Assembly (NCBI RefSeq): GCF_001565895.1
Contig: NZ_LSNE01000007.1
Coordinates: 382,845-446,844 of the forward strand
Length of the DNA: 64,000 nucleotides
DNA from: Paraglaciecola hydrolytica
GTDB lineage: Bacteria > Pseudomonadota > Gammaproteobacteria > Enterobacterales > Alteromonadaceae
Direction of reading: 5' to 3'
Part shown: positions 1 to 64,000 of the stretch, one piece after another
How the letters are laid out: the number at the start of each line of letters is the position of its first letter
How positions within the stretch are numbered: the stretch's first letter is position 1
The notes under the pieces: model-generated
The model's input: only the letters and a program-made list of their open reading frames with translations
Databases searched by the model: none
Told to the model about the DNA's origin: nothing
Program-made: the position numbers and the translations under genes

Positions 1-1164
1 TGGTCCCCTTTACTGGATAGAATAAAACCGCCTTTTTTAGGGCAACGCCGCGGATGGATCTTATGCACCCAAATACTTATTGTATTGGCTTGTATTGGTT
101 TGGCGGTGGTGCCGGTTAAAGAGCAGTTATTGTTGGCAGGTTTGGTTGGTTTTTCTATTGCTTTGTTTTCTGCTACTCAAGATATTTCCATAGATGCGTA
201 TCGCATTGATGTTATTAAACCACATGAAAAAGACAAGTTGTCAGCGGCCTCCGCAATGGCTACTGCGGGGTGGTGGACAGGTTTTGGTGGTTTAGGAGCT
301 ATTCCGTTTTTTATTGCTGATCTTCCTAATTGGTTGTGGTCTGAAATCTATTTTGTGCTGGCTGGCATTATGGCTTTATTGTCTCTTGTGGTGCTTGCCG
401 CAGAGGAGCCTGTTACAGATCGTGAATACCGTCAACAAGTTGCAGCTAAAGCCTACGCACAGTGGCAAGCAGCCAATGGTGGCTTAGTCAGTGTTAGGCA
501 GAAAGTAGTCAATTGGTTATTGGTGACTTTGGTGGAACCCTTTCGCGATTTTTTTCAGCGTAATACTTTCAAATTTGCCTTGTCTATTTTGTTGTTTATC
601 TTTTTGTTTAAGATTGGTGAGGCCTTTTTAGGCAGAATGAGTATCGTTTTTTATAAAGAACTGGGTTTCACCAATAGTGATATTGGCAGTTATTCAAAAC
701 TGATGACTTGGTGGATAACCATAGTATTTTCCGTACTAGGCGGCATGGTCAATATTCGTTATGGGATTTATCGAGGTTTAATGGTGAGTGGTATTGCCAT
801 GGCAGCGAGCAATTTAATGTTTGCCTTGATGGCGCAAGTGGGGCCGGATAAAGCCTTATATGCAGCCACCATATTTGTCGATGGATTTACCGCAGCCTGG
901 AGTTCAGTGGCTTTGGTGGCCTTTATTTCACTGCTGTGTAATCAGGCTTTTTCGGCTTCACAATACGCGTTAATGGCTTCGCTGGGAGTATTAGGCAGAA
1001 CCTTTATGGCCTCAAGCAGTGGTTTTTTGGTGGATTGGATGGACGGTAATTGGAGTGGGTTTTTCATCTTGACTGCAGCCATGGTTATTCCGAGTTTGCT
1101 ATTCTTATGGTCAATCCGCGGGCATATCGCGCGCTTAGAACGAGGTGAATCACCAGGGAGCTAA
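1..1164 (+). CDS. ampG: AmpG-like muropeptide MFS permease (5' end outside window)
   Basis: Inner-membrane major facilitator permease that, in the AmpG family, imports anhydro-muropeptides (GlcNAc-anhMurNAc peptides) for cell-wall recycling. The reading frame is open to the first base of the window, so about 387 C-terminal residues are visible and the N-terminus is missing (E. coli AmpG is about 490 aa). Upstream of the first in-frame TTG (position 85) the frame already reads WSPLLDR...PFLGQRRGW, a typical AmpG loop. The motif SATQDISIDAYRID follows, which is diagnostic of the family. Several hydrophobic segments continue to the C-terminus, which ends in a short charged tail. It converges with a small minus-strand orphan 13 bp downstream. 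Family assignment is strong; substrate specificity is inferred. Confidence 0.88.
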   Translation, partial: WSPLLDRIKPPFLGQRRGWILCTQILIVLACIGLAVVPVKEQLLLAGLVGFSIALFSATQDISIDAYRIDVIKPHEKDKLSAASAMATAGWWTGFGGLGAIPFFIADLPNWLWSEIYFVLAGIMALLSLVVLAAEEPVTDREYRQQVAAKAYAQWQAANGGLVSVRQKVVNWLLVTLVEPFRDFFQRNTFKFALSILLFIFLFKIGEAFLGRMSIVFYKELGFTNSDIGSYSKLMTWWITIVFSVLGGMVNIRYGIYRGLMVSGIAMAASNLMFALMAQVGPDKALYAATIFVDGFTAAWSSVALVAFISLLCNQAFSASQYALMASLGVLGRTFMASSSGFLVDWMDGNWSGFFILTAAMVIPSLLFLWSIRGHIARLERGESPGS

Positions 1165-1177
1165 ATGTTGCTTTGGA

Positions 1178-1510
1178 TTAGGGACGTATACCCACACAAT
1201 CAATAGGGAAGGGGTATTGGCCAGCACCTTGTAAAAAATCAACACAGGTTGCTAACTCACCTCGCAGATAACTATCGTGTAACAGACTATGCTGGGGCCA
1301 AAAATGGATTTGATGCATTAAATGCCAAAATACTTTTTCGTTTTTACCGTAGGGAAGTTGTTTGCCGTGTTCAATCTGTGCCCACTCTTCCATGGTATCC
1401 CAAAAAAACAAATCGAGTTCTGAGTAGTTTATTTGCTGGGCAAGATAAGCTTGCACATAAAATGCGAGTTGCTTAGCTTTTTTATCAACAAATTTTTCGA
1501 CAGTAGGCAC
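1178..1510 (-). CDS. Conserved-looking small protein of unknown function
   Basis: A 110-residue soluble protein that I do not recognise. It is rich in aromatic residues and histidines (FFWDTMEEW, VFWHLMHQIHFWPQHSLLHD). It has no signal peptide or membrane segment and ends close to the 3' end of the permease gene, in convergent orientation. The balanced composition and the initiator-like start (MPTVEKFVDKK) favour a real gene over chance. A 75-codon plus-strand frame across the same bases looks like a shadow. No function is proposed. Confidence 0.6.
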   Translation of the reverse strand: MPTVEKFVDKKAKQLAFYVQAYLAQQINYSELDLFFWDTMEEWAQIEHGKQLPYGKNEKVFWHLMHQIHFWPQHSLLHDSYLRGELATCVDFLQGAGQYPFPIDCVGIRP

Positions 1511-1642
1511 GATTCTTGGAGTTCTACATCAGAATTGAAACTGCCCTAATTATAGTTCCAATTTTTTTATTTTTCTGCAAAACTATTGGTAGAATAAAAT
1601 ATATTTATCCTATCCGGTTTATGTAATTTATTATATTGCGGA

Positions 1643-2488
1643 TTACCAACCCATATGACTGAGCCAGCCATAAATTTCTTTACTCACATAAGTGGCAGGT
1701 TGTTGAACTAAACCTACACCAACAATTTCCCTCTGCCGATACTGCAGTTTTAAAGCTCGAATAGCAGCCACTTTACGTGCCTTAATGCTCGCTTGGCTCC
1801 AGCTATTATCCCACTTACTGTAAATATCGAGCACCGGCATTGGCGTGTTTGCCAGAAAACTCGCAAGTTGATTGTTAAATTTGCGGTCTGGCCAATAGGG
1901 GCTGATAACCACAAAGGCATCGGGGCTTGCGAGTTTTTGTTCGGCATAAAGTTGCGCAAGAGTAGCGGCGCTGGTGCCTTGCGCTATCACTAATACAAAA
2001 CCCGGATATTCTTGGGCTTTTTCCAGTGCAGCTTGCATGTTAAGGCTTACACGCTCTAGATGTTCATCAAAAACTTGCTGGTTTAATTGACTGACAGAAG
2101 CCTTGATTGAAAGGAGGGGAGGGGGATTGGCATTATCTGGCTCAATGACGATTTCTTCAGGCAGAAATAAATCACTGGAAGGGCTGGGTATTAACATGGT
2201 GACCCAACCTAAATCTATCAGTTGTTTAACCAAAGGCGCTAAACCTTGTTGGCTGTTGATGGACATACCATTGTCGGTTACCAGTAAAGCTGTGCCTCTA
2301 GAAATTGCCGTGGTATTTTCATTGATTATTACCAGCATTTCCTGCCCCGCCACATCGAGAATGCTGTATTCATCACTAAACAGTGCACGGCGTAAATCTA
2401 AGTCGTGCAACAATTGTTTATCCACAGCCGCGGCCACAGTGATACTGTGTAAAAACACTACAATGCAGAGCAATAGTCGGAAGTTCAC
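1643..2488 (-). CDS. DUF3530 family protein (alpha/beta-hydrolase-like, exported)
   Basis: A 281-residue protein with an N-terminal signal peptide (LLLCIVVFLHSITVAAA, cleaved around residue 20), so probably periplasmic. The body has the DUF3530 layout. It opens with RRALFSDEYSILDVAGQEMLVI, followed by GTALLVTDNGMSI and LIDLGWVTMLIPSP. A strand-turn element VLVIAQGTSAATLAQLYAEQ lies where alpha/beta hydrolases carry the nucleophile elbow. The serine there is preceded by Thr, so catalysis is uncertain. It starts at GTG (2488), with AGG about 6 nt upstream. It lies downstream of rluA in the same orientation, with a 63-bp gap. Confidence 0.78.
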   Translation of the reverse strand: MNFRLLLCIVVFLHSITVAAAVDKQLLHDLDLRRALFSDEYSILDVAGQEMLVIINENTTAISRGTALLVTDNGMSINSQQGLAPLVKQLIDLGWVTMLIPSPSSDLFLPEEIVIEPDNANPPPLLSIKASVSQLNQQVFDEHLERVSLNMQAALEKAQEYPGFVLVIAQGTSAATLAQLYAEQKLASPDAFVVISPYWPDRKFNNQLASFLANTPMPVLDIYSKWDNSWSQASIKARKVAAIRALKLQYRQREIVGVGLVQQPATYVSKEIYGWLSHMGW

Positions 2489-2551
2489 GTTAACCTATAA
2501 TGGTAGTTATCGCTTCTGTATCGGAAAAATATTCGTAGACTTGAGGGGTGT

Positions 2552-3208
2552 TTAAAACGGTACCTTACTACGAAACTGTTGAATTTGCCCCGTCGTTGGG
2601 TGACTAAATCCTAAGGTAGTGGCGTGCAGATGCAGGCGTTTACCCAAAGCTAAGGCTTGCGGATGAGCATAAAGACGATCGCCAATGATAGGGTGACCCA
2701 TACTGAGCATGTGTACTCTAAGTTGGTGGGAGCGACCAGTCACAGGAGAAAGCTCAACTCGGCAGCTGTGTTCACCTCGTTCTATAAGTTGCCAACGGGT
2801 CAGGGCTTTTTTACCGAGCTGCATATCTACCATTTGTTTGGGACGGTTTGGCCAGTCGCAAATGAGTGGTAAATCAATCTCCCCCGAGTTGCTTGCGGGG
2901 GAGCCGAAAATAAGTGCTTGATAAGTCTTTTGAGTCTGACGTAATTCAAACTGGCGAGACAGATGGCGGTGAGCGGCTTTGTTCATCGCCATTACCATAA
3001 TACCTGAGGTGGCCATATCTAAGCGGTGAACCACAGTAGCTGTCGGAAATACTCGCTGTACTCTGGTTTGCAGTGAGTCGGCGTGTTCTTTTGCTTTGCC
3101 CGGTACACTTAATAAACCACTTGGCTTATCTAATACCACTATATCGTTGTCTTGATAAAGGATACTCAGATAAGGCTCAAGGGGGGGCGCGTAGTTTAAC
3201 AGCGCCAT
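2552..3208 (-). CDS. rluA: RluA-family pseudouridine synthase (23S rRNA U746 / tRNA U32 type)
   Basis: Cytoplasmic enzyme that isomerises uridine to pseudouridine in 23S rRNA (U746) and some tRNAs (U32) in the E. coli RluA family. The 218 residues match E. coli RluA in length (219), with no S4 domain. Motif II HRLDMATSGIMVM around residue 61-70 carries the catalytic Asp. Later motifs include QKTYQALIFG, SPVTGRSHQLRVHMLSMGHPI and GDRLYA. Its ATG overlaps the rapA stop in a TAATG junction, so the two are translationally coupled. The rapA-rluA neighbourhood is the same as in enterobacteria, which supports RluA over RluC/RluD. Confidence 0.93.
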   Translation of the reverse strand: MALLNYAPPLEPYLSILYQDNDIVVLDKPSGLLSVPGKAKEHADSLQTRVQRVFPTATVVHRLDMATSGIMVMAMNKAAHRHLSRQFELRQTQKTYQALIFGSPASNSGEIDLPLICDWPNRPKQMVDMQLGKKALTRWQLIERGEHSCRVELSPVTGRSHQLRVHMLSMGHPIIGDRLYAHPQALALGKRLHLHATTLGFSHPTTGQIQQFRSKVPF

Positions 3209-6039
3209 TAAGGATTATTGACTACCAAACGTACTGCTTCTAAATGCAGTTTAGCATTGCTTATCAACTCATCTAAGCTGCCGATTTGTTTGGCCAAGTG
3301 CTCTATTTCTTCTGGTCTAATGGCTGGGTTGACCTGCTGTAAACTTTGTAATCTGGCCAGCTCATCACCTAACAGTGTATGCATCTGCTTTTGCCGTTGT
3401 TGTTTGATAACAATGCCGCGCTGTTCGGCTTGTTGCTGGGCATTTTCTAAGACCCCCACAATCTGATTGCGCAGGGCATTGATCAGTTGATTACCCATCT
3501 TGCCTGATACGGGCTCAATTCTGAAAAACTGCTTGTTGTCTTCCTGTAATTTGGCATTTAAACAAATTTTGACTGGAGTTGGGGGTAAAAAGCGTGTCAG
3601 TTGTAAACTCTTTTCAGCTTTCGCTGAGAGTACAAATAAACATTCTAGCCAATAAGCACCTGGCGGCAGGCTCTTGTCCTGACACAAACCTATCGAACTT
3701 TTACCTACGACTTCGGTGGTCATCATGTCCATTGCGTGAGTGATCATCGGGTGATCCCAACTCAAAAAGTGAGCCTGTTCGACCCGAGTTGCTGTAGTGC
3801 GCTCGTAGGTTACCGTCATGCCTTCTTCATCAAGGCCGGGTAATGGGCTGAGCATGGTTTCCGTCGGGCGTAGCAAATAGCAGCTTTCGTCTTTTTCTTC
3901 TTGCAAGACACCAATAGCATCAAACAATTTAGTCATAAAAAGTTCAAGAGTAGGAGACTCTTCTGCCTCAAGGATATGAGTTAAGAATCCTTCTACACGG
4001 CCGTGGCCGGAAGAATTCAGTTCCAATAATTTATCCCTGCCTTGCTCAAGTTTAGCCTTAAGCTCTTTATGCAACTGTGCAGTTTGATTGATCAGCTGTT
4101 GATAAAGTGTTTCATCCTCTGGGCTTTGCAGGCATTCGTGTAGCAGTTCTTGCGTTTCTTCAAACACTATCATGCCGGTAGGGCAGGTTTGCTCAAAGGC
4201 ATTAAGCCCCCGATGATACCAATCAAGCAGTATCTGCTGTGCGCTTAAATCAAAATAAGGTACATGAATACTGACATCGTGTTTTTGCCCAATACGATCT
4301 AAGCGGCCAATACGCTGTTCGAGTAAATCAGGCACGCGGGGTAAATCAAACAAAACTAAATGATGGGCAAACTGGAAGTTACGCCCTTCGCTGCCTATTT
4401 CGCTACAAATGAGTACCTGCGCACCTTCTTCGGTTTGCGAAAAATATACCGCCGCTTTGTCGCGATCCACTATGCTCATGCCTTCGTGGAAGACGGTAGA
4501 ACGGATCCCCGCTTTTACACGCAAGGCTTCTGATAGTTGCATGGCGGTAGCGGCGCTGGCACAAATAGTCAGGACCTTTTCACCTTTTAGCGATTTCAGT
4601 TTATCGATAAACCAATCAACTCTAGGATCAAAGTTAACCCAAGTATTCACCACATCTGGATGGCGCTCTGGGGTTAAATGTAATTGTAAATTTTCTGGCT
4701 CTAAGTCGAGTAAAACTTTGTATTCGAGCGGTTGTTTTAAAGCCTGACTGATAAGTTGGCGCTCAGGAAACCCACTGACGCCGGCACGACTGTTTCTGAA
4801 CAACATGCGCCCAGTGCCATGTCTGTCTAACAAGGTATGTAAAAGTTTAGTTTTTTGTTCGCTAGTGGCCTGATTAATACCGCTGAGCATCTGTGCGTCG
4901 GCAAACTGTGCAATCGCACTTAGGTTTTCTTCGCTCAGTGTCTTGCCACTTAATAAGGGAGTGATGGCTTTAGCTAACTGGCTATATTGTTGTTCTTCTT
5001 GCACAAAACGCTGATAGTCGTGAAAACGTGCAGGATCGAGTAAACGTAAACGTGCAAAATGGCTTTCGTGGCCTAATTGGTCAGGAGTGGCGGTTAATAA
5101 TAATACCCCTTTAGTGACTTCGGCTAAACCTTCGATCACCTGATACTCTTGTGATGGTTGACCTTGTGACCATTTAAGATGGTGGGCTTCGTCAACCACC
5201 ATTAAATCCCATTGAGCCTCTATAGCTTGTTGATAATAACGGCTGTTATGCGTTAAAAAATCTAAACTACAGATCACTAACTGTTCAGCTTCAAAGGGGT
5301 TGCTGGCGTCTTCGGCCATGGCTTCGCAGCGTTCTTCATCAAATACTGAAAAGGCCAAGTTGACACGACGTAACATTTCTACCAACCACTGATGCACCAA
5401 ACTCGAAGGCACCACAATCAAAACTCGTTGCGCTCTGGCTGTTAGAATTTGTTGGTGAATAATTAAGGCCGCTTCGATGGTTTTACCTAGGCCTACTTCA
5501 TCGGCTAGTAATACCCGAGGTGCATGACGGCGACCCACTTCAGAGGCGATGTGCAACTGATGAGGAATAAGATCAACTCGCGCGCCCACAAAACCTAATA
5601 AGTCCGATACGCTGTGGTTAAATTGATGGTTGAGGCATTGCTCACGTAAATCAAACCATTTGGGATGATCAAACTGGCCGTTAAACAGTCGTTGCTCGGG
5701 TTGATTGAGCTGAAAGTGGTGATCGATAAAAGTTTCTTTGAGTACCACAGAAGTTTTTTTATCTAAACGTGTACCTTGATAACTGAGTTGACCGTTTTGT
5801 TCAGTGACCTGTTCGACTAATAATTCCCAACCTTCGTGGCTTTTTACGGTGTCGCCCGCTTCAAATTGAATACGAGTGAGAGGCGCTGATTGCGCGGCAT
5901 ACACGCGGGTTTCGCCAGTGGCCGGAAACAACACGGTGACAGTACGCATATCCAGTAAAATGATGGTACCTAAGCCCAAATCGGTTTCGGTATCACTCAA
6001 CCAACGTTGTCCCAATGCAAAAAGTTGTTGTTTCGCCAT
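3208..6039 (-). CDS. rapA: RNA polymerase-associated SWI2/SNF2 ATPase RapA
   Basis: RapA binds RNA polymerase and uses ATP to help recycle it after transcription. The 943-residue product is close to the usual ~968. An N-terminal region with Tudor-like folds precedes the helicase core. Walker A sits in LLADEVGLGKTIEA near residue 181 and the DEAH-type Walker B in VVDEAHHLKW near 280. Motif VI lies in EQRIGRLDRIGQ near 585. The C-terminal half matches the RapA spacer and Rpb2-like regions. It is transcribed divergently from the PhoH-like gene and coupled to rluA by a 1-base overlap. Confidence 0.96.
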   Translation of the reverse strand: MAKQQLFALGQRWLSDTETDLGLGTIILLDMRTVTVLFPATGETRVYAAQSAPLTRIQFEAGDTVKSHEGWELLVEQVTEQNGQLSYQGTRLDKKTSVVLKETFIDHHFQLNQPEQRLFNGQFDHPKWFDLREQCLNHQFNHSVSDLLGFVGARVDLIPHQLHIASEVGRRHAPRVLLADEVGLGKTIEAALIIHQQILTARAQRVLIVVPSSLVHQWLVEMLRRVNLAFSVFDEERCEAMAEDASNPFEAEQLVICSLDFLTHNSRYYQQAIEAQWDLMVVDEAHHLKWSQGQPSQEYQVIEGLAEVTKGVLLLTATPDQLGHESHFARLRLLDPARFHDYQRFVQEEQQYSQLAKAITPLLSGKTLSEENLSAIAQFADAQMLSGINQATSEQKTKLLHTLLDRHGTGRMLFRNSRAGVSGFPERQLISQALKQPLEYKVLLDLEPENLQLHLTPERHPDVVNTWVNFDPRVDWFIDKLKSLKGEKVLTICASAATAMQLSEALRVKAGIRSTVFHEGMSIVDRDKAAVYFSQTEEGAQVLICSEIGSEGRNFQFAHHLVLFDLPRVPDLLEQRIGRLDRIGQKHDVSIHVPYFDLSAQQILLDWYHRGLNAFEQTCPTGMIVFEETQELLHECLQSPEDETLYQQLINQTAQLHKELKAKLEQGRDKLLELNSSGHGRVEGFLTHILEAEESPTLELFMTKLFDAIGVLQEEKDESCYLLRPTETMLSPLPGLDEEGMTVTYERTTATRVEQAHFLSWDHPMITHAMDMMTTEVVGKSSIGLCQDKSLPPGAYWLECLFVLSAKAEKSLQLTRFLPPTPVKICLNAKLQEDNKQFFRIEPVSGKMGNQLINALRNQIVGVLENAQQQAEQRGIVIKQQRQKQMHTLLGDELARLQSLQQVNPAIRPEEIEHLAKQIGSLDELISNAKLHLEAVRLVVNNP

Positions 6040-6416
6040 AGTGCTAATGGTTTCCCTTAAAAAATACGCTGATATAAACCTTAGAATAGCCTGCTAAAGG
6101 TAAATTGCTGTGTTCAATCTGAAGTTTGTGACTCAGTGAGTTACTTGATTGGGGTCCTGCGCTGTGCGTCAGGGCGGTCATTGTAACAAAATTAAATTAG
6201 CTTACCTGCGCCTAAGTCAAAATTTCTCGAAAATAAATTCAGCGGCATCGTTTAAAAGTAGATGAATATGCGTAAAAAGTGGTTTATTGTTGATTTGAAC
6301 TGGTCTGTGTTTGTGTGTTTGGTAAAGTACAGGGGTAGGCAGTAAATCCGATCTGAGTGCGTAACAAAAACTACACAAGCGGCAGATACTTTAGTCCCAC
6401 TGATGCGGAGAGACGG
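6040..6416. other. Divergent intergenic region rapA / PhoH-like gene (377 bp)
   Basis: No gene found. This stretch must hold the divergent promoters of rapA and the PhoH-like gene. I could not pick a convincing -35/-10 pair. There is an AT-rich region around 6190-6290. A purine-rich ribosome binding site (GGAGAGACGG) ends just before the ATG at 6417. That site is why the longer GTG-initiated frame beginning at 6357 was not used as the start. Confidence 0.5.
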
Positions 6417-7814
6417 ATGCCAAAAAAAGCAGCACTAGATACCAAAATTTATGTGTTAGATACCAATATACTCCTACATGAACCTCTCGCCTTTTTATCC
6501 TTTAAAGAAAATGACGTTGTAGTACCTATGACGGTACTCGAAGAGCTTGATTACATTAAAGACAGTAAAAAAGATGTCGCTCGTGATGCACGTATATCTA
6601 TTCGCGCCATGGAAGATTTACTGCACGATGCTACGCCGGAGCAAATGGTCGAAGGTGTCACAATGAGGGGCTTAGGTGCTGGTGATACCGCACCAACGGG
6701 CAATCTTTCTATTTTTGTTGATCATGGTTTACCTGTTGATAAACACGTTTTTACCAGCAATGAAAATGATAACCGCATTATAAATAGCGCCTTGCATCTG
6801 CAAACACAATTCGCACCACGCCAAGTGGTACTGGTGACTAAAGATATCAATATGCGCCTTAAAGCCAAAGGTGCAGGATTGGCTTTGGTTGAAGACTATC
6901 GCACCGATCAAATGGTCAGTGATATTAAATTTTTATCTAAGGGTTACCATAAATTTAGTGGTGAATTTTGGAGCCAAGTTAAGTCGGTAGATAGCCGTAC
7001 AGAAGGGCGCGACACCATACATACGATTGAGCGTAAAGTGCTGCCTGATGCGTATATTAACGAATATCTCATCGACGAAGATGGCAAGTTTGCTGGCATA
7101 GTGGAGTCGATCAGTGAAAACCATCTAGAAGTATTAGATTTGGGTTTTGAGCGTTTAATGGGACGTCGTGCGTGGGGCATTACCCCAAAAAATATCGCCC
7201 AGGCCATGAGTTTGCATTCTTTGCTTGATCCTCACATTGATCTAGTGATTTTAACCGGCCCAGCAGGCAGTGGTAAAACCTTGCTGGCCCTGGCCGCAGC
7301 ACTAGAAATGGTGGTTGAGAAAAACATGTACGATAAAATTATCGTCACCCGCAGTACCCCTGAAATTGCTGAGTCCATCGGCTTTTTACCTGGTACCGAA
7401 GAAGAGAAAATGGCACCTTGGTTAGCCGCCATCACCGATAGTTTAGAGGTGCTGCATAAACACGATGAAAACGTTAAAGGCTCCATGAGTTACATTATGG
7501 AAAAAGCCAATATTCAGTTTAAATCCGTTAACTTTATGCGTGGGCGCAGCATTCAAAATGCCATCGTTATTTTGGATGAATCACAAAACCTAACGGCTTC
7601 ACAACTTAAAACCATCATTACTCGTTGTGGTGAAGGTACTAAGTTAATTTGCAGTGGTAACTTAGCGCAAATTGATAGTAATTACTTGAGCGCGGTAACC
7701 TCGGGTTTAACTTATCTGGTAGAGAAGTTTAAAAACTTTTCTGGCAGTGCCACGATTAACTTAGATGGTGTAGTACGCAGTCGTTTGGCGGAGTTTGCTG
7801 AAGAGCAGCTTTAA
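6417..7814 (+). CDS. PIN domain-PhoH family ATPase
   Basis: A 465-residue fusion of an N-terminal PIN ribonuclease-like domain and a C-terminal PhoH ATPase/helicase domain, the YlaK/PhoH2 arrangement thought to act on RNA. The PIN part starts at YVLDTNILLHEP, with acidic residues typical of the metal site (VLEELDYIK, RDARISIR). Walker A GPAGSGKT is near residue 280 and Walker B VILDESQN near 383. The end is GVVRSRLAEFAEEQL. The ATG at 6417 is preferred over the GTG at 6357 because of a GGAGAG ribosome binding site, and because the extra 20 residues are not family-like. A strong hairpin terminator follows. Confidence 0.92.
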   Translation: MPKKAALDTKIYVLDTNILLHEPLAFLSFKENDVVVPMTVLEELDYIKDSKKDVARDARISIRAMEDLLHDATPEQMVEGVTMRGLGAGDTAPTGNLSIFVDHGLPVDKHVFTSNENDNRIINSALHLQTQFAPRQVVLVTKDINMRLKAKGAGLALVEDYRTDQMVSDIKFLSKGYHKFSGEFWSQVKSVDSRTEGRDTIHTIERKVLPDAYINEYLIDEDGKFAGIVESISENHLEVLDLGFERLMGRRAWGITPKNIAQAMSLHSLLDPHIDLVILTGPAGSGKTLLALAAALEMVVEKNMYDKIIVTRSTPEIAESIGFLPGTEEEKMAPWLAAITDSLEVLHKHDENVKGSMSYIMEKANIQFKSVNFMRGRSIQNAIVILDESQNLTASQLKTIITRCGEGTKLICSGNLAQIDSNYLSAVTSGLTYLVEKFKNFSGSATINLDGVVRSRLAEFAEEQL

Positions 7815-7836
7815 ACTAGCTGAGTAAAAATATCTC

Positions 7837-7873
7837 AAGGTGCCTTGATACGGTGTGTCATAGGCACTTTTTT
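7837..7873 (+). terminator. Rho-independent terminator after PhoH-like gene
   Basis: GTGCCTTGATA pairs with TGTCATAGGCAC, about 11 bp with one bulged A and one G-T pair, around a short loop. Six T residues follow. It lies in the convergent spacer and overlaps the last codons of the minus-strand transglutaminase-like gene. Confidence 0.8.
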
Positions 7874-8867
7874 AACGAATATGCTCATAGCTGTATAAAC
7901 CACTAGTAATATCACTTCTACTTTTATCACCAATGGTTCCAATGGGCATCACTGCAGGGCCGGTTGGCTCCATTAATAAGTAGTCAATTCCTTCAAATGT
8001 ATAGGTAGGTTCATCGCTGCGATGAGGCATACTGATACCCAGTAAAGCGTGTTCTGGTAAATAGATCATCACCATAGGGACATCTGGTAGTAAGGAGCGG
8101 ATCAAGCTCGCCATTAATACAGATTTACTATCACAATCTCCCTGATTATTGGTTATTACGCCTAGTGGTGGTAAATAACCTGCACCATTAGATGTAGTGC
8201 GGTCTTCTAGTTCATTGTAAGGAATACTCTGTACCCAGCTGAGCAATAAATTTACGTAAATACGCGATTCAGTATTCAGTGGCAAAGTGTCATATATAGC
8301 TTGAGCCACAGGTAATAGGGGGACTTTATTTTCGTTGATGTAACGCAGGTGATCTGGTTTTATCGCTTCTTTACCGAGATAAGATATAAAACGGCTGTAA
8401 TAATTATCACTAAGATAGTTGTCAAAAGCGTCATCTTGACTTTCATTCATGGCGTTTCGCCATTTTGTTAACATCTGGTCTGAACGACTGCTTACTTCGA
8501 TTTCAATGTTATTTTGCGTACGCCGACGAATATTGATACGTGCTTCCCGAGGATCAATTTGTCGTGCGGCTTTGAGTAATTCGATATAAACATATTGTTG
8601 GGCTAAATTGTTCACAAAACGCTTGTGGCTGTATTGCCCTTGTTGTTTGATTGGCATGGTAAATTCAAGGTTTTGAGTTTGCTTAAAACTGTCCTGCCAC
8701 TGATAACTATAATGCAAACCTGTTGTTTGTTTACGTTTGCTATACGCGAGTTGCTCGGCATGGGCAAAACTCGTTAATACCATCAACACCACTAGACCCG
8801 CCAAACTTAACGCATTTTTTGTTTTGATGATGGTGATAGGTAGTATTAGCGTAGTAAGTTTTAACAT
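7872..8867 (-). CDS. Exported transglutaminase-like domain protein
   Basis: A 331-residue protein with an N-terminal hydrophobic segment (LAGLVVLMVLTSFAHA), consistent with export. The C-terminal third has a transglutaminase-like cysteine protease/ligase triad. The Cys is in NNQGDCDSKSVLMASL near residue 243, the His in LPEHALLG near 270 and an acidic residue in LMEPTGP near 301. A WVQSIPYN segment precedes the Cys, as in many such domains. It overlaps the upstream MscS-like gene by one base (TAATG), so the two form an operon. The substrate is unknown; protein processing or peptidoglycan work is possible. Confidence 0.8.
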   Translation of the reverse strand: MLKLTTLILPITIIKTKNALSLAGLVVLMVLTSFAHAEQLAYSKRKQTTGLHYSYQWQDSFKQTQNLEFTMPIKQQGQYSHKRFVNNLAQQYVYIELLKAARQIDPREARINIRRRTQNNIEIEVSSRSDQMLTKWRNAMNESQDDAFDNYLSDNYYSRFISYLGKEAIKPDHLRYINENKVPLLPVAQAIYDTLPLNTESRIYVNLLLSWVQSIPYNELEDRTTSNGAGYLPPLGVITNNQGDCDSKSVLMASLIRSLLPDVPMVMIYLPEHALLGISMPHRSDEPTYTFEGIDYLLMEPTGPAVMPIGTIGDKSRSDITSGLYSYEHIR

Positions 8868-9544
8868 TAGGCTGGTTTTTTATCCTCGCTTATTAGCTGA
8901 CTTTGGTTCGCAGCCAAAGGTGTTTGCCCTTTGAGCTCAACATCATCTTCGCTGATCACAACATTAGTATTATTCAGGCTATCGGTAATTTTACCCATTT
9001 CATTGAGCTTGCGATTGGGATTTACAAAAATTGGGCGGGCTAATAAGAGGTTATTAGGATAGATAACATGTTCATTATTGCTGGTAGTTAACTTGGTATT
9101 CATCAAGCCCAGCTCCGCGATATAACCTTCTATATAGTTATCGCCGTCGATAATACGCAGATAGTTTCCGCGTCGGAATGAGGTGTGGAACAACATAATA
9201 AAAAATGAAGTTACATTGCTTAAAATCGACCAACTGGCAAACAGTGCCACCCCTAATAAGGTAATGATGGAGGTCGAAAATATCAGTAGGCCGCTAAAAT
9301 CAATGCCCCAAAATAATAAGATAACCGCAATAGTAAGGGTAGCAGTAACCAACCTGACCATATGATAAGCCTTGGTGACTTGTTCGCTTCGAAAACCACC
9401 ATCGTCAGTATATTTAGTTAAGCGAGGCAGGGTAATCCGCGTGATAAGCACATAACCGATTAAGGCTAGGCAGGTGCCGAGCAAGTTGGTTTTATGAGAG
9501 GAAACCCATGCCAGTACTTCTATTAAAATTGATTCAAATTGCAT
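8867..9544 (-). CDS. Small MscS-family mechanosensitive channel protein
   Basis: A 225-residue inner-membrane protein. Three predicted transmembrane helices (around residues 18-38, 60-85 and 88-112) are followed by a beta-domain of the MscS type. Supporting motifs are SWSILSNVTSFFIMLFHTSFRRGNYL, corresponding to the pore-helix to beta-domain transition, and GYIAELGLMNTKLTTSNNEHVIYPNNLL, a very typical MscS beta-domain. The C-terminal domain is shorter than in E. coli MscS (286 aa). It would release osmolytes on hypo-osmotic shock. It is translationally coupled to the downstream transglutaminase-like gene. Confidence 0.87.
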   Translation of the reverse strand: MQFESILIEVLAWVSSHKTNLLGTCLALIGYVLITRITLPRLTKYTDDGGFRSEQVTKAYHMVRLVTATLTIAVILLFWGIDFSGLLIFSTSIITLLGVALFASWSILSNVTSFFIMLFHTSFRRGNYLRIIDGDNYIEGYIAELGLMNTKLTTSNNEHVIYPNNLLLARPIFVNPNRKLNEMGKITDSLNNTNVVISEDDVELKGQTPLAANQSQLISEDKKPA

Positions 9545-9636
9545 AAACGTAGAGCTGTCAAAAAGGGATAGTTAAAGTCTAATGCATTAAGGGCATGAGT
9601 GTAAGTTGTATCGTTTCAGGCTAATTAAGCGTGTGT

Positions 9637-9831
9637 CTATTCGCAGTCTGTCATCGCCAGTATATTAAATTCATCATGAATGCCGCTAGTAATCGTGATT
9701 TCTATGGGGCTACAACAAACCTGACAATCGACAATCTGCTGTTGGTTTAAATCGTTATCTGCATCAACTTCGATATCATTTATTTCCATGCAGTAAGGGC
9801 AGCTAAATTCAGTATTGGTGGTCAAACTCAT
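9637..9831 (-). CDS. CPXCG-motif cysteine-rich zinc-ribbon protein
   Basis: A 64-residue acidic protein with two Cys pairs, FSCPYC near residues 9-13 and VDCQVCC near 35-41. This is the spacing of the small CPXCG-motif family, presumed zinc ribbons of unknown role. It ends in an acidic tail. It is a single gene between the MscS-like protein and the GST. Confidence 0.82.
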   Translation of the reverse strand: MSLTTNTEFSCPYCMEINDIEVDADNDLNQQQIVDCQVCCSPIEITITSGIHDEFNILAMTDCE

Positions 9832-9912
9832 ATTTAATCCTTTTAAAAACTGAGTAGGTCAAGAAGCACTTCGATGATGCTTCTTTTACCATAGACCAGA
9901 AACTGAGGATTA

Positions 9913-10572
9913 TTAGTTCAGACTCGCAATATATTTTTTAAATTCAATATCTGCCAGTTTTCTATCTTCGGCTATCTGCTGCACTAAGGGCATGTCTTTT
10001 AAAATGCTTAATAATTCTTTGCCACCTGGAGCTAATGCTAATAGATCGATTTCAAAGGCCTTTTTAGCCACTATGACCGCCATCTCAGCACAATATAAAA
10101 AGAAAATATCAGCTGCGCTAAATTCATTGCCGGCTAAGTAAGGTTCAAATTTGGCTACACGAACTAAGGCCTCCATGCCTTTAAATAAGGTACGTTTCAC
10201 TTCTTTTTTAGTTTCTAAGCTGACATGTTGACCAAAAAACACTTCTGGATAACAGCGTCGTGCGGGTAATTCTAAATAGAGTTCGCAAATCTTAGCCAGT
10301 TCTTTCACTTTGGCAGCGGCAAAGGGATCGGCGGGGTAAATTGCAGGTGAGGGATGAGTGCTGTCAATATATTCAAGAATCACACTACTTTCACACAGGC
10401 AACCCTGTTCAGTTTGTAACATAGGTACTTTGCCCATAGGGCTGAGTGCTAAAAATTCTGCACTCTGATTGGGATAAACTACTACTTTTTTATATTCAAT
10501 ATTTTTATAAGCAAGAGCGAGCTTAATCATATTGTAATAATTGCTCACATCAAATCCGTAAAGCGTCATCAT
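9913..10572 (-). CDS. Glutathione S-transferase family protein
   Basis: About 219 residues. The N-terminal thioredoxin-fold domain (MTLYGFDVSNYYNMIKLAL, with PMGKVPMLQTEQG and CESSVILEYID for glutathione binding) is followed by an all-helical C-terminal domain. YLAGNEFSAADIFFLYCAEM is the N-capping box region typical of GSTs. The start is set at 10572, because the upstream ATG at 10587 would put the good AGGGGA ribosome binding site inside the coding region. Substrate unknown. It is divergent from the LacI-type regulator. Confidence 0.87.
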   Translation of the reverse strand: MMTLYGFDVSNYYNMIKLALAYKNIEYKKVVVYPNQSAEFLALSPMGKVPMLQTEQGCLCESSVILEYIDSTHPSPAIYPADPFAAAKVKELAKICELYLELPARRCYPEVFFGQHVSLETKKEVKRTLFKGMEALVRVAKFEPYLAGNEFSAADIFFLYCAEMAVIVAKKAFEIDLLALAPGGKELLSILKDMPLVQQIAEDRKLADIEFKKYIASLN

Positions 10573-10757
10573 GTTATTCCCCTGCAAAGGCTAAGTGGTT
10601 AAAATCTAGTATAAACATTCAGCATGGGTAAGCTCTAGTCTGCAAGCAACATCTTTTTATTAATAGATCTGCATAAGTCGTAATTTGCGGGTAGTCAATA
10701 ATGTCTGTGTTAGGTAAGCTTGAGGCATCGCCTGCGTATTTTATTTGAGACATTTTT

Positions 10758-11795
10758 ATCAAAAAAAAATTAAATCTTAAACAAGTCGCTGAGCAGTTGA
10801 GAGTATCAACCGCCACAGTGTCAAATGCCTTTAATCGTCCAGATCAGCTATCTGCAAAATTACGTGACAGAATACTGAAAGAATCGGCTGAGTTGGGTTA
10901 TTTTGGCGCCAGTTTAGCGGCTCGTTCTTTGCGCCGTGGTGAGTCTGGGGTAATCGGTGTAATGTTAGCTGATTCACTCAGTTATAGCTTTTCTGATCCT
11001 GTGGCGAATCAACTTATGCAAGGTATTGCAGAGGTATTAGTTGAGCAGAAGAAACAATTGTTGTTGTTATCTAATGGCGTAAGCTCAGCCGAGCAAAGTG
11101 GTGCCGAAACCTTGCCTGATGGCTTTATTTTGTATGGCGCATTACAAGGTAATGCCTTTGAACATATATTACGCACCGGTAAACCGGTTGTTGCCGTTGA
11201 TTTTGAGTTTTCTGAGACGGCTTCTGTCAATATCGACAATGAGCAGGGCGCTTATGCCATTGCTAGCCACGCCCTAAGTAAAGATGATAGTAGTCAAGTG
11301 GCGATATTGGGCTTGCGTTTGATTGATTCTGCCAGAGTGTGTCGCTTAGTTTCTGAAGATTTAGTCAGCCAAAGTAAGGAGATTTCACGCTCACGTTTGG
11401 CTGGCTATTTACGCGCAGCTAAGGATAAAGGCACAAACATTTCAGCAGATAAAATTTGGCATATTCCCATCAACTCGCCTGAAAGAGCAGAAATTGCTGC
11501 GCGCGAAGCGCTGACGTCCAACCCTTTACCCAATGTATTACTGTGCATGAGTGATGTAATCGCCTTAGCTGCGTTGCGGGTAGCTCACGAATTGAATATT
11601 GCTGTTCCTGAGCAGTTACAAGTCACAGGATTCGATGATATACCTGAGGCGTCGCGTAGTACTCCCGCCCTAACCACTGTGTGTCAGCAAAGTCTTGAAA
11701 AGGGCCGCATAGCCGCAAGAATGCTGCTGGAAGGCAATATGAACGAAAAGCGTATTTTAGAAACTCGTTTAGTGGTGAGGCAGAGTTGTAAATAA
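10758..11795 (+). CDS. LacI/GalR family transcriptional regulator with a non-standard start
   Basis: DNA-binding repressor with an N-terminal helix-turn-helix and a periplasmic-binding-protein-like sensor domain. The HTH reads LNLKQVAEQLRVSTATVSNAFN, with the hinge SLAARSLRRG. The sensor part includes GVIGVMLADS, NIDNEQGAYAIASHAL and VTGFDDIPEASRSTPALTTV. The first usual start codon in frame is TTG at 10797, which would remove the first HTH helix. The frame extends upstream to a stop at 10746-10748 and offers only ATT (10752) or ATC (10758) as initiators. The ATC immediately precedes KKKLNLKQ. It lies tail to tail with amylosucrase and is the obvious candidate regulator of the sucrose genes. 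Confidence 0.85.
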   Translation: MKKKLNLKQVAEQLRVSTATVSNAFNRPDQLSAKLRDRILKESAELGYFGASLAARSLRRGESGVIGVMLADSLSYSFSDPVANQLMQGIAEVLVEQKKQLLLLSNGVSSAEQSGAETLPDGFILYGALQGNAFEHILRTGKPVVAVDFEFSETASVNIDNEQGAYAIASHALSKDDSSQVAILGLRLIDSARVCRLVSEDLVSQSKEISRSRLAGYLRAAKDKGTNISADKIWHIPINSPERAEIAAREALTSNPLPNVLLCMSDVIALAALRVAHELNIAVPEQLQVTGFDDIPEASRSTPALTTVCQQSLEKGRIAARMLLEGNMNEKRILETRLVVRQSCK

Positions 11796-11798
11796 GCT

Positions 11799-11837
11799 TT
11801 ACTCTACAAAACCTTTTTGTGCTGTTTTGCAGAGTAA
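11799..11837. terminator. Stem-loop in the convergent lacI-type / amylosucrase spacer
   Basis: TTACTCTACAAAA pairs with TTTTGCAGAGTAA with a single internal mismatch, around a 13-nt loop. It lies between two convergent stop codons. There is no long T tract on either side, so as an intrinsic terminator it would be weak but bidirectional. Confidence 0.6.
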
Positions 11838-11858
11838 CTTATAAAAGATTAACCTAGA

Positions 11859-13802
11859 TTAAGCTGTTTGTAGTTCGTTTTTCACTAGCCACATCACCTC
11901 ATAAGGTTGCAATTCAATATGCGAGTTGTTGGTTATCAGCGTTTGCTCATTGATAATATTTTTGCTTGATTGACTGCCTAGGGAGCGCAATATTTGACTA
12001 CTCAATTGTTGCGGACTTTCGCTAAAATTACATAATACTAATAGCTGCTCACCTGCATTATTTTGTCTATTAAAAGCAAAAACATGCGAACTGTCAGCGT
12101 CAATAATTGTCGTTGCACTTTGGCCGAATATGGCATGTTCTTGGCGCAAGCTAATTAACTTTTTTAAGCCCTGCGAAATAGCAAATTGTGCAGACTGAGG
12201 ATGACTGGCTTGTTGCAAGGCTTGATCTGATAATCCAATCCTATGCACCCAACGATCATCATGTTGCTTGCTGCTGTCCTGCTGGTAACTGTAATCATTT
12301 AACAATCCCAGCTCATCACCGGAATAAAGTAAAGGCACACCGCCAATGCTAAGAATGATGCTATGGATCATTAAAATACGTGCTATCGCATGTTGAATAT
12401 GTTGTGGATTGTTGGCTTGAATCGCCTTCTCTAAACCAGCTAAAGATGCTAATGAACCACACACTCGGCAATCGCCATTACTGGGGTTTTCGGCAAAGGC
12501 CACACCGCTGGCAAAGGAACCTTCAAAACGACCAGTGTAAAATTGGTTTAAAAATTGACGATGATCACTACCATTAATACCAAGATTTTGTGCAACTTCA
12601 TCATCAAATGTCCAACCAATATCATCGTGGCAGCGAACATAGTTAACCCAAGCGCAGTCAGGCGAGATAGTAAAGCTTTTACGCATGGATTGACTCAGTA
12701 ACTGAGTATTACGGGTGGCTAAGCTCTCCCAAATTAAGGCCATTAATAAAGGGTTGTAGGATAATTGGCATTCATCTTTAGCAATATATTTGAGCACTTC
12801 ATCGGGATGGACTATTGCTTCTGACTTAAATACCACTGCTGGCGCAGTGATTTGCAAACAGCTATTAAAAGCTTGAATAAGGGTATGGGCTTTGTCTTGG
12901 TTTTCACAATTAGTACCCATTTCTTTCCAAATGAAGGCCAGAGCGTCTAGACGTAAAGCCTCACAGCCTAGATTTGCCAGAAATAACATTTCTTCAGTAA
13001 TGGCGTTAAATACCGCTGGGTTAGCGTAATTTAAATCCCATTGAAAACTGTTAAAGGTGGTCCACACCCATTTATTAGCTTTCTCATTCCAAGTGTAATT
13101 GCCACGTCTTACTTGGGGGAAAATTTCGCGCAAATGCTGTTCATACTGATCGGGTATAGTGCGATCATCAAACATATGGAAATATTCTTGGTATTCAAGC
13201 TCGCCAGCTTGCGCCGCTTTAGCCCAGCGGTGTTCATCAGAGGTATGATTAAACACAAAATCCAAGACTAAACTGATGCCGGCTTTTTCTAAGGCTTTTG
13301 CCAATTCTTTAAGATCGTCGACAGTGCCCAGTTGCTCGTTTACTTTACGATAGTCAGACACCGCATAACCACCATCACTATCCCCTTTGGGAGAATCGTA
13401 AAGAGGCATTAAATGCAAATAAGTCACGCCTAAGTCAAGAAGATAGGGAATTTTAGCTTTGAGTTGTTTTATATTTCCGGCAAATAAGTCCACGTAACAA
13501 GCCATGCCTAACATGTCTTCTGATTGATACCAATGAGGGTCAACTTGTCGTTGTTTGTCCTTGAGTTTTAGCGCTCTGGGGCGTTCATGATAAGCCTGAG
13601 CTAAGCTTGCTAATAATTGCTGTAGATAATAATAAAAGTCATAGCGATGACCATACAATGCAAATAAATTGGCAAACAACTTTGGAAATTCCTTGCGTAA
13701 GCGTATTTCAAATACGCTTCGCGCCGCTTGTGACATCTGCGGCCAAGACTCATCAGCAAGGAGGCGATCTAAACAACGTTGGCTTTCTAAAAGTATATTC
13801 AT
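11859..13802 (-). CDS. Amylosucrase (GH13 family)
   Basis: Glycoside hydrolase family 13 transglucosylase that converts sucrose into an alpha-1,4-glucan plus fructose. The 647 residues match Neisseria polysaccharea amylosucrase (636 aa) in length and layout. It has a helical N-terminal domain, the (beta/alpha)8 barrel from about residue 95 (MLGMACYVDLFAGNI), and a C-terminal beta domain. Catalytic candidates fall at the expected places: Asp in LRLDALAF near 285, Glu in FKSEAIV near 328, and Asp in RCHDDIGWTF near 393. A sucrose hydrolase of the same subfamily cannot be excluded. There is no signal peptide, so it is probably cytoplasmic. It is divergent from the MFS-fructokinase operon across an operator-rich spacer. 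Confidence 0.9.
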   Translation of the reverse strand: MNILLESQRCLDRLLADESWPQMSQAARSVFEIRLRKEFPKLFANLFALYGHRYDFYYYLQQLLASLAQAYHERPRALKLKDKQRQVDPHWYQSEDMLGMACYVDLFAGNIKQLKAKIPYLLDLGVTYLHLMPLYDSPKGDSDGGYAVSDYRKVNEQLGTVDDLKELAKALEKAGISLVLDFVFNHTSDEHRWAKAAQAGELEYQEYFHMFDDRTIPDQYEQHLREIFPQVRRGNYTWNEKANKWVWTTFNSFQWDLNYANPAVFNAITEEMLFLANLGCEALRLDALAFIWKEMGTNCENQDKAHTLIQAFNSCLQITAPAVVFKSEAIVHPDEVLKYIAKDECQLSYNPLLMALIWESLATRNTQLLSQSMRKSFTISPDCAWVNYVRCHDDIGWTFDDEVAQNLGINGSDHRQFLNQFYTGRFEGSFASGVAFAENPSNGDCRVCGSLASLAGLEKAIQANNPQHIQHAIARILMIHSIILSIGGVPLLYSGDELGLLNDYSYQQDSSKQHDDRWVHRIGLSDQALQQASHPQSAQFAISQGLKKLISLRQEHAIFGQSATTIIDADSSHVFAFNRQNNAGEQLLVLCNFSESPQQLSSQILRSLGSQSSKNIINEQTLITNNSHIELQPYEVMWLVKNELQTA

Positions 13803-13822
13803 AATTAGGTCTATTAATGTAT

Positions 13823-13836
13823 CTAATTCGTTTAAG
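13823..13836. promoter_or_regulatory. Operator-like site 1 (amylosucrase promoter)
   Basis: CTAATTCGTTTAAG matches the perfect palindrome at 13953 at 11 of 14 positions, with an intact right half. It begins about 20 bp upstream of the amylosucrase start. Confidence 0.55.
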
Positions 13837-13887
13837 TTTTTAAGTCTGTCCTAAATTAATAATATGTTTGGCAATAAATGTAAATAA

Positions 13888-13901
13888 ATTTAACGTTTAT
13901 T
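13888..13901. promoter_or_regulatory. Operator-like site 2
   Basis: ATTTAACGTTTATT matches the 13953 palindrome at 10 of 14 positions, with the central AACGTTTA kept. Weaker than the other sites. Confidence 0.4.
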
Positions 13902-13952
13902 TTTGTTGGGGTTTGGTTTTTGTTGTTTTTTTGTTAATTTATATTTACAAGG

Positions 13953-13966
13953 CTTAAACGTTTAAG
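13953..13966. promoter_or_regulatory. Operator-like site 3, perfect 14-bp palindrome
   Basis: CTTAAACGTTTAAG is perfectly palindromic with a central CG, the standard symmetry of LacI/GalR-family operators. It lies upstream of the MFS-fructokinase operon, 170 bp from the MFS start. Confidence 0.7.
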
Positions 13967-14135
13967 TATATTGTTTTTAACGGATCGAAATATGACTGTA
14001 ACTATGTGGATTGTGTGGTACTGCATGGGTCAGCATTTTTGAATGATATTTAAACCCGATACAGCAACAAAGGTTTAGCTTACTTTATTAGCTTTAGTCC
14101 AATTTATAATGTTGTTATGCAACCTAAGGTGTTAA

Positions 14136-15419
14136 TTGATGATTGCTGCAAAAGCCCCTAATAACAATACCCTGATACGCTGGCTTACCTATTTGATGTT
14201 TATGATGTTTGCCATGACCTCTGATTCAGTGGGTGAGATCATCAAAGAGGTGAAAAGAGAGTTTGATGTGACTAATACTGAAGCTAGTCTGATGCATTCA
14301 TTATTTATGATCGGCATTGCATTTTCAGGTTTGTTTCTCGGTTTTTTAGCCGATAAATTTGGTCGAAAAAATACCATTATTTTGGGTTTGTCCTTGTTTG
14401 CCCTATCTTGTTATTTCTTTTTGGTAGGTGATAGCTTTTCGTTTATTTTAGGCTTGATTACTCTTTCTGGTATTGCGGTGGGTGTATTTAAAACCGCAGC
14501 ACTGGCGCTTATTGGTGATATTTCCCATTCAACTAAAGAGCACACCGGCATAATGAATGGTGCCGAGGCCTTTTTTGGTTTTGGTGCGATCATTGGTCCT
14601 TTGCTTGTGGCATGGTTAGTTCGCGAAGGTGTGGATTGGAAATTACTGTATGTGATTGCGGGCGGGCTTTGTACTCTCTTGATCGTACTAGCGTGGAAAG
14701 CTGATTATCCTGCTCATTCATTAGGGGGCACACCTAAAGAACCGATCAATATGACCCGCAGTTTAAAGTTGCTCGGTAATCCTTATGCAATGGGTTTTTC
14801 TGTGGGGGCTTTTTTATATGTAGCCGCTGAAAGTGCTATTTATGTATGGATGCCAAGCTATCTCGTGTGTGATGCCAAAGATGTAGCTGCGACTTTTTCT
14901 TGTTATACATCAGGCCCAGATAAATGGCTGGCAATGTATGCTGTTTCGGTCTTTTTCTCACTACGCGCAGTGGGCCGTTTTGTAGGTATATGGATGATGC
15001 AGCGGCTAAACTGGTCCTTGGTGCTAGCCTTGTTTAGCTTGGCAATTATGCTGTGTTTTATTGCAGGATTAGTCGGCGGTAAGTCTGTTGCCTTATATAC
15101 CTTTCCATTAACCGGCATTTTTATGTCAGTCATTTATCCCACCTTTAATTCAAAAGGCATCAGTTGTTTTCCCAAACACGAACATGGCACTGTGGCTGGG
15201 GTAATATTGTTTTTCACCGCGGCAGGCGCGGCGGCAGGCCCTTTTATTATGGGCGTGGTCAGTGATGCTTACGGTGGAGATGCAAAGTATGGCTTTATAG
15301 TCGCCACTGTCTTTACAGCTTTGCTATTTGTAGGGCTACTTTACAACTATTTATATAATCCAACCGAAAAACGATTAGCAGAAATTGAAACCTCTGAGTA
15401 CGGACAAAATGCAGTATGA
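14136..15419 (+). CDS. MFS sugar permease of the sucrose locus
   Basis: A 427-residue major facilitator with about 12 hydrophobic segments. The loop 2-3 signature GFLADKFGRKNTI near residues 68-80 is canonical for MFS sugar porters. The gene overlaps the fructokinase start by 4 bases (ATGA). It shares an operator-rich spacer with amylosucrase, so it most likely carries sucrose (or fructose) across the inner membrane after uptake by the TonB-dependent receptor. Substrate is inferred from context only. A second ATG does not lie close enough to compete; the chosen start has an AAGGTG ribosome binding site. Confidence 0.88.
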   Translation: MMIAAKAPNNNTLIRWLTYLMFMMFAMTSDSVGEIIKEVKREFDVTNTEASLMHSLFMIGIAFSGLFLGFLADKFGRKNTIILGLSLFALSCYFFLVGDSFSFILGLITLSGIAVGVFKTAALALIGDISHSTKEHTGIMNGAEAFFGFGAIIGPLLVAWLVREGVDWKLLYVIAGGLCTLLIVLAWKADYPAHSLGGTPKEPINMTRSLKLLGNPYAMGFSVGAFLYVAAESAIYVWMPSYLVCDAKDVAATFSCYTSGPDKWLAMYAVSVFFSLRAVGRFVGIWMMQRLNWSLVLALFSLAIMLCFIAGLVGGKSVALYTFPLTGIFMSVIYPTFNSKGISCFPKHEHGTVAGVILFFTAAGAAAGPFIMGVVSDAYGGDAKYGFIVATVFTALLFVGLLYNYLYNPTEKRLAEIETSEYGQNAV

Positions 15420-16303
15420 CAAAACATAAGTATTACGCAGTCATTGAAGCGGGTGGCACCAAATTTAACTGTGCAATAGTTGATGTTGATCTCAACATCT
15501 ATGCGCAAACACGAATTGATACCACTACACCAGATGAAACTATCGGCCATGTTATCGACTTTTTTAAACAACAAATGGCAGCAGGCTATGTTTTTGAACA
15601 GCTTGGTTTAGCTTGTTTTGGTCCTTTAGACTTAGCGCCAAAATCTAAGACTTACGGTTATATTACCGGTACGCCTAAGCTGTATTGGAGTAATACACCT
15701 ATTGTGGCCATGTTAGAACAAAGCTTAGAGTGCCAGGTGTTTATAGATACAGATGTTAATGCGGCAGCCCTAGCGGAATATCGTTGGGGTGCAGCGCAAA
15801 AAACTACTGTTAGCATTTACATTACCGTAGGTACGGGGGTGGGAGGTGGCGTTGTTATTAATGGTTTACCAGTGCACGGATTAGTTCATCCTGAAATCGG
15901 CCATATGTTGATCCAACCTCCTGACGGCATTCAGGGTACTTGCCCATTTCATGGTAACTGTGTTGAGGGCTTGGCTTCTGGTGCGGCCATGGGCAGAATT
16001 TGGAAACAACCAGCAGAAACCTTAGCTGATGATCATATGGCTTGGGATATACAAGCTAAAATATTGGCGCGACTGTGCCAAAACTTGATACTGGGCTACA
16101 GCGCCGAAAAAATAGTAATGGGTGGTGGAGTGATGGCTAAACCAGGCTTGTTAAATAAGGTCATAGGCTACACTCAGCAATCTCTAGCTAATTATGTCAT
16201 TTTCCCCGAGGGAATAGGTTTAAAAGACATCATCTGTTTGCCTGGGTTAGGAGGACATTCAGGTTTGATGGGGGGATTGGCATTAATCTTAGCCAAGGCC
16301 TAA
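15416..16303 (+). CDS. ROK-family fructokinase
   Basis: A 295-residue sugar kinase that would phosphorylate the fructose released by amylosucrase. The N-terminal phosphate loop region is EAGGTKFNCAIVD and the catalytic Asp lies in DTDVNAAALAEYRWG near residue 112. ITVGTGVGGGVV is the second ATP motif. A zinc site typical of ROK fructokinases is present: His in HPEIGHM near 158 and the cluster CPFHGNC near 178-184. The start overlaps the MFS stop (ATGA), showing translational coupling. No separate promoter is visible. Confidence in kinase family is high; fructose specificity is inferred from the zinc site and neighbours. Confidence 0.9.
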   Translation: MTKHKYYAVIEAGGTKFNCAIVDVDLNIYAQTRIDTTTPDETIGHVIDFFKQQMAAGYVFEQLGLACFGPLDLAPKSKTYGYITGTPKLYWSNTPIVAMLEQSLECQVFIDTDVNAAALAEYRWGAAQKTTVSIYITVGTGVGGGVVINGLPVHGLVHPEIGHMLIQPPDGIQGTCPFHGNCVEGLASGAAMGRIWKQPAETLADDHMAWDIQAKILARLCQNLILGYSAEKIVMGGGVMAKPGLLNKVIGYTQQSLANYVIFPEGIGLKDIICLPGLGGHSGLMGGLALILAKA

Positions 16304-16376
16304 CTCTCAATATTAGATGCCTTTTGGGTTGATAAATTGCCCGCGTTATTATGTGAGTGTATTGTTATTTTTCATG

Positions 16377-16390
16377 TTTACTCGTTTAAG
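16377..16390. promoter_or_regulatory. Operator-like site 4 (receptor promoter)
   Basis: TTTACTCGTTTAAG matches the perfect palindrome at 13953 at 11 of 14 positions, including the whole GTTTAAG half. It lies in the 242-bp spacer before the TonB-dependent receptor. Confidence 0.5.
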
Positions 16391-16431
16391 ATTTTTTAAT
16401 GAAAGAATAATAATGCGTACATAAACAGCAT

Positions 16432-16445
16432 CTTAATCAATTAAG
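16432..16445. promoter_or_regulatory. Operator-like site 5 (receptor promoter)
   Basis: CTTAATCAATTAAG has 6-bp inverted arms and matches the 13953 palindrome at 11 of 14 positions, but it lacks the central CG. It may be a degenerate second operator or chance in AT-rich DNA. Confidence 0.35.
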
Positions 16446-16545
16446 AAAATTTATCAAATTGCTTGATCTTTACATATTTGTAACGTACTTTTAACTGGTG
16501 CTAACAAATAGAAATAGTTTTCAGGACATGAAGCGAGGATACATA

Positions 16546-19455
16546 ATGAAAAATTCACATAAATTTAAACCTGCAATGCTCAGTCTTGCCATCTCTACTG
16601 CCTTGTTGACCGGGGCAGTAGTCGCGCAAGAAACACCAGTAAGCGATGATAATTCAGTAGAAGTTATTGCGGTGTCGGGTATTCGTGGCTCACTCATTAG
16701 AGCGCAAGCGGTTAAACAAGATAATGCTTCTATAGTCGAAGCACTTTCAGCAGAAGATATTGGTAAGTTACCTGATTCGTCCATTGCTGAATCCTTATCA
16801 AGGTTACCAGGTTTGTCAGGTGAGCGAGTGGGTGGCCGTACTTCTGGTATTTCGGTACGTGGTTTTAAAGAAGATTTTACAGGCACCTCATTAAATGGCC
16901 GTGAATTAATCGGTATCGGTGATAACCGTGGTGTTGAATACGATTTGTATCCTTCTGAAATCATGACTGGCGCTACAATTTATAAAACCACTGATGCTTC
17001 TCTTATGGTGCAAGGCATCGGTGGTACAGTGGACTTACAAACCGTTCGTCCACTACAAGCACAAGAAACCCTAACCCTAAACGGCAATTATGAAATTAGC
17101 GGCAGTAATGCTGATAACCCAGAATTTGATAACAAAGGCCATCGTTTATCTTTGTCATTCGTTGAAAAGTTTGCCGACGATACTATTGGTTTGGCTGTTG
17201 CCTTGGCTACCTCAGAATCACCCAATAACCAACGTAAATATGGTGTATGGGGCTATAGCGAAAACGATGCAGGGCAAATAACCCCAAGTGGCTTAGATAC
17301 TCAAGCAATCAGTACCGTATTAAAGCGTGATACCGTTTCAGCCGTATTACAGTTCAGACCAACTGACAATCTAGACATCATAGTGGATGCCTTAAACATC
17401 GATTATTCTGATTCTGGCGTTATACGTGGTTTTATCGAACCTTTTAATGCCACTAACGTAAGTGGCTCTGGTATCAATACGACTGGCACACAAGTCGGTG
17501 TTAACCCAGTTTTACGTACCGACCCTGCGCAAAAAGACGGCGATTTAAAAGTTTATGGCTTAAACCTTAACTACCATGTTAATGACAATTGGTCAGTTGA
17601 ATTTGATCTGGCTAACAGCAAATCCACTAAACGTGATCTACGTGGCGAGTCTTATGCTGGTTTGGCGCGTAATGGTGCACTAACCAGCGATGAGTTTGGC
17701 ACTCGTACTTTCGAAATGAGCGCGGATGGTGTGTATTTTACTAATTCTAGCGGGCTTGATGCCTTCTCAGATCCAGCGGCTCTGCAACTTGCAGGTCCGC
17801 AAGAATGGGGTGGTGGTTTAGCTAATTTGGCGTCGCAGTTTGAAACTGATGTACTAAAAGCCAATGGCGACCCCTACAGTTATTTTAACGCGCAAGATGG
17901 TTTCTTAAACTATGCGGATTTTAGTGAAAAATTAACCACAGTTAAATTTGAAGTTGTTGGTTTGTTAGAAGGCGATTTTTTCACCAAAGTAACAGCCGGT
18001 GTAAACCTTAGTGATCGTTATAAAGATAAAGAAAACAAAGGTTTTTTTGCTACCGCAGATGATTACCCATACTCAAGCGCTATCCCTACTGCCTATTTAT
18101 ATAAGGGCTTAGCTGATTTAACTTGGGCAGGTCTAGGTTATGTCGTGGCCTATGATGGTTTTGCGCCCTACAACGATGGTACTTATACCCTTAATGATGC
18201 GGGTTTATTAGAGCCAGACCGCTTAGGTGATACTTATAAAGTGGATGAAGAAGTCACCACGCTTTATGTGAAAGCCGATTTTGAAACTGAAGTTGCGGGT
18301 TTTCCAGTAATGGGTAACCTAGGTTTGCAATACGTCAAAACGGACCAAAGTTCCTCAGGTTACACTGGTGTCGTGGGTGCCAACTTTGCCGTATGTGATG
18401 CTGATAATAACCAACAGATTGATACAGATTGCGAAACCACACTAGGCACCACTTATAACCATGTCTTACCTAGTATCAACCTGAGTGTTGAAGTGGCAGA
18501 TAACAAGTTTTTACGTGTGGCAGCCAACAAAACCATCAGTCGAGCGCGCATTGATCAAATGAAAGCCTCTGGTTTTGTGAAGTTTGACCAAAACATTGAT
18601 TTAATTGCTATTCCTAATTCTCAAGCGGCAGTAACTGAATATGGTTCTCCGTGGTCTAAGTTTGCCGGTAATCCTTTACTTAAACCTTTAGAGTCCAATA
18701 ACTTTGATGTGTCATTTGAAAATTACTTCGAAGAAGAAGGTTATATTTCTTTAGCGGTATTTTACAAAGACTTAGTTAATTGGACGCGGGATGGCAATCT
18801 GATGATTAACTTCCGTAACGATGAAACCAACAACGGCGCCGATTATTTTATCCCTGGTTTCCATGACAGAGAGGTAACAAACAGCGGTTTATACGGCCCT
18901 GCTAATGTGCAATACAACGCCGGTGATACCGTTACTCCGCCTGATTTTGGCACTTTCTCGTACTTTGAAGATGGTTTAACAGGCACAGTTAAAGGCGCTG
19001 AGTTAACCGCTAACATTCCGATGAATGTGCTATCTGATGCCCTAGATGGTTTTGGTATAGCTGCTTCTGCAACTATTCTCAGTGCTGAGCTGGAAGATGG
19101 TTCTCCTATCCCAGGTCAGTCAGACAAAACTTATTCATTGACGGCTTATTACGCCATGGGTGGTTTTGAGGTTCGTGTGGCGGGCACCGATCGTTCAAGT
19201 TACTCCACTTATCAACGTGGTGGCTCGAATAAAATTGAAACGGCTACGCGTAATGGTGTAACCCTAGTTGACGCGCAAATATCTTATGACTTTGAAGACT
19301 CAGATGTTGATTATCTAAATGGCCTTCGAGTGTCGCTGCAAGGTACTAATTTGACTGATGTTGACGAAGAGACCGTCGACGATAATGGCATAGTGACCTT
19401 ACGTCGTCAGTTTGGCCCTTCTTACATGCTGAACTTTAACTACTCATTTTATTAA
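16546..19455 (+). CDS. TonB-dependent outer-membrane receptor (sucrose/oligosaccharide type)
   Basis: A 969-residue outer-membrane transporter. The signal peptide (LSLAISTALLTGAVVAQ) is followed by a TonB-box-like region (VEVIAVSG), then the plug domain (EDIGKLPDSSIAESLSRLPG, ISVRGF, YKTTDASLMVQGIGGTVDL). The 22-strand barrel ends in an aromatic residue (NFNYSFY). The length and plug motifs suit the large TonB-Xanthomonas/Caulobacter-type carbohydrate receptors common in Alteromonadales. ATG 16546 is chosen because of the AGGA site 6 nt upstream; the longer frame from 16498 would add 16 residues before the signal peptide. Neighbours suggest sucrose uptake, as with SuxA; this is inference. Confidence 0.92.
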   Translation: MKNSHKFKPAMLSLAISTALLTGAVVAQETPVSDDNSVEVIAVSGIRGSLIRAQAVKQDNASIVEALSAEDIGKLPDSSIAESLSRLPGLSGERVGGRTSGISVRGFKEDFTGTSLNGRELIGIGDNRGVEYDLYPSEIMTGATIYKTTDASLMVQGIGGTVDLQTVRPLQAQETLTLNGNYEISGSNADNPEFDNKGHRLSLSFVEKFADDTIGLAVALATSESPNNQRKYGVWGYSENDAGQITPSGLDTQAISTVLKRDTVSAVLQFRPTDNLDIIVDALNIDYSDSGVIRGFIEPFNATNVSGSGINTTGTQVGVNPVLRTDPAQKDGDLKVYGLNLNYHVNDNWSVEFDLANSKSTKRDLRGESYAGLARNGALTSDEFGTRTFEMSADGVYFTNSSGLDAFSDPAALQLAGPQEWGGGLANLASQFETDVLKANGDPYSYFNAQDGFLNYADFSEKLTTVKFEVVGLLEGDFFTKVTAGVNLSDRYKDKENKGFFATADDYPYSSAIPTAYLYKGLADLTWAGLGYVVAYDGFAPYNDGTYTLNDAGLLEPDRLGDTYKVDEEVTTLYVKADFETEVAGFPVMGNLGLQYVKTDQSSSGYTGVVGANFAVCDADNNQQIDTDCETTLGTTYNHVLPSINLSVEVADNKFLRVAANKTISRARIDQMKASGFVKFDQNIDLIAIPNSQAAVTEYGSPWSKFAGNPLLKPLESNNFDVSFENYFEEEGYISLAVFYKDLVNWTRDGNLMINFRNDETNNGADYFIPGFHDREVTNSGLYGPANVQYNAGDTVTPPDFGTFSYFEDGLTGTVKGAELTANIPMNVLSDALDGFGIAASATILSAELEDGSPIPGQSDKTYSLTAYYAMGGFEVRVAGTDRSSYSTYQRGGSNKIETATRNGVTLVDAQISYDFEDSDVDYLNGLRVSLQGTNLTDVDEETVDDNGIVTLRRQFGPSYMLNFNYSFY

Positions 19456-19469
19456 AATGTGTCCCGTTA

Positions 19470-19508
19470 GGACTCCTTAAGCCGCAAGGCTTTTGGGGTC
19501 CTTTTTTT
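19470..19508 (+). terminator. Strong terminator after the receptor gene
   Basis: GGACTCC pairs with GGGGTCC (one G-T pair), and AAGCC with GGCTT extends the same stem around GCAA. Seven T residues follow directly. Confidence 0.92.
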
Positions 19509-19776
19509 AATCTTGATAAAATTAGGCCTTCTTAGTACATTTATCCTTCAGCAAAGTTTCGCTTAGTACTAGCTGAAATGAATAAACATACCCATCAAAA
19601 ACATCACACTGGAGTTTAGATGAAGATATATGTTCACCTTACTTAGTAACAAAAAATGATGGCATTCAAACTTGAGAATTAACAAATAGATAGTTGTACC
19701 TAATTCTAGGCGAAGCTCTATACTTTTTGGTTTATAATGCGCCAAACTGTTGATGTTTAAAATAATTGAGCAAAAT
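19509..19776. other. Spacer before DUF3010 gene
   Basis: No gene found in these 268 bp. A TATAAT hexamer at about 19734-19739 and TATACT at about 19723 are candidate -10 elements for the downstream gene, but no matching -35 stands out. Confidence 0.35.
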
Positions 19777-20214
19777 ATGAAAGTGATTGGTGTAGAACTA
19801 AGTGCAAATGATGCAAATGTCTGTTTATTATCTTTGGATAATGAATTATTTCAAATTCCTGATTGTCGGGCGCGTAAAATCTCCTTGCCTAAAAATGCCA
19901 CAAGTAAAGACTTACGCTACTTTCAAGCGACCTTCGCTAAGTTAGTACAAGATTATAAAATTGATAAAATCGTAGTCCGTGAACGCCCCATGAAAGGTAA
20001 GTTTGCTGGTGGAGCTGTGGGCTTTAAATTAGAAGCGGCTTTAGAGCTTATCCTAGAAGTCGACACCGTCATCATGGCGCCAACTGTCATTAAAGAAGCC
20101 ATCAAACGTAACCCTGTACCGGTGCCTTTTGCAGAAACGGGTTTGAAAGGGTTTCAACAAATAGCCTTTGATGCCGCCTATGGTTATTTAATGAAAGATA
20201 AATACGAAATCTAA
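19777..20214 (+). CDS. DUF3010 family protein
   Basis: A 145-residue protein of the DUF3010 family, with an RNase H-like opening (MKVIGVELSANDANVCLL). Typical stretches are KIVVRERPMKGKFAGGAVGFKLEAAL and QQIAFDAAYGYL. Function unknown. I start it at 19777 because MKVIGVEL is the usual beginning and a GAG ribosome binding site lies 7 nt upstream; the frame otherwise runs back to 19750. The stop codon is the first of four TAA triplets made by a tandem TAAACC repeat. Confidence 0.82.
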   Translation: MKVIGVELSANDANVCLLSLDNELFQIPDCRARKISLPKNATSKDLRYFQATFAKLVQDYKIDKIVVRERPMKGKFAGGAVGFKLEAALELILEVDTVIMAPTVIKEAIKRNPVPVPFAETGLKGFQQIAFDAAYGYLMKDKYEI

Positions 20215-20235
20215 ACCTAAACCTAAACCTAAACC
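20212..20235 (+). repeat. Tandem hexanucleotide (TAAACC)4
   Basis: Four perfect copies of TAAACC begin at the stop codon of the DUF3010 gene. Each copy adds another in-frame TAA. Probably slippage-generated. Confidence 0.95.
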
Positions 20236-20243
20236 ACAATGTA

Positions 20244-20325
20244 GGTTTACTCCTAGCGATCCACGGACGTCCTTAGACTAAATTAGTATTGTAACGTAAA
20301 CCGTTTAATATCTAGGAGTAATACC
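20244..20325 (+). promoter_or_regulatory. Inverted repeat that pairs with the DUF2892 ribosome binding site
   Basis: TTACTCCTAG (20247-20256) is exactly complementary to CTAGGAGTAA (20312-20321). The second arm contains the AGGAG ribosome binding site of the gene starting at 20331. In the mRNA the arms could close a 55-nt loop and hide the site. There is no T tract, so it is not a terminator. Confidence 0.45.
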
Positions 20326-20330
20326 ACTTT

Positions 20331-20549
20331 ATGAGCTTAATAAATAAGAATTTGTGTCTTGCCGATCGTGTTATTAGAGGCATTTTGAGTGTCGCTTTAA
20401 TCGTATTTGCCATTTTTTGGGCTGAACAAATAGGCGATGTATTGCTGCAAAGCCTAATATTGGTTTTTGCCGTTTTAAACTTAATTTCCTTTGCTATCGG
20501 TTGGTGCCCTGTCTACCGTTTAGCCAATATTAGTACTTTTAAGCGCTGA
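20331..20549 (+). CDS. DUF2892 small membrane protein (YgaP-like TM domain)
   Basis: A 72-residue protein with two hydrophobic helices (ILSVALIVFAIFWA and LILVFAVLNLISFAIGW). The typical DUF2892 ends are present: N-terminal NLCLADRVIRG and C-terminal GWCPVYRLANIST. This domain occurs alone or fused to rhodanese in YgaP; its function is unclear. The ribosome binding site AGGAG lies 12 nt upstream and is part of an inverted repeat. Confidence 0.88.
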   Translation: MSLINKNLCLADRVIRGILSVALIVFAIFWAEQIGDVLLQSLILVFAVLNLISFAIGWCPVYRLANISTFKR

Positions 20550-20563
20550 GTTAGCCATAGGAA

Positions 20564-22486
20564 ATGTCAACCAATTTAGAACCTTCTCTTTCCGATAACA
20601 GTCTAAGACGCCGGTTAATTATAGGCTCTCTCAGCTTAGCCATTGCGGTATCCATTATTTTTATTGTAGTGGCGTACCGGTTAACCAGTGACTTAGCTGA
20701 GTCAATTGAAGTAAAAGCCTTTAATAAACAGTTTAATTGGTTTTTTAGGGAATTAGAGGCCTTAGACAGTGAGCAAAATAAACCCGAGGGTTTGTTTTCT
20801 AAGGTGCTAAAAAATCGTGTTTACCAAAATCTGGATGCCGACTTTGTGTCCTTCAAACTGTCCTCTAATAATCACTCACTACAAATTCGCGATACCCTCG
20901 ATACAACTGAGATTGAAAATGTAATTCGTAATCTGGGATTTCCCTTGCAAGCGGATGGTGCAACAGAGATTGATAATCAACATGTTTTTTGGCAATTCCA
21001 GCGCAATTCAGCCAACACCTTTTCTTTACTTATTGTACGCAAAATAAGTAGTTTAGATGAAGCTCTCGATTATATTGCTAATCGTTTGTCAATCACTGCT
21101 TTTTTAACATTTTGGCTGGCTGTGTGGGCGGCTCTCGCCATGGCCGCCATTATTACTAAGCGCTTTGAAGCTAATAACCAAAAATTGGCTTATTTAGCTA
21201 TGCATGACCCGCTAACCGGATTAAAAAACCGAACTTATTTAACCGAGTTTTTTACCACCCAAATTGAACAACAATCGGTTAAACCGCATCAATTAGCCAC
21301 ACCGCATGGCGCGTTGTTGATGATAGATTTAAATAATTTTAAAGATGTAATTGATGCCTTTGGTCATGCTACTGGCGATGAGTTACTCAATGAGCTAGCG
21401 TCACGTTTGAAAGTTACACTTGTCGAACACCACTTATTGGTTCGTTATCGTAGTGACGCTTTTGTTATATGGTTAAACACTGCTGATCCACAATTGATCA
21501 TGCCAATAGTGTCGCAGATATTGAGTTGTTGTGGCCGTGAAGTGCAAATATCGAACAAACAATTTGAAGTGGGAGCCAGTATTGGTATTGCTTGTTACCC
21601 AAGCGATGGAACGGATCTTGACACATTACTTAAACACGCAGATATCGCTATGTTTCAAGCGAAGAAGTTTCGCATAGGAGCGGAATTTTACCAAAAACAG
21701 TTGCCAGAATTTAGTGAAAGACAGGTTTTGTTGCGCGGGCAATTGAGTCGCGCTGTTGAGTTAAAGCAATTTATTTTGGTATATCAACCCAAGGTGTCAT
21801 TACCAGATGGTAAGTTAATCGGAGCTGAAGCTTTAGCTAGGTGGCAACACCCTGAGGAAGGATTGTTAAGCCCTGATTCGTTTATTGAATTGGTCGAGCA
21901 AGGTGGCATTATTCATAGTTTTAGTCGCTTAGTGATTAACGAAGCGGTGCGCCAAGTTAGTGTATGGCTAGCAACGGGTAAGACTATTCCTGTTTCAATC
22001 AATCTGTCTGTGTATAATTTAGCTGATATAGACTTAGTCCCCTTTATTAAGGAGCAGTTAGAGCAATTTAAAGTGCCAGCCCACTTGTTGGAAGTAGAGC
22101 TGACTGAAAGTGCCACTATGGTTGATATAACAGTGACCAAGAAAGCCTTTACAGACTTGCGCAACTTAGGAGTTAAACTTTCTATTGACGACTTCGGTAC
22201 GGGTATGAGTTCCTTTGCCTATTTGCGTGAGCTGGATGTGGATTTTGTAAAGATAGACCGTTCCTTTGTAGCCTCGATGATGGATGACAAGCGCAATGAA
22301 CTGGTGGTGCAGGGATTAATTTCTATGTGCCATAGTATGGGAAAAATAGTCATTGCTGAAGGCATTGAAACCGAACAACAAGCCCACAAATTACATGAAT
22401 TGGGTTGTGGTATTGCACAAGGTTATTATTTTGCTAAACCTTGTTTTGCTGAGGATATGCAACAATATATGGAGCATAATAATTAG
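20564..22486 (+). CDS. Membrane GGDEF-EAL protein, degenerate GGDEF, probable c-di-GMP phosphodiesterase
   Basis: A 640-residue protein. A transmembrane helix near residues 20-42 and a second near 178-200 bracket a periplasmic sensor region. The GGDEF domain starts at DPLTGLKNRTYL near 215, but its signature is RYRSDAF near 293 instead of RxGGDEF, so cyclase activity is unlikely. The EAL domain is intact: AEALARWQHP near 422, INLSVYNLAD, ELTESATM, IDDFGTGMSSFAYLREL, VKIDRSFV, EGIETEQQ and GYYFAKP. It therefore most likely degrades c-di-GMP, perhaps with the GGDEF part binding GTP. It follows the DUF2892 gene by 14 bp. Confidence 0.9.
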   Translation: MSTNLEPSLSDNSLRRRLIIGSLSLAIAVSIIFIVVAYRLTSDLAESIEVKAFNKQFNWFFRELEALDSEQNKPEGLFSKVLKNRVYQNLDADFVSFKLSSNNHSLQIRDTLDTTEIENVIRNLGFPLQADGATEIDNQHVFWQFQRNSANTFSLLIVRKISSLDEALDYIANRLSITAFLTFWLAVWAALAMAAIITKRFEANNQKLAYLAMHDPLTGLKNRTYLTEFFTTQIEQQSVKPHQLATPHGALLMIDLNNFKDVIDAFGHATGDELLNELASRLKVTLVEHHLLVRYRSDAFVIWLNTADPQLIMPIVSQILSCCGREVQISNKQFEVGASIGIACYPSDGTDLDTLLKHADIAMFQAKKFRIGAEFYQKQLPEFSERQVLLRGQLSRAVELKQFILVYQPKVSLPDGKLIGAEALARWQHPEEGLLSPDSFIELVEQGGIIHSFSRLVINEAVRQVSVWLATGKTIPVSINLSVYNLADIDLVPFIKEQLEQFKVPAHLLEVELTESATMVDITVTKKAFTDLRNLGVKLSIDDFGTGMSSFAYLRELDVDFVKIDRSFVASMMDDKRNELVVQGLISMCHSMGKIVIAEGIETEQQAHKLHELGCGIAQGYYFAKPCFAEDMQQYMEHNN

Positions 22487-22567
22487 TCTAATTAGATTAA
22501 TTTTGTAAACCCTGCAGTCAGATCACAATTTGAGTTTGAGCCTGCTTATCTTCAAGTAGACCTTGGT

Positions 22568-23566
22568 TTATTCAAAAGTCTGGTCGCGACCTAATAAACT
22601 TAAAGCAGCTTCTTTAGGGGATTTATTCTGATATAAGACTTGATAGATTTGTTCGCAAATTGGGAGTTCAACACCCACACGGGCTGACAGAATTTTTACT
22701 TCTTTGGTGTTTTGATAACCTTCTACTACTTGCCCAATTTCTTTTATAGCCTCGTCAATGCTTAAGCCCCTGCCCAAGGCCAATCCAAAACGTCGATTAC
22801 GACTTTGATTATCGGTACAGGTTAAGACCAAATCACCCAATCCGGCCATACCCATAAATGTTTCGGGGCGCGCGCCAAGCTTTATACCTAAGCGAGTTAA
22901 TTCAGCCAGACCACGGGTAATTAATGCAGTTCTGGCGTTGGAGCCAAAACCCAGTCCATCGGCTAGTCCTGCCCCGATGGCAATTACATTTTTTACCGCG
23001 CCACCTAATTGAATGCCGATAAAGTCATTGTTTTTATAGACTCTAAAAGATTTGGCACAATGTAGTTTATTGGCAAAATCTTCTGCTAATTGATCATCGG
23101 TTGAAGATAATGAAATGGCGGTGGGTAAACCGGCGACCATTTCTTTAGCAAAAGTTGGGCCTGAGATTGCTGCCAATGGGATGTCAGCACCTAAGATATC
23201 TAAGGCCACTTCTTGTAATAAACGGCCGGTTTCAGGCTCCAAACCTTTAGTCGCCCAGATGATGCGATGATTAGCGTGCAGCATGGGTTTAATTGCTGTT
23301 AATAAAGCGGAAAACCCGTGGCTGGGAGTCACAACTAATAAATCGTCACTTAGCTCAACGGCTTGTTTAAGTTCAGTGACTATTTGTAAAGCCTCAGGGA
23401 AACGTGCGTCGGGTAGATAACGTTTGTTACAGCGATCCGCCGCCATGTTTTGCATTTGTTGCGCATCACGGCCCCATAAATAGGTAGGGATACCATTACG
23501 GGAAAGACAAAAAGCAAGGGCAGTACCGTAAGAGCCTGCCCCTAACACTGAAACGGATTGTTTCAC
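22568..23566 (-). CDS. gpsA: NAD(P)-dependent glycerol-3-phosphate dehydrogenase
   Basis: Makes sn-glycerol 3-phosphate from dihydroxyacetone phosphate for phospholipid synthesis, in the cytoplasm. The 332 residues fit the family (E. coli 339). Nucleotide-binding [10 protein letters not shown] near residue 10, [10 protein letters not shown], the catalytic Lys region [14 protein letters not shown], and [13 protein letters not shown] are all present. GTG start. Last gene of a yibN-grxC-secB-gpsA operon identical to the enterobacterial order; cysE does not follow. Confidence 0.97.
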
Positions 23567-23580
23567 TAACTCAAACCTTA

Positions 23581-24090
23581 TTAGGCGTCTAGTTTAGCGG
23601 GTTGGCCTTCTTGAGCCTGCTGAGCACGTTTCTGCAGATAAGCTGCAAATATCGCATCAAAGTTAACCGGGGCTAAGTTAAGCGCTGGGAAAGTACCACG
23701 GTTAACCAAGTTAGAAATGGTTTCACGGGCATATGGGAACAAAGTATTAGGACAAAATGCACCCATCATATGTGCTTTGTTTTGCTCTGGCATTTCACCT
23801 ATAGTAAATACACCGGCTTGTTGTACTTCACACAAAAACGCGGTTTCTTCACCGACTTTAGCGGTAACAGTAACAGACAATACTACTTCATAAAGATCGT
23901 CTTCAATCTTGGTACTGCGTGTATCTAAATCCAGCTGTACTTCTGGTTTCCACTCTTTTTTAAAGATATCGGGTGAGTTAGGTGTCTCAAACGAAATGTC
24001 TTTAGTGTAAATGCGTTGAATGGCAAATTGTGGAGCAGTCGCTGCTGCTGGCTGCGCAGCAGCGTCGTTAATATTATTTTCGTCAGCCAT
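23581..24090 (-). CDS. secB: Preprotein translocase chaperone SecB
   Basis: Tetrameric cytosolic chaperone that holds preproteins unfolded and hands them to SecA. 169 residues (E. coli 155). [19 protein letters not shown] near residue 22, [21 protein letters not shown], and [30 protein letters not shown] are strong SecB signatures. An Ala/Gln-rich N-terminal extension and a Gln-rich C-terminal tail flank the core. 14 bp upstream of gpsA. Confidence 0.97.
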
Positions 24091-24117
24091 GAGGTGATTC
24101 CTATTATTAGATTTGAG

Positions 24118-24375
24118 TTAAATGGCGAGTAAACTATCGAGTTTGTGTTGCGACTCTAAGGCAAACATGTCGTCACAACCGCCTATATGTTGATTATTGA
24201 TAAAAATTTGCGGAACAGTGTAACCACCCTTTGCGCGCTGGATCATTGTTGCTCTTAATTCAGGCTGCACATCGATTTTAAATTCTTCGAAAGGCACCCC
24301 TTTTTCTGCCAACAATGCTTTGGCTCTATGGCAATAAGGGCAATGACCTTTAGTGTAGATTTCAACTTTATTCAC
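24118..24375 (-). CDS. grxC: Glutaredoxin 3
   Basis: An 85-residue thiol-disulfide oxidoreductase using glutathione. The active site CPYC sits in GHCPYCHRAKALL near residue 11-14. The cis-Pro TVPQIFIN and GGCDDMFAL complete the glutathione site. Position between yibN and secB is conserved in gammaproteobacteria. Confidence 0.96.
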   Translation of the reverse strand: MNKVEIYTKGHCPYCHRAKALLAEKGVPFEEFKIDVQPELRATMIQRAKGGYTVPQIFINNQHIGGCDDMFALESQHKLDSLLAI

Positions 24376-24387
24376 GCTAGTACCTTA

Positions 24388-24813
24388 TCATTTAGTGGTG
24401 GGTAAATTCGCACCTTGCCATGCATTCATACCGCCTTTTAGCACAGTTACCTTTTCAAAACCGGCTTTAAGCATCTGCGATGCGGTACGTTTTGCTGTCA
24501 TCCCCATTGCGCACACCACAATAATGGGTGTGGCTTTTTGTTTTTCAAGGCTAGAGAAGTCACCTTTATTTAACAATTCTGGTTTTACTTGCTTCGCGCC
24601 CAGAATGTGGCCCTTTTTAAACTCGGCGACTGCACGTATGTCTAAAACCATTGCATCTTCTTTGTTGATCAAGAGAGTTGCTTCATGGGTGCTGATTTCT
24701 TTTAACTTAGAAAATGCACTGGCAAAAAATGAAAATATCAACGCAAGTAATAGCGCCACAAATATAGCCGCTAATACATAATGATTCGTTGCGAATTCAA
24801 TCAGTTGATCCAT
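24388..24813 (-). CDS. yibN: Membrane-anchored rhodanese domain protein YibN
   Basis: A 141-residue protein with one N-terminal transmembrane helix (VLAAIFVALLLALIFSFFA) and a cytoplasmic rhodanese domain. The active-site Cys is in VVCAMGMTAKRTA near residue 102. The rhodanese opening is MVLDIRAVAEFKKGHILGAKQV and the domain ends GGMNAWQGANLP. First gene of the grxC-secB-gpsA operon, divergent from gpmI. Confidence 0.93.
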   Translation of the reverse strand: MDQLIEFATNHYVLAAIFVALLLALIFSFFASAFSKLKEISTHEATLLINKEDAMVLDIRAVAEFKKGHILGAKQVKPELLNKGDFSSLEKQKATPIIVVCAMGMTAKRTASQMLKAGFEKVTVLKGGMNAWQGANLPTTK

Positions 24814-25019
24814 AAATGCTTACCCTACTTATAATTGCCTAGAAAAAAAGAGTGCAAAGTATATAGATTTTGCACCCCAAAGCCAGCCCTGTAGGCAGTT
24901 GTATTCGCCACAGAGGAATAAGATATGGCTAAGCATTTGGTTTTTCGTAGGATTTGCTCGTGACGCAGCGCATACCACAGGATAATATTAGTTAAGATAC
25001 AAATTTGGGAAGACACAAC

Positions 25020-26555
25020 ATGAGTCAACATAAAAAAACTACTGCACTTATTATTTTGGATGGCTGGGGATATCGCGAAGAGCTGGATAGTAATGCTATT
25101 GCTCATGCTAATACGCCGGTATTAGACGGTTTAAAAACCAAGTATGCCCATACCCTGATCTCAGGCTCGGGCATGGATGTGGGTTTACCTGATGGACAGA
25201 TGGGTAACTCTGAAGTGGGCCATGTCAATTTAGGTGCAGGGCGGGTGGTATATCAAGACTTTACCCGTATCACCAAAGCCATTAGAGATGGCGACTTTTT
25301 TGCCAACCCTGTACTTGTTGAAAACATGGACAAAGCGATTAGCCAGGGCAAAGCCGTGCATGTGATGGGCTTGTTGTCGCCAGGCGGTGTGCACAGCCAT
25401 GAAGAACATATTTTTGCTTTATTAAAAATGGCCGCCGAACGCGGAGCCACAAAACTGTATTTACATGCCTTTTTAGATGGCCGCGATACGCCACCACAAA
25501 GTGCCAAAGCTTCGTTACTTGCTGCAGATGAAGTATTTAAGACTTTAGGTGTGGGTAAAACCGCTACCTTAGTGGGGCGTTATTATGCCATGGACAGAGA
25601 CGAGCGCTGGGATCGAGTAAAAGCAGCTTATGAAGTGATTGCCCAAGGACAAGGATTGCATCAAGTAAATAGTGCTGTAGAAGGTTTAGAAAACTCTTAT
25701 GCCCGTAAACAAAACGATGAGTTTATGCAAGCTACGGTGATAGGTGATGCCGTGCCAATGCAAGATGGTGATGCTGTGTTTTTTATGAACTTCAGAGCCG
25801 ACCGCGCTCGTGAAATTAGCCGTCCTTTTGTTGAAGACGATTTTGCTGCGTTTGCTAAAACCAAACATATCAAGCTCAGCGCTTTTGTGATGCTGACACA
25901 ATATGCAGATAGCATTGATGCCCCCAGTGCTTATCCGCCAGTTCCCTTGGTTAATGTGATGGGGGATTGGCTGGCGCAACATCATCTTACCCAGTTACGT
26001 ATTTCAGAGACTGAAAAATATGCTCATGTGACTTTTTTTTACAGCGGTGGCCGCGAAGAATTGTATCAAGGTGAAGAGCGTATTTTGATCCCCTCTCCTA
26101 AAGTCGCGACTTACGATTTACAACCAGAAATGAACTCAACCGAACTAACCGATAAATTAGTGGCTGCCATCGATTCGGGCAAATTTGATGTGATCGTATG
26201 TAACTATCCCAATGGTGACATGGTTGGTCATACCGGTAACTTTGATGCAGCAGTGAAAGCCTGTGAAGCCGTTGATGCTTGCATAGGTCGAGTGGTTGCC
26301 GCCATTGAGCGTAATAATGGTGACTGTTTGATTACTGCTGATCACGGTAACGCTGAAAAAATGCAAGATGCCGAAACCGGCCAAGCGCATACCGCCCATA
26401 CCAGTGAATTAGTGCCGTTTATCCATGTTGGCAGCCGTCATACTGTTGCGCGCTCTGGTGGCACCTTAAGTGATGTGGCACCGACTATGTTGCACCTAAT
26501 GGGTATGGCACAACCTCAAGAAATGACCGGCAAACCTATTGTTACCTTGGTTTAG
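25020..26555 (+). CDS. gpmI: 2,3-bisphosphoglycerate-independent phosphoglycerate mutase
   Basis: Glycolytic enzyme that interconverts 3- and 2-phosphoglycerate, manganese-dependent. 511 residues (E. coli 514). N-terminal metal site LIILDGWG, catalytic Ser in [15 protein letters not shown] near residue 64, and [12 protein letters not shown] with the second metal site [12 protein letters not shown] near 443. The start at 25020 has GGGAAG about 8 nt upstream and gives the usual N-terminus; the frame could run 15 nt further up. First gene of gpmI-envC-yibQ, the order known from E. coli. Confidence 0.97.
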
Positions 26556-27717
26556 TGACTTGCCGTTATTGATCACATTGCAGCAAAAAATAGCACCTCA
26601 ATTGAGGTGCTTTCTGGCTTTGCTGTTTTGCTCATGTTGGCTGAACAATGTGAGTTGGGCGCAACAAGCACAAGATTTACAAAGCATTCAGCAACAAATT
26701 AAAGAAAAACAACAGCAGGTTGCTGAGCAAATAAAAAGCGCCAAAAAACTGCAACAAGAGCTTGAATATGCCGAAGTGAGTGTGGCTAAAACGGTTAAGG
26801 CTTTAAGCGTGACCGAAAATTCGTTGGCAGAAAACAAAACCCAACGTAAGCAGTTAGGTAAACAGCAACAAGATGTGCAGCAGAAAATTGCTCAGCAACA
26901 GGAAGGCTTGGCCAAGTTAATCAAAAGCGCTTACATGACAGGTAATTACGATTTTGCCAAAATGTTGCTCAACCAGCAGGATGCCGCCAACTTTGAACGT
27001 ACTATTACCTATTACCAATATTTAAATAATGAAAGACGTCACAAAATTGATGAGTTTCGAGTGCTTATTTCAGAGTTGGAAGAGGTTAACGCTCAATTAG
27101 CCAGTAAACAGCAAGAATTGGCACAATTGCAGTCAGAGCAAAAAGAGCAGAAAGCTCAACTCGTTAAACAACAAGCCAGCAGAGAAACAACTCTAGCTAA
27201 CATTCGCTCTGCGATTGAATCGGATGAAGCAAAGATTGAGATACTGCAGCAAAACGAAAAAAACCTACAAGATGCTTTAGCTAAAGCGCAACGTGATAGC
27301 GAAAAACAGAATCAGACGTTTTCTGGCTTGAGTCGGGTTAAAGGCAAATTGTTAATCCCTGCCGAAGGTGAATTGATGCGTATGTTCGGCCGTATCCGTC
27401 AGGGGCAAATTAAATGGAAGGGCATTGTCATTAAAGGCCAGATTGGCAGCCCAGTCATTGCCGTGTATCAAGGTAAGGTCTTGTATGCCGATTGGTTGCG
27501 TGGTTTTGGTTTAGTCACAGTCATTGATCATGGTGATGGTTTTATGAGTCTTTATGGACATAATCAAGCTTTATTAAAACAGGCTGGCGATATCGTTGAG
27601 GCCGGAGAAACCGTGGCTTTACTCGGGCAAAGTGGCGGTCAAACTAATCCTAATTTGTATTTTGAGATACGTCATAAGGGGCAACCGGTTAATCCTACAG
27701 CTTGGTTAAATTTATAA
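26539..27717 (+). CDS. envC: Murein hydrolase activator EnvC
   Basis: Periplasmic activator of the septal amidases AmiA/AmiB. The signal peptide ([18 protein letters not shown]) is followed by a long coiled coil (about residues 45-260, Gln/Lys/Glu rich) and a LytM domain near 280-392. The LytM domain lacks the HxGxD and HLHFE metal ligands (KGQIGSP, LYFEIRH here), as expected for a non-catalytic EnvC. The start is uncertain: no ATG or clear ribosome binding site exists. TTG codons at 26539, 26569 and 26602 all precede or begin the signal peptide, and the longest overlaps gpmI by 17 nt. Confidence 0.92.
26592..26611. promoter_or_regulatory. 20-bp perfect palindrome at the start of envC
   Basis: AGCACCTCAATTGAGGTGCT is perfectly self-complementary and is followed by TTCT. 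It lies 37 bp after the gpmI stop, inside the envC N-terminal codons. It can form a hairpin in mRNA and act as a weak terminator/attenuator or control envC translation. Confidence 0.6.
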
Positions 27718-27830
27718 AGCCCATACCGAAAAGCCCTTAGTATTCTTAGCTAGTAAATTTACCTTAGGTCTTTATAATCAAACCTTGTTAGTGACTATCC
27801 TTTTCATTCAGGCAGATAATAAAAATAACA

Positions 27831-28604
27831 ATGCAACATTTGCTGCTTATCATCTTGGTTTTGTGTTTATCGTTTAAGGCTCACGCTCAACTGGCTGAAA
27901 TTGCCTTAATCATTGACGATATGGGCAATAAAGATGAGGATGCCCAAGCATTTGCATTACCGGCTGAAGTCACCTTTGCCATCTTGCCAAATAAAGTCCT
28001 GTCTAAACAATTTTCTGAAAGAGCCCGCGAACAAAGCAGAGAAGTGATCCTGCATATGCCAATGGAATCAATCGCCGGCATTAAAGAAGAGCACAACTCC
28101 TTAAACGCTAATATGACCACAGTACAAATGCGCTTACTGTTGCAACAAGCCTTAGATACCGTGCCCTATGCCAGCGGTGTTAATAATCATATGGGCAGCA
28201 AACTGACACAATTGGATCAGCCTATGGCAGTGATGATGGAGTTTTTATTGCAGCAGGGTTTGTATTTTGTTGATAGCCGCACTACCAGTTTAAGTAAAGC
28301 CGAGCGCATAGCACGTCAGACTGGGGTGATGGCGGTTAAACGCAATGTATTTTTAGATCATCAAGCCGATGTGGGCCACATCGAAATGCAATTTAATCGA
28401 TTGGTCCGGCTCGCTAAAAAACACGGCAGAGCTGTGGCTATTGCGCATCCTTATCCGCAAACACTCGAGTTTCTGCATGATAATTTAGCCTTGTTAGAGG
28501 CTCAAGGGATTAGCTTAGTTAAGCTCGGCGACTTTATACGTAATGACGAAAAACATGTTAGCCAAGGTAACCAAAGTTTTGGTTCGGCTAACACGGCAAA
28601 ATAA
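27831..28604 (+). CDS. yibQ: Divergent polysaccharide deacetylase family protein YibQ
   Basis: A 257-residue exported protein: signal peptide [15 protein letters not shown], then a divergent polysaccharide deacetylase (DUF610) domain. Motifs include [50 protein letters not shown] and [10 protein letters not shown], which supply the metal-binding His/Asp pattern of the family. Its envC linkage is conserved, and a cell-wall role is plausible but unproven. It follows envC by 113 bp. Confidence 0.92.
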
Positions 28605-28618
28605 ACAGGAGTATTGCT

Positions 28619-29554
28619 ATGGCAGGCGCAAATTTACTGGCTCTAATCGATGATATCGCCACCATATTGGACGATGTGGCAGTGTTATCTAAAGTCGCGG
28701 CAAAAAAGACCGCAGGGGTACTAGGTGATGATCTTGCGTTAAACGCGGAGCAAGTCTCAGGAGTTAAGGCTGAGCGCGAGTTACCTGTGGTATGGGCGGT
28801 AGCTAAGGGCTCTTTGCTTAACAAAATAATATTGGTGCCATCTGCTTTACTCATTAGTGCCTTTGCGCCTTGGTTGGTAACCGTACTATTGGTTATCGGT
28901 GGTTTGTATTTATGTTTTGAGGGATTTGAAAAAGTCTTTCATCGTTTTTTGCATAGTAAGGACGAACGAGAAGCGCAACATAAACAAAAACTTGAAGCCA
29001 TCGCTGATCCTAAAATCGATTTGGTAACATTAGAAAAAGATAAAATCAAAGGTGCCATCAGAACCGACTTTATTTTGTCGGCTGAAATTGTAGTGATAGT
29101 TCTAGGCACAGTGCAGGAAAGTCCGTTTACAACTCAGTTAACCGTTTTAACCTTATTAGCACTGGCAATTACTGTAGGTGTGTACGGCTTGGTAGCCGCC
29201 ATTGTTAAGATAGATGACTTAGGTCTGTACTTTTTACGCCAGTCTATTAGTGGTAGTTTTAGTGCACTTAAACGTGGACTTGGGCGTGGTTTGTTGATCA
29301 TCGCTCCCTTATTAATGAAAACCTTAGCTATCGTTGGCACTATCGCGATGTTTTTAGTCGGGGGTGGGATCTTGGTGCATAGCATTGGATTTTTGCACCA
29401 CTTACTTGAGCCTCTTTATCATAGCGTGCAAGACATCAATATTGTTGCTGGTGTATTGCCGATCATCAGTGAAGGCCTGATAGGGCTTATCGCAGGAGGT
29501 TTGGTATTGTTAACAATGAAACTGCTAAGCCCATTGATTGCTAAGTTTACGTAG
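28619..29554 (+). CDS. DUF808 family membrane protein (YedI-like)
   Basis: A 311-residue inner-membrane protein opening with [21 protein letters not shown] and [20 protein letters not shown], which are hallmark DUF808/YedI sequences. Several transmembrane helices follow ([19 protein letters not shown], and [21 protein letters not shown]). Function unknown. It lies 14 bp downstream of yibQ with an AGGAG site, so it is probably co-transcribed. Confidence 0.92.
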
Positions 29555-29590
29555 TTAAATTTAGCAAACAACTATTTGCATTTGTCGGGT

Positions 29591-29610
29591 AATGTTATAT
29601 TATAACGTTT
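29591..29610. promoter_or_regulatory. Zur-box-like palindrome upstream of the MerC-domain gene
   Basis: AATGTTATATTATAACGTTT contains GTTATA-T-TATAAC, the core of the gammaproteobacterial Zur operator as I recall it from znuA promoters. It lies 23 bp before the MerC-domain ATG, where bound Zur would block transcription. It predicts zinc-repressed expression. Confidence 0.65.
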
Positions 29611-29632
29611 CTTTAAGGCAGGGCTACGACCG

Positions 29633-30076
29633 ATGCAAACTACTAGGCAAACTTCTCCGCAAAATACGCGCGACAGATCATTTTTAGACAAACTCGGCAT
29701 CTGGGCTTCAAGCTTATGTGCTGTACATTGTTTGTCTTTGCCTATTTTGATCCCCTTGATTCCTTTGGTCAGTGCGAGCTTTTTTGCACAAAATTGGTTT
29801 GAAAAAACCATTTTGTCCATGTCGATGATCATCGGCTTTTGGGCTTTGTTATCAGGTTTTTATCGTTATCACCGTCAGCTTTATCCTTTATACAGTCTAG
29901 CTTTAGGTGGTTTGATTTATTGGAACAAAGGCATGTTTGGTGACAGTTATGAGCCTTTTACCATTGCGGTCGGTGCTATGTTGATTGTCTTTGCCCATAT
30001 AGCCAATATTAAAATGTGTAGAACGTGTCGCAGCTGTGAAACGAGCTGTGCTAACACCCAGAGCGAATTGAGTTAA
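29633..30076 (+). CDS. MerC-domain metal-associated membrane protein
   Basis: A 147-residue inner-membrane protein of the MerC family. The first helix has the typical SSLCAVHCLSLPILIPLIP motif with the paired Cys. Three further helices follow (ILSMSMIIGFWALLSGF, LYSLALGGLIYW, TIAVGAMLIVFAHIANI). The C-terminus carries a Cys cluster KMCRTCRSCETSC near residues 130-142. MerC in mer operons transports Hg(II). Here no mer genes are near and a Zur-like box precedes the start, so a zinc role is more likely. The 3' end overlaps the convergent phosphodiesterase gene by 26 bp. Confidence 0.85.
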   Translation: MQTTRQTSPQNTRDRSFLDKLGIWASSLCAVHCLSLPILIPLIPLVSASFFAQNWFEKTILSMSMIIGFWALLSGFYRYHRQLYPLYSLALGGLIYWNKGMFGDSYEPFTIAVGAMLIVFAHIANIKMCRTCRSCETSCANTQSELS

Positions 30077-30758
30077 TAAACATTTTAGCTTTAGCTGGTG
30101 AGTTACAGAATACTCCGTCTACTCCCCAGTGATATAACATTTCAAGATCTTCCGCTTCATCCACTGTATAAACCATTACCTGTAAACCTCTTTGATGGGC
30201 ATCATCAACAAAGGCTTGATCTAAAAAGGTGATATCCGCGTTAACTGAATAAGCTCCAAGCGTTGCTGCAAACAAAGCATAATCAATGGGTTTGCTGGCA
30301 GTAAGTGCACCGATTTTTAGTGTGGGCGAGAGTTGTTTGATTTGAGCTAATAAATGATGATCAAAAGACGAAACGATAAATTGCTCTTGTTTAAAACCTA
30401 ACTCAGCTTGGGCTTTGTTAATTAGCGTGATAACTAGCGCAACATCCTTCAAACCTTTAACTTCAATATTGAGCATGCATTGCCCAGCAATGAGCTGCAT
30501 CACCTCCCACAAAGTAGGTACTTTTTCACCTTGCCCAGCATCCAATGTGCGCAATTGATTCATACTGTAGTGGGGTAATTGACCTGTGCCATTAGTGGTG
30601 CGGTGTACCCAGCGATCATGGATAACCACCAGTTCTTGTTCGACTTGATGTACATCTATCTCAATACCATCGACCTGCTGAGTTAGTGCAAGTTTAATGG
30701 CTCCTAGGGTATTTTCGGGAGCGTCGGCGCTGGCACCACGATGGGCAAAGATGAGCAT
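30051..30758 (-). CDS. ugpQ: Glycerophosphodiester phosphodiesterase, cytoplasmic type
   Basis: Hydrolyses glycerophosphodiesters to sn-glycerol 3-phosphate and an alcohol. 235 residues with no signal peptide, like UgpQ (247). Catalytic region FAHRGASADAPENTLGAI near residue 4 and EIDVHQ...LVVIHDRWVHRTTNG near 33-53 hold the two His and metal ligands. NIEVKG, VSSFDHHLL and VYTVDEAEDLEMLYHWGVDGVFCN complete the barrel. Stop-to-start contact with the upstream DMT gene suggests a psd-DMT-ugpQ operon, fitting phospholipid turnover. Confidence 0.93.
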   Translation of the reverse strand: MLIFAHRGASADAPENTLGAIKLALTQQVDGIEIDVHQVEQELVVIHDRWVHRTTNGTGQLPHYSMNQLRTLDAGQGEKVPTLWEVMQLIAGQCMLNIEVKGLKDVALVITLINKAQAELGFKQEQFIVSSFDHHLLAQIKQLSPTLKIGALTASKPIDYALFAATLGAYSVNADITFLDQAFVDDAHQRGLQVMVYTVDEAEDLEMLYHWGVDGVFCNSPAKAKMFINSIRSGC

Positions 30759-31631
30759 TTATTTTTCTTTATTATGTAGTTTTTGGGCATTGATAGTTTC
30801 GTATATTGCGGCAGAAATAACCAGTAAGCCACCACATAAAGTTTGCCACGTGGGCTCTTCGTCTAACAGCAAAATAGCCAGTATTACCCCGTAAAGTGGC
30901 TGCATGCAGGCAACCAATGAAAAGGTTTTAGCGCGTAGATGTTTTAAACTAGTGGCTATCAAAGTATGGGGTAGAGCAGTTAAAAAGGTGCCTAGTACCG
31001 CTAACCAAATATAAGTTTGCTGACTGGCTTGGCTGATTGCGGGGCTGACAAAAAAACTCAGACACAACACGATGATCAGGGTTTGATAGGCCATCGACAA
31101 AGAGCCCGAGTAGTGAGAAAAGTACTTACGCATGATGAGATTTCGAAATGCATACAACAGCGCTGAAGCAATGCCAATCATGATACCTAGGGTCACGTCG
31201 TTGTCTAAACTGACCTCAGGCACAATGAGATAGATGCCAAACAACACCACAAGTGCACTAAGTAAGTCTTGCCAGACCAGCCTTATTCCTTCAAAAAAGG
31301 GCTCAAGCAATACTGTAATCACCGGAAAGGTAAACAAGGCAATCATTCCTACTGATACCGATGAATATTGCATGGCGGCAAAGTAACTCACCCAGTGTGC
31401 AGCCATTAACAAACCTAGGGTGAGTGCAACTATATAGTCTTTAACACTGCCTAGACGAATTTTACCGCCACTGATTTTAACGATAAAAAACAACATTAAA
31501 CAAGCCACGATAGCGCGGCCAAAAGTGATGTCAGTGGCAGATAAGGGAATGATTTTAGAGAAAAGTGCGGTAGCTCCCAGCAGCACTACGGTTATATGTA
31601 GTGACCACAAACTTTTCTTTACGGGATCCAC
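30759..31631 (-). CDS. EamA/DMT superfamily permease
   Basis: A 290-residue inner-membrane protein of about ten helices formed by two EamA repeats. Features include TALFSKIIPLSATDITFGRAIVA, AAMQYSSVSVGMIALFTFPVITVLLEPFF, and the second-repeat match LVACMQPLYGVILAILLLDEEP. GTG start 3 bp after the psd stop. The substrate cannot be read from sequence. Confidence 0.9.
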   Translation of the reverse strand: MDPVKKSLWSLHITVVLLGATALFSKIIPLSATDITFGRAIVACLMLFFIVKISGGKIRLGSVKDYIVALTLGLLMAAHWVSYFAAMQYSSVSVGMIALFTFPVITVLLEPFFEGIRLVWQDLLSALVVLFGIYLIVPEVSLDNDVTLGIMIGIASALLYAFRNLIMRKYFSHYSGSLSMAYQTLIIVLCLSFFVSPAISQASQQTYIWLAVLGTFLTALPHTLIATSLKHLRAKTFSLVACMQPLYGVILAILLLDEEPTWQTLCGGLLVISAAIYETINAQKLHNKEK

Positions 31632-31634
31632 GAT

Positions 31635-32495
31635 TTATTTCGTTATCGTGGCAAAAATCTCACCAAGGCGGGTTGGATCGCCTTCGTTTAGGTCGGCAAA
31701 TTCCAGTTTATCGGCTTCAAAACAAGCGACAATGGTTGAACCGAGTTTAAATAAACCCATTTCTTCACCTTTTTTCAAGTGTACTGCATGTTCGCCTTCT
31801 GTTGGATATTGCCAGTGTTGCACGTTTTTACCCGCAGGCGGAGAGACAGTACCTGCCCACTTAGTTTCGATGCTGGCAACAATAGTTGCACCTACTAATA
31901 CCATGGCAAACTTACCAATTTCAGTATCAAAAATCGCTACCACTCTTTCGTTACGGGCGAATAAGCCGGGTACACGCTGGGCCGTTAAAGGACTAACTGA
32001 AAACAACTCACCTGGTACATACAACATATCTGTTAAGGTGCCATCAAGTGGCATATGAATACGGTGATAGTCTTTGGGCGATAAGTAGATCGTGGCAAAT
32101 TTACCATCCTTAAACGGCAAGGCAACTTCAGGTTTGCCACCCAGCAAAGTGGTTAAACTGTAATCGTGCCCTTTAGCCTGAAAAATGCTGTCATGTTTGA
32201 TATCACCAAGCTGGCTGACTGCGCCATCAACGGGTAAAGCCAACTGGTTGTCGCCGTCACAGATAGGACGCATGCCCGGTTTTAACTCACGGGTGAAAAA
32301 TGCATTAAATGAGCTGTAGTCTTCAGGATCCGAGTGCAGAGCCTCGGCCATATTGACTTGGTATTGTTTAATAAAAAGTTTGATTAAACCGGTAGTTAAG
32401 GCACCTGCTTGAGCAGCGGCTAAACATCCCACTAAACGGGATAATAGATGTTTAGGCAAAATATATTGCAGGGCAATTTTTAACGAATCGAACAA
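31635..32495 (-). CDS. psd: Phosphatidylserine decarboxylase proenzyme
   Basis: Membrane-associated enzyme that makes phosphatidylethanolamine from phosphatidylserine. 286 residues (E. coli 322). The self-cleavage site LGST lies in [13 protein letters not shown] near residue 252; the Ser becomes the pyruvoyl group. [23 protein letters not shown] and [15 protein letters not shown] match the family. TTG start. Lies downstream of rsgA, as in E. coli. Confidence 0.96.
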
Positions 32496-32620
32496 AGTAA
32501 CACCTTAAAATGATATAGAGGGATCCACTTGGGATTGTAACCTAATCGACGCTATTGTCGCAGTCCTCCTAAGTCAATTAGGCTATATGCTAGTATTGAA
32601 ATAGTGTATCTGGTTGACCT

Positions 32621-33655
32621 CTAAACTTTGATATGTGAGGGGCGCAATTCGTCCATATTGCTAAGAATTTTATGATAATTTTCAAAGCGCTGTGCACTGA
32701 TTTCACCATTTTCGACGGCTTGCCTGATGATGCAACCAGGATCTGTAGCGTGTTTACAGTCACGAAATTTACAGCCACCGAGGTAATCACGAAACTCTTT
32801 AAAACCATAGGTTAAACGTTCGACAGGCAAATGCCATAAGGCAAACTCTCTGACCCCAGGTGAGTCAATCAACGTACCACCTTGTTCAAAATGTAATAAC
32901 TTGGCGGTCGTGGTGGTGTGTTGACCTAAACCTGAGTTATCGGAAATATCGCCTATGGCTTCGTCAGCCTCGGGTAACAATGCGTTGATCAGACTGGATT
33001 TACCTACCCCGGATTGACCTACAAATACGCTGGTTTTATCTTTCAAGCAGACTGAAAGCTCGTCCATGCCACATAAGGTCTTGCAACTGGTGTAAACGAT
33101 CTGATAGCCAATTTTTCGGTAGATATCTAACTGTTCTTCTACCAGCTTACGTTCTTGTTCATTGAGTAATTCGACTTTGTTAAGCAAGATCACCGGCGTG
33201 ATCTCTACGTCTTCAGAAGCCACTAAATAGCGGTCGATTATGTTCAATGACAAGCTCGGGATCACTGAGCTAACAATAATGATTTGATCAATATTGGCGG
33301 CAACGGGTTTTAGCCCATCATAATAATCGGGGCGGGTGAGTACACTTTTACGATCTTTGACGACTTCGATAACGCCAGCCACAGTTGAAACAGCATCTTT
33401 GCCGGGGCGGAATAATACGTCATCGCCACATACCACGCTGTCGATGGTGCGGCGGATATGACAGCGATGGATTACACCATGTAAGTCTTCTACGTCGGCA
33501 TGTTTGCCAAAACGGCCAATGACCTTGCCGGATTGTTGTTCGTCTAATTGCGCATCGTCTAAATCCACAGTGGATTTTTTATTGGCAATTCGACGACTAC
33601 GGTTATCAGAAACCTGACGTTTTTGTTGATGTGTGAGTTTTGGTTTTTTTGCCAC
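32621..33655 (-). CDS. rsgA: Small ribosomal subunit biogenesis GTPase RsgA
   Basis: Circularly permuted GTPase that aids late 30S subunit maturation. 344 residues (E. coli 350). OB fold in the first third, then G4-like LLNKVELL, G1 [16 protein letters not shown] near 218, G3 [10 protein letters not shown], and a C-terminal zinc-binding Cys/His set ([16 protein letters not shown]). Basic N-terminus. GTG start. Divergent from orn, with psd downstream; this arrangement is conserved. Confidence 0.97.
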
Positions 33656-33767
33656 GATTTGACTTACTATATTTGGCGCAAATTCAGCTTACATGGTAAC
33701 GTTTGAACCACTGTATGCATACTTAATAGTGCTTAACTTTTAATTTTAATCTGTTTTGGGAGCCTTT

Positions 33768-34313
33768 ATGTCACTAGACAATGAAAATTTAGTGTGGGTA
33801 GACATGGAAATGACAGGGCTTGAGCCTAATACCGATGTGGTACTTGAAATAGCCACTATAGTGACTGATAAAAATTTAAATATCTTGGCAGAAGGCCCAG
33901 TGTTAGCAATTTACCAACCTGATTCAGTATTGGATAACATGGATCAATGGTGTATCGATACCCATGGCAAAACAGGTTTAACCGCTCGTTGTCGGCAAAG
34001 TAAAATAACGGAACAAATGGCTGTTGAACAGACCATTGCCTTTTTGCAGCCTTATGTGGATAAAGGTAAGTCACCCATGTGTGGCAATACTATCGGCCAA
34101 GACAGACGGTTTATGGTTAAGTATATGCCTGAGCTGGAAGCATATTTTCACTATCGTAATATCGATGTCAGCACAGTTAAAGAGCTGGTTAAAAGATGGA
34201 GTCCTGCCAGCTTGCAAGGTTTTGAGAAAAAAGGCATTCATTTGGCATTAGACGATATTCGTGAGTCGATTGCCGAGTTGGTGTTTTATCGCAAAAAAGT
34301 TTTCAACATTTAA
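33768..34313 (+). CDS. orn: Oligoribonuclease
   Basis: DEDDh 3'-5' exonuclease that degrades 2-5 nt RNAs and pGpG, the latter linking it to the two c-di-GMP phosphodiesterases in this window. 181 residues, identical in length to E. coli Orn from the ATG at 33768, which has a GGGAG site. Motifs: [13 protein letters not shown] (DxE), [20 protein letters not shown] and [14 protein letters not shown] (HxxxxD). Confidence 0.97.
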
Positions 34314-34747
34314 GCTTGGGTGTTTGATGGCTAGCTCATCTGCTCAGACATACCTAAGCAGCTAAAAAATCAATAGTATATGGAATTGATTTTGCCGCTA
34401 TGGAAAGCTACTTGATTAATACAGCTTATATGTCTGAATTTTGTATGTGGGATAACATACAACAAAGCCAAACCCTACAGCAGGTGTTATCTGTTTTACT
34501 GAACAATATGGCCGAAATGATCCAATGCTCAGGGTAGTAATACCTGGATCTTAAGCTGATGCACTGATTGATTGTTGTTAAAACATCCACTTAGCAGCTT
34601 AAATCAAAAGATTTTGCAAAAAATACTAAATAGCCCTTGCATCCAAAATAATTTTTTGTAAAATGCGCGTCCGTTTGAGGCAACCACAGTTTCAAACTAG
34701 TACAGGAAGTACGTTGTTAAAGCTCAAGTAATGGGCAGCATCAAAAT
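34314..34747. other. Spacer orn / tRNA-Gly with a possible 45-codon remnant
   Basis: 434 bp without a convincing gene. An ATG frame at 34400-34537 (45 codons, starting MESYLINTAY and ending NMAEMIQCSG) is short, has no clear ribosome binding site, and vaguely resembles the first helix of a GAF-like sensor. It may be a relic. The tRNA promoter occupies 34637-34664. Confidence 0.35.
34637..34664 (+). promoter_or_regulatory. Sigma-70 promoter of tRNA-Gly
   Basis: TTGCAT, a 16-bp spacer, then TAAAAT, followed by a GC-rich discriminator (GCGCGTCCG) as is usual for stringently controlled stable-RNA promoters. It lies about 84 bp upstream of the tRNA. Confidence 0.7.
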
Positions 34748-34822
34748 GCGGGAATAGCTCAGTGGTAGAGCACAACCTTGCCAAGGTTGGGGTCGCGAGT
34801 TCGAATCTCGTTTCCCGCTCCA
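34748..34822 (+). tRNA. tRNA-Gly (anticodon GCC)
   Basis: 75-nt cloverleaf with encoded CCA. Acceptor GCGGGAA pairs with TTCCCGC. D-stem GCTC/GAGC, anticodon stem CAACC/GGTTG with loop TTGCCAA (anticodon GCC at 34780-34782), and the TTCGAAT T-loop are all intact. A tRNA-Gly beside orn is also found in E. coli. Confidence 0.97.
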
Positions 34823-35021
34823 AATTTCACATCGTTTTACCTTTTTAGTTAAAATCCAAATAGATTGATTCAAATTTTCTGTATTGCTCTCGTTGTTGCA
34901 AGCGCTTTTCTAATGTTAGAGTTAACTATCAATAATAAAAATTCTTTTATCACTAAAATCTATTGGTAAGATGGCTGATCAGGGCGCAAACTTCTTTCTG
35001 GTCTAACCAGATAGGATAGTT

Positions 35022-35513
35022 ATGAGTACCAATAACCCACTTCGTCATTTTGTCAATAAAGTGAATCAATATCCCCAGTGGTTGAGTCGTTTTTTAATCA
35101 CACAGTTGTTTCGTCATAAAGTAAAACTCGCTGGCACTACAGGTATTGAGGTGTTGTTTACCGATGGTAAAACGGCAACGTATCGGCAAAAAAATAGACG
35201 TAAAGCCCAAAATCACATTGGCAGTGTACATGCTGCGGCGATGGCGTTATTGGCAGAGTCTTGTACGGGTTTTATTGTCGGGATCAATTTGCCGGGGGAT
35301 AAATTGCCACTGATCAAAACCATGAATTTAAATTACGTAAAACGTGCTACTGGCGACATGACAGCGGTCGCCACCTTAACGGACGCACAGATTGAATTGA
35401 TGCAAACCACTGACAAGGGTGAAGTGAATGTGCAAGTGACGGTGACAGATGCTACCGGCATAGAGCCACTCATATGTGAAATGATTTGGGCTTGGGTGCC
35501 TAAAAAACGTTAA
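35022..35513 (+). CDS. DUF4442 hotdog-fold protein (thioesterase-like)
   Basis: A 163-residue soluble protein. The DUF4442 core is visible as RRKAQNHIGSVHAAAMALLAESCTGF near residues 60-88 and LPLIKTMNLNYVKRATGDMTA near 100-122. The NHIGSVHAAA helix corresponds to the hotdog-fold active-site helix of PaaI-like thioesterases. An acyl-CoA substrate is possible but not shown. Single gene downstream of the tRNA. Confidence 0.87.
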   Translation: MSTNNPLRHFVNKVNQYPQWLSRFLITQLFRHKVKLAGTTGIEVLFTDGKTATYRQKNRRKAQNHIGSVHAAAMALLAESCTGFIVGINLPGDKLPLIKTMNLNYVKRATGDMTAVATLTDAQIELMQTTDKGEVNVQVTVTDATGIEPLICEMIWAWVPKKR

Positions 35514-35534
35514 TTTATTTTGTGTAACCCTATT

Positions 35535-36152
35535 TTATTGCGGTTGAGGAAAGGCCATCAGCGCCATTTTTGCGATTTCGCGTAATTGCTGTTGGTCAGA
35601 ACCATTGGTGACTTGGATCGTCATGCCCTGCAAAACTGTCCCTAAATAGCGGGCAAGCGCTTCTGGATCGGCTGAAGTTGGTAAGTCACCTGCTGCTTTC
35701 GCTTCAGCAAAACGTTCAGCAATTTTTGCTTCATGACCCACTCTTTTATTAATTAAGGCTTCTTTGACTGAGGCCGCTGCTTCACTGCACGACAACGCAC
35801 CTTGCACAATCACACAACCATTAGGATGGCTTTTATCGGCCAGATCGTCAGCTACTCCATATAACATATATTCGGCAACGGCGTAGGCGGTCTTTTGCAT
35901 GAGGGCATCGTGAAAAACCGAGTTAGGGCGATTTTCGTAGAGATCTACGGCTTTAATAAAAAGTTGTTCTTTATTGCCAAAAGCAGCATATAGACTGGGT
36001 TTATTGATGCCCATGGCATCGGTTAGATCAGCCAGCGAGGTGCCGTCATAGCCTTTACGCCAGAAAACTTCCAAGGCTTTTTCTAGGGCTTTTTCGCTAT
36101 CAAAGGCGCGTGGTCTGCCAATACAACAAACTGATTTCTGTCCGATTTTCAC
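35535..36152 (-). CDS. TetR/AcrR family repressor, divergent from RND operon
   Basis: A 205-residue repressor. The N-terminal HTH is GRPRAFDSEKALEKALEVFW then GTSLADLTDAMGINKPSLYAAFGNKEQLF (residues 13-60). The ligand-binding part contains HPNGCVIVQGAL. GTG start with AGAGGTAC upstream. The opposite strand begins an RND efflux operon, and two related palindromes sit in the intervening 305 bp; autoregulation and control of the pump are likely. Inducer unknown. Confidence 0.92.
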   Translation of the reverse strand: MKIGQKSVCCIGRPRAFDSEKALEKALEVFWRKGYDGTSLADLTDAMGINKPSLYAAFGNKEQLFIKAVDLYENRPNSVFHDALMQKTAYAVAEYMLYGVADDLADKSHPNGCVIVQGALSCSEAAASVKEALINKRVGHEAKIAERFAEAKAAGDLPTSADPEALARYLGTVLQGMTIQVTNGSDQQQLREIAKMALMAFPQPQ

Positions 36153-36327
36153 TGTGTACCTCTACTGCTTTGTGCTGTTGCTTAACATGATTCTACTACG
36201 ACATTCGTCGCCTGCGTTAGTTTCTATTAATACGCAGAATCTGAGTCAAACCCAAGTTTACCATTATAGATTGCTGTGACTAAGAAAAAGCTATATTCGC
36301 TCACAACCTTAGATATAACTTAATTTA

Positions 36328-36343
36328 TTTACCAGTCGGTACA
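36328..36343. promoter_or_regulatory. TetR operator-like site A
   Basis: TTTACCAGTCGGTACA matches site B at 12 of 16 positions, with TACC/GGTA arms. It lies just upstream of the -35 hexamer. Confidence 0.55.
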
Positions 36344-36351
36344 TAAATGAA

Positions 36352-36381
36352 TTGACACTTTGTTGATGCAATATGTATATT
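36352..36381 (+). promoter_or_regulatory. Promoter of the RND efflux operon
   Basis: TTGACA, an 18-bp spacer, then TATATT. The -10 end overlaps operator-like site B, so a bound repressor would exclude RNA polymerase. Confidence 0.75.
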
Positions 36382-36396
36382 GTACCACATGGTACA
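36381..36396. promoter_or_regulatory. TetR operator-like site B
   Basis: TGTACCACATGGTACA has perfect 7-bp arms around a 2-bp centre. It covers the expected transcription start of the efflux operon. Confidence 0.7.
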
Positions 36397-36457
36397 TTAC
36401 TCGTTCCAATATTACTTTTTAAGCAAGTTTCAAATAGACACACTGGAGAAGGGCAAC

Positions 36458-37696
36458 ATGAGTATTAAAAATACATTAAGAGTTTTTGCATTGGGAAGTG
36501 TTGCGTCAGTGGTGTTGTTTGCCTGTGGTCAAGTGGATACCGCTCAACAACAAAACCAGAGCCTACCCCAAGTAACAGTGGCTCAAGTTGTTAATGAACG
36601 TATCACTGAATGGGATGAGTTTACTGGGCGTTTGCAAGCTCCACAAACCGTGGCTTTGGTGCCTAGAGTGTCTGGTTACATCGATTTTGTGGCATTTAAA
36701 GAGGGGAGCTTGGTAAAACAAGGCGACTTGTTATTTAAAATTGATGATAGGCCTTTTGTGGCTGAGGTAGCGCGTTTACAAGCCGAGCTACAAAATGCCA
36801 CAACTGCCGCTGAATTGGCGAAAAATAATTATGTTCGTGGTCTGCAGTTAGCCAGCCAAAAAGCCATGTCGGCTGAGTTATTAGATAACCGCCGTGCAGC
36901 AGAGCAACAAAGCTTAGCCGTGGTGGCTTCGGTTAAAGCCGCGTTAACTCGTGCTGAATTGGATTTATCCTTTACGAAGATTACCGCGCCTATTGCTGGG
37001 CGAGTATCACTGGCACAAATTACGGCGGGTAACTATGTCACGGCCGGTCAAAGCCAGCTAACCAATATTGTATCTACTGACCTAATGTACGCCTATTTTG
37101 ATGTCGATGAGCAAAGCTATCTAAAATACGCACAGTTAGCGAGCGCAGGAGAGCGCGCCGATACTCGTGACGAGCAGGCTAATCCAGTTTATATGGCACT
37201 CGCTAATGACCAGCAATATCGCCATGTCGGTAGTATTGATTTTGTTGATAACAGCGTTAATCAGCAAACCGGCACTATTCGTATCCGCGCCAGCTTTAGT
37301 AATAAAGATCACAGTTTAATTCCAGGCTTATTTGCCCATTTAAAACTGGTGAGTAGCGGCTCCTATCAAGGCATATTGATTGATGAAAAAGCCATAGGTA
37401 CAGATTTAAACAATAAATTTGTATTGGTGCTCAATGAGCAAACTTTGGAATATCGCCCGATTACTCTGGGTGAAAAAATCGATGGTTTACGCATCATTAC
37501 CCATGGTTTGTCTGCGACCGATCGCATCGTGGTTAACGGCCTACAACGTGTCCGCCCCAATATGCAAATTGAACCTAAGTTGGTTGATATGAGCAATGAA
37601 GCAACGCTAAACAATCTGCGTGCCGCCCAATTATTACTCGATCAAACTCAAAGTGAATTGACAGCCAAAACTGACAGTTCTGTCTCACGCAGTTAA
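36458..37696 (+). CDS. RND efflux periplasmic adaptor (membrane fusion lipoprotein)
   Basis: A 412-residue AcrA/MexA-type adaptor linking the RND pump to the outer-membrane channel. Lipoprotein signal with lipobox LFAC at about residues 19-22. A lipoyl-like half-motif is PRVSGYIDFVAFKEGSLVKQGDLLFKID, the hairpin coiled coil spans about 95-165, and the matching half is LSFTKITAPIAGRVSLAQI. Start moved to 36458 because of the ribosome binding site and the lipoprotein signal. First gene of a three-gene operon. Confidence 0.94.
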   Translation: MSIKNTLRVFALGSVASVVLFACGQVDTAQQQNQSLPQVTVAQVVNERITEWDEFTGRLQAPQTVALVPRVSGYIDFVAFKEGSLVKQGDLLFKIDDRPFVAEVARLQAELQNATTAAELAKNNYVRGLQLASQKAMSAELLDNRRAAEQQSLAVVASVKAALTRAELDLSFTKITAPIAGRVSLAQITAGNYVTAGQSQLTNIVSTDLMYAYFDVDEQSYLKYAQLASAGERADTRDEQANPVYMALANDQQYRHVGSIDFVDNSVNQQTGTIRIRASFSNKDHSLIPGLFAHLKLVSSGSYQGILIDEKAIGTDLNNKFVLVLNEQTLEYRPITLGEKIDGLRIITHGLSATDRIVVNGLQRVRPNMQIEPKLVDMSNEATLNNLRAAQLLLDQTQSELTAKTDSSVSRS

Positions 37697-37709
37697 GGAA
37701 TATTTAGTC

Positions 37710-40700
37710 ATGTTGTCGCAATTTTTTATTAGGCGGCCGATTTTTGCGGCCGTGCTGTCTTTGTTATTTTTTATCAGTGGTGCTATTGCAGTGTGGCAAC
37801 TACCCATCACTGAATACCCAGAAGTGGTACCGCCTACCGTGGTGGTAACAGCAAACTACCCGGGAGCCAATCCGAAGGTCATAGCTGAAACGGTAGCGTC
37901 GCCATTAGAGCAAGAGATCAATGGTGTTGAGGACATGTTGTATATGTCGTCTCAGGCGACCTCTGATGGCCGTATGACTTTAACAGTAACCTTTGCCATC
38001 GGTACTGATGTTGATCGAGCTCAATCACAGGTACAAAGCCGAGTTGACCGAGCTAAGCCCCGTTTACCCCAAGAAGTGCAACGTTTGGGCATAGTGACGG
38101 AAAAATCGTCACCAGATTTAACTATGGTCGTGCATTTAACCTCGCCAGATAGCCGTTACGATATGTTGTATTTGTCTAATTATGCGGCGCTGAATGTTAA
38201 AGACGAACTAGCGCGTATCGAAGGTGTGGGTGCTGTGCGTTTATTTGGTGCGGGTGAATACAGCATGCGTGTATGGCTTGACCCTAACAAGGTCGCCGCA
38301 CTGGGTTTGTCGCCTAATCAGATTATTGCCGCTATACGTGAGCAAAATCAGCAGGCTGCTGCCGGTAGTCTGGGTTCCCAGCCTAGTGGTAGTGCTGACT
38401 TTCAATTATTGATCAACGTTAAAGGCCGTTTGGCGAAAGTTGAAGAATTCGAAGACATTATTATTCAAGTAGGAGAACGGGGTGAAATAAGCCGTTTGAA
38501 AGATGTCGCTCGTATTGAATTAGGTGCTTCAAGTTATTCACTACGTTCTTTGTTAGATAATAAAGACGCAGTCGCAATTCCGGTGTTTCAGGCCTCAGGC
38601 TCCAACGCTATACAGATCTCTGATGACGTTAGAGCCAAAATGGCTGAGTTGGCAACTAACTTTCCGGACGGGCTGAGTTACGACATTGTTTACGACCCGA
38701 CGGTTTTTGTCCGTGGTTCAATTGAAGCAGTAGTAAAAACCTTGTTTGAAGCCTTGTTGTTGGTGGTATTAGTGGTAGTGCTGTTTTTACAAACCTGGCG
38801 CGCCTCGATCATTCCTTTGGTTGCTGTACCTGTATCTTTAGTCGGTACCTTTGCCTTTATGCATTTGTTGGGTTTTTCCCTCAATGCTCTGTCGCTATTT
38901 GGTTTGGTTTTAGCCATTGGCATAGTCGTAGATGATGCCATAGTGGTGGTTGAAAACGTCGAACGTAATATCAGTGAAGGGCTATCACCCATCGCCGCTA
39001 CCCAAAAAGCCATGAAAGAAGTAACCGGCCCGATAGTAGCGACAACCTTGGTATTGGCCGCAGTGTTTATTCCAACGGCGTTTATGTCGGGTTTAACCGG
39101 GCAGTTTTACATGCAGTTTGCCTTAACTATTACCATATCTACTTTTATCTCAGCAATTAACTCACTGACTTTGAGCCCTGCTTTAGCGGCCATGTTATTG
39201 AAAGGTCATGGCGAGAAAAAAGACGTATTAACTCGTGGCATGGATAAAGTCTTCGGCGCCTGGTTATTTAATCCCTTTAACCGTTTTTTCACTCGTTTAT
39301 CTCATGGTTACAGTTGGTTAGTGGTTAAGGTACTGCGTTTTGGGGTGATCGTCGGTTTAATGTATGTGCTGTTGTTGGGACTGACTGGTGTGCAATTTGC
39401 GGCGACTCCAACAGGTTATGTACCAGGGCAAGACAAACAATACTTAGTGGCTTTTGCTCAGTTGCCGGACGCCTCGTCATTGGAGCGCACCGAAGCGGTG
39501 ATTAAACAAATGTCAGACATCGCGCTCGCGCAGCCGGGTGTAGCTCACTCAGTGGCTTTTCCTGGTTTAAGTATCAATGGTTTTACCAATAGCCCAAATA
39601 GCGGGATTGTTTTCACGCCACTGGATGATTTTAGTCAACGTCAAGATCCTTCTTTATCCGCCAATGCGATTGCAGCGGCTTTAAACCAGAAGTTTGCGGG
39701 TATTGAAGATGCTTTTATTGCGATATTTCCACCGCCTCCGGTGCAAGGTTTAGGCACTATCGGTGGTTTTAGATTGCAAATTCAAGACAGAGGAAACTAC
39801 GGTTACGAAGAGTTGTTTAATGTAACCATGCAGGTAATGCAAAAAGCCTGGGCTACTCCTGAATTGGCTGGTGTGTTTTCGAGCTATCAAGTGAATGTGC
39901 CACAGCTTGATTTAGACATTGATCGTACCAAAGCTAAACAACAAGCCGTTTCACTGGATGAGGTGTTTCAAACATTGCAGGCCTACATGGGCTCAGTCTA
40001 TGTGAATGACTTTAACCAGTTTGGTCGTACCTATCAGGTTAACTTACAAGCTGATGAGCAATTCCGTCAAAGCCCTGAGCAAATATCTCAGTTAAAAGTA
40101 CGTAATCAGCAAGGTGACATGGTGCCTCTTGGCTCGTTTATTAACGTAACGAACAGTGCTGGCCCTGATCGTGTGATGCATTACAACGGTTTTACCACAG
40201 CTGAACTTAACGGTGGCCCTGCACCGGGCTTCAGTAGTGGTGAAGCGCAAGCAGCCATTGAAAAAATTCTTGCAGAGACTTTGCCCAATGGCATGACCTA
40301 CGAGTGGACAGAGCTCACCTACCAACAGATTTTGGCGGGTAACGCTGGCATGTTTATTTTCCCCTTAGTGATTTTGTTGGTGTTTATGGTGCTGGCTGCC
40401 CAGTATGAAAGTTTGAGTTTGCCGCTGGCCATCATCTTAATCATTCCTATGACCTTGTTGTCGGCGCTCAGTGGTGTGCTGATTTATGGCGGTGATAACA
40501 ACATATTTACCCAAATAGGTTTGATCGTGCTAGTGGGATTAGCAACTAAAAACGCCATCCTGATTGTCGAATTTGCTAAAGAGCTTCAGGACAATGGTAT
40601 GAGTGCGAGAGAAGCCATTTTAGAGGCGGGTCGTTTACGTTTGCGCCCCATCTTGATGACCTCTATCGCCTTTATTATGGGTGTAGTGCCTATGGTTTTT

Positions 40701-40889
40701 TCCAGTGGAGCGGGTGCCGAAATGCGTCAGGCTATGGGGGTAGCGGTATTCTCAGGCATGATTGGTGTAACGCTGTTTGGTTTGGTACTAACGCCACTCT
40801 TTTATTATGCCCTAGCCAAAAGAGGTGAGGCTATTCAGCAGGTAACAAATACAGATGTGAACATTCAGGAGCACAGAAGCCATGGATAA
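37710..40889 (+). CDS. RND multidrug efflux permease (HAE1 family)
   Basis: A 1059-residue proton-driven trimeric inner-membrane pump (AcrB/MexB/MexF type). Opening MLSQFFIRRPIFAAVLSLLFFISGAIA is cut short here to a recognisable start of IRRPIFAAV. The proton-relay Asp pair lies in GIVVDDAIVVVENVERN near 408. The relay Lys is in GLATKNAILIVEFAKEL near 948. The porter domain duplication is normal in length. 13 bp after the adaptor; 8-bp overlap with the channel gene. Substrates cannot be predicted. Confidence 0.96.
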   Translation: MLSQFFIRRPIFAAVLSLLFFISGAIAVWQLPITEYPEVVPPTVVVTANYPGANPKVIAETVASPLEQEINGVEDMLYMSSQATSDGRMTLTVTFAIGTDVDRAQSQVQSRVDRAKPRLPQEVQRLGIVTEKSSPDLTMVVHLTSPDSRYDMLYLSNYAALNVKDELARIEGVGAVRLFGAGEYSMRVWLDPNKVAALGLSPNQIIAAIREQNQQAAAGSLGSQPSGSADFQLLINVKGRLAKVEEFEDIIIQVGERGEISRLKDVARIELGASSYSLRSLLDNKDAVAIPVFQASGSNAIQISDDVRAKMAELATNFPDGLSYDIVYDPTVFVRGSIEAVVKTLFEALLLVVLVVVLFLQTWRASIIPLVAVPVSLVGTFAFMHLLGFSLNALSLFGLVLAIGIVVDDAIVVVENVERNISEGLSPIAATQKAMKEVTGPIVATTLVLAAVFIPTAFMSGLTGQFYMQFALTITISTFISAINSLTLSPALAAMLLKGHGEKKDVLTRGMDKVFGAWLFNPFNRFFTRLSHGYSWLVVKVLRFGVIVGLMYVLLLGLTGVQFAATPTGYVPGQDKQYLVAFAQLPDASSLERTEAVIKQMSDIALAQPGVAHSVAFPGLSINGFTNSPNSGIVFTPLDDFSQRQDPSLSANAIAAALNQKFAGIEDAFIAIFPPPPVQGLGTIGGFRLQIQDRGNYGYEELFNVTMQVMQKAWATPELAGVFSSYQVNVPQLDLDIDRTKAKQQAVSLDEVFQTLQAYMGSVYVNDFNQFGRTYQVNLQADEQFRQSPEQISQLKVRNQQGDMVPLGSFINVTNSAGPDRVMHYNGFTTAELNGGPAPGFSSGEAQAAIEKILAETLPNGMTYEWTELTYQQILAGNAGMFIFPLVILLVFMVLAAQYESLSLPLAIILIIPMTLLSALSGVLIYGGDNNIFTQIGLIVLVGLATKNAILIVEFAKELQDNGMSAREAILEAGRLRLRPILMTSIAFIMGVVPMVFSSGAGAEMRQAMGVAVFSGMIGVTLFGLVLTPLFYYALAKRGEAIQQVTNTDVNIQEHRSHG

Positions 40890-42261
40890 TTATTTTAGTT
40901 TAGCTAACTTGGCCTTTGCGATTATGTCGATTAGCGGTTGTGCCGTGGGACCTGATTACACGGCACCTCTGGCGGTGGAGCAAATCCAACTTGTACAACC
41001 TTATCAACAAGCGACGCAGGCAACTCGTTGGTGGCGTGCTTTTGATGATGCCGAGCTTAATCGTTTAGTCAGTATTGCCTTAGAACAAAACCGAAGCTTA
41101 ATAAAAGCACAGGCTAATGTTGCACGGGCGGCAGCCATTTTTAACGATACTGACAATGATTGGTTACCTAAAGGTTCTGTGGATACAGACTATCAGGCCG
41201 GTGAAAACACTACTATCGCAGCGACTGACAACAATGTGGTCAGTCGCGGTAGCAGACTTGGTGCTAATTTGTCTTGGGATCTGGACCTGTTTGGTAAGAT
41301 TCGTCGGGCTACAGAGGCAGCGGCGGCAAATGCCGAGCAGGCCGAGGTTTTATGGCATGAAGCGCAGGTACAAATCATCAGTCAGGTTGCTAGTAGTTAT
41401 GGCGATTATCGCGGTGCACAATTACGTTTGCAGGTGGCGGAGAAGAACTTAGACAACTTGCAACAAACCCGCAATATCGTGGAGGTGAGGTTGGATGCCG
41501 GTTTTGCTTCTGATTTTGAACTTGCTCGTGTTGATGCGCAATTTTATGCCATTAAAACCATGGTACCAACTCTCAACACTGACCTATTACGTGCCAAAGC
41601 AACCTTGTCGGCTTTACTGGGTAAAGCTCCGGGTGAACTTAACTTGGCTGATGCCACGCCTTTGCCTCAGCTAAACCATCCAGTGAGTATCGAAGATAGC
41701 CGGGCCTATCTTAGTTTCCGAGCTGATGTGGCGGCTGCCGAGCGCAAATTGGCGGCGAGTACGGCGGATATTGGGGTGGTAACGGCTGATCTGTATCCGG
41801 CACTTTCAGTTAAAGGCTTTTTGGGATTTGTCTCTGGGCCGGGTTTGGCTCTTAATACTGCCAATCAAGCATGGTCTTTAGCGCCAACCTTGAGTTGGCA
41901 AGCTGCTGATTTAGGCTCGGTAAGAGCCAAAATCAGAGCGGCTGACGCAAGCGCTAAAATGGCCTTAGCGGATTTTGAGCAACAGGTGTTTGATGCGCTA
42001 AATGACATGCAACTGTCATTGGATACTTATAATCTGAGTCGAGAGCAGCAGTTATTCAGTGAACTGCAATACAAAGCGAGCACTAAGGCCATGATTATTG
42101 CTCGTGTTCGATATGAAGCGGGTAATGGTGAGTTTTATGATTTGCTTGATGCTGAGCGGACGTGGTTGCAAAGTCGTGATCAACTGGCACAAATTCAACA
42201 TCAGAGCTTTGTTAAGTTAGTCTCTGTTTATCGAGCTTTTGCTGGTGGTTTAACAATTTAA
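40882..42261 (+). CDS. Outer-membrane efflux lipoprotein (NodT/OprM family)
   Basis: A 459-residue TolC-like channel. Lipobox near residues 17-20 (ISGC) followed by AVGPDYTAP. Two repeats of the OEP domain, e.g. WWRAFDDAELNRLVSIALEQN and LSWDLDLFGKIRRATEA, with the second-half match LSWQAADLGSVRAKIRAAD. It completes the efflux operon, its start overlapping the pump's last codons. Confidence 0.93.
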   Translation: MDNYFSLANLAFAIMSISGCAVGPDYTAPLAVEQIQLVQPYQQATQATRWWRAFDDAELNRLVSIALEQNRSLIKAQANVARAAAIFNDTDNDWLPKGSVDTDYQAGENTTIAATDNNVVSRGSRLGANLSWDLDLFGKIRRATEAAAANAEQAEVLWHEAQVQIISQVASSYGDYRGAQLRLQVAEKNLDNLQQTRNIVEVRLDAGFASDFELARVDAQFYAIKTMVPTLNTDLLRAKATLSALLGKAPGELNLADATPLPQLNHPVSIEDSRAYLSFRADVAAAERKLAASTADIGVVTADLYPALSVKGFLGFVSGPGLALNTANQAWSLAPTLSWQAADLGSVRAKIRAADASAKMALADFEQQVFDALNDMQLSLDTYNLSREQQLFSELQYKASTKAMIIARVRYEAGNGEFYDLLDAERTWLQSRDQLAQIQHQSFVKLVSVYRAFAGGLTI

Positions 42262-42335
42262 CAACAGGAAATTAAAGCGGAAATCTAATTAGTGACAAGA
42301 AATAACTTTTTTCTTTAAATAATCTGAATTAAACG

Positions 42336-42363
42336 TTGACAGATTCCAGTTTTAAATTATAAA
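42336..42363 (+). promoter_or_regulatory. Promoter of maoP
   Basis: TTGACA, 16-bp spacer, TATAAA, about 62 bp upstream of the maoP start. Confidence 0.7.
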
Positions 42364-42424
42364 GCAAACCAAAGATCAGTGATCTTAAACTTAGTTAATT
42401 TAACTTTATTACGTGGGTGTTGTG

Positions 42425-42796
42425 ATGGCAAAACTTACTAGAGAATCTTTGGTTACACGTGTATTCAGTGATCCTAAAAATTATCCTTACGGTTTTTCCC
42501 GTTCAGGTGATTTTTCGATTAGTGAAAGTAAAGCTTTAAGCCAGTATGGCTGCTTGATTGCTGCTTTGGCTGATGGCCAGTTAGAGCCGACTACTGAAGA
42601 AGATAAAAGCTATTTAGCGTCTTTGCACGGTGAAAAACCGCCAGGCACCGTGGCCGAAAAAGCCTGGTTGAAATATCAGAAACGCATAAATCGCCCCAAA
42701 ATGGGCAGTATCTATGGTTCCCATAGAACCAGTCTGGGCGATGATGAAGATTCAGTAGTGGAAGACAGCGACTTAGAAATAGAGATGGACGATTAG
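42425..42796 (+). CDS. maoP: MaoP / DUF413 macrodomain organisation protein
   Basis: A 123-residue protein of the DUF413 family (E. coli YifE, renamed MaoP, 112 aa), which with the maoS site shapes the Ori macrodomain. Typical motifs: FSDPKNYPYGFSRSGDFSI, ESKALSQYGCLIAALADGQL and KYQKRINRPKMGSIYG. The C-terminal tail is very acidic. Start at 42425 chosen over a GTG 12 nt upstream. In E. coli the gene also lies beside an ilv locus. Confidence 0.9.
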   Translation: MAKLTRESLVTRVFSDPKNYPYGFSRSGDFSISESKALSQYGCLIAALADGQLEPTTEEDKSYLASLHGEKPPGTVAEKAWLKYQKRINRPKMGSIYGSHRTSLGDDEDSVVEDSDLEIEMDD

Positions 42797-42858
42797 TTTT
42801 AAAAAACTTCGATGTTCTATCCTATTTTTTAAGTAATTCTGCGTCAAATTAGAATATT

Positions 42859-42886
42859 TATCCTAATATTTCCTAATATTGGGATA
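42859..42886. repeat. Imperfect inverted repeat upstream of ilvI
   Basis: TATCCTAATATT and AATATTGGGATA are inverted copies with one mismatch, separated by 4 bp. The left arm also sits in a direct repeat, TCCTAATATT twice in a row (42861-42880). It lies about 110 bp before ilvI and could bind a regulator. Confidence 0.5.
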
Positions 42887-42996
42887 TATATCTCACTTTT
42901 ATCGTTTTTACTGTTTTATCTTCCTACTCGCTACAGTATAGTTTCGCCTCGTTAGGTCAAATAGTAATAAGTTTTTAAAATTCGGGAGAGTTTCTG

Positions 42997-44715
42997 ATGG
43001 AAATGATGTCAGGCGCCGCCATGGTTGTGCGGACGCTCAAAGATATAGGAGTTAAACATGTATTCGGTTACCCAGGTGGTGCCGTACTCGACATTTATGA
43101 CGCTTTATATGCGCAAACAGATGTCGAACATGTACTCGTCCGTCACGAACAAGCAGCAGCACATATGGCAGATGGTTATGCACGGTCTACTGGTTTAACC
43201 GGTACTGTACTCGTGACATCAGGCCCTGGTGCAACTAATACCTTGACGGGCATAGCAACAGCTTATATGGATTCCATTCCTATGGTTATCCTGTCTGGTC
43301 AAGTGCCCTCTAAGCATATTGGTGAAGACGCCTTTCAGGAAACCGACATGGTCGGTTGTTCTCGCCCCATCGTAAAACATAGCTTTTTAGTCAAACGTGC
43401 TATCGATATTCCAGAAGCGATTGCCAAAGCGTTTTATATTGCCAGTACCGGTCGTCCGGGCCCCGTGGTTGTCGATTTACCTAAAGACATAGTAAACGTC
43501 GCAGAAGAACACCCTTATGTGTTCCCAACTGATGTGACTATGCGCTCGTATAATCCAACCTTAAAAGGCCATAACAAACAAATCAAAAAAGCAGTGAGTA
43601 CTTTACTCGAAGCTAAACGTCCGGTTATTTATGTGGGCGGTGGCGCGGTTATTTCTGAAGCTAGCGCTTTAGTCACTGAAATTGCTGAAAAACTGCAAGC
43701 ACCGGTGACCTCTACTTTGATGGGACTTGGCGCGTTTTCGAGTACTCATGACCAGTTTGTTGGCATGTTAGGTATGCATGGTCGTTTGGAAGCAAACAAA
43801 GCCATGCACAATGCCGATTGTATCTTGGCCTTAGGCGCGCGTTTCGATGATCGTGTGACTAACAACGTTGAAAAATTCTGCCCCCACGCCACCATTATCC
43901 ATGTGGATATCGATCCCGCGTCTATCTCAAAAACCATCGCCGTGCATATTCCGGTTGTGGGCAGCGTAGACAAAGTTGCCGAGCAATTGCTTGAGCAAAT
44001 GGGCAAGGTTGATGCTAAAGCACAAAAAGCTAAGTTAGCTGATTGGTGGCAGCAAGTTAATCAATGGCGTGAGCGTGATTGTTTGGCTTATCAAAAAGAC
44101 AGCAAACTCATTAAACCGCAAGAAGTCATTGAGTCGCTATACAAACATACTAAAGGAGAAGCTTACGTGAGTTCTGACGTAGGCCAGCATCAGATGTTTG
44201 CTGCTTTGTATTATCCTTTTGCTAAACCTCGTCGTTGGATCAACTCTGGTGGTTTAGGCACTATGGGCTTTGGTTTACCGGCGGCTATGGGCGTGCAAAT
44301 GGCTCATCCTGATGCTATTTCTGCCGTGGTAACGGGTGATGGTAGTATTCAAATGAACATCCAAGAATTAGCCACTTGTTTGCAATACAATTTGCCAATC
44401 AAAATCATCTCATTAAATAATCGTGCCCTAGGTATGGTGAGACAGTGGCAGGACATGATTTATAAAGGTCGTCATTCTCATTCTTACATGGATTCAATGC
44501 CTGATTTTGTGAAGCTAGCGGAAGCTTATGGCCATGTGGGTATCCGCGTGACGGATCCGGCTGAATTAGATGACGCTATGGCCCGTTGTTTTGCCATGAA
44601 AGATCGTTTGGTGTTTATGGATATTGAAATCGATCAAAACGAACACGTTTACCCCATGCAGATTAAATTTGGTGCCATGGACGATATGAGATTAAGTAAA
44701 ACGGAGCGTACATAA
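42997..44715 (+). CDS. ilvI: Acetolactate synthase large subunit (IlvI type)
   Basis: Thiamine diphosphate enzyme that makes acetolactate and acetohydroxybutyrate, first common step of branched-chain amino acid synthesis. 572 residues (E. coli IlvI 574). Catalytic Glu in [19 protein letters not shown] near 48. FAD domain in the middle. ThDP motif [17 protein letters not shown] near 447 with [20 protein letters not shown] ribosome binding site. Overlaps ilvH by 1 base (TAATG). Confidence 0.96.
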
Positions 44716-45212
44716 TGAAGCGTATTTTATCGGTTCTAATGGAAAATGCCCCAGGCTCTTTGTCGCGTATAGTGGGTGTGTTTTCGCAACGTGGTTACAA
44801 CGTTGACTCTTTGTGTGTGGCACCGACAGACGATAAAAGTTTGTCACGGGTCACCATTACTACTCAAGCAGACGACAAAGTCATTGAGCAAATCACCAAG
44901 CAAGTTAACAAACTTATTGACGTGCTAAAAGTGGTTGATCTGACTGATGGTAGCCATGTTGAGCGAGAGTTGATGTTGATCAAGGTCGCTACTCGTAGCG
45001 AATTGGTGCGTTCTGAAATTCACCGAAACGTGGATATCTTTCGTGCGCAAATCGTTGATGTGGATAGCACTAACTATACCATTCAAGTCACGGGTACCAG
45101 CGACAAGCTAGATGCCTTTGCCCATACGCTAGGCCAAACTACTGAGATCATTGAAGCGTCTCGCACCGGTATTTGTGGTTTAGCTCGGGGCGAAAAAGCC
45201 TTACGTCCATAG
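44715..45212 (+). CDS. ilvH: Acetolactate synthase small regulatory subunit
   Basis: Binds valine and controls the large subunit. 165 residues (E. coli 163). N-terminal ACT domain [20 protein letters not shown] with GVFSQRGYNVDSL, and the second domain with ELMLIKVATRS and FRAQIVDVDSTNYTIQVTG. Ends EASRTGICGLARGEKAL. Translationally coupled to ilvI and followed by a terminator. Confidence 0.97.
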   Translation: MKRILSVLMENAPGSLSRIVGVFSQRGYNVDSLCVAPTDDKSLSRVTITTQADDKVIEQITKQVNKLIDVLKVVDLTDGSHVERELMLIKVATRSELVRSEIHRNVDIFRAQIVDVDSTNYTIQVTGTSDKLDAFAHTLGQTTEIIEASRTGICGLARGEKALRP

Positions 45213-45231
45213 ACTAAAGCCTGATTAGAAT

Positions 45232-45256
45232 AAAGGCTCCGAGTGGAGCCTTTTTT
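45232..45256 (+). terminator. Terminator after ilvIH
   Basis: Perfect stem GGCTCC/GGAGCC with a GAGT loop, then six T residues. The A run on the left gives it some activity for the convergent tdk gene too. Confidence 0.93.
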
Positions 45257-45278
45257 GTATCTGTTTGAGCTGTCGTCT

Positions 45279-45854
45279 TTACCAAACTAATTCTTTGAAG
45301 TGTTTACGGCACATAGATTCATATCTGTCGTTGCCACCGACTTCTACTTGCTCACCTTCTTTAACTGCTTGTCCTTGTTCATCAATTCTGACTACAAAGT
45401 TGGCTTTACGGCCACAATGACAAATGGTTTTAAGTTCGATAAGTTTGTCGGCCCAAGCGAGCAAATAACGGCTGCCTGCAAAGGTTTCGCCCAAAAAGTC
45501 AGTGCGTAAACCATAGGCTAATACTGGAATATCCAAATCATCTACCACAGTGACCAACTGCTGCACTTGCTGTTTATTCAAAAACTGGGCTTCGTCGATA
45601 AAAACACAGTGAATTTTTTGTTTGGCGTTAAGTTCAGTTATATCGTCAAGCATATCCGACTGAGAGTTAAACAGATGTGCAGTGGACGCTAAACCAATAC
45701 GTGAGGCAACTTTGCCTAAGCCAAAACGGTCATCTAAGGCCGCAGTGAATATTTCGGCGTGCATGCCACGCTCTGCGTAGTTATAAGCAGATTGCAGTAG
45801 TGACGTTGATTTACCCGCATTCATGGCGGAGTAATAAAAATAGAGTTGTGCCAT
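45279..45854 (-). CDS. tdk: Thymidine kinase (type II)
   Basis: Salvages thymidine to dTMP. 191 residues (E. coli 205). P-loop [19 protein letters not shown] near residue 9, the Asp-Glu of Walker B in VFIDEAQFL near 87, lasso motif [13 protein letters not shown], and a zinc site CHCGRKA with MCRKHF. Convergent with ilvH. Confidence 0.96.
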
Positions 45855-45924
45855 TTAGATTTCCATGGACTCAAAAGAGTAGTGTGCCTTTAATGGCAAT
45901 AATTTAACATTCAGCGTCTTATTT

Positions 45925-47895
45925 TCAGACAGGAAAATTGGATATGGGATTTTGCCATACAATTAGGTCTTCATTTTTCATTGGTTTGGCAAAATAATAA
46001 CCCTGCAAATAGTCCACACCCATAGCGGATAGTGCAAGCGCTTGTGCTCGGGTTTCTACACCTTCTGCGACCGTTTTACAGTTCAGTTCACGGGCGATAA
46101 ATAGAGTGGCACGAATAATGGCATCACCTTTACCTTCAATATTATCGACGAAGGCTTTATCAATTTTTACGTAGTTAACCGGCAAAGTTTGCAGCTGTGA
46201 AAGAGACGAATAACCCGTGCCAAAATCATCAATAGATACATGGATATTGCGGGATTGAATTTGTTGTAACTGAGTGCGGATTTTCTTTTCGTTATCCACA
46301 AAGGTGGATTCGGTAATTTCTAAGTGTAAACGTTCAGGAGGCAGGCCACTACTGCGTAGTATATTATCCAGTAGACGAATAAAACCATCATCCATTAATT
46401 GAATCACCGATACATTGACCGACACAGCGGCTCGTTGATTAAACTGCCAATGTTTGGCATCCATACAAGCGCGATTAAGCACCCAGGCACCAATTTCTTT
46501 GATCAATCCGGATTTTTCTGCCAATGGAATAAATATATCCGGGCCGATAAATTTGCCATCAAAGTTCCAGCGCAATAGGGCTTCAAATGACCAAGTGGTA
46601 TTGTCTTTAGCACTTTGAATAGGTTGATAACAAAGATAAAGTTGTTTTTTCTCTAGCGCGTGTTGTAAACCTTCAAGGATCATTTGTGAGGCTTCAATTT
46701 TGCCTTTTAGTTCGGTAGAAAATACTCTAGGTTTGCGTATGCCTAATTGTTTTTGTTCACACATAGTTAAGTCGGCTAATTGAATAAGGTCAGCGGCATT
46801 GAGGCTGTGTACAGGAGCAAGGGCGATGCCTACCGAGGCACTTAAATATAGTTCATTACCACTGACATTAATTGGCTGGGCAATGCTAGTCATCATCGCA
46901 CTAGCAATCGACATCGCTGTATCTTGATCACTGTAGGGTAGGGCTACCAAAAACTCATCACCCCCCCATCTGCCACAACGATTGGCATCGGAAAATGCCG
47001 ATAAACGATTAGCTACTTCGATTAAGGTGCTGTCGCCTACCTGATGACCCATAGTGTCATTGATCTTTTTAAAGCCGTCTAAATCAATAAAAAGTAAGGC
47101 GGCTGGGTTGCCATTTTCGACTGATTTTTCGATCAAGCTATCCAGTTCTGAGGTAAAGGCTTTGCGATTTCTTAAGCCCGTTAGGGCATCTAAATTGCTT
47201 AACTGAAAGATTTTTTCGGTACGTTTAATGACCTCTTGTTCAAGATCATAATTAACGGTATTTAATTTTGTCGTGGCTTGTTCAAGTTCGCGGTTAACGT
47301 TAGAAACCTGATCTTTTTTGTTGTTTAGCTCATCTAATAACTGTGAGTTGATATTTTTAAGTTTGATGGCTTCTTGGGTGAACCGTGAGGAGCGCATACC
47401 AGACATGACCATGACGGCACAAAAAAACAGGCCTAAAAAGCCAAGTAGATTACGGCTATGTTCGGGAGATAAAAGCCCCAAAATTGCGATGGGCAAAATC
47501 AAAATAATGGAGTAAGAAACAGGTAAATGGCGACTGCCGGCTAGTACCGCTGTGGATCCGCCAGCCATTGCTGACACCACCACGACAGTGGTTGAATATT
47601 CGATAATATCCATAGTATCGAAAAAATAGCAGCAATAAAAACACCAGCATAGCGCCGTTAATATACAACCAATGGAAAAACGCCAGAGACCGAGTTCACC
47701 GTTTGGAGTGCCTCCATGACGGCTTTGTATATACCAGACAATAATATCGATAATACGGAGGCTTAAAATGCTCATCATAAACCCCCACCACAAGATTTTT
47801 GTATCATAGGTGGGATCTGACATAAAACCGAAGGCTAGTACACTGGCAGCAATCATACTCATTATCATGCCAGCCAAGCCATTGCTGTAAAGCAT
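45925..47895 (-). CDS. Membrane GGDEF-EAL bifunctional c-di-GMP protein
   Basis: A 656-residue protein. Six or so transmembrane helices (residues 1-175) form an unnamed sensor region. A coiled coil (about 180-235) leads to GGDEF (LDALTGLRNRKAF, RWGGDEFLVAL near 312, intact) and EAL (FEALLRWN near 439, SVNVSVIQL, EITEST, IDDFGTGYSSLSQL, VKIDKAFV, EGVETRAQ, GYYFAKP, intact). No inhibitory RxxD motif is seen at the usual place before GGDEF. Either activity could dominate. Single gene. Confidence 0.93.
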   Translation of the reverse strand: MLYSNGLAGMIMSMIAASVLAFGFMSDPTYDTKILWWGFMMSILSLRIIDIIVWYIQSRHGGTPNGELGLWRFSIGCILTALCWCFYCCYFFDTMDIIEYSTTVVVVSAMAGGSTAVLAGSRHLPVSYSIILILPIAILGLLSPEHSRNLLGFLGLFFCAVMVMSGMRSSRFTQEAIKLKNINSQLLDELNNKKDQVSNVNRELEQATTKLNTVNYDLEQEVIKRTEKIFQLSNLDALTGLRNRKAFTSELDSLIEKSVENGNPAALLFIDLDGFKKINDTMGHQVGDSTLIEVANRLSAFSDANRCGRWGGDEFLVALPYSDQDTAMSIASAMMTSIAQPINVSGNELYLSASVGIALAPVHSLNAADLIQLADLTMCEQKQLGIRKPRVFSTELKGKIEASQMILEGLQHALEKKQLYLCYQPIQSAKDNTTWSFEALLRWNFDGKFIGPDIFIPLAEKSGLIKEIGAWVLNRACMDAKHWQFNQRAAVSVNVSVIQLMDDGFIRLLDNILRSSGLPPERLHLEITESTFVDNEKKIRTQLQQIQSRNIHVSIDDFGTGYSSLSQLQTLPVNYVKIDKAFVDNIEGKGDAIIRATLFIARELNCKTVAEGVETRAQALALSAMGVDYLQGYYFAKPMKNEDLIVWQNPISNFPV

Positions 47896-48240
47896 CTTGG
47901 CCGAGTCTAGCGCGAGTAATTGACTGAGATTTCGATCAGTGTTGATATCTCACTACCTCAATTTTGCCGAAAGTCATAAATCTAATGAGACAAACTATTA
48001 GAGTTTGTAAACGAGTAACAATGGCAAAGTTTAATCAAATTTAACAATTAAGCTAGCAATTTTAGAGCAGCCAGCAAACTCTAATTCACTATTTAGCGAG
48101 TGCAAGCAATGGGTTATAGTCGATTAATGTCTTAGCGGCTTCGGCTCAATATACCTGTCATTATGGTACTATCGTTTTGCACAAGTTTGTTTGCTTAGCT
48201 TACTAAAGATTGCAGTGGAAACGAATAACGAGGGTGAAAC
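47896..48240. other. Divergent spacer (345 bp) with an 11-bp inverted repeat
   Basis: No gene found. ATTAGAGTTTG (47997-48007) is exactly repeated inverted as CAAACTCTAAT (48075-48085), 67 bp apart. The remainder is AT-rich promoter-like DNA. A GAGGGTG ribosome binding site precedes the GTG at 48241. Confidence 0.5.
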
Positions 48241-48498
48241 GTGAAAAATGAAATTGATAGTAAATTTATCCTGCAAGTTTTTGAAATTATTCGCTTGCAT
48301 GGTGAAAAAAAGGGTGAAAATTATTTTTTGCAGGGCATTGAAGCCAGTAGTGATTTTGATGGTTATACCTTGTTTTTACAGGATGCTCAGGTGCAATTAA
48401 GTTTTGGCTTTCATAATCAATATCATCTGGACTATCTCAAAGAAGAGCATCTTGAACAATTTATAGACAAATTAAAGGCGATCAAATCCAGAAAGTAG
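48241..48498 (+). CDS. Small protein of unknown function
   Basis: 85 residues, GTG start after GAGGGTG. Not recognised. Begins MKNEIDSKFILQVFEIIRLHG, has a beta-rich centre (YTLFLQDAQVQLSFGFHNQY) and ends in a basic tail KAIKSRK. No membrane segment. It is 87 bp upstream of the acyltransferase gene in the same direction, so it may belong to the same transcript. Confidence 0.6.
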   Translation: MKNEIDSKFILQVFEIIRLHGEKKGENYFLQGIEASSDFDGYTLFLQDAQVQLSFGFHNQYHLDYLKEEHLEQFIDKLKAIKSRK

Positions 48499-48585
48499 GC
48501 TGAGTGTGTGCTGTGCAAGCTGGTCAGTTTAGATTTACTTAGTAAATAGAATACAATAACAAAAAATAGGAAAAGAGGATGTGTT

Positions 48586-49518
48586 TTGCAGCAGAGAAAG
48601 GTAATAGCACCAAAATTTGAATGGTCTTTTTTGTTACCTCGTTATTGGTTGACTTGGGTGAGTATCGTACTGCTTTACACTATTTCATGGTTACCCTATC
48701 GCTTACAGCTTTGGTTGGGACGAGGCATAGGGCAGCTCATCAAGTTATTTGCCCATAAACGTTATCAAGTTGCTAAACGTAATCTGGAGCTGTGTTTTCC
48801 TCATTATAGTGAGCAGCAAAGGGCGCGTATTCTGGCTGCCAATGTCAATAATGCTGGCATGGCCATATTAGAAACCAGCATGGGTTGGTGGTGGCCAACC
48901 TGGCGTGTTGCCCGAAAAGCTGAATTTGAAGGCTACGAGCATATCGAAGCCATTTTAGCCAAAGGTAAAGGTGTTTTGATATATTGTATCCATAATATGA
49001 ATCTGGAGTTTTCGGTACGAGTAGCCGGTTTAAAAACGCCTTCCGTAGCTTTTTATCGTAAACATAATAATAATTTAATGGAATACATGCAGTATCACGG
49101 TCGCAACCGTTCAAATAAATACATGGTGAATAAAAGGGATGTGCGTGGATTAATCAATGCGCTGAACGATGGAGAAGTGTGTTTTTATTTGCCTGATCAA
49201 GATTATGGTAAAAATAAATGTGAATTTGCTCCCTTATTTGCCGTACCTCAAGTCGCCACTACCACCGGCTCTTTATTGTTTGCCCAGCAAGCTAACTGCG
49301 AAACCCTGTTTATAGCTTCGGTGCGCACAGCCACTGGTTATTGTATTAAAATTTTCCCTGGTCTGGAGAATTTCCCCAGTGGTGACGATAACTATGATGT
49401 CACTCGAATGAATAAAAAAATTGAAGAAATGATCCTTATCGCACCCGAACAATATCTGTGGATGCATAAACGTTTTAAAACTCGTCCCGATCCTACGGAG
49501 CCTTCATTATATGGCTAA
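48586..49518 (+). CDS. LpxL/LpxM-family lipid A acyltransferase-like protein
   Basis: A 310-residue inner-membrane-anchored acyltransferase of the late lipid A type, which transfers an acyl chain from ACP to Kdo-lipid A. N-terminal hydrophobic helix LTWVSIVLLYTISWLPYRL. The catalytic His and acidic residue lie in YCIHNMNLEF near residue 145. PSVAFYRKHNN, the PDQDYG loop and YLWMHKRFKTRPDPTEPSLY are family hallmarks. TTG start with AGAGGA upstream. It overlaps the next gene by 8 bp. Which acyl position it modifies is not clear. Confidence 0.9.
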   Translation: MQQRKVIAPKFEWSFLLPRYWLTWVSIVLLYTISWLPYRLQLWLGRGIGQLIKLFAHKRYQVAKRNLELCFPHYSEQQRARILAANVNNAGMAILETSMGWWWPTWRVARKAEFEGYEHIEAILAKGKGVLIYCIHNMNLEFSVRVAGLKTPSVAFYRKHNNNLMEYMQYHGRNRSNKYMVNKRDVRGLINALNDGEVCFYLPDQDYGKNKCEFAPLFAVPQVATTTGSLLFAQQANCETLFIASVRTATGYCIKIFPGLENFPSGDDNYDVTRMNKKIEEMILIAPEQYLWMHKRFKTRPDPTEPSLYG

Positions 49519-50254
49519 GCCTGGTCAATCTGATAAGTTGCGTTCTAACTTAGCCCCTTCGGATAAGCTGCGAAGAAATCAGAATCAATCCGAAAAAATT
49601 AAAACAAAACGTGCTGAAGTAGCCAAACTCGCCGCGCCGCTAACTAAAAAAACATCGGAGTCAATGTTTTGGGCTAAACATCTGGCTCTAGGCATATTAA
49701 TTATTGTGGTGGGAGCTGTGGTAATTGTTTTGCAACAAAACAATGAATCATTACCAGAACCGGAAGGTGCACAACGTCCCAAATCATTAGCTGAAAACAT
49801 GAGCAAGTTCTATTCTGAATATCGCTTGTCATCTCGTCATCCCAGAGACGATAGTTTAGGGGACTTTGTGCTCGAAGTGAAAAAATCAGAGCAGCCCCTC
49901 AATACCCGTTTACAACAAATGGAAAGTTTACAAAAGCCGATTTCCGGGCGCTGGGTGGGAGAGCATAAACATCGTACTTTTAAAGCAGGCATGACACTAC
50001 GAAGTGCGATTACCGATTATGCCCAAGCCGAAGGTATGCAGGTTATTTGGGAGCTGGATCAGGACTTTATCGTTAAAAATCAGTTTCAGATGGATAACAC
50101 TATCCTCGGCAGTTTGCGTATTATTGCAAATGCCATCGATTCAAATTTTGATGGCAAAGTGAAAGCCTATGTGTGCCCTAAACAGCGTTCTTTGGTGATC
50201 ACTGAAACTGCCACCGACTACCTCGAAGAACAATGCGTTGAAGCGCGTAAGTAG
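49511..50254 (+). CDS. TcpQ-domain (toxin co-regulated pilus Q-like) membrane protein
   Basis: A 247-residue protein. A basic N-terminal stretch with repeated SDKLR/SEKIK units (residues 7-35), one transmembrane helix (LALGILIIVVGAVVIVLQ, about 57-74), then a periplasmic C-terminal domain matching the TcpQ/PilL-type: FKAGMTLRSAITDYAQAEGM near 160, VIWELDQDFIV, and the ending CPKQRSLVITE. No other pilus genes are near. Coupled to the acyltransferase by an 8-bp overlap, so an envelope role is likely. Confidence 0.75.
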   Translation: MAKPGQSDKLRSNLAPSDKLRRNQNQSEKIKTKRAEVAKLAAPLTKKTSESMFWAKHLALGILIIVVGAVVIVLQQNNESLPEPEGAQRPKSLAENMSKFYSEYRLSSRHPRDDSLGDFVLEVKKSEQPLNTRLQQMESLQKPISGRWVGEHKHRTFKAGMTLRSAITDYAQAEGMQVIWELDQDFIVKNQFQMDNTILGSLRIIANAIDSNFDGKVKAYVCPKQRSLVITETATDYLEEQCVEARK

Positions 50255-50302
50255 CCAGTGTTTTAAAAGGCGGCTAGCCTAAATCGCGTTTGCACTAAGC
50301 TG

Positions 50303-53179
50303 CTACTGCATAATGTGCTGCCAGATTGTTTTGACATTTTGCTGATGTTTTTTGAGCTCTGGATTGAACAGTGCTGAACCACTGTTTTGCAACGTTAACC
50401 TGTGATTATGGTTGCGGTACATTAAATAGGCTGTTTTTAAATCTACGGCGGCCTGAGGATCAATGAAGCCAGTATCAATCAAAGATTCAAGTACCCTTAC
50501 ATTATCCGTCCAAGTAGCCAAAGCATGAGCTTGATGACAATATGTTAAGGTTAAAAATTGCACGATAAATTCGATATCTGCTATTCCACCTGCATCTTGT
50601 TTTAAATCAAAATGTTCTGTCGTGCCTTTAGCCAAATGGCGACGCATTTTTTCACGCATCTCCACTACCTGAGTTCGTAGTTCGTTTACGTCACGTTGCC
50701 TAGACAATATCTCTAAGCGCAAAGCCATAAAATTTTGCTGTAAGGCTTTATCTCCGTTGATAAAACGCGCGCGACATAAGGCCTGATGTTCCCAGGTCCA
50801 TGCCTCGTTATGTTGATAGGTTGCAAAGCCGTTAAAATGACAGACTAATAAACCTGACTGTCCGGCAGGACGCAGGCGCATATCCACTTCGTAGAGTAGC
50901 CCTAAGCCTGTTTTAGTGGTGAAAATATGAATTATTCTTTGGGCTAATTTGAAATAAAAAGCGCTGCTTTCAATAGGTTTTGGGCCGTTGCTTAATTGAT
51001 TGCCATCACAGCTGTGCACAAAAACCAAGTCGAGATCCGAGCCATATCCCAGCTCAAGTCCGCCGAGTTTACCAAAGCCTAAAACCGCAAAACTCTTTTC
51101 AACTATGCTGCGTGGCCCAGCAGTTGTGCATGTCGGTTCACCATGTTTTTCGGCTATTTGTTGCCAAGCGATATCCACCACATAGCCCACAATGGCTTCA
51201 GCTAAATAGGTCAGGTGATCACTTACCTTCATAATCGGCAGAGCATCAGCAATATCAGCTGCCGCGATTTTTAATTGCTGACTGAGTTTAAATTGGCGTA
51301 AGGTTTCCATTTGTAACTCAAGATCCTGCTCTTCAACCCTTAATAAAGCACGTCTGAGTTCACTCGGATACTCACGCAACTCGGTGGGATGATAAAGGGT
51401 GGCAGGGTTGATCAGTTCGTCGAGCAATAAAGGAAAGCGTGCAAGCTGTTCAGTTACCCAAGGGCTAGCATTACATAGACTAACCAATTGTTTGAGCGCG
51501 CCCTGATTAGCCAACAGTAATTCTAGATAAGCGGTTCGGCCTAAAATCGCATTAAATACTCGTAGTACCCGCTGTAATCTCTCAACCGCGTTAGATTCAG
51601 GTGTAGCCAATACGTTGACAATTAATAAGGGCATCAAACTATTAAGGGTATTAAAACCGCGCTGGCCAATTCGACTAGAGCTAAGGCGGGTATTAAATTC
51701 GAGCAAAATTTCTTTAAACTTAAGGGCTTGCTCTGCCTCTAACCAAGGTTTGAGCAATGCCTGGCATTCAGCTTCGTCGAGTTGTAACTGCCATAGATCA
51801 ATGGCTGCTTGTAGTTCATGGCTGGGAGCTTCAACTTCGTCTGATTTTTCTTCACCAATTAACAATAAAAACTGGCTGTGGATATAATCCGTATAGCCCT
51901 GCAGGCTAGTTAAAAAGTCAGCGTAAGTGGTATATCCCAGCACAGCGATCAAACGGCTCTGGTCTTGTTCATTATCGGGTAATAGCTGGGTTTGTTTATC
52001 ATTAAACTGCTGTAAACAATGCTCAACTTTGCGCAACCATAAGTAACTACTAAGGAGCTGTTTTGCTTCTTTTTCAGGTATGACTTGGAGTTCTGTTAGT
52101 TGTGCAACCGCCTGCAATAAACTGTGTACTTGTAAACTTGGCTCACGACCGCCTCTGATCAGTTGCAAGCTTTGCACGATAAATTCAGCCTCGCGAATGC
52201 CACCTTGACCAAGTTTAATATTGTTTACTAAGCCTCTTCTGCGTACTTCTTGTTGAATTAAAGCCTTCATATTGCGCAAGGATTCAATGGCGCTGAAATC
52301 CAAATAACGTCGATAGACAAAGGGTTTTAGTATCCCTTGTAAGATTTCAGTGTAAGGATCGGCTGAATTTAAGATCCGACCTTTTAACAAGGCATAACGT
52401 TCCCATTCACGGCCTTGTTCCTGATAATAATCTTCAAAAGCATCAAAATGGAGGACCAAGGGACCGCTGTCACCTAAAGGCCTTAAACGCATATCCACTC
52501 TAAAAACTTGGCCTTCGACAGTGAATTGGTGCAAAGCTTGGATCAGGGCTTGGGCTAATTTGGTAAAAAATTGCTGATGCTCGATGGACTGACGACCGCC
52601 TTGGGTTTCACCTTGGGCTGGAAACGTAAAAATCAAATCAATATCAGAGGAAAAATTAAGTTCTGCACCCCCAAGTTTACCCATACCTATAATTAGCAGA
52701 GGTTGAGGACCAAACTCACCTTGAGGTGTGCCAAAACGCTCAGCGAGTTTGGCATATAACCAGTCACTGGCTTGAATAATGAGCTGATTGGCTAACAGGG
52801 ATACTTGTTGTAGTGAGGTTTCAATATTTTGTAAATTGAGCAAATCACGCCAAGCAATACACATCATATGTTGATGTCTAAATTGTCTTAAACAGCGGTG
52901 GAGCTCTACCTCATTAGTGACTTCTGCAATTTTATGCCTAAGTAATGTCGCGTAATCTGGTAATGGATTATTGGCTTTTACATCGGTTAGTAGCTGATTG
53001 AGCACCTGCGGCGCTTTAATGCAGTGTTCAAAGATAAAATCACTTAAGGCAAAGACACGTTGAATGTCATGCTGCTCATCGGCCCATTGCGGCGCAAAGT
53101 CTGCCAATTGTTGTAAGTCTGACCAACGTCGTGTGGCTAATTGTTGGAGTGATTCCGAAAGCGTCAGGAGTTTAGACAT
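50303..53179 (-). CDS. glnE: Bifunctional glutamine synthetase adenylyltransferase/deadenylylase
   Basis: Controls glutamine synthetase by adding or removing AMP in response to PII. 958 residues (E. coli 946). Two nucleotidyltransferase domains: N-terminal deadenylylase IGMGKLGGAELNFSSDIDLI near 165 and C-terminal adenylylase LGFGKLGGLELGYGSDLDLV near 700. QGGIREAEFIVQSLQL and DAGGIADIEFIVQFLTL are the repeated partner motifs. 21 bp downstream of the GIY-YIG gene. Confidence 0.97.
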   Translation of the reverse strand: MSKLLTLSESLQQLATRRWSDLQQLADFAPQWADEQHDIQRVFALSDFIFEHCIKAPQVLNQLLTDVKANNPLPDYATLLRHKIAEVTNEVELHRCLRQFRHQHMMCIAWRDLLNLQNIETSLQQVSLLANQLIIQASDWLYAKLAERFGTPQGEFGPQPLLIIGMGKLGGAELNFSSDIDLIFTFPAQGETQGGRQSIEHQQFFTKLAQALIQALHQFTVEGQVFRVDMRLRPLGDSGPLVLHFDAFEDYYQEQGREWERYALLKGRILNSADPYTEILQGILKPFVYRRYLDFSAIESLRNMKALIQQEVRRRGLVNNIKLGQGGIREAEFIVQSLQLIRGGREPSLQVHSLLQAVAQLTELQVIPEKEAKQLLSSYLWLRKVEHCLQQFNDKQTQLLPDNEQDQSRLIAVLGYTTYADFLTSLQGYTDYIHSQFLLLIGEEKSDEVEAPSHELQAAIDLWQLQLDEAECQALLKPWLEAEQALKFKEILLEFNTRLSSSRIGQRGFNTLNSLMPLLIVNVLATPESNAVERLQRVLRVFNAILGRTAYLELLLANQGALKQLVSLCNASPWVTEQLARFPLLLDELINPATLYHPTELREYPSELRRALLRVEEQDLELQMETLRQFKLSQQLKIAAADIADALPIMKVSDHLTYLAEAIVGYVVDIAWQQIAEKHGEPTCTTAGPRSIVEKSFAVLGFGKLGGLELGYGSDLDLVFVHSCDGNQLSNGPKPIESSAFYFKLAQRIIHIFTTKTGLGLLYEVDMRLRPAGQSGLLVCHFNGFATYQHNEAWTWEHQALCRARFINGDKALQQNFMALRLEILSRQRDVNELRTQVVEMREKMRRHLAKGTTEHFDLKQDAGGIADIEFIVQFLTLTYCHQAHALATWTDNVRVLESLIDTGFIDPQAAVDLKTAYLMYRNHNHRLTLQNSGSALFNPELKKHQQNVKTIWQHIMQ

Positions 53180-53200
53180 GAAGATCCTCAGTACAAGAGT

Positions 53201-53533
53201 TTAAATGGCGGTAGGCACTTTGTTATGGGGCACAGGGCATTTTATTATGGGAAAAGTGCATTCTGTTATCACAAAAGGAGAACGCAGGCGCTCATTTACA
53301 AAATCGTTTTTATCCATTTTGCTTAATTTTTTGATCCAAAGTTCCATTTTTAAGGCGCTTGAATGGTCTGCAATCTGGCAACAGTAAATCAAACGCAAAG
53401 GACCTTTACCTTTCAAGGCTTTAGCACATTTGGGGCCGTTGCTGTTGTGCTCCTCAAATCGCCTATTTAGATCTTTACAAATGCCAGTGTAAAAATGCCC
53501 TAATTTATTTTCGATAATATAAACAAACCACAT
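53201..53533 (-). CDS. GIY-YIG nuclease-superfamily protein (YhbQ-like)
   Basis: A 110-residue protein with the single GIY-YIG domain: WFVYIIENKLGHFYTGICKDLNRRFEEHN, then GKGPLRLIYCCQIADHSSALKMELWIKKLSK. The UPF0213/YhbQ family is about 95-100 aa; here the C-terminus has a ~25-residue extra tail rich in Pro/Cys/Ile. Upstream of glnE in the same direction. Confidence 0.88.
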   Translation of the reverse strand: MWFVYIIENKLGHFYTGICKDLNRRFEEHNSNGPKCAKALKGKGPLRLIYCCQIADHSSALKMELWIKKLSKMDKNDFVNERLRSPFVITECTFPIIKCPVPHNKVPTAI

Positions 53534-53670
53534 TTAGCAAATATCAGAGTCAAATAAAAAGAGTAAGTTAGCAGATAGTAGAGGCAAAACAAGGGCAAAG
53601 TTGTTGGATAATCAAAGCCTTGGCAACAATCTCAACAGGAATTAGTTGTCGCAGCAAAATAATCGCTTTC

Positions 53671-53688
53671 AGTGTACATGTGTACGCT
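53671..53688. promoter_or_regulatory. FabR-like palindrome upstream of the PAQR gene
   Basis: AGTGTACATGTGTACGCT has 8-bp arms with one mismatch and fits the pattern AGnGTACAnnTGTACnCT that I associate with FabR sites at fabA/fabB. It is 41 bp before the ATG at 53730. Confidence 0.5.
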
Positions 53689-53729
53689 CAAAATGTATGA
53701 TGAATTAATTCTTCCTTTGTTACTTATCT

Positions 53730-54371
53730 ATGTCTCAGTTCAATACTTTACCAATCGCTTATTCTGCAGTCGAAGAACGCTTTAATGCACTTACTCATGG
53801 TTTGGGTTTTATCGCTGCGGTGGTGGGCTTAGTTTTTTTGTTGATAAAAGCGCAAGGAATTTACGCGCAGCTTGTTGTTAGTATTTATGCCGTGTCCATG
53901 TTGATGATGTTTTTATCATCCACTTTATATCATGGCGTTTCATTGCCCCACCTCAAACAAATATTTAAAATCATTGACCATGTAGCAATATACCTATTGA
54001 TAGCAGGTACTTACACACCTTTTATGTTGCTTAGTGTTGGTGGCTGGATGGGAGTTACGGCGACAGTATTAATTTGGCTAGTGGCCCTAACAGGGATCTT
54101 ATTTAAGTGTTTTGCCCGAGGACGTTTTCCGAAGTTGTCGGTGATCACTTATCTGCTGATGGGCTGGTTTGCAGTGTTATTTGTTTATCCACTTTATCAA
54201 GCATTGGCCGCCGAAGGTTTTTGGTTGTTGGTGCTTGGCGGCCTCTGTTATACCGTGGGTGTGGGGTTTTACGTGGCCAAACACAAACAATTTACCCACG
54301 CCATTTGGCATGCTTTTGTCGTAGCAGGTTGTTTGTCTCATTTTTTTGCTATTTATCATTATGTGATTTGA
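53730..54371 (+). CDS. trhA: Hemolysin III / PAQR family membrane protein (TrhA)
   Basis: A 213-residue protein with seven transmembrane helices. PAQR signatures: EERFNALTHGLGFIAA near 12, SSTLYHGVSLPHLK near 69, KIIDHVAIYLLIAGTYTPF near 85, and AIWHAFVVAGCLSHFFAIY near the C-terminus. The His and Asp residues form the metal site of the superfamily. Bacterial members such as E. coli TrhA have been linked to membrane homeostasis; haemolysis is historical. A FabR-like palindrome precedes it. Confidence 0.92.
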   Translation: MSQFNTLPIAYSAVEERFNALTHGLGFIAAVVGLVFLLIKAQGIYAQLVVSIYAVSMLMMFLSSTLYHGVSLPHLKQIFKIIDHVAIYLLIAGTYTPFMLLSVGGWMGVTATVLIWLVALTGILFKCFARGRFPKLSVITYLLMGWFAVLFVYPLYQALAAEGFWLLVLGGLCYTVGVGFYVAKHKQFTHAIWHAFVVAGCLSHFFAIYHYVI

Positions 54372-54470
54372 ATAGCTCTTATGCCCCGTTATTTATTGCT
54401 AAGCCTTAAGGTATTGGCTTAAGCTAAACGCCTTTTTTACCTAGTACTATGGATCAAGTGACTAATTATT

Positions 54471-55505
54471 ATGTATGAGAATTACTACGGACTGAGCTCT
54501 AAACCATTTCAATTGACTCCCGATCCCAGCTTTTTTTATGGCAGTAAGTGGCATAAAAGAGCGATGTCTTACTTGCAATACGGTTTATCTCAGGCAGAAG
54601 GTTTTATCGTTATTACCGGTGACATTGGAACGGGAAAAACGACCATCGCCAATAGTTTGCTGGATCAAATGCAAGACGACATCGTGGCGGCGCAAATAGT
54701 TACGCCAAAACTAAGCCCTGATGAACTGGTTAAAATGGTTGCCAGCAAGTTTCATATTAATGTGCAGGGCAGCACTAAATCAGACATTCTTAACGATCTT
54801 GAAGCATTTTTAATGAGCCTGCATAAACAAGGTAAAAGGGCTTTGTTATTGGTTGATGAAGCGCAAAATTTGCCGCTGGAAACCATCGAAGAGTTGCGTA
54901 TGTTGTCCAATTTTCAAGCCGCAGGCAAACCTTTGCTACAAAGCTTTTTATTAGGCCAAGAAGAACTTCAACCCATTTTGCGCGCACCTAATATGGAACA
55001 GTTCCGCCAACGCATAGTCGCCTCTTGTCATCTTGCGCCATTAACGGATGTAGAGTGTCAGGCCTATATCGAATACCGTATGCACCACGCAGGATGGAGT
55101 GGCAATAAACTATTTTCTGAAGGTGCTTATGATCGGATCTATCAGTTTACTCATGGTGTACCACGTAAAATTAATACTTTGATGGACAGGATCTTGTTAT
55201 ATGGTTTTTTAGAAGAGCTTGAAACTTTAGACGAAAATGCCGTCGAAAATGTGATCAAAGAAGTATCAGAAGAAATGTTTCAGCCTGAAAAATTGCAAGC
55301 GGCAACAAGCGAGCCTGCAAGCATCTTAGATGCTCCTGTGGAGCAAGGACAAATTAAAGACGTTGAGTATTATAAAACTATGCTGACCGAATTAGTGGAT
55401 GCTTTGGATAATGCCATCAGTCAAAAGATCAAATTAACTCGCTATATTGATCGTTTGTTAAAGAAAAAATATAAGACCTATATACGCCTGAAATCAGATG
55501 ATTGA
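54471..55505 (+). CDS. ExeA/XrtA-associated AAA ATPase
   Basis: A 344-residue ATPase of the ExeA/MshM/PEP-CTERM-associated family. It opens MYENYYGLSSKPFQLTPDPS with FFYGSKWHKRAMSYLQYGL. Walker A GDIGTGKTT near residue 50, Walker B LLLVDEAQNLP near 126, sensor FLLGQEELQ. The C-terminal helical part after residue 270 has a basic end (KLTRYIDRLLKKKYKTYIRLK). No exosortase or polysaccharide genes are visible nearby, so it stands alone here. Confidence 0.88.
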   Translation: MYENYYGLSSKPFQLTPDPSFFYGSKWHKRAMSYLQYGLSQAEGFIVITGDIGTGKTTIANSLLDQMQDDIVAAQIVTPKLSPDELVKMVASKFHINVQGSTKSDILNDLEAFLMSLHKQGKRALLLVDEAQNLPLETIEELRMLSNFQAAGKPLLQSFLLGQEELQPILRAPNMEQFRQRIVASCHLAPLTDVECQAYIEYRMHHAGWSGNKLFSEGAYDRIYQFTHGVPRKINTLMDRILLYGFLEELETLDENAVENVIKEVSEEMFQPEKLQAATSEPASILDAPVEQGQIKDVEYYKTMLTELVDALDNAISQKIKLTRYIDRLLKKKYKTYIRLKSDD

Positions 55506-55590
55506 GTGATTTTTGAGCGCTTTTTAGTTTAAAAGAACAAAAAGATCAAAAATAGTTAAGAATTTGTTAAAAAAGTCGATGTATTTAGTG

Positions 55591-55602
55591 AACCAATTGG
55601 TT
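55591..55602. promoter_or_regulatory. 12-bp palindrome upstream of small membrane protein
   Basis: AACCAATTGGTT is a perfect palindrome about 68 bp before the start at 55670, in AT-rich DNA. Candidate operator. Confidence 0.4.
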
Positions 55603-55669
55603 AATATCTTTTCCAAGGATACAGAATAACAAAAATAACAACGTAATCTTAGAACTTGATGGGGGGCTC

Positions 55670-55840
55670 ATGAAATACGCAGGTAACAACAAACCACAGT
55701 CTAATGCTTATTTAGCTGACTTTAATATGATGAAAGATCGTCGTAAGGCCTATTACCATGGGAAATACAATAAAGAAGTATTTTCTATCGTGTTGTTGTT
55801 AGCTTGTATTGCGATGTTTGTGGTACGTCAAGGCGCTTAA
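55670..55840 (+). CDS. Small single-pass membrane protein, 56 aa
   Basis: An ATG preceded by GGGGGG opens a 56-residue frame. The N-terminal half is polar (MKYAGNNKPQSNAYLADFN, with MMKDRRKAYYHGKYNKE). The C-terminal half is one transmembrane helix (VFSIVLLLACIAMFVV) ending RQGA. It has its own spacer and a strong terminator, which argue for a real gene. Unknown function; topology would be N-terminus in the cytoplasm. Confidence 0.72.
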   Translation: MKYAGNNKPQSNAYLADFNMMKDRRKAYYHGKYNKEVFSIVLLLACIAMFVVRQGA

Positions 55841-55864
55841 GCGACCTTCATCCAGAATTAACGT

Positions 55865-55901
55865 AAACCACCTTTAAGTTAAGCTTAAAGGTGGTTTTTT
55901 T
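55865..55901 (+). terminator. Strong terminator after the 56-aa gene
   Basis: AAACCACCTTTAAG pairs perfectly with CTTAAAGGTGGTTT over 14 bp around a 5-nt loop, then a T run to 55901. Confidence 0.94.
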
Positions 55902-55952
55902 ATGTCTGATGTTTTTGTGCACTGCGCAAATTGATCTGCAAATTGATTACCA

Positions 55953-56807
55953 TTAACTCGCCAAACGAGATTGAATGAACTCTGCGAGTTTTGAGCTGGC
56001 TTGCGGGTGCAGAGAGTCTTTGAGGAACAAACAGATCTTTATGCTGCCAAGGTCAGGCAGATTAGGGTGTTCGATAATATCGAGTTGCTCCGGTACACTG
56101 CTTCTAGCCAGTGCACTAATGCCTAAACCCTGTTTTATTGCTGCGGTGATGCCGGTGAGGTCAGCATTGGTATAACTAATGCGCCATTTTAAGGTTTGCA
56201 TTTTTAACTTACTGATCACGCGACTACGATAAACACAGCCGTCTGGTGCTAATACTAGGGCTAAACTCTCCTGACTTAAGGGACGATTTTTATCGCCTAC
56301 CCAGACTAAGTCATCATTCAGTATCAACTGCCCTTCAGTGGGTTTATCAGGGTCAATTAAGGCCATTACCAGGTCAAAGCCCTGAGCATTATCAGTACTC
56401 AATAAAGACTTACTTAAAGCCGAAGTCACTTCTAAAGAAACATTGGGATATAAGTGACTAAACTCGCCAATGATGCTCGGCAGCAGGGTAGTGGCAAATT
56501 CGCTAGGGATCCCTAATCTGAGTCGGCCTTTCAAAGACACAGGCTGAAACTGTCTGAATAGTTCATCGTTTAAGGCAAGCATCTGCTGTGCTGTTTTATA
56601 TAGCTTTAAACCCTCATGATTAACCTGATGACGTTGTCCTACTTTGTCAAACACCTTGCTCTCTAATTGTTGCTCCAACTTTTTAATCTGCAAACTAATG
56701 GCGGGTTGTGAACGCCCAAGCTTTTCTCCGGCTTTGGCATAACCACCCAAATCAATGACGGCGACAAAGGTACGTAAATTATCTAATGAAAGTTGTTTCA
56801 TGACCAT
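55953..56807 (-). CDS. LysR family transcriptional regulator
   Basis: A 284-residue activator/repressor. N-terminal winged HTH: LDNLRTFVAVIDLGGYAKAG then KLGRSQPAISLQIKKLEQQL (residues 6-50). Effector domain from LRLGIPSEFATTLLPSIIGEF near 95. ATG at 56807 or two codons later at 56801; neither has a clear ribosome binding site. Divergent from gcvT, but shorter than GcvA (about 305) and not clearly its orthologue. Confidence 0.92.
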   Translation of the reverse strand: MVMKQLSLDNLRTFVAVIDLGGYAKAGEKLGRSQPAISLQIKKLEQQLESKVFDKVGQRHQVNHEGLKLYKTAQQMLALNDELFRQFQPVSLKGRLRLGIPSEFATTLLPSIIGEFSHLYPNVSLEVTSALSKSLLSTDNAQGFDLVMALIDPDKPTEGQLILNDDLVWVGDKNRPLSQESLALVLAPDGCVYRSRVISKLKMQTLKWRISYTNADLTGITAAIKQGLGISALARSSVPEQLDIIEHPNLPDLGSIKICLFLKDSLHPQASSKLAEFIQSRLAS

Positions 56808-56953
56808 GTAGAACAGCTTGATAAATAAGGTAATCTAATGATTATTGATAGATACATAAGTTTTGTAAATGTAAATATTAAAAATTCCAATTTGTTGTGC
56901 GTCGGCTCGCTGCCTATACTTCGGCCATATTTCATTTATCTGTCGTAATTCCC

Positions 56954-58033
56954 ATGCCTAATAAAACAGTCCTTTATGCAAAACATCTTGAATCTTCAGC
57001 CAAAATGGTTGATTTCCATGGCTGGGAAATGCCGATTAACTATGGCTCGCAAATAGAAGAACATCACGCCGTGCGTAAAGATGCCGGTATGTTTGATGTG
57101 TCGCATATGACCATAGTGGATGTAGTGGGGTCACAGGCCAAAGACTACTTACGTTATTTGCTAGCCAACGATGTTGAAAAATTGCAAGACAAAGGCAAGG
57201 CGCTCTATAGCGGCATGTTAAACGAAAATGGCGGCGTGATTGACGACCTCATTGTGTATTACTTTGATGCCAGTAATTATCGTTTGGTGGTTAATTCGGC
57301 CACCCGCGAAAAAGACATGAATTGGCTTAACGCTAAAGCTCAGGGCTTTGATGTCCGAGTGGTAGAACGTCCTGAATTTTCGATGATCGCCGTACAAGGT
57401 CCAAATGCCAAAGAAAAAGCCCACAGTGTTTTTTCGGCAGCGCAGATTGAAGCTGTTACAGGCATGAAAGTATTTTACGGCGTGCAAGCCGAAGATTTAT
57501 TTATCGCGACAACTGGGTATACCGGCGAAGCAGGTTATGAAATTATTGTACCAAGTGATGAAGCCTCGGCCTTGTGGCAACAATTATTAGACGCAGGTGT
57601 AACGCCTTGTGGCCTCGGTGCTCGTGATACCTTGCGCCTTGAAGCGGGTATGAATTTATATGGTCTAGATATGGATGAAACGATTTCGCCATTAGCCGCC
57701 AATATGGGATGGACTATCTCATGGGAACCACAAAGCCGTAATTTTGTTGGCCGCAGTGCACTTGAACAACAAAAAGCCGCTGGCACAGAAAAACTGGTGG
57801 GCTTAGTCATGACCGAAAAAGGGGTATTACGCTCAGGCTTAAAAGTCATGGCCGATGGTGTTGAAGGTGTGATCACTTCCGGAACTTTTTCTCCCACACT
57901 AGGGCATAGTATTGCTATGGCGCGCGTACCCGCATCAGTAGGTGCAACAGTTGAAGTGGAAATGCGCAAAAAGTGGGTTACAGTAAATGTGGTCAAACCT
58001 AGTTTTGTCAGAAATGGTAAAAGTACCTTATAA
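56954..58033 (+). CDS. gcvT: Glycine cleavage system T protein (aminomethyltransferase)
   Basis: Transfers the methylene group from the H-protein arm to tetrahydrofolate and releases ammonia. 359 residues from ATG 56954 (E. coli 364); the frame is open further up, but the extra residues are not family-like. Motifs: [35 protein letters not shown] cut here to [10 protein letters not shown] near 18 and FDVSHM near 43; [10 protein letters not shown] and [17 protein letters not shown] near 220. First gene of the glycine cleavage operon. I see no glycine riboswitch upstream. Confidence 0.96.
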
Positions 58034-58082
58034 AAAACCTGTTTGAACTAACAAATTTTCAGCAATAAATTTAGGAAACGTT

Positions 58083-58472
58083 ATGAGCAATATACCTACA
58101 GATTTACGTTTTGCATCCACTCACGAATGGGTACGCCCTGACGGAGATGGTATTTTTACAGTTGGCATCAGTGACCACGCTCAAGAGTTGTTGGGTGATA
58201 TGGTATTTGTTGAATTACCTGATGTTGGCGCTGGCGTTGGCGCGGGTGATGATGTTGCTGTAGCTGAATCTGTTAAGGCAGCTTCTGATGTTTATGCACC
58301 GATAACGGGTGAGATTGTTGAAGTAAACGAAGCCTTAGAGCACTCGCCAGAGTTAGTTAACAGCGACCCCTATGGCGAAGGCTGGTTATTTAAAATTAGA
58401 GCCGAAGATGCAGAAGAAGTTGAAAGCTTATTTGATGCCGAAGGGTACGAAAACAGCATAGACGAAGAATAG
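58083..58472 (+). CDS. gcvH: Glycine cleavage system H protein
   Basis: Lipoyl carrier that shuttles the aminomethyl group between P, T and L proteins. 129 residues, same as E. coli. The lipoylated Lys lies in [12 protein letters not shown] near residue 65. N-terminal [11 protein letters not shown] is typical. 49 bp after gcvT with a TTAGGAAACG ribosome binding site region. Confidence 0.97.
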
Positions 58473-58483
58473 ATCTCTACAGC

Positions 58484-58512
58484 AAGTGAAGCGAATTTTT
58501 TGCTTCACTTTT
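58484..58512 (+). terminator. Hairpin between gcvH and gcvP
   Basis: AAGTGAAGC pairs with GCTTCACTT (9 bp) around a T-rich 9-nt loop. Only two T residues follow, so it may be a partial terminator or an mRNA processing/stability element. Confidence 0.6.
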
Positions 58513-58537
58513 GAGTCATTTTTCATTTTCACCATGT

Positions 58538-58562
58538 CAGGGCAAGTGTCGGTTTTGCCCTG
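58538..58562 (+). other. Second hairpin between gcvH and gcvP
   Basis: CAGGGCAA pairs with TTGCCCTG (8 bp, GC-rich) around a 9-nt loop, 31 bp before gcvP. With the hairpin at 58484 it makes the 120-bp spacer unusually structured. Confidence 0.55.
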
Positions 58563-58592
58563 TCACACTCCAGCAGGAAGTTTTAGTCTCTT

Positions 58593-61505
58593 ATGTCATT
58601 AGCAAATTTTTCACTTTCACAACTTGAGCAATCCCAAGATTTTATTCGCCGTCATATTGGCCCTGGCGAGTCTGAAATAGCATCGATGTTGGCCGCCATT
58701 GGCGCCACTTCGCTAGATGATTTGGTGCAGCAAACTGTGCCAGAAAACATCCGCTCTAAATCAGCATTAAAAGTGGGCGAAGCGCAAACTGAAGTACAAG
58801 CCTTAAGTTATTTAAAAAGTGTTGCTAAAAAAAATAAGCTGAATAAATCTTACATTGGTATGGGTTATTACGACACCCTAACCCCCAATGTGATTTTGCG
58901 TAATGTACTCGAAAATCCCGGCTGGTATACCGCTTATACCCCTTATCAACCTGAAATTGCCCAAGGTCGCCTTGAAGCCTTACTTAACTTTCAGCAAGTC
59001 ACCATCGATTTAACCGGAATGGAATTGGCGTCAGCCTCTTTGTTAGATGAGGCCACCGCAGCAGCCGAAGCCATGGGCTTAGCTAAACGTATGTCAAAAA
59101 ACAGCAAAGCCAATGCGTTTTTTATAGCAGACGATGTGCACCCACAAACCTTAGACGTAGTGACGACTCGTGCTGACATGTTTGGTTTTGATATTATTGT
59201 AGGCAAAGCCCAAGACGCTGCCAGCCACAATATCTTTGGTGCCCTGTTACAATATCCGGGCACTAGCGGTGTGATCACTGATTTAACTGACATCATTGCT
59301 GCCATTCAAGCCAACAAAGGCATAGTGGCGGTTGCTGCCGACTTACTTAGCTTAATGTTACTTAAATCCCCAGGCGAAATGGGGGCCGATGTGGTCTTAG
59401 GTTCAGCTCAACGTTTTGGTGTGCCTATGGGCTATGGTGGTCCTCATGCAGCCTTTTTTGCTACTCGTGATGATTACAAACGTTCATTGCCTGGCCGTAT
59501 TATTGGGGTGTCTAAAGATACTCGTGGTCGTCCAGCTTTGCGCATGGCCTTACAAACCCGTGAGCAACATATTCGCCGCGAAAAAGCCAACTCCAACATA
59601 TGTACCGCGCAAGTACTTTTAGCCAATATGGCGTCGTTTTATGCGGTATATCATGGCCCACAAGGCCTAAAGACTATCGCGTCGCGGGTACACCGCTTTG
59701 CTGACATCTTAGCCGCTGGTTTACAAAAAGCGGGTTTTGAACTGGTCAACAACACCTGGTTTGATACTTTAAGCATCAAAGTGGGTAAAAACAAAGCTGG
59801 CATAGTTGAACAAGCCTTAGCGGCCGGAATCAATCTACGTAGTGATGTTGAAGGGGTTTTAGGTCTGAGCCTTGACGAAACCACCACCCGAGCTGATCTG
59901 CAAACCTTATTCAGTGTGTTTACGGGTGCCAATGTTGAGCTCGATATTAATGCCTTTGATAGCGCAATTGTAAAAAATGGTAGCCAGTCTATTCCGGCAG
60001 CTTTAGTGCGTGAATCAAAAGTATTAACTCACCCTGTATTTAATAGCTATCAGTCAGAAACTGAAATGCTACGTTATATTAAATCTTTAGAAGACAAAGA
60101 CTTAGCCTTAAATCATTCGATGATATCCTTGGGCTCGTGCACCATGAAACTCAACGCTACCGCTGAGATGATCCCCGTCACTTGGCCAGAATTTGGCAAA
60201 TTGCATCCTTTTGCGCCTATCGAGCAAGCGCAAGGTTACAAACAAATGATGGACGAGCTAAGTGAGTGGCTTATTGATATTACCGGCTACGATGCTCTGT
60301 CGATGCAGCCTAACTCAGGCGCTCAGGGTGAATACGCCGGTTTGATCACCATTCAAAAATATCATCAAAGCCGTGATCAGGGTCACCGCAATGTATGTTT
60401 GATCCCAAGCTCTGCCCACGGTACTAACCCGGCAACGGCCCAAATGGTCAGTTACAAAGTGGTAGTCGTTAATTGTGATAAAAACGGCAACATCGATGTA
60501 GCAGATTTACGTAAAAAAGCCGCAGAAGTCGCTGATAATTTAGCTTGTGCCATGATCACTTATCCTTCGACTCATGGAGTATACGAAGAAACCATCAAAG
60601 AAATTTGTGACATCGTGCATGAGTTTGGTGGCCAAGTGTATATCGATGGCGCCAACATGAACGCCCAAGTCGGTTTAACTTCACCCGGTTTAATCGGTGG
60701 TGATGTATCCCACTTAAATCTACACAAAACCTTTTGTATTCCGCACGGCGGCGGCGGCCCAGGTATGGGGCCAATCGGCGTAAAATCACACTTAGCGCCA
60801 TTTTTACCTAACCACAAAGTGATTGGTGTTGAAAACGTAGGTGATGGTTCTGTCAGAACAAACGGGGCAGTATCGGCAGCACCATGGGGCAGTGCCTCTA
60901 TCCTACCCATCAGCTATATGTACATCAAAATGATGGGCAGCGAAGGCCTTAAAAAAGCCACAGCAGTAGCTATTTTAAATGCCAACTACGTAGCCAAACA
61001 ACTCAGCGCCCATTATCCTGTATTGTACCGTGGCCGTAACGAACGTGTTGCTCACGAATGTATTATCGATTTACGTCCACTAAAAGAGTCATCTGGCGTA
61101 AGCGAAATGGACGTGGCTAAGCGCCTAAATGACTACGGTTTTCACGCGCCAACCATGAGTTTTCCGGTTGCGGGTACCTTGATGATCGAACCCACTGAAT
61201 CAGAATCAAAAGCTGAACTAGACCGTTTCATCGAAGCCATGCTCAGCATCCATGCTGAAATCGTTAAAGTCGAATCAGGCGAGTGGGATGCCATCGATAA
61301 CCCACTACACAACGCACCCCATACGCTGGCTGATATTTGTGATAGTAATTGGACTCGCAGTTACGATCGCCAACTTGCTGCTTACCCAGTAGCCGCTGTT
61401 GCCCGTAACAAGTTTTGGCCATCGGTAAACCGTATTGATGATGTATGGGGGGATCGTAACTTAAATTGTGCTTGCCCGTCGATAGACACCTATCGCGAAG
61501 AATAA
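58593..61505 (+). CDS. gcvP: Glycine dehydrogenase (decarboxylating), P protein
   Basis: PLP enzyme that decarboxylates glycine and loads the aminomethyl group on the H protein. 970 residues (E. coli 957), the fused single-chain type with N- and C-terminal halves. [14 protein letters not shown] near 19, [20 protein letters not shown] near 116, [20 protein letters not shown] near 490, [12 protein letters not shown], and the PLP Lys in [21 protein letters not shown] near 711. Last gene of the operon and the last core gene before the accessory region. Confidence 0.97.
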
Positions 61506-61612
61506 TTTTTTTGTCGTATTCCAATTAAGTATGTGACTTTATTTCGGTAGTTTGTGAGTGCAATAAAGTCTGTGAATGGTATTTGTTAGCAGTAAACAAA
61601 ATGAGAAAGCTC

Positions 61613-61680
61613 ATGATCACAACAGATCTAGTTTAAAACTGAACAGATCTAGTTTGGGTCTGCAAATCAAGTTGGAAACT
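61613..61680 (+). repeat. Three-unit ~20-nt repeat block, copy 1
   Basis: Units AACAGATCTAGTTTAAAACT (61621), AACAGATCTAGTTTGGGTCT (61642) and CAAATCAAGTTGGAAACT (61663) follow each other at 20-21 nt. The whole 68-nt block aligns without gaps to 62636-62703 at about 49 of 68 positions. Possible transposase-binding array. Confidence 0.75.
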
Positions 61681-61685
61681 AATAG

Positions 61686-61717
61686 TAGAAGGTGATCGAA
61701 AGGTCACCTTCTATATT
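61686..61717 (+). terminator. Hairpin after repeat block 1
   Basis: TAGAAGGTGA pairs exactly with TCACCTTCTA around TCGAAAGG. A short AT/T-rich tail (TATTTT) follows. Confidence 0.7.
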
Positions 61718-61824
61718 TTCAGAATAGACAATGACTTAAGCTATAAGCCTTCCGTTAGTTGGCTTCTGGTTAATAATTGTGCTAGTTTTGTCATATGTTA
61801 TATTTCGATTCTAAGGTTGCAGAT

Positions 61825-61875
61825 ATGCAAAAAGTTAAAAATTCATTCAACGGTACAGATGAATTGGAAATTTAA
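61825..61875 (+). CDS. Micro-ORF, 16 codons (MQKVKNSF...GTDELEI)
   Basis: ATG with AAGG 8 nt upstream opens a 16-residue peptide ending GTDELEI. A hairpin terminator at 61911 closes the unit. The C-terminus resembles that of the micro-ORF at 63640. Whether it is translated is unknown; it could also be a gene remnant. Confidence 0.3.
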   Translation: MQKVKNSFNGTDELEI

Positions 61876-61910
61876 ATACGACTCTATTTATTCAAGTGCG
61901 TGATATACGT

Positions 61911-61936
61911 AAAGGTGAGCTAAGGCTCACTTTTTT
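61911..61936 (+). terminator. Terminator in the accessory region
   Basis: GTGAGC pairs with GCTCAC around TAAG and is followed by six T residues; the stem can extend into the flanking A/T runs. Confidence 0.88.
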
Positions 61937-62193
61937 GTTTTTATAAGGTTGTCATTATTATTGAATGTTGTTAACTTAAGGGTAAGCTTTATCACAGGCG
62001 GACATGTCTGATAATAGTATTAACGCGTCAAACTTGTAACAAAGAAGCGCGGGGCTGGCAGCCTCTTCTATTAGGTACAAACCATTAGGTTGTATGGTGA
62101 TAATTAATTGGGAGTAATTCGTCACGAATACTCGGCTCGCAGACAGAAAGCCCTTATCTGGTATGCGACATCAATTTTTTATTGGATATCACT

Positions 62194-62589
62194 ATGCCTG
62201 TCAAAAACGCAAACCGCAGTACTCCCGCTTTTCAACACTATAAAAACGTATCTTTTGAAACTCTAGCCGCTAGTTGGTTCACGTATGATGGTTGGGAGGT
62301 TTTCCTTCCTGTGATTGATCATGACATGAAAACTGACCTATTAGTCGGAGACGGAACGTCCTTCTACAGAATACAAATCAAAACATTTGAATCTAATGAT
62401 GAGTCCACCTATGTCGAGAATAAGTGGGGCGACGCTCAAATTGACTTTGTTATTTGCTTCTCTCGAACAGCTAACTGGGGCTACATCTTAAAACCGTTTA
62501 CTCAAGCGAGAAAACGACTAAATGCTGCTGATAATATCAAATTCCATCAACATCCAAAACCGTTTATGAAGGCCTTTAACAGAATTTAG
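62194..62589 (+). CDS. PD-(D/E)XK nuclease-like protein
   Basis: A 131-residue soluble protein resembling the PDDEXK_5 group (group I intron-type endonuclease fold). Candidate active-site residues: Glu in SFETLAASWF near 20, Asp in MKTDLLVGDG near 43, and Gln-x-Lys in YRIQIKTFE near 57 (QxK instead of ExK). A later segment, IDFVICFSRTANWGYILKP, is typical for these folds. Start at 62194 rather than the TTG 12 nt earlier. It is flanked by repeat blocks, so probably mobile-element cargo. Nuclease activity is inference. Confidence 0.65.
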   Translation: MPVKNANRSTPAFQHYKNVSFETLAASWFTYDGWEVFLPVIDHDMKTDLLVGDGTSFYRIQIKTFESNDESTYVENKWGDAQIDFVICFSRTANWGYILKPFTQARKRLNAADNIKFHQHPKPFMKAFNRI

Positions 62590-62633
62590 ACTCGGTAAAT
62601 TTATTTGAAGGTTATTTTATTAATATTGTGCGA

Positions 62634-62703
62634 TGTTGATTACGACAATTGTAGTTGGAAACCGATCCAATCTAGTTGGAAACTGCAATTGAAGTTGAAA
62701 ACT
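62634..62703 (+). repeat. Three-unit repeat block, copy 2, with TGTTGAT start
   Basis: Begins TGTTGATTACGACAATTG. Units GACAATTGTAGTTGGAAACC (62644), TCCAATCTAGTTGGAAACT (62666) and GCAATTGAAGTTGAAAACT (62685) follow at about 20-21 nt. TAGTTGGAAACTGCAA resembles, from memory, the TnsB-binding repeats in the Tn7 right end. Candidate transposon terminus. Confidence 0.65.
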
Positions 62704-62716
62704 TATCCATAACTAT

Positions 62717-62743
62717 AAGGCGAGCTAATTTAGCTCGCTTTTT
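62717..62743 (+). terminator. Terminator after repeat block 2
   Basis: GCGAGCT pairs with AGCTCGC around AATTT, preceded by AAG and followed by five T residues. Confidence 0.9.
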
Positions 62744-62821
62744 GTTATTGCTTCTACTTACACTTTGTTTTTGAATTAAGTCAGCAACTAGATAGCATAA
62801 TAAGGTTATACATTGAAAAAA

Positions 62822-62938
62822 ATGGGGCTAAACTCTCCTTGCTGGTGTGAATCTGCTAAGAAATATAAACTTTGCCACTTGAATAGGGATAAATTGAGTA
62901 AAAAAAGGCCGATTAAAGCATTTAGTGATCAAACATGA
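62822..62938 (+). CDS. SEC-C motif miniprotein (38 aa), possibly truncated
   Basis: ATG frame reading MGLNSPCWCESAKKYKLCHL and then a basic tail. PCWCxSxKKYKxCH is a full SEC-C zinc-binding motif. In larger proteins this motif sits at the very N-terminus followed by hundreds of residues; here a TGA comes at codon 39, so it may be a truncated gene. No good ribosome binding site. Its end overlaps the convergent CxxC gene by 17 bp. Confidence 0.5.
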   Translation: MGLNSPCWCESAKKYKLCHLNRDKLSKKRPIKAFSDQT

Positions 62939-63170
62939 CATGCGCTCTTCGGGCATCTCTTAGTACGAATAGAGCTTGGGTAAAACAACTTTCACAAAGG
63001 TCGATTTGATAACATTTTCCATTTTGCTTAGAACCATATCCCCAATCCGCTCTCAATTCTCCGTATTCTTCAAATTTTATTCCATTTAAGTCGATTATTA
63101 AGCTCTGATTACACACTCCACACGAACGGTCTAAAACTGTTTCGGTTAAACGTCTATTATTAATTTTCAC
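62922..63170 (-). CDS. Small CxxC zinc-binding protein, cargo type
   Basis: 82 residues, GTG start with AGGAA 7 nt upstream. Two Cys pairs (CGVC near 17-20 and CESC near 59-62) suggest a zinc ribbon. The stretch LRADWGYGSKQNGKCYQIDLC is distinctive, and I associate it with small unnamed proteins from accessory regions of gammaproteobacteria. Function unknown. Confidence 0.65.
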   Translation of the reverse strand: MKINNRRLTETVLDRSCGVCNQSLIIDLNGIKFEEYGELRADWGYGSKQNGKCYQIDLCESCFTQALFVLRDARRAHVMFDH

Positions 63171-63247
63171 GTTACATTCCTAAGTTTAAAATATTCGATT
63201 ACATACCAATACTGAGATGAGCGATTTAAGCTCCAATAAAATGCTGT

Positions 63248-63544
63248 CTATAGATCGACTACCCGCAGGGAATTAGTATTTGGTCCTACTATTGAACCCA
63301 ACGTACTAAAGTACTGAGAGTTGTTCTTCAAATATTTTTTTCTTTGTCTTTTATTATACTTTGAGAATTTAATACGCCTCTTTAAAGCGATTTCCTGCCC
63401 ACTTTTTTTACTTATCCGCGTACTTTCATGCGTATCACTACTTTGGCAAGTTAACTGGATTTGCTGAGTATTGTTACCATGACTACGATTTTTAAATATA
63501 GATGAAAGTCGAAGCTTGTTTTTCGTAGCTAATTTTCGCGTCAT
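63248..63544 (-). CDS. Basic hypothetical protein, 98 aa
   Basis: ATG preceded by GAGGTGGGATT, a strong ribosome binding site. Very rich in Lys, Arg, Asn and Ser (RRIKFSKYNKRQRKKYLKNN), no hydrophobic segment. Could be nucleic-acid binding; not recognised. The ribosome binding site is the main argument for its reality. Confidence 0.45.
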   Translation of the reverse strand: MTRKLATKNKLRLSSIFKNRSHGNNTQQIQLTCQSSDTHESTRISKKSGQEIALKRRIKFSKYNKRQRKKYLKNNSQYFSTLGSIVGPNTNSLRVVDL

Positions 63545-63639
63545 AATCCCACCTCACAATACTGGTCAATTATCAATCAATTGGTGCATTTTCAGTAAAC
63601 TGTGTTACCATTAAAACGTTACTAAAAAGGAGATAGAAC

Positions 63640-63681
63640 ATGATGTATCAGTTATGTGGAACAGATGAGCTTGGTATATAA
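63640..63681 (+). CDS. Micro-ORF, 13 codons (MMYQLCGTDELGI)
   Basis: AAGGAG lies 7 nt upstream of ATG ATG, an excellent ribosome binding site for such a short frame. The peptide ends GTDELGI, like GTDELEI at 61825. Its last codons form one arm of the hairpin at 63664. May be a leader peptide, a remnant, or chance. Confidence 0.3.
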   Translation: MMYQLCGTDELGI

Positions 63682-63688
63682 GCTCATC
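63664..63688. other. Hairpin overlapping the 13-codon micro-ORF
   Basis: GATGAGCTT pairs perfectly with AAGCTCATC around GGTATAT. No T tract follows on the plus strand. It shares the GAGCT core with the terminators at 61911 and 62717. Confidence 0.6.
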
Positions 63689-63756
63689 TCTAATCCTAAG
63701 ATTCTCCGAACTTTCCCAAACGTCAGCTTTCTTAATGCATGCCCTAATGCCTTTTT

Positions 63757-64000
63757 TTAGGCATATCCACCCAACTTGATTGATTGAAGATAGTCCATAA
63801 CATATTCGAACTGATGGTTTTGAACGCATTCTTTTGCTGTAACACCACCAAAAGCAGGAATTTGTTCTTCATAAAACCATAAAAATGCCTCTCGCCTTGT
63901 AGATCCCATCTCTTGAACGAAATTTACAATGCAAATAACTTGTAATAGTTGTTGGTAAAACAACTTGTTCTGAAGCGCAATTCGAAGTGAAGCTGTTGAA
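63757..64000 (-). CDS. Partial protein with DUF2384-like (MbcA/ParS antitoxin) C-terminus
   Basis: The minus-strand frame is open from the window edge to a stop at 63757, so about 80 C-terminal residues are visible. STASLRIALQN is read before the TTG at 63963, showing that the gene runs past the edge. The end, QIPAFGGVTAKECVQNHQFE then VMDYLQSIKLGGYA, resembles the toxin-binding domain of Xre/MbcA/ParS antitoxins (P-A-x-GG-T pattern and G at the tail). A partner toxin would be outside the window or absent. Confidence 0.5.
   Translation of the reverse strand, partial: STASLRIALQNKLFYQQLLQVICIVNFVQEMGSTRREAFLWFYEEQIPAFGGVTAKECVQNHQFEYVMDYLQSIKLGGYA

Follow-up and report, generated by a model that had tools for sequence, protein, structure and literature searches.

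Repeat blocks behind gcvP in Paraglaciecola hydrolytica as very probable right ends of Tn7-like transposons

The locus behind gcvP in Paraglaciecola hydrolytica raises the question of why two similar blocks of short direct repeats, each followed by a hairpin, stand one after the other in the same orientation. The window analysed here, that is, the whole stretch of 64,000 nt, is part of contig C7 in an assembly of 5.2 Mb and 20 contigs. The preliminary description took the blocks at 61613-61680 and 62636-62703 to be homologous, and indeed they were identical at 49 of 68 positions in an ungapped alignment, with no other place on either strand of the window reaching 38 of 68 identities to either block. 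Each block contained three units, as had been described, but their spacing, given as 20-21 nt, was actually 21 and then 19 nt from core to core in both. The cores, counted from the first base of AGTT, were located at 61630, 61651 and 61670 in block 1 and at 62653, 62674 and 62693 in block 2. Block 1 was decayed, with the unit sequences AGTTTAAAACT, AGTTTGGGTCT and AGTTGGAAACT, and block 2 (AGTTGGAAACC, AGTTGGAAACT and AGTTGAAAACT) was nearer to the consensus. The conserved part started sharply at TGAT in both, with the terminus TGATCACAAC in block 1 (61614-61680, plus strand) and TGATTACGAC in block 2 (62637-62703, plus strand). The hairpins reported behind the blocks were found as terminator-like structures with T-rich tails at 61686-61713 (detected on the minus strand) and 62717-62741 (plus strand), and an additional terminator-like hairpin was present at 61911-61934 (plus strand). 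A pattern of the terminus plus one unit, allowing up to two mismatches, occurred at only three places in the genome, which were the two blocks on C7 and one site on contig C17. A DNA search of the genome with block 1 returned the block itself and 12 places at E-values of 0.6-7, corresponding to chance level.

The genes upstream of the repeats were assigned to gcvT, gcvH and gcvP by NCBIfam, and gcvP (58593-61505, plus strand; E 0) was the single match in this genome. A third array, unmentioned in the preliminary description, was detected between the gcvP stop codon and block 1 at 61512-61576 (plus strand). It had the terminus TGTCGTATTCC and three units in the same orientation as the blocks (cores at 61527, 61548 and 61566, spaced by 21 and 18 nt), and its sequence differed from those of the blocks, which are designated type A, and showed 86.5% identity over 52 nt with a displaced array of the type designated C in the relative G171. 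The order from gcvP outward was TTTTT (61507-61511), the type-C array, block 1, its terminator, a structured RNA with a nuclease gene, block 2, its terminator and small open frames, so that three presumed right ends stood in a row, of types C, A and A. Past the window, C7 continued with a Lamassu system, represented by genes for LmuB, LmuC and a TIR-like effector (PADLOC; L009:3292-6419).

A two-unit pattern matched 28 of 295 genomes of the family including this one, among which 13 other genomes possessed a type-A array; the remaining matches were arrays of other types. The 13 type-A arrays shared the layout of an outer sequence like TGATCACGAC, units and a terminator, with two units in G068 and G203, and 10 of them were located directly behind the gcvP stop codon. 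The terminus lay 8-13 nt past the stop codon in nine of these 10 relatives, the exception being G060 with about 25 nt, and two more genomes (G127 and L159) showed distances of 9 and 11 nt. The three arrays that were not placed beside gcvP were those of G216, 51 kb downstream on the gcvP contig, G068 and G203, the last of which was absent among the gcvP matches listed. The genes in approximately 4 kb downstream of the type-A arrays differed between nearly all genomes. A strict pattern of the type-A terminus plus one unit was found only in the own genome among 248 genomes drawn from the class, indicating that type A is narrow. In Amphritea atlantica (L277), outside the genus of the window, a type-A array behind gcvP was followed by a repeat of the terminus and one unit.

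Type A was one of several kinds of array at this position. We compiled 107 distinct gcvP flanks, which were partly selected, and assigned the type letters in the present analysis. The 38 arrays found in them had the same layout, with unit spacings of about 20 and then 18-20 nt, and different unit sequences, namely AGTTGGAAAC (A), AGTTTGAAAC (B), AGTTTGTGA (C), AGTTCCCCG (D), AGTTTGCAAC (F), GTAAATAAG (G) and AAGTTGGTTA (H). A further unit, AGGTTTGGGAA, occurred behind gcvP in L260 and outside the left end of an element in G044, and the type-I unit AAAAATAGAC occurred as a remnant. At least eight end-sequence types use the gcvP site. When only flanks not selected for arrays were considered, 15 of 69 (from 70 loci, 69 of which were long enough; the own genome counted) had a three-unit array. 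Random segments of 120 nt reached the array score in 8 of 5000 cases, and real ends may be among these, as the pool included the fetched elements. Within the genus, an array was present at three of 19 testable loci, including that of the own genome. As a positive control, the two-unit pattern detected an array behind glmS (assigned by NCBIfam), the classical Tn7 site, in G005, with the first unit about 40 nt past the stop codon. Single-unit remnants were seen by eye behind gcvP in L222, L218, L187, L185, L194 and L022, which look as if recombination between repeats had removed two of the three units.

Units found behind gcvP also recurred in the opposite orientation further downstream. In G121, G050, G150 and G090, inverted type-A units were present 3 to 24 kb downstream at a wide spacing of 54-69 nt. 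The scanning of gcvP regions of 20 relatives with eight unit sequences revealed an inverted partner array of the same type with wider spacing (40-69 nt) in 10 of them, which were of type A in G121, G050, G150, G090 and G127, type B in G044, G032 and G171, type H in G146, and type D in G002. The other 10 regions (G097, G154, G290, G085, G041, G020, G130, G007, G021 and G013), several of which spanned only 20 kb, yielded no left end that matched in type. The ends of Tn7 show the same asymmetry of close-spaced and wide-spaced units. The 10 elements delimited in this way were 3.4 to 37.5 kb in size, and nine of them were flanked by an exact 5-bp target duplication; that of G050 was mismatched (CATAT/ATATT). 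The blocks do not represent conserved, vertically inherited intergenic DNA, since the array is sporadic, relatives have other arrays or none at this position, and the elements are bordered by 5-bp duplications.

Another right-end array lay directly outside the left end in five of the 10 elements, in the same orientation, being of type C in G150, G090 and G146, type G in G002, and the AGGTTTGGGAA type in G044. In G171, a type-C right end was found about 100 nt past the left end. These same-orientation right ends outside left ends suggested that new elements enter beside gcvP and displace older ones outward. In addition, a terminator outside the left ends of G121, G050, G127, G032 and G171 resembled the gcvP terminator of uninterrupted relatives. 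The insertion point therefore seems to lie between gcvP and its terminator, with the element carrying a terminator of its own. In G044 (L035), a single type-C-like unit followed by a terminator of its own was observed just inside the type-B right end of an element whose duplication was intact, which recalls the type-A blocks beside the type-C end in the window.

The presence of a terminator next to the arrays was general, as it was detected within 75 nt of 36 of the 38 arrays and in only 9 of 38 segments further downstream. The adjacency would also suit a small RNA in the gcvP 3'-UTR, composed of short AGTT-GGA-AACT hairpins and a terminator and conserved by descent. The cores are palindromic as this explanation would have it, and the folds of block plus terminator were far better than those of shuffled sequences (z of -6.4 and -5.6), the terminator giving much of the effect. 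However, this position is occupied in relatives by different arrays or by no array, the arrays have inverted partners with target duplications, block 2 sits 1.1 kb from gcvP, and three of the 13 type-A arrays elsewhere are away from gcvP, making a small RNA highly improbable as the identity of the blocks. An Rfam scan of the region gave nothing near a gathering score, and accordingly no known sRNA. Type III toxin-antitoxin repeats, CsrB-like GGA hairpins and operator sites were also considered from the sequence and were dropped in view of the inverted left ends and duplications; integron attC sites were a further candidate.

Genes for transposition accompanied the arrays. In G121, tnsA (PF08722, 9.7e-13), tnsB, tnsC, a gene for a TniQ protein and a gene for a 533-aa TnsD (PF15978) were present 3 kb inside the right end, with tnsC split over two overlapping open frames. 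Homologs of TnsB were found in 58 of the 295 family genomes. In at least ten of these (G121, G127, G146, G171, G130, G044, G032, G041, G002 and G216), tnsB followed gcvP on a single contig at a distance of 4 to 40 kb, and among the other hits were genes far from gcvP or on different contigs. Likewise, at least ten genomes had tnsA, tnsB and tnsC together on the gcvP contig, downstream of that gene, and genes for TniQ/TnsD were found wherever the stretch was fetched. Among the delimited elements, seven of 10 carried tnsA-tnsB-tnsC; the elements of G150, G090 and G050 had proper ends with no match to the tns queries, indicating that non-autonomous elements exist. The non-autonomous carriers span L070, L072 and L069 with their neighbours; the G150 element contained IS3-family transposase frames, and that of G090 looked metabolic by eye.

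The phylogenetic tree of TnsB, consisting of 31 rows, had a branch with support 100/99 that separated ten gcvP-linked sequences from ten sequences not linked to gcvP, where not linked means that TnsB was distant from gcvP or located on a different contig, with a single-contig genome in only one of nine cases (G026). The TnsB of the own genome fell on the gcvP side. The remaining 11 rows were unlabelled, six of them on the gcvP side; the row glmS_E_G010 was named for glmS, its placement at glmS being putative. The interrupted tnsB of G216 was omitted, G002 contributed two rows, and the row of G171 was a shortened frame.

Taken together, the two blocks are very probably right, gcvP-proximal ends of Tn7-like transposons, that is, arrays of TnsB sites whose attachment site is the 3' end of gcvP; we place the probability of this identification at roughly 0.93. 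It agrees with the inverted arrays of approximately 20-nt units at both ends of 10 elements in the 20 regions, the genes for TnsA, TnsB and TnsC (on C17 in the own genome, and lacking in three of the 10 delimited elements), the selectors with PF15978 and PF06527, the 5-bp duplication, and the insertion in one orientation and at a nearly constant distance from a conserved gene. The suggestion of the preliminary description that the arrays are transposase-binding ends of the Tn7 type was thus supported by the inverted partners, duplications and tns genes, and its expectation of further blocks beside variable gene sets with Tns genes adjacent was realised in the 13 other genomes and in the tnsA-B-C-tniQ-tnsD sets of gcvP-site elements. 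By analogy with TnsD at glmS, TnsD would read the end of gcvP and direct insertion by TnsABC into the gap that separates gcvP from its own terminator, about 8-13 bp beyond the stop codon and with the right end leading. Each block would provide three close-set TnsB-binding sites behind a terminus starting with TGAT, with a terminator just inside. A later element could use the same intact site, by which older ends would be displaced away from gcvP and deteriorate, and right ends would come to stand in a row, all oriented alike. The type-C end beside gcvP is followed in the window by two type-A ends.

A candidate partner of the type-C right end was present elsewhere in the genome. Contig C17 (22.9 kb) carries tnsA-tnsB-tnsC-tniQ-tnsD, with matches to TnsA (PF08722), an AAA-type TnsC, TniQ (PF06527) and TnsD (PF15978); its TnsB matched that of Tn7 (7pik) at 2.5e-36, and TnsD matched Tn7 TnsD (8glu) at 1.1e-10. 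Three PADLOC matches to defence genes were also obtained on C17 (L124:12150-15807), corresponding to a retron type II-A reverse transcriptase, its partner gene and a metallo-beta-lactamase-like gene. The contig has a type-C left end, in which three inverted units are spaced by 54-55 nt, with TTTTT behind it; past this lie a type-I array remnant with a terminator and then the lone type-A unit, also with a terminator. The end type, the TTTTT shared as a candidate duplication and the single gcvP match in the genome suggest that C17 continues C7. Pairing of the right end at 61512 with the left end on C17 would place both blocks inside the type-C element, a position not expected from simple stacking.

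With the blocks still being Tn7-like right ends, the arrangement might be a single composite transposon of type C, mobile as a whole by its type-C ends and with older type-A ends engulfed in it, instead of a stack of separate elements; we consider the chance of this slightly below even. The TTTTT outside both the right end in the window and the left end on C17, the single genomic occurrence of the type-C left-end pattern, and the parallel in G044 fit such a composite. On the other hand, TTTTT is of low complexity and hence weak as a duplication, C7 and C17 are separate contigs, and a stack that had lost its left ends would give an identical picture. No convincing unit of a type-A left end was found between the blocks, in the rest of C7 or on C17, so that neither block is part of a demonstrably whole element.

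The DNA between the blocks contained, as had been described, a PD-(D/E)XK-like gene, which encodes 131 aa (62194-62589, plus strand) and matched Pfam PDDEXK_5 at an E-value of 1.1e-4, below the cut-off. Homologs were found in 25 of 394 genomes of the order, including cargo of gcvP islands in G050 (79% identical), G002 (twice) and G290, and a scan for viral relatives of the nuclease gave none. The approximately 210 nt preceding its start were conserved across genera, and the DNA past the stop was not, except in near copies. The gene with these 210 nt is a sharply limited unit found in several islands, and one may ask whether the blocks are the paired ends or recombination sites of a cassette of about 1 kb, as the preliminary description had also proposed. 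The two arrays are oriented alike, both being right ends, with no convincing type-A left end between them; the homologous units of G050, G002 and G290 were not accompanied by a two-unit array of any of the eight types used in the scan; and the unit ends at the nuclease stop codon, 47 nt before block 2. A cassette bounded by the blocks is accordingly very hard to reconcile with the data and is as improbable as the small RNA.

The conserved segment before the nuclease gene (61981-62193, plus strand), abutting its start codon, corresponds to a structured, covarying RNA. A structure drawn by eye from 15 sequences had 55 pairs in 11 helices, formed in 91.1% of the cells when compared with 35-41% in slid controls, a comparison that leans toward the structure as it was derived from the same sequences. 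Among the 55 pairs, 29 were changed on both sides, when shuffles gave 13.0 +- 2.2 and none of 500 was as high; the first automatic consensus, from 23 sequences, had 21 pairs, 17 of them changed on both sides. The model R1, built from the 15 sequences, scored the window copy (L278), one of its own rows, at 212.9 bits. It matched seven of eight left-out divergent homologs at 44-88 bits, missing L288, in a test that was not blind as these homologs were visible in an earlier alignment during the choice of helices, and none of seven more distant ones (L295-L301). With strict filters, 12 matches were obtained in 11 of the 394 order genomes, each directly adjoining a nuclease homolog, whose start was overlapped by six bases in one case. 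The RNA homologs noted were L278-L294, L302 and L139. No family of Rfam 15 matched over the RNA.

This evidence supports an RNA of approximately 210 nt and its coupling to the nuclease gene. In HEARO, a structured RNA likewise lies directly upstream of a nuclease ORF, with sharp unit limits. The enclosed gene resembles HEARO/IscB in this layout and differs in its 131-aa PD-(D/E)XK protein and in the lack of an Rfam match over the RNA; with PDDEXK_5 as the sole Pfam hit, it does not belong to the combination of HEARO RNA and HNH nuclease. It is conceivable, though we regard it as rather unlikely, that the two form an undescribed self-contained module, in which the 11-helix RNA acts as the partner (guide, scaffold or trigger) of the nuclease, making an independent counterpart of IscB/HEARO that spreads as cargo of Tn7-like elements at the gcvP site. 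Instead of acting on or with the protein, the RNA may be a plain regulatory leader.

The elements at gcvP were compared with known systems. The unit sequences of Tn7 differ from those found here. Elements of the Tn5053/Tn402 group carry TniA, TniB, TniQ and a resolvase, and both they and Tn552 are not known to carry TnsA and differ in site choice from the present elements. These two groups, also put forward in the preliminary description, fitted less well, as the machinery here has TnsA and TnsD, which places it outside Tn5053/Tn402; the likeness lies in end repeats of about 20 bp (excerpts of PMC8649781). The elements agree with Tn7 in TnsA-B-C and TnsD (PF15978), close-spaced right and wide-spaced left arrays, the 5-bp duplication and the right end beside the attachment gene. 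They differ in attachment gene (gcvP instead of glmS), in having both TniQ and TnsD, and in three right-end units, where excerpts of PMC8649781 report four. With Tn7-like elements at other attachment genes (tRNA, parE and comM), they share a dedicated target selector, defence cargo and boundary arrays, according to excerpts of PMC8649781, PMC10293859 and PMC11406308. Multiple ends from adjacent insertions are mentioned in the excerpts of PMC8649781, so stacking as such is already known. No word beginning with gcv occurred in the main texts of these three papers, and the wording 'glycine cleavage' in the excerpts of PMC8649781 concerns merA. The Tn7-like element is thus of a known kind, and gcvP as its attachment site was not met in the literature searched, which was covered by title and, for the three papers, in the main text.

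The present results name gcvP as a chromosomal attachment gene that serves a clade of Tn7-like elements of marine gammaproteobacteria. With at least eight end types, the site lends itself to studying how TnsB and its sites change under a constant target of the selector, and how elements accumulate at one place. It is also a place to seek anti-phage genes, as exemplified by the Lamassu genes in the island of the window and the retron genes on C17. The terminator inside nearly every right end suggests how the elements spare the host operon, and the RNA-nuclease pair would be a separate lead.
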